A DNA stretch of 7,470 nt from a bacterium (GTDB taxonomy: Bacteria; Blakebacterota; Blakebacteria; Blakebacterales; Blakebacteraceae): the NCBI GenBank assembly GCA_025774205.1, contig JALGWK010000078.1, positions 1 through 7,470 of the forward strand. Direction: 5' to 3'. Of this stretch, positions 1 through 7,470 are shown one piece after another. The notes under the pieces are model-generated. The model searched no databases. It worked only from the letters and a program-made list of their open reading frames with translations, and was not told where the DNA came from. The position numbers and the translations under genes were made by a program. Position 1 is the stretch's first letter. Each line of letters opens with the position of its first letter.

Positions 1-77
<77 letters not shown>

Positions 78-88
78 ACGAATCAGCC

Positions 89-116
89 AATATAGAAGGA
101 ATTACGCATATCTCAA
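89..116 (-). promoter_or_regulatory. Sigma70-like promoter for tRNA-Pro
   Basis: In the gap between merR and the tRNA the minus strand reads TTGAGA (111-116), a 16-bp spacer, then TATATT (89-94). Each box differs from consensus at one position. The -10 box lies 11 nt before the tRNA 5' end, so transcription would start at about position 82, leaving only a few leader nucleotides to be trimmed. This gap is also AT-richer than its surroundings. The function is inferred from box quality and position. Confidence 0.72.
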
Positions 117-134
117 GCGTCGAAGTGGGGCAGC

Positions 135-572
135 TTACCCCTTCGCGGTCGACCTGCTTTTCGATTTCGCTCCGGCTCCCCCACCCTTGCCGGCACCTTT
201 CCGGGTGACCTCTCCCGGGAGTTCATCCATCAAATCCAGAATATCACGGACCTCTTCGCGCACGGTGCGCAGCATGTCGAGGGTCTGCATTTCATCAAAG
301 CTCATCTCCATCTGTTCCAGATATGCATCCGAGGCCTGTTTGAGTTGACGGCGGGCTCCCTCGATCGTGAAGCGATCATGGTGGAGCAGTTTCTTGATGA
401 GGAAGATCAGCTTGATATCCTTGTCGCGGTAAGCGCGATTACCGCCGCGGTTCTTGAGCGGACGAAGCCCGGTGAACTCTGTCTCCCAGTACCTGAGGAC
501 ATGCTGCTCCAGACCCGTCATCTCAGCCACTTCCGAGATGCTGTAGTAGACCTTGCTCACTTTATTCATCAT
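135..572 (-). CDS. MerR-family (MlrA-like) transcriptional regulator
   Basis: A predicted DNA-binding regulator of 145 aa. The N-terminal winged helix-turn-helix spans about residues 8-78. Hallmarks are SISEVAEMTG (11-20), the helix VLRYWETEF (25-33) and the wing RGGNRAYRDKD (42-52), followed by FTIEGARRQL (68-77). Residues 80-117 look like a coiled-coil dimerisation helix. The C-terminus is a low-complexity Gly/Lys/Ser tail (about 123-145). No effector-binding domain and no metal-binding cysteines are visible, so this is not a classical metal or drug sensor. It resembles the short MlrA-like MerR proteins. The start ATG overlaps the gpsA stop by one base (TGATG). A second ATG follows directly, and the Shine-Dalgarno sequence is weak, suggesting translational coupling. 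Its targets are unknown; its position at the end of plsY-gpsA makes autoregulation or lipid-gene control only a hypothesis. Confidence 0.9.
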   Translation of the reverse strand: MMNKVSKVYYSISEVAEMTGLEQHVLRYWETEFTGLRPLKNRGGNRAYRDKDIKLIFLIKKLLHHDRFTIEGARRQLKQASDAYLEQMEMSFDEMQTLDMLRTVREEVRDILDLMDELPGEVTRKGAGKGGGAGAKSKSRSTAKG

Positions 573-1585
573 CAGCCCCGGTGATGTTCCAGTTCAGGTT
601 TCAGTTCCCGTGTCATCAGCTCCAGCACAGCTTCGCCCGGATCGCGTCCCTCGAAGAGGACCTCGTACATGGCCCCGGTGATCGGCATTTCGACTCCTGT
701 TTTACCGGCCAGCTCCTTCGCGCTCCTGACCGTATTGACGCCCTCAGCGACCATTACCATCCCTGAGAGCACCTCCTCCAGACTCTCACCCTGTCCGATC
801 CGCTCACCGACGTACCGGTTGCGGGAATGCCGGCTGATGCAGGTCGTGATCAGATCCCCCATGCCGGAAAGCCCCGCGAACGTGAGAGGATCGGCGCCGA
901 GGACCTGACCGAGCCGGCTGATCTCCGCCAGTCCGCGGGTCATCAGGGCCCCCTTGGTGTTGTCCCCGTAACCCAGCCCGTCAAGGACTCCGGCTGCCAC
1001 AGCGATGATATTCTTGAGCGCGCCGGCCAGTTCCACACCAACCTGATCGGGATTGGTGTAGACCCGGAGCGTGCTGGTGCTGAAGATCTCCTGGGTAAGA
1101 GTGGCGGCCTCGGTATCAGGACTGGCGGCCACGACCGTGGTCGGAATCCCCCGGCTGACCTCTTCGGCATGGCTCGGTCCCGAGAGGGTCACGGTCCGGC
1201 CCGAGAACCGGTCGGGCAATATCTCATCGAGTATCTCGCTGACACGCAGGGTAGTTCCCTGTTCTATTCCCTTGGCGGCATTCACGATCAACGGGGTACC
1301 CGTCAGGTGCGGTTCAGCTGAGGTCGCCGTCGATCGGACCGCTACGGTCGGCACCACGAAGAGAATCGCCTCCGCGCTCTCCAGTGCTTCCGAGATGTCA
1401 TCGGTGATGAGGATCGATTCGGCGATGGTGATACCCGGCAGCATCTTCTCGTTCACACGATCCCTGGCAAGCTCCGCGGCCAGTTCGGGGAAGAACTCCC
1501 ACATCCGCACGGAGTACCCCTTCCCCTCCAGCAGGACCGCCAGCGCGGTGCCCCATGACCCCGCTCCCAGGACCGCGATCTTCAT
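572..1585 (-). CDS. gpsA: NAD(P)-dependent glycerol-3-phosphate dehydrogenase
   Basis: A cytosolic enzyme that reduces dihydroxyacetone phosphate to sn-glycerol-3-phosphate, the backbone of membrane phospholipids. The protein is 337 aa, the normal family length. The N-terminal Rossmann fold opens with the dinucleotide motif GAGSWGTA (7-14). Further family blocks are VNAAKGIEQGT (101-111, with the conserved Lys105), LSGPSHAEEV (134-143) and ELAGALKNIIAVAAG (185-199), where Lys191 is the expected catalytic lysine. GMGDLITTCISRHSRN (241-256) lies in the C-terminal helical domain. No key residue is missing. The start ATG overlaps the plsY stop (ATGA) and the upstream Shine-Dalgarno sequence is poor, so translation is probably coupled to plsY. 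Its product is the direct substrate of PlsY, so the two neighbours catalyse consecutive steps. Confidence 0.97.
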   Translation of the reverse strand: MKIAVLGAGSWGTALAVLLEGKGYSVRMWEFFPELAAELARDRVNEKMLPGITIAESILITDDISEALESAEAILFVVPTVAVRSTATSAEPHLTGTPLIVNAAKGIEQGTTLRVSEILDEILPDRFSGRTVTLSGPSHAEEVSRGIPTTVVAASPDTEAATLTQEIFSTSTLRVYTNPDQVGVELAGALKNIIAVAAGVLDGLGYGDNTKGALMTRGLAEISRLGQVLGADPLTFAGLSGMGDLITTCISRHSRNRYVGERIGQGESLEEVLSGMVMVAEGVNTVRSAKELAGKTGVEMPITGAMYEVLFEGRDPGEAVLELMTRELKPELEHHRG

Positions 1586-2250
1586 GACCCGCCGTTGCCG
1601 TTTTCCGGTGCTTTCCGACCGAGACGCGGTTCCTCACCCCGTATGATCCGGCCGATGTTCGACCGGTGGGTGTAGAAGATCAGCAGACAGAGGATGACAC
1701 TGAACAAGAGGATTTCAATGTTGGTGGAACCATCCGGATTCGTTATCCAGACCAGCGACGCCAGCGGCAGGGTGATCGCCGCCGACAGGCTCGCGATGCT
1801 CATGATCCTGGTCGTGAACAGGAGGATGAGCCAGACAACGAGACCCGCTCCCAATGCTGCCGGCGCGATGAAGGCGAGCGCACCGATCGCCGTGGCCATG
1901 CCCTTCCCCCCCTTGAAGCCGGCGAAGATCGTCCAGATGTGCCCGGCCACCGCGGCGCCACCCGCGAGGATTCTCATGAGATCGGCGGAAGGCGGTGCGG
2001 AAATCTGTGACTGAGTCCCGACCTCCAGGCCGCTGATCACCGCCACCGCTACCGCCCCCTTGGCCACGTCCACCAGGCCGACAATGATCGCCGGTCCCAG
2101 CCCCAGAACCCGGTAGACGTTGGTAGCCCCCGCGTTGCCCGATCCGTGCTCCCGGATATCGATCCCGGCTATCACCCTGCCTGCCAGGATCGAGGTGGGG
2201 AGGGATCCGAGCAGGTACGAAAGAGCCAGCACGAGAACGATCGTCGTCAC
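1582..2250 (-). CDS. plsY: Acyl-phosphate:glycerol-3-phosphate acyltransferase PlsY
   Basis: An integral inner-membrane enzyme that transfers an acyl chain from acyl-phosphate to glycerol-3-phosphate, giving lysophosphatidic acid. The protein is 222 aa. The three family motifs are present: GSGNAGATN (36-44), GHIWTIFAGFKGGKG (103-117) and HRSNIGRIIRGEEPRLGRK (195-213). Hydrophobic segments lie at about 2-24, 52-74, 95-111, 122-147, 150-170 and 178-194. The start is GTG: the protein begins immediately at its first membrane helix, as expected, and an AGGA lies 10 nt upstream (2261-2264). The stop overlaps the gpsA start. A good promoter lies about 55 nt upstream. The partner that makes acyl-phosphate (PlsX) is not in this window. 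The loop at 75-92 is polar and slightly long, and the tail at 214-222 is Gly/Asn-rich. Confidence 0.96.
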   Translation of the reverse strand: MTTIVLVLALSYLLGSLPTSILAGRVIAGIDIREHGSGNAGATNVYRVLGLGPAIIVGLVDVAKGAVAVAVISGLEVGTQSQISAPPSADLMRILAGGAAVAGHIWTIFAGFKGGKGMATAIGALAFIAPAALGAGLVVWLILLFTTRIMSIASLSAAITLPLASLVWITNPDGSTNIEILLFSVILCLLIFYTHRSNIGRIIRGEEPRLGRKAPENGNGGS

Positions 2251-2306
2251 AGATTCGCTATCCTATTTGAGATGACATCGGGCGTGATCAGGTGTCTGAT
2301 GGAGCC

Positions 2307-2335
2307 ATCGTAAGCCCCCCCCGATCGGGTGTCAA
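2307..2335 (-). promoter_or_regulatory. Promoter for plsY-gpsA-merR, overlapping the der stop
   Basis: The minus strand reads TTGACA (2330-2335, perfect consensus), a 17-bp spacer, then TACGAT (2307-2312). The -35 box contains the der stop codon (GCT TGA CA). Transcription would start near 2300, leaving a leader of about 50 nt before the plsY GTG. The spacer contains a run of eight G on this strand (2315-2322) and a perfect palindrome CCCGATCGGG (2320-2329), which could be an operator. I see no terminator between der and plsY, so read-through from der is also likely. Box quality and spacing are seen directly; the function is inferred. Confidence 0.68.
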
Positions 2336-3717
2336 GCCTTGGCCCGGAAGGAAATCCTGAGAGGTGTTCCCTCAAAGTTAAATGCTTCTCTGATAGTGCG
2401 TTCCAGATACCTCTTGAAGTTCGGCTTCACCTTTTTCGGATGGTTTACGAAGAAGACGAAGTGGGGCGGGCAGACACCGGTCTGGACCGCGTACGAGATC
2501 CGTACATCGCCCATGGCCGGCGTTATCGATTCGTTCCCTTTCAGGCTCAATTCGATGAATTCATTGAACCGGGAAGTTCTGATCCGGTGGTTCCGGGCGT
2601 CGGCGGCCCGGAGCGCGAGTTCGAGCGTGCGAGACACCCGCTGACCGGTCAGGGCGGAGGTGAAGACGATGGGGACGAATCTGGCGAAGGGCAGCTGGTG
2701 CCGGAGATCGCCTGCGTACTTCTCGGCAGTCCCGGTCTCCTTCTCGATCAGGTCCCATTTGTTCATCACGATGACGGCTCCCTTGCCGCGATCGAGTATC
2801 CGTTCGAGGATCCGGGTATCCTGACTGCCGAGTCCTTCGGGAGTGTCGACGAGCAGCAGCGCCACATCGCAGCGATCGAGACTCTGTAGAGCGCGGAGGG
2901 CGCTGTAATACTCGATATTCTCCTTCACCTTCGTCCGCTTCCTCAGTCCCGCGGTATCGATCAGGACCAGGTCGCGATCCTGCACCCTCACTTCGATATC
3001 AGCGGCGTCCCTGGTGGTGCCCGCCTTCTCGCTCACGATCACGCGTTCACTGCCATAGACGGCGTTCACGAAGGAGGATTTCCCCACGTTCGGTCGGCCG
3101 AGGACCGCGATCTCGATCGGTCGCTGCTCTTCCCCCTCCTCTACCTCCCCGGCTCTGTCCTTCTCCGGCAGGAGACTGTCGTCGTCAGGGAGAACCTCGC
3201 GAAGATGCTCCAGCACGGAATCGAGCAGATCCCCGCTGCCTCGACCCGAGATGGCTGACACCGGCCAGGGCGTGCCGAGCCCCAGCGCGTGGAACTCATG
3301 GATGGAGAGTTCACGATGCTCGTTATCAACCTTGTTGACCGCCAGCACTGCCGGACTGCCCGACCGCCGCAATTCGGCTGCCACTGAACTGTCGAGGTCG
3401 GTCACGCCGGTCTCCACATCCGCCACGAACAGGATGAGAGCCGCTTCATCGATGGCAACCTGGGCCTGGGCCCTGATGGCCTTCTCCATTGGATCTTTCG
3501 AATTGGGGACGAGACCTCCCGTGTCGACCAGGCGGAACCGGACTCCTGTCCACTCTGCATGGGCATAGACCCTGTCGCGGGTCACTCCGGAGACTTCATC
3601 CACAACGGCCTGGCGGCGCCTGATGATACGATTGAAGAGCGTCGACTTCCCCACGTTGGGCCGACCAACGATGGCGACCAGCGGCGGGGTGGTCCTGTTC
3701 CGATCATCACTCTTCAT
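2332..3717 (-). CDS. der: Ribosome biogenesis GTPase Der (EngA)
   Basis: An essential double GTPase that binds the 50S subunit during late assembly. The protein is 461 aa. GTPase domain 1 has G1 GRPNVGKS (18-25), G2 Thr46 in GVTRD, G3 DTGG (65-68), G4 NKVD (128-131) and G5 SAIS (154-157). An acidic linker (about 177-199, rich in D and E) precedes domain 2, which has G1 GRPNVGKS (207-214), G2 TTRD (234-237), G3 DTAG (254-257), G4 NKWD (319-322) and a TSAL G5 block. The C-terminal KH-like domain follows (about 370-461), with the family signature PPHFVFFVNHP. All nucleotide-binding motifs are intact. The start ATG has an excellent Shine-Dalgarno GAGGA (3724-3728, 6-nt spacing) that overlaps the stop of the upstream gene. 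It is separated from that gene by 9 nt, indicating one transcript. Confidence 0.98.
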   Translation of the reverse strand: MKSDDRNRTTPPLVAIVGRPNVGKSTLFNRIIRRRQAVVDEVSGVTRDRVYAHAEWTGVRFRLVDTGGLVPNSKDPMEKAIRAQAQVAIDEAALILFVADVETGVTDLDSSVAAELRRSGSPAVLAVNKVDNEHRELSIHEFHALGLGTPWPVSAISGRGSGDLLDSVLEHLREVLPDDDSLLPEKDRAGEVEEGEEQRPIEIAVLGRPNVGKSSFVNAVYGSERVIVSEKAGTTRDAADIEVRVQDRDLVLIDTAGLRKRTKVKENIEYYSALRALQSLDRCDVALLLVDTPEGLGSQDTRILERILDRGKGAVIVMNKWDLIEKETGTAEKYAGDLRHQLPFARFVPIVFTSALTGQRVSRTLELALRAADARNHRIRTSRFNEFIELSLKGNESITPAMGDVRISYAVQTGVCPPHFVFFVNHPKKVKPNFKRYLERTIREAFNFEGTPLRISFRAKA

Positions 3718-3723
3718 TACTGT

Positions 3724-3728
3724 TCCTC
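3724..3728 (-). promoter_or_regulatory. Ribosome binding site of der, overlapping upstream stop
   Basis: GAGGA lies 6 nt before the der ATG. Its first two bases belong to the TGA stop of the DUF512 gene (3727-3729). Ribosomes finishing the upstream gene therefore end on the der initiation site, which fixes the der start and suggests coupled translation. Confidence 0.75.
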
Positions 3729-5058
3729 ATCGGTCGTTCGGTCCGTCCCCTTCGGCCAGTGCCAACAGGTCACCGACCAGATCGTAGCTCCCCTGCTCCA
3801 CGCGCCCCGACCAGCGGGAGGAGAACTCCTCGAGGCTCACATCATCGAGGAATAATTCCTCATCACTGAGGCAGTTGGGCGGCAGCAGCACCGATTCATC
3901 TTCCAACAGCTCGTGACTCCCGAGCGCACCGGTCAGACAGCGGGATGACAGCAGCCCGCTGGTCGTCACACTGCTGCCGAAAAAGGTGTTCTCCGTCTCC
4001 ACCAGCCGGAATGAAAGCCCCTCGAGTCGGGAGAGTCGGTCACCCAGGTGGCGGTCGAAGAGTTCACGGCCCATGACACCAGTGCAGGCGGTTACCCGCA
4101 GGCACCGTCCGGCGTTGAAACCCGCCTGCCCCAGTCCGGTGACAAGTTCCTCCACTCGCTCCTCGAAACGGGATACGAAGGCGCGGGCCATACCGACACC
4201 GTTCTCCAGCTGGGGAAAATCATCGTACCACGCGAGTTCCGGCAGGGGTACCGCCGAGGCGAGATAGAATTCATCAGCGAGATAGAGGAACCCCTCTTCG
4301 AACCGGTCCCGGTACTCCCGTCGCCACATCTCACCCTGCTCGATGACATCGCGCATCTCCCCTGCCTCGGGCCGCCTCAACGGGGAGAGCCCTTCCCGGT
4401 GATCGGTCAGGCCCACCGGGACCACGGCGACAGAGGCCACGCCAGGGTAGCGGTCGGCCAGGTCGGAGAGTGTTTTTTCCAGGTGATGACCGTCGTTCCA
4501 CTCAGGTACGAGCACGATCTGCGCGTGGATCCGTATGCCTCCCTCGATGAGCTGGTCGAGCCGATCGTTCAGTCCCGCCGCGCGGCGCCCGCGCAGCATG
4601 CGGGACCGCAGTTCGGGGTCGGTCGTGTGGACGGACACGTAGAGGGGGCTCAGTCGCTGGTCGAGAATCCGCTTCAGATCGGATCGGCTCAGGTTGTCGA
4701 GGGTCACGTAGTTCCCATGGAGGAAGGAGAGCCGGTAATCCTCGTCCTTCACCTTCAGGGTGGGACGAACTCCGGGTGGATTCTGGTCGATGAAACAGAA
4801 GACACAGTCATCCCCGCACGTTCGCGGCCCCATCTCCTCGAAGTGGAGACCGAGCCCGGCCGGCACCTCACATGAGACGTCGAAATCGAGTCGTTCCCCT
4901 GTCCGGTCGATCTCCAGGTGGAGATCCACATCGGATGCGTGATAGAGGAAATCGATGATATCGGCGATCGGGTTACCGTTGATGGAGATGAGATCATCAC
5001 CTGGCAGTAGTCCCACTTCCGCGGCCGGACTCTCTTTCCGGATAGAGGTGATCCTCAT
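3727..5058 (-). CDS. PDZ/radical-SAM-like/DUF512 protein next to der
   Basis: A predicted iron-sulfur protein of unresolved function. With the chosen start it has 443 aa. Residues 1-65 form a PDZ-like domain (SPAAEVGLLPGDDLISINGNP, 10-30). CGDDCVFCF (81-89) gives Cys81/85/88 in CX3CX2C spacing, the pattern that binds a radical-SAM [4Fe-4S] cluster. It is followed by the family blocks YRLSFLHGNYVTL (108-120), SVHTTDPELR (142-151), PEWNDG (185-190) and VVPVGLTDHREGL (212-224). The DUF512 portion has FLYLADEFYL (257-266) and YDDFPQLENGVGM (278-290). A later CTGVMGRELF may hold another functional cysteine. I chose ATG 5056-5058 because GGAG (5067-5070) sits 8 nt upstream and the PDZ domain begins there; a TTG at 5101-5103 would add 15 residues but has no ribosome site. 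The protein is soluble, with no signal peptide. In Firmicutes and some other bacteria this family also neighbours der, suggesting a ribosome- or translation-linked role. That is inference. Confidence 0.9.
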   Translation of the reverse strand: MRITSIRKESPAAEVGLLPGDDLISINGNPIADIIDFLYHASDVDLHLEIDRTGERLDFDVSCEVPAGLGLHFEEMGPRTCGDDCVFCFIDQNPPGVRPTLKVKDEDYRLSFLHGNYVTLDNLSRSDLKRILDQRLSPLYVSVHTTDPELRSRMLRGRRAAGLNDRLDQLIEGGIRIHAQIVLVPEWNDGHHLEKTLSDLADRYPGVASVAVVPVGLTDHREGLSPLRRPEAGEMRDVIEQGEMWRREYRDRFEEGFLYLADEFYLASAVPLPELAWYDDFPQLENGVGMARAFVSRFEERVEELVTGLGQAGFNAGRCLRVTACTGVMGRELFDRHLGDRLSRLEGLSFRLVETENTFFGSSVTTSGLLSSRCLTGALGSHELLEDESVLLPPNCLSDEELFLDDVSLEEFSSRWSGRVEQGSYDLVGDLLALAEGDGPNDR

Positions 5059-5115
5059 CCCGCCTTCTCCGATCCAGAACCGTCGTTCAGGTCCCGCGTA
5101 CAAGATATGAGGAAG

Positions 5116-5191
5116 TGGAGCGGCCGACGGGGTTCGAACCCGCGACTTGCAGCTTGGGAAGCTGCCACTCTACCAACTGAGTTACGGCCGC
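5116..5191 (-). tRNA. tRNA-Gly, anticodon CCC
   Basis: The minus strand gives a full cloverleaf with acceptor GCGGCCG (5185-5191) paired with CGGCCGC (5120-5126). Discriminator T (5119), normal for bacterial glycine tRNAs, is followed by an encoded CCA (5116-5118). The anticodon arm is GCAGC / loop TTCCCAA / GCTGC, so the anticodon is CCC, reading GGG. The T arm has GGTTCGAACCC. It lies 57 nt upstream of the DUF512 gene on the same strand. No separate promoter or terminator is visible in between, so it may be the first gene of the operon and be released by tRNA processing. Confidence 0.96.
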
Positions 5192-5205
5192 TTGTCAGAA
5201 ATGAA

Positions 5206-5234
5206 AATATGCCCCGCACCCCGCAATGTGTCAA
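5206..5234 (-). promoter_or_regulatory. Promoter for tRNA-Gly and probably DUF512-der
   Basis: The minus strand has TTGACA (5229-5234), a 17-bp spacer, then CATATT (5206-5211). TATTTT (5204-5209) is an alternative -10 with a 19-bp spacer. Transcription would begin at about 5199, some 8 nt before the tRNA 5' end. It is the only credible promoter seen upstream of the DUF512 and der genes. Confidence 0.65.
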
Positions 5235-5242
5235 CCTTGACA
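5229..5242. repeat. Inverted repeat of two divergent -35 boxes
   Basis: TGTCAA-CC-TTGACA is a perfect 6-bp inverted repeat with a 2-bp centre. Each arm is the consensus -35 hexamer of a promoter, one firing left (tRNA-Gly) and one firing right (secreted-protein gene). Two RNA polymerases could hardly occupy both at once, so the arrangement implies mutual exclusion or a shared regulator. The repeat is seen directly; the consequence is inferred. Confidence 0.7.
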
Positions 5243-5265
5243 GGGGGGACGGGCGACCGGATACT
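5237..5265 (+). promoter_or_regulatory. Promoter for the secreted protein/metalloprotease pair
   Basis: TTGACA (5237-5242, perfect), a 17-bp spacer, then GATACT (5260-5265, 4 of 6 matches including the key A2 and T6). The predicted start at about 5272 leaves a leader of about 30 nt before the ATG at 5303. It serves the first plus-strand gene, and probably the second, since there is no terminator-like hairpin between them. Confidence 0.6.
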
Positions 5266-5302
5266 TGGAACGAACCCTGCTCAATCCCTGTGAGGCTTGA
5301 CA

Positions 5303-5860
5303 ATGAGGTTAACTCTGCTGAAAAGAACGCTCTTTCTGGTTGTCTCCCTGACACTTACGGTTCCGGCTACAGCTCATGCCCAGCGGAACGCGCGGGAGAT
5401 CCTCAGCGATCATTCCTGTGTTCTCCAGGCGGGTGACCTGACCCTCCAGTTCATCTATCTTCACCCCGATTCCCTGGGCATGGAGGTCGCCAAGCTGGTG
5501 CTCCGGACGGATGAGTTCCTCAGGTACCAGCAGGAGCGGGCCCGTCTACAGAACAAGCGGTCGCTCCTCGCCCTGAGGCTGACGCCCTACCGGGACGCAC
5601 GCTTCGATCCCACCCAGATCAGGCTCTCCGAGCGCGAGAACGCCCATCAGGTCGGCTTCATGGACATCGTCGACGTGCAGGGACTCTTCACTGGTACTGT
5701 CAGCCGGGGTGATAACATCTTCGGATTCGTCAAGGTCCCCGAGTTGATCGACTTCAGGTGGACCATCACTTTCAATTACGAAACCTATCGGACCGAGTTC
5801 CTCCTCCCTCTCAGGTGGCGGGAACGGTACTTCGATTTCATCGGAGCCCTCTTCCGGTAG
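5303..5860 (+). CDS. Secreted protein of unknown function
   Basis: I do not recognise the family. The product is 185 aa. It begins with a clear Sec signal peptide: basic MRLTLLKR, then a hydrophobic core (about 9-20), and a likely cleavage site AHA|Q after residue 26, so it should be exported to the periplasm or beyond. The mature part has one cysteine (residue 39), which is not in a lipobox, and no further membrane helix. It alternates charged and aromatic residues, as in LTLQFIYLHPDS and FRWTITFNYETYRTEF, suggesting beta-rich structure. An Arg/Gln-rich stretch (about 74-85) may be helical. The start is ATG 5303, preceded by GAGG (5292-5295, 7-nt spacing); the in-frame TTG at 5297 has no suitable site. 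The metalloprotease follows after 43 nt, so the two are probably cotranscribed; it might be a substrate or accessory protein, but nothing shows this directly. Confidence 0.75.
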   Translation: MRLTLLKRTLFLVVSLTLTVPATAHAQRNAREILSDHSCVLQAGDLTLQFIYLHPDSLGMEVAKLVLRTDEFLRYQQERARLQNKRSLLALRLTPYRDARFDPTQIRLSERENAHQVGFMDIVDVQGLFTGTVSRGDNIFGFVKVPELIDFRWTITFNYETYRTEFLLPLRWRERYFDFIGALFR

Positions 5861-5903
5861 GCAGTATCATCCCGGCCACAGATACAGAGGAAGGAAGAGA
5901 TTG

Positions 5904-7367
5904 ATGCGTTTGAAACTCTGTCTGATCGCTTCAGGTGTCATGCTCATGTCCGGCTGCGCCGGCCTGCTGAAGGCCAAATCAGGCACGCAGAAACAATCCC
6001 CCTCGAGTCAGGAGGAATCCTCCGAAGAGGGCCTGAAGCCGTACCATGAAGTCATCACCGACGAAGCGGTCAGTGACGAGGGACTGTTCACGGTCCACCG
6101 CATTGACGACAAGGTCTACTACGAGATCCCGGCCTCTGACTTCGGCAAGGACCTCCTCTGGTTGAGCCGGGTTTCTGCCGTTCCGACCAACAGCGGATAC
6201 GGCGGCCAGAAAGTGGCTACTCACGTGGTCCGCTGGGAGCGGAGAGATGACAAGGTCTACCTCCGCAGCTATCTCTACTCGGTGGTGGCCGACTCCACCC
6301 GACCGATCTTCGAGGCGGTCGCCAACGCGACCTTCGCGCCTATCCTTGATGCCTTCGATGTTGCCGCGGTCCGGATGGACACGACCGCGACTTCGATCGA
6401 TGAATTTGTCGTCATCGAGGTCACCGGTCTCGTCACCGGTGATCTGCCGGAGTTCAGTCCCAAGGGGCGCTTTGAAGCCGGCGGCCTCGACCGCGACCGC
6501 TCCTTCCTCGACTACATCAAGAGCTTTCCGGAGAACATCGAGTACGAACAGGTGCTGACCTACAACGGTTCCGGGGACGGCCCATCGGTCTCCCTGGTGA
6601 TGCATCACAGCATGGTTCTCCTGCCCGAGGACCCGATGAAGCCCCGGCTCCACGATACCCGGATGGGGTACTTCAGTGTCGGCCGGACCGATTACGGCAC
6701 TGACGAACAGCGGGCCGCCAGTCGTCCGTATATCACCCGCTGGCGGCTGGAGAAGAAGAACCCGAACGCCGCCATCTCCGATCCCGTGAAGCCGATCATC
6801 TGGTATATCGATCCGGCCACACCGGAGGTCTGGCGTCCATACATCAAGCAGGGGATCGAGGACTGGCAGGTCGCCTTCGAGGCCGCCGGCTTCAGCAACG
6901 CGATCCTCTGCCTCGATCCGCCCGACGATCCCGACTGGGACCCGGAGGACGCCCGCTACTCGGTGATCCGCTACCTCCCCTCGACGGTCGAGAACGCCTC
7001 GGGGCCTCACGTCCACGATCCCCGGACCGGAGAGATACTGGAAGCCGACGTCCAGTGGTACCACAACGTGATGAACCTGCTCCGCGACTGGTACTTCGTG
7101 CAGGTCGGCAACCTCGACCCCAGGGCCGGGAAACTGCCGCTGCCGGATGAACTGATGGGAGAGCTGGTGCGGTTCGTCGCCTGCCACGAGGTGGGGCATT
7201 CTCTCGGGCTGCAGCACAACATGCGGGCCTCATGCGGGCCTCGGGTTCCTATACCGTCGAGCAGATGCGCAACCCGGAATTCGTCCGCCGGTACGGGCAT
7301 ACCCCGTCGATCATGGACTATGCCCGGTTCAACTACGTTGCCCAGCCGGGTGATGACGTGCCGTTGA
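5904..7367 (+). CDS. Zinc metalloprotease lipoprotein (DUF5117/DUF4953-like), frameshifted
   Basis: The N-terminal part of a large exported metallopeptidase. A lipoprotein signal (MRLKLCLIASGVMLMSGC, lipidation at Cys18) and a Ser/Glu/Gln-rich linker (about 25-45) come first. Residues 45-125 resemble the DUF5118-type N-terminal module (YYEIPASDFGKDLLWLSRV, 72-90; then GYGGQK). The DUF5117-like region follows, up to about 285. The catalytic region has HEVGHSLGLQH (428-438), an HExxHxxGxxH zinc site with Glu429 as the general base, as in metzincins. After residue 442 an 11-bp tandem duplication shifts the frame. The last 45 or so residues to the TGA at 7365-7367 are out-of-frame Arg/Ser/Pro-rich sequence, giving 487 aa with no Met-turn. 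The start ATG 5904 has AAGGA (5891-5895) upstream. As written the product is probably inactive. The family normally extends several hundred residues further. Confidence 0.85.
   Translation: MRLKLCLIASGVMLMSGCAGLLKAKSGTQKQSPSSQEESSEEGLKPYHEVITDEAVSDEGLFTVHRIDDKVYYEIPASDFGKDLLWLSRVSAVPTNSGYGGQKVATHVVRWERRDDKVYLRSYLYSVVADSTRPIFEAVANATFAPILDAFDVAAVRMDTTATSIDEFVVIEVTGLVTGDLPEFSPKGRFEAGGLDRDRSFLDYIKSFPENIEYEQVLTYNGSGDGPSVSLVMHHSMVLLPEDPMKPRLHDTRMGYFSVGRTDYGTDEQRAASRPYITRWRLEKKNPNAAISDPVKPIIWYIDPATPEVWRPYIKQGIEDWQVAFEAAGFSNAILCLDPPDDPDWDPEDARYSVIRYLPSTVENASGPHVHDPRTGEILEADVQWYHNVMNLLRDWYFVQVGNLDPRAGKLPLPDELMGELVRFVACHEVGHSLGLQHNMRASCGPRVPIPSSRCATRNSSAGTGIPRRSWTMPGSTTLPSRVMTCR
7220..7242 (+). repeat. 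11-bp tandem duplication causing a frameshift
   Basis: The unit CATGCGGGCCT occurs twice without a break (7220-7230 and 7231-7241), and period 11 continues one base to 7242. Eleven is not a multiple of three, so the downstream frame moves. Deleting either copy rejoins HEVGHSLGLQHNMRAS to GSYTVEQMRNPEF in one open frame. Confidence 0.93.
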
Positions 7368-7470
7368 TCCCGATCGTGGGCCCCTATGACGAGTTCATCA
7401 TCGAGTGGGGTTATGTACCGATCCCCGGGGCCACCTCACCGGAGGATGAAAAGGAAGTCCTCAACTCAAT
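7232..7470 (+). pseudogene. Continuation of the metalloprotease in the shifted frame, partial
   Basis: Read from 7232, this frame is open to the window end and continues the catalytic domain: MRASGSYTVEQMRNPEF, then TPSIMDYARFNYV, then IVGPYDEFIIEWGY. SIMDY (Met codon 7313-7315) matches the metzincin Met-turn that should lie below the zinc site, so this is the genuine downstream half of the gene. The ATG at 7232 is in the second repeat copy and has no Shine-Dalgarno, so independent translation is unlikely. The rest of the gene lies beyond the window. Whether the gene is truly broken or the duplication is a sequence error cannot be settled here. Confidence 0.82.

Follow-up and report, generated by a model that had tools for sequence, protein, structure and literature searches.

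An exact 11-bp tandem duplication that splits a metalloprotease gene in a metagenome-assembled genome is most likely an assembly artefact

The 11-bp tandem duplication that interrupts a metalloprotease gene near one end of the window is present in the deposited sequence, and it is most likely an artefact of assembly that the organism itself does not carry. The window, 7,470 bp in length, is the entire contig C269 of a metagenome-assembled genome (MAG), G000, which consists of 527 contigs and is 85.85% complete and 4.84% contaminated. The artefact interpretation is preferred because, in the assembly of a sister genome of the same genus (G001), essential genes found in one copy each are disrupted by exact duplications of this type. 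A preliminary description of the window had offered three readings of the site, namely a knockout, a reversible slippage switch, and an assembly or read error. The error is by far the best supported of the three, while a recent knockout is possible and the switch is unsupported. The positions of the features are collected in Table 1.

Table 1. Features of the window and exact tandem duplications in G000 and the same-genus assembly G001
Feature	Location	Strand	Detail
tRNA-Pro (ggg)	window, 1-77	-	
tRNA-Gly (ccc)	window, 5116-5191	-	
Predicted exported protein, just upstream of protease	window, 5297-5860		187 residues; no significant Pfam match
Protease gene, first part	window, 5904-7232	+	lipoprotein-like N terminus, DUF5118, DUF5117, start of DUF4953 with HEVGHSLGLQH; Pfam matches; 77% identity to G003
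Tandem duplication, frame-breaking	window, 7220-7242	+	11 bp, exact; two copies and one additional base; one copy at the corresponding site of G003
Protease gene, second part, other frame	window, 7232-7470	+	Met-turn SIMDY, DUF4953 columns 31-112 (Pfam E = 1.5e-32); 83% identity to G003; gene cut by contig end
Overlap with end of contig C286 (reversed), second variant of protease gene	window, 7314-7470	+	94% identity over 157 bases, reaching the very end of each contig
miaA	G000:C286 (L003), 3233-3298		33 bp exact duplication, in frame
Protease, downstream part	G000:C286 (L003), 4570-4599		15 bp exact duplication, in frame; absent from G003
PPDK-like protein	L026 (G000)		22 bp exact duplication; PEP-utilizers_C domain split between frames
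Aminotransferase	L188 (G000)		61 bp exact duplication; split between frames
DUF1846 protein	L129 (G000)		22 bp exact duplication; DUF1846 split between frames
Potassium channel	L127 (G000:C24)		104 bp exact duplication; channel domain parted from TrkA_N domain
TonB receptor	L023 (G000)		28 bp exact duplication at one end
Outer membrane efflux protein	L130 (G000)		53 bp exact duplication in or beside gene
der	L154 (G001:C27), 3814-3965		76 bp exact duplication; C-terminal KH domain separated from GTPase domains
rplP (ribosomal protein L16)	L221 (G001:C28), 16320-16389		35 bp exact duplication; frame shifted near gene end

Two adjacent direct copies of the unit CATGCGGGCCT occupy positions 7220-7230 and 7231-7241. 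Since the base after the second copy is C, the period of 11 is maintained over 23 nt. The duplication starts at the third base past the last histidine codon (7215-7217) of the HEVGHSLGLQH motif, within an asparagine codon, and no longer repeat tract is present at the site, there being only two copies of the unit. It had been described beforehand as an exact 11-bp duplication just past the zinc-ligand histidine codon, with HEVGHSLGLQH encoded before it and SIMDY after it; both statements were found to be correct, the second frame remaining open to position 7468. An origin of the duplication by chance was rejected on the basis of first-order Markov shuffles of the window, in which exact tandem repeats of period 11-60 averaged 0.005 per window.

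The interrupted gene is deduced from its domains to encode an exported zinc metalloprotease, the activity being predicted. The two pieces of the gene were used separately in all searches. The first piece matched DUF5118 (E = 3e-18), DUF5117 (E = 1e-53) and DUF4953 (E = 1e-12) in that order, each above the Pfam cut-off, and DUF4953 is completed on contig C286. Columns 3-34 of the DUF4953 profile were matched in the frame before the duplication and columns 31-112 in the frame after it (7232-7468), and it was therefore concluded that one Met-zincin domain is split over two frames. Membership of this family is supported by the presence, in different frames, of both the zinc motif HExxHxxGxxH and the Met-turn. 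No name for the protease was obtained from NCBIfam, no relative of it was found in a sequence search for a solved structure, and a literature search found no paper naming DUF5117 or DUF4953. A frame similar to that of the exported protein just upstream also precedes the protease on the contig of a genome of the same family (G003), and the pair may thus be conserved.

The nearest named relative is the Candidatus Zixiibacteriota MAG CSMAG_1180, which is presumably the same record as G003 (contig C234). The comparison with related genomes that had been suggested in the preliminary description gave one copy of the unit in G003, the nearest full-length relative, in which a frame of 790 codons runs uninterrupted across the site. 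For approximately 70 of 80 GTDB relatives, the motif HExGHxxGLxHN reads straight into the Met-turn, the remainder having been missed by the motif pattern. Neither G003 nor the relatives recovered with the motif showed a repeat tract at the site, and no second copy-number state was observed among the relatives examined. In G001, the contig ends before the site, and the rest of the protease gene was not found in that assembly. Differences from G003 at codon positions 1, 2 and 3 numbered 83, 58 and 200 over 441 codons before the duplication and 8, 4 and 39 over 78 codons after it. The part after the duplication was deduced to be under purifying selection rather than in decay.

The distance from the duplication to the contig end is 229 bp, and the overlap with contig C286 (4,814 bp), also of G000, lies beside it. 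This contig begins inside the same protease gene and carries the remainder of the protease domain through the stop codon. Most of the differences between the two contigs are found within the initial 57 overlapping bases, and 7 of the 10 changed codons are synonymous. As the overlap is 94% identical and runs to both contig ends, it was concluded that two close variants meet here and that the assembly was interrupted between them. G000 yielded no other contig that covers the site in single-copy form. The two in-frame duplications in C286, one in the protease and one in miaA, are consistent with assembly errors.

The following sequence of events is proposed. The metagenome would have held two closely related variants at this locus, through which the assembler could not walk. 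The assembler, or a subsequent step in which sequences were joined or gaps closed, would then have placed side by side two pieces with a common 11-base end. With the overlap left unmerged, the 11 bases would have been written twice, giving an exact duplication whose junction has little additional homology. We infer both the joining step and a single copy in the reads. In the organism itself, the gene is most likely intact and encodes an ordinary zinc metalloprotease of the DUF5117/DUF4953 type, predicted to be exported.

Further support for the artefact interpretation was obtained from a census of exact tandem duplications with a period of at least 11, which covered 82 contigs of G000 (489.6 kb) and, as controls, 79 loci from other genomes (1.40 Mb). 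Exact two-copy duplications numbered 12 in G000 (24.5 per Mb) and 6 in the controls (4.3 per Mb), a roughly sixfold higher rate in the sampled G000, although the control contigs are on average longer. The disparity was greater for frame-breaking duplications, those with a length that is not a multiple of three, of which there were 7 in G000 versus 1 in the controls (Fisher p = 5e-4), corresponding to an approximately 20-fold higher rate. A control subset of short loci (23 loci, 248 kb) contained two duplications, both in one locus. The excess extends to G001, in which three exact two-copy duplications were found in 262 kb, all of them frame-breaking. None was found in 161 kb from two MAGs of the same family, which carry Ns at their joins; the sampled G000 contigs are without Ns at joins. 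At the G000 rate, approximately 0.18 such duplications would be expected in a window of this size, and the duplication in the protease gene is therefore not unusual for this assembly. Contig ends, taken as the terminal 400 bp, hold 13% of the bases but five of the 12 G000 duplications (p = 0.014; p = 0.02-0.03 with limits of 300 or 500 bp). The junctions of all 12 show 0-2 extra identical bases. Three of the G000 duplications were checked for a contig with the single-copy counterpart, and none was found.

Besides the G000 sites listed in Table 1, the duplications affect G001, in which der and rplP are broken and each was found once. Both genes are essential or nearly so in the bacteria that have been studied. 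Since a cell could hardly live with its sole der or rplP broken, the most plausible reading of such duplications is that they are assembly errors. As a separate observation on the contig that carries the potassium channel gene, its bases 1-114 are identical to the start of contig C472 over 114 bases, so that these G000 contig ends overlap though unjoined.

A real 11-bp duplication that arose recently by replication slippage, with the gene knocked out in the strain or in part of the population, was also considered. A young event would be expected to leave an exact duplication and undecayed sequence downstream, as is seen here, and no essential role is known for the protease gene. Bacteria do acquire short tandem duplications; a literature search on them returned nothing directly usable. 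This explanation is nevertheless judged unlikely, given the many like duplications in G000 and G001, some of them in genes that cannot be lost, and the position of the site beside an assembly break.

A much lower probability is assigned to a reversible slippage switch, in which changes in the number of 11-bp units would turn a surface protease on and off. As 11 is not a multiple of three, copy number would indeed set the reading frame. However, there are only two copies, G003 and the motif-read relatives have no repeat tract, no second state was seen in any relative examined, and similar duplications are present in housekeeping genes, for which a switch would serve no purpose. It is accordingly very improbable that the two-copy form is a real population allele in which the frameshift leaves the metalloprotease off and from which reversion to one copy may occur. 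The same low probability is assigned to an unusual mutation process in the lineage that would generate, throughout the genome, exact short tandem duplications, of which this site would be one instance: it would account for the excess in both same-genus MAGs, but frame breaks in the only found der and rplP would be lethal, the positions lean toward contig ends, and the two same-family MAGs have none, albeit with Ns at their joins.

The artefact interpretation calls for caution, as exact short tandem duplications break conserved genes in both G000 and G001, and apparent pseudogenes or switches that result from them should not be read as such without reads. The signature, an exact, two-copy duplication with little junction homology, often near a contig end and affecting essential genes as well, may offer a rapid test of MAG quality.

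The protease resembles Met-zincins with DUF5118, DUF5117 and DUF4953 (PF17162, PF17148 and PF16313) in its domain order and in the motifs HEVGHxLGLxHN and SIMDYARFNY, and it is 77-83% identical to the Met-zincin protein of Zixiibacteriota CSMAG_1180. It differs in that its frame is broken by the duplication and its domain is cut by the contig end. Spurious pseudogenes are described as frequent in low-coverage bacterial assemblies (PMC11017572), and the present case probably resembles those, which are frameshifts linked to coverage and assembler in genes that the organism carries intact; in the portion of that report considered here, frameshifts and stops are counted in general, and exact tandem duplications are not singled out. 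False duplications are also known to arise when overlapping contigs that represent two variants are left unmerged (Kelley and Salzberg 2010, PMC2864568). Those cases concern long stretches in diploid assemblies of vertebrates, whereas the units here are of 11-104 bp in a bacterial metagenome assembly; in both, contigs of two variants have overlapping ends but stay separate, and the sequence common to them appears twice.
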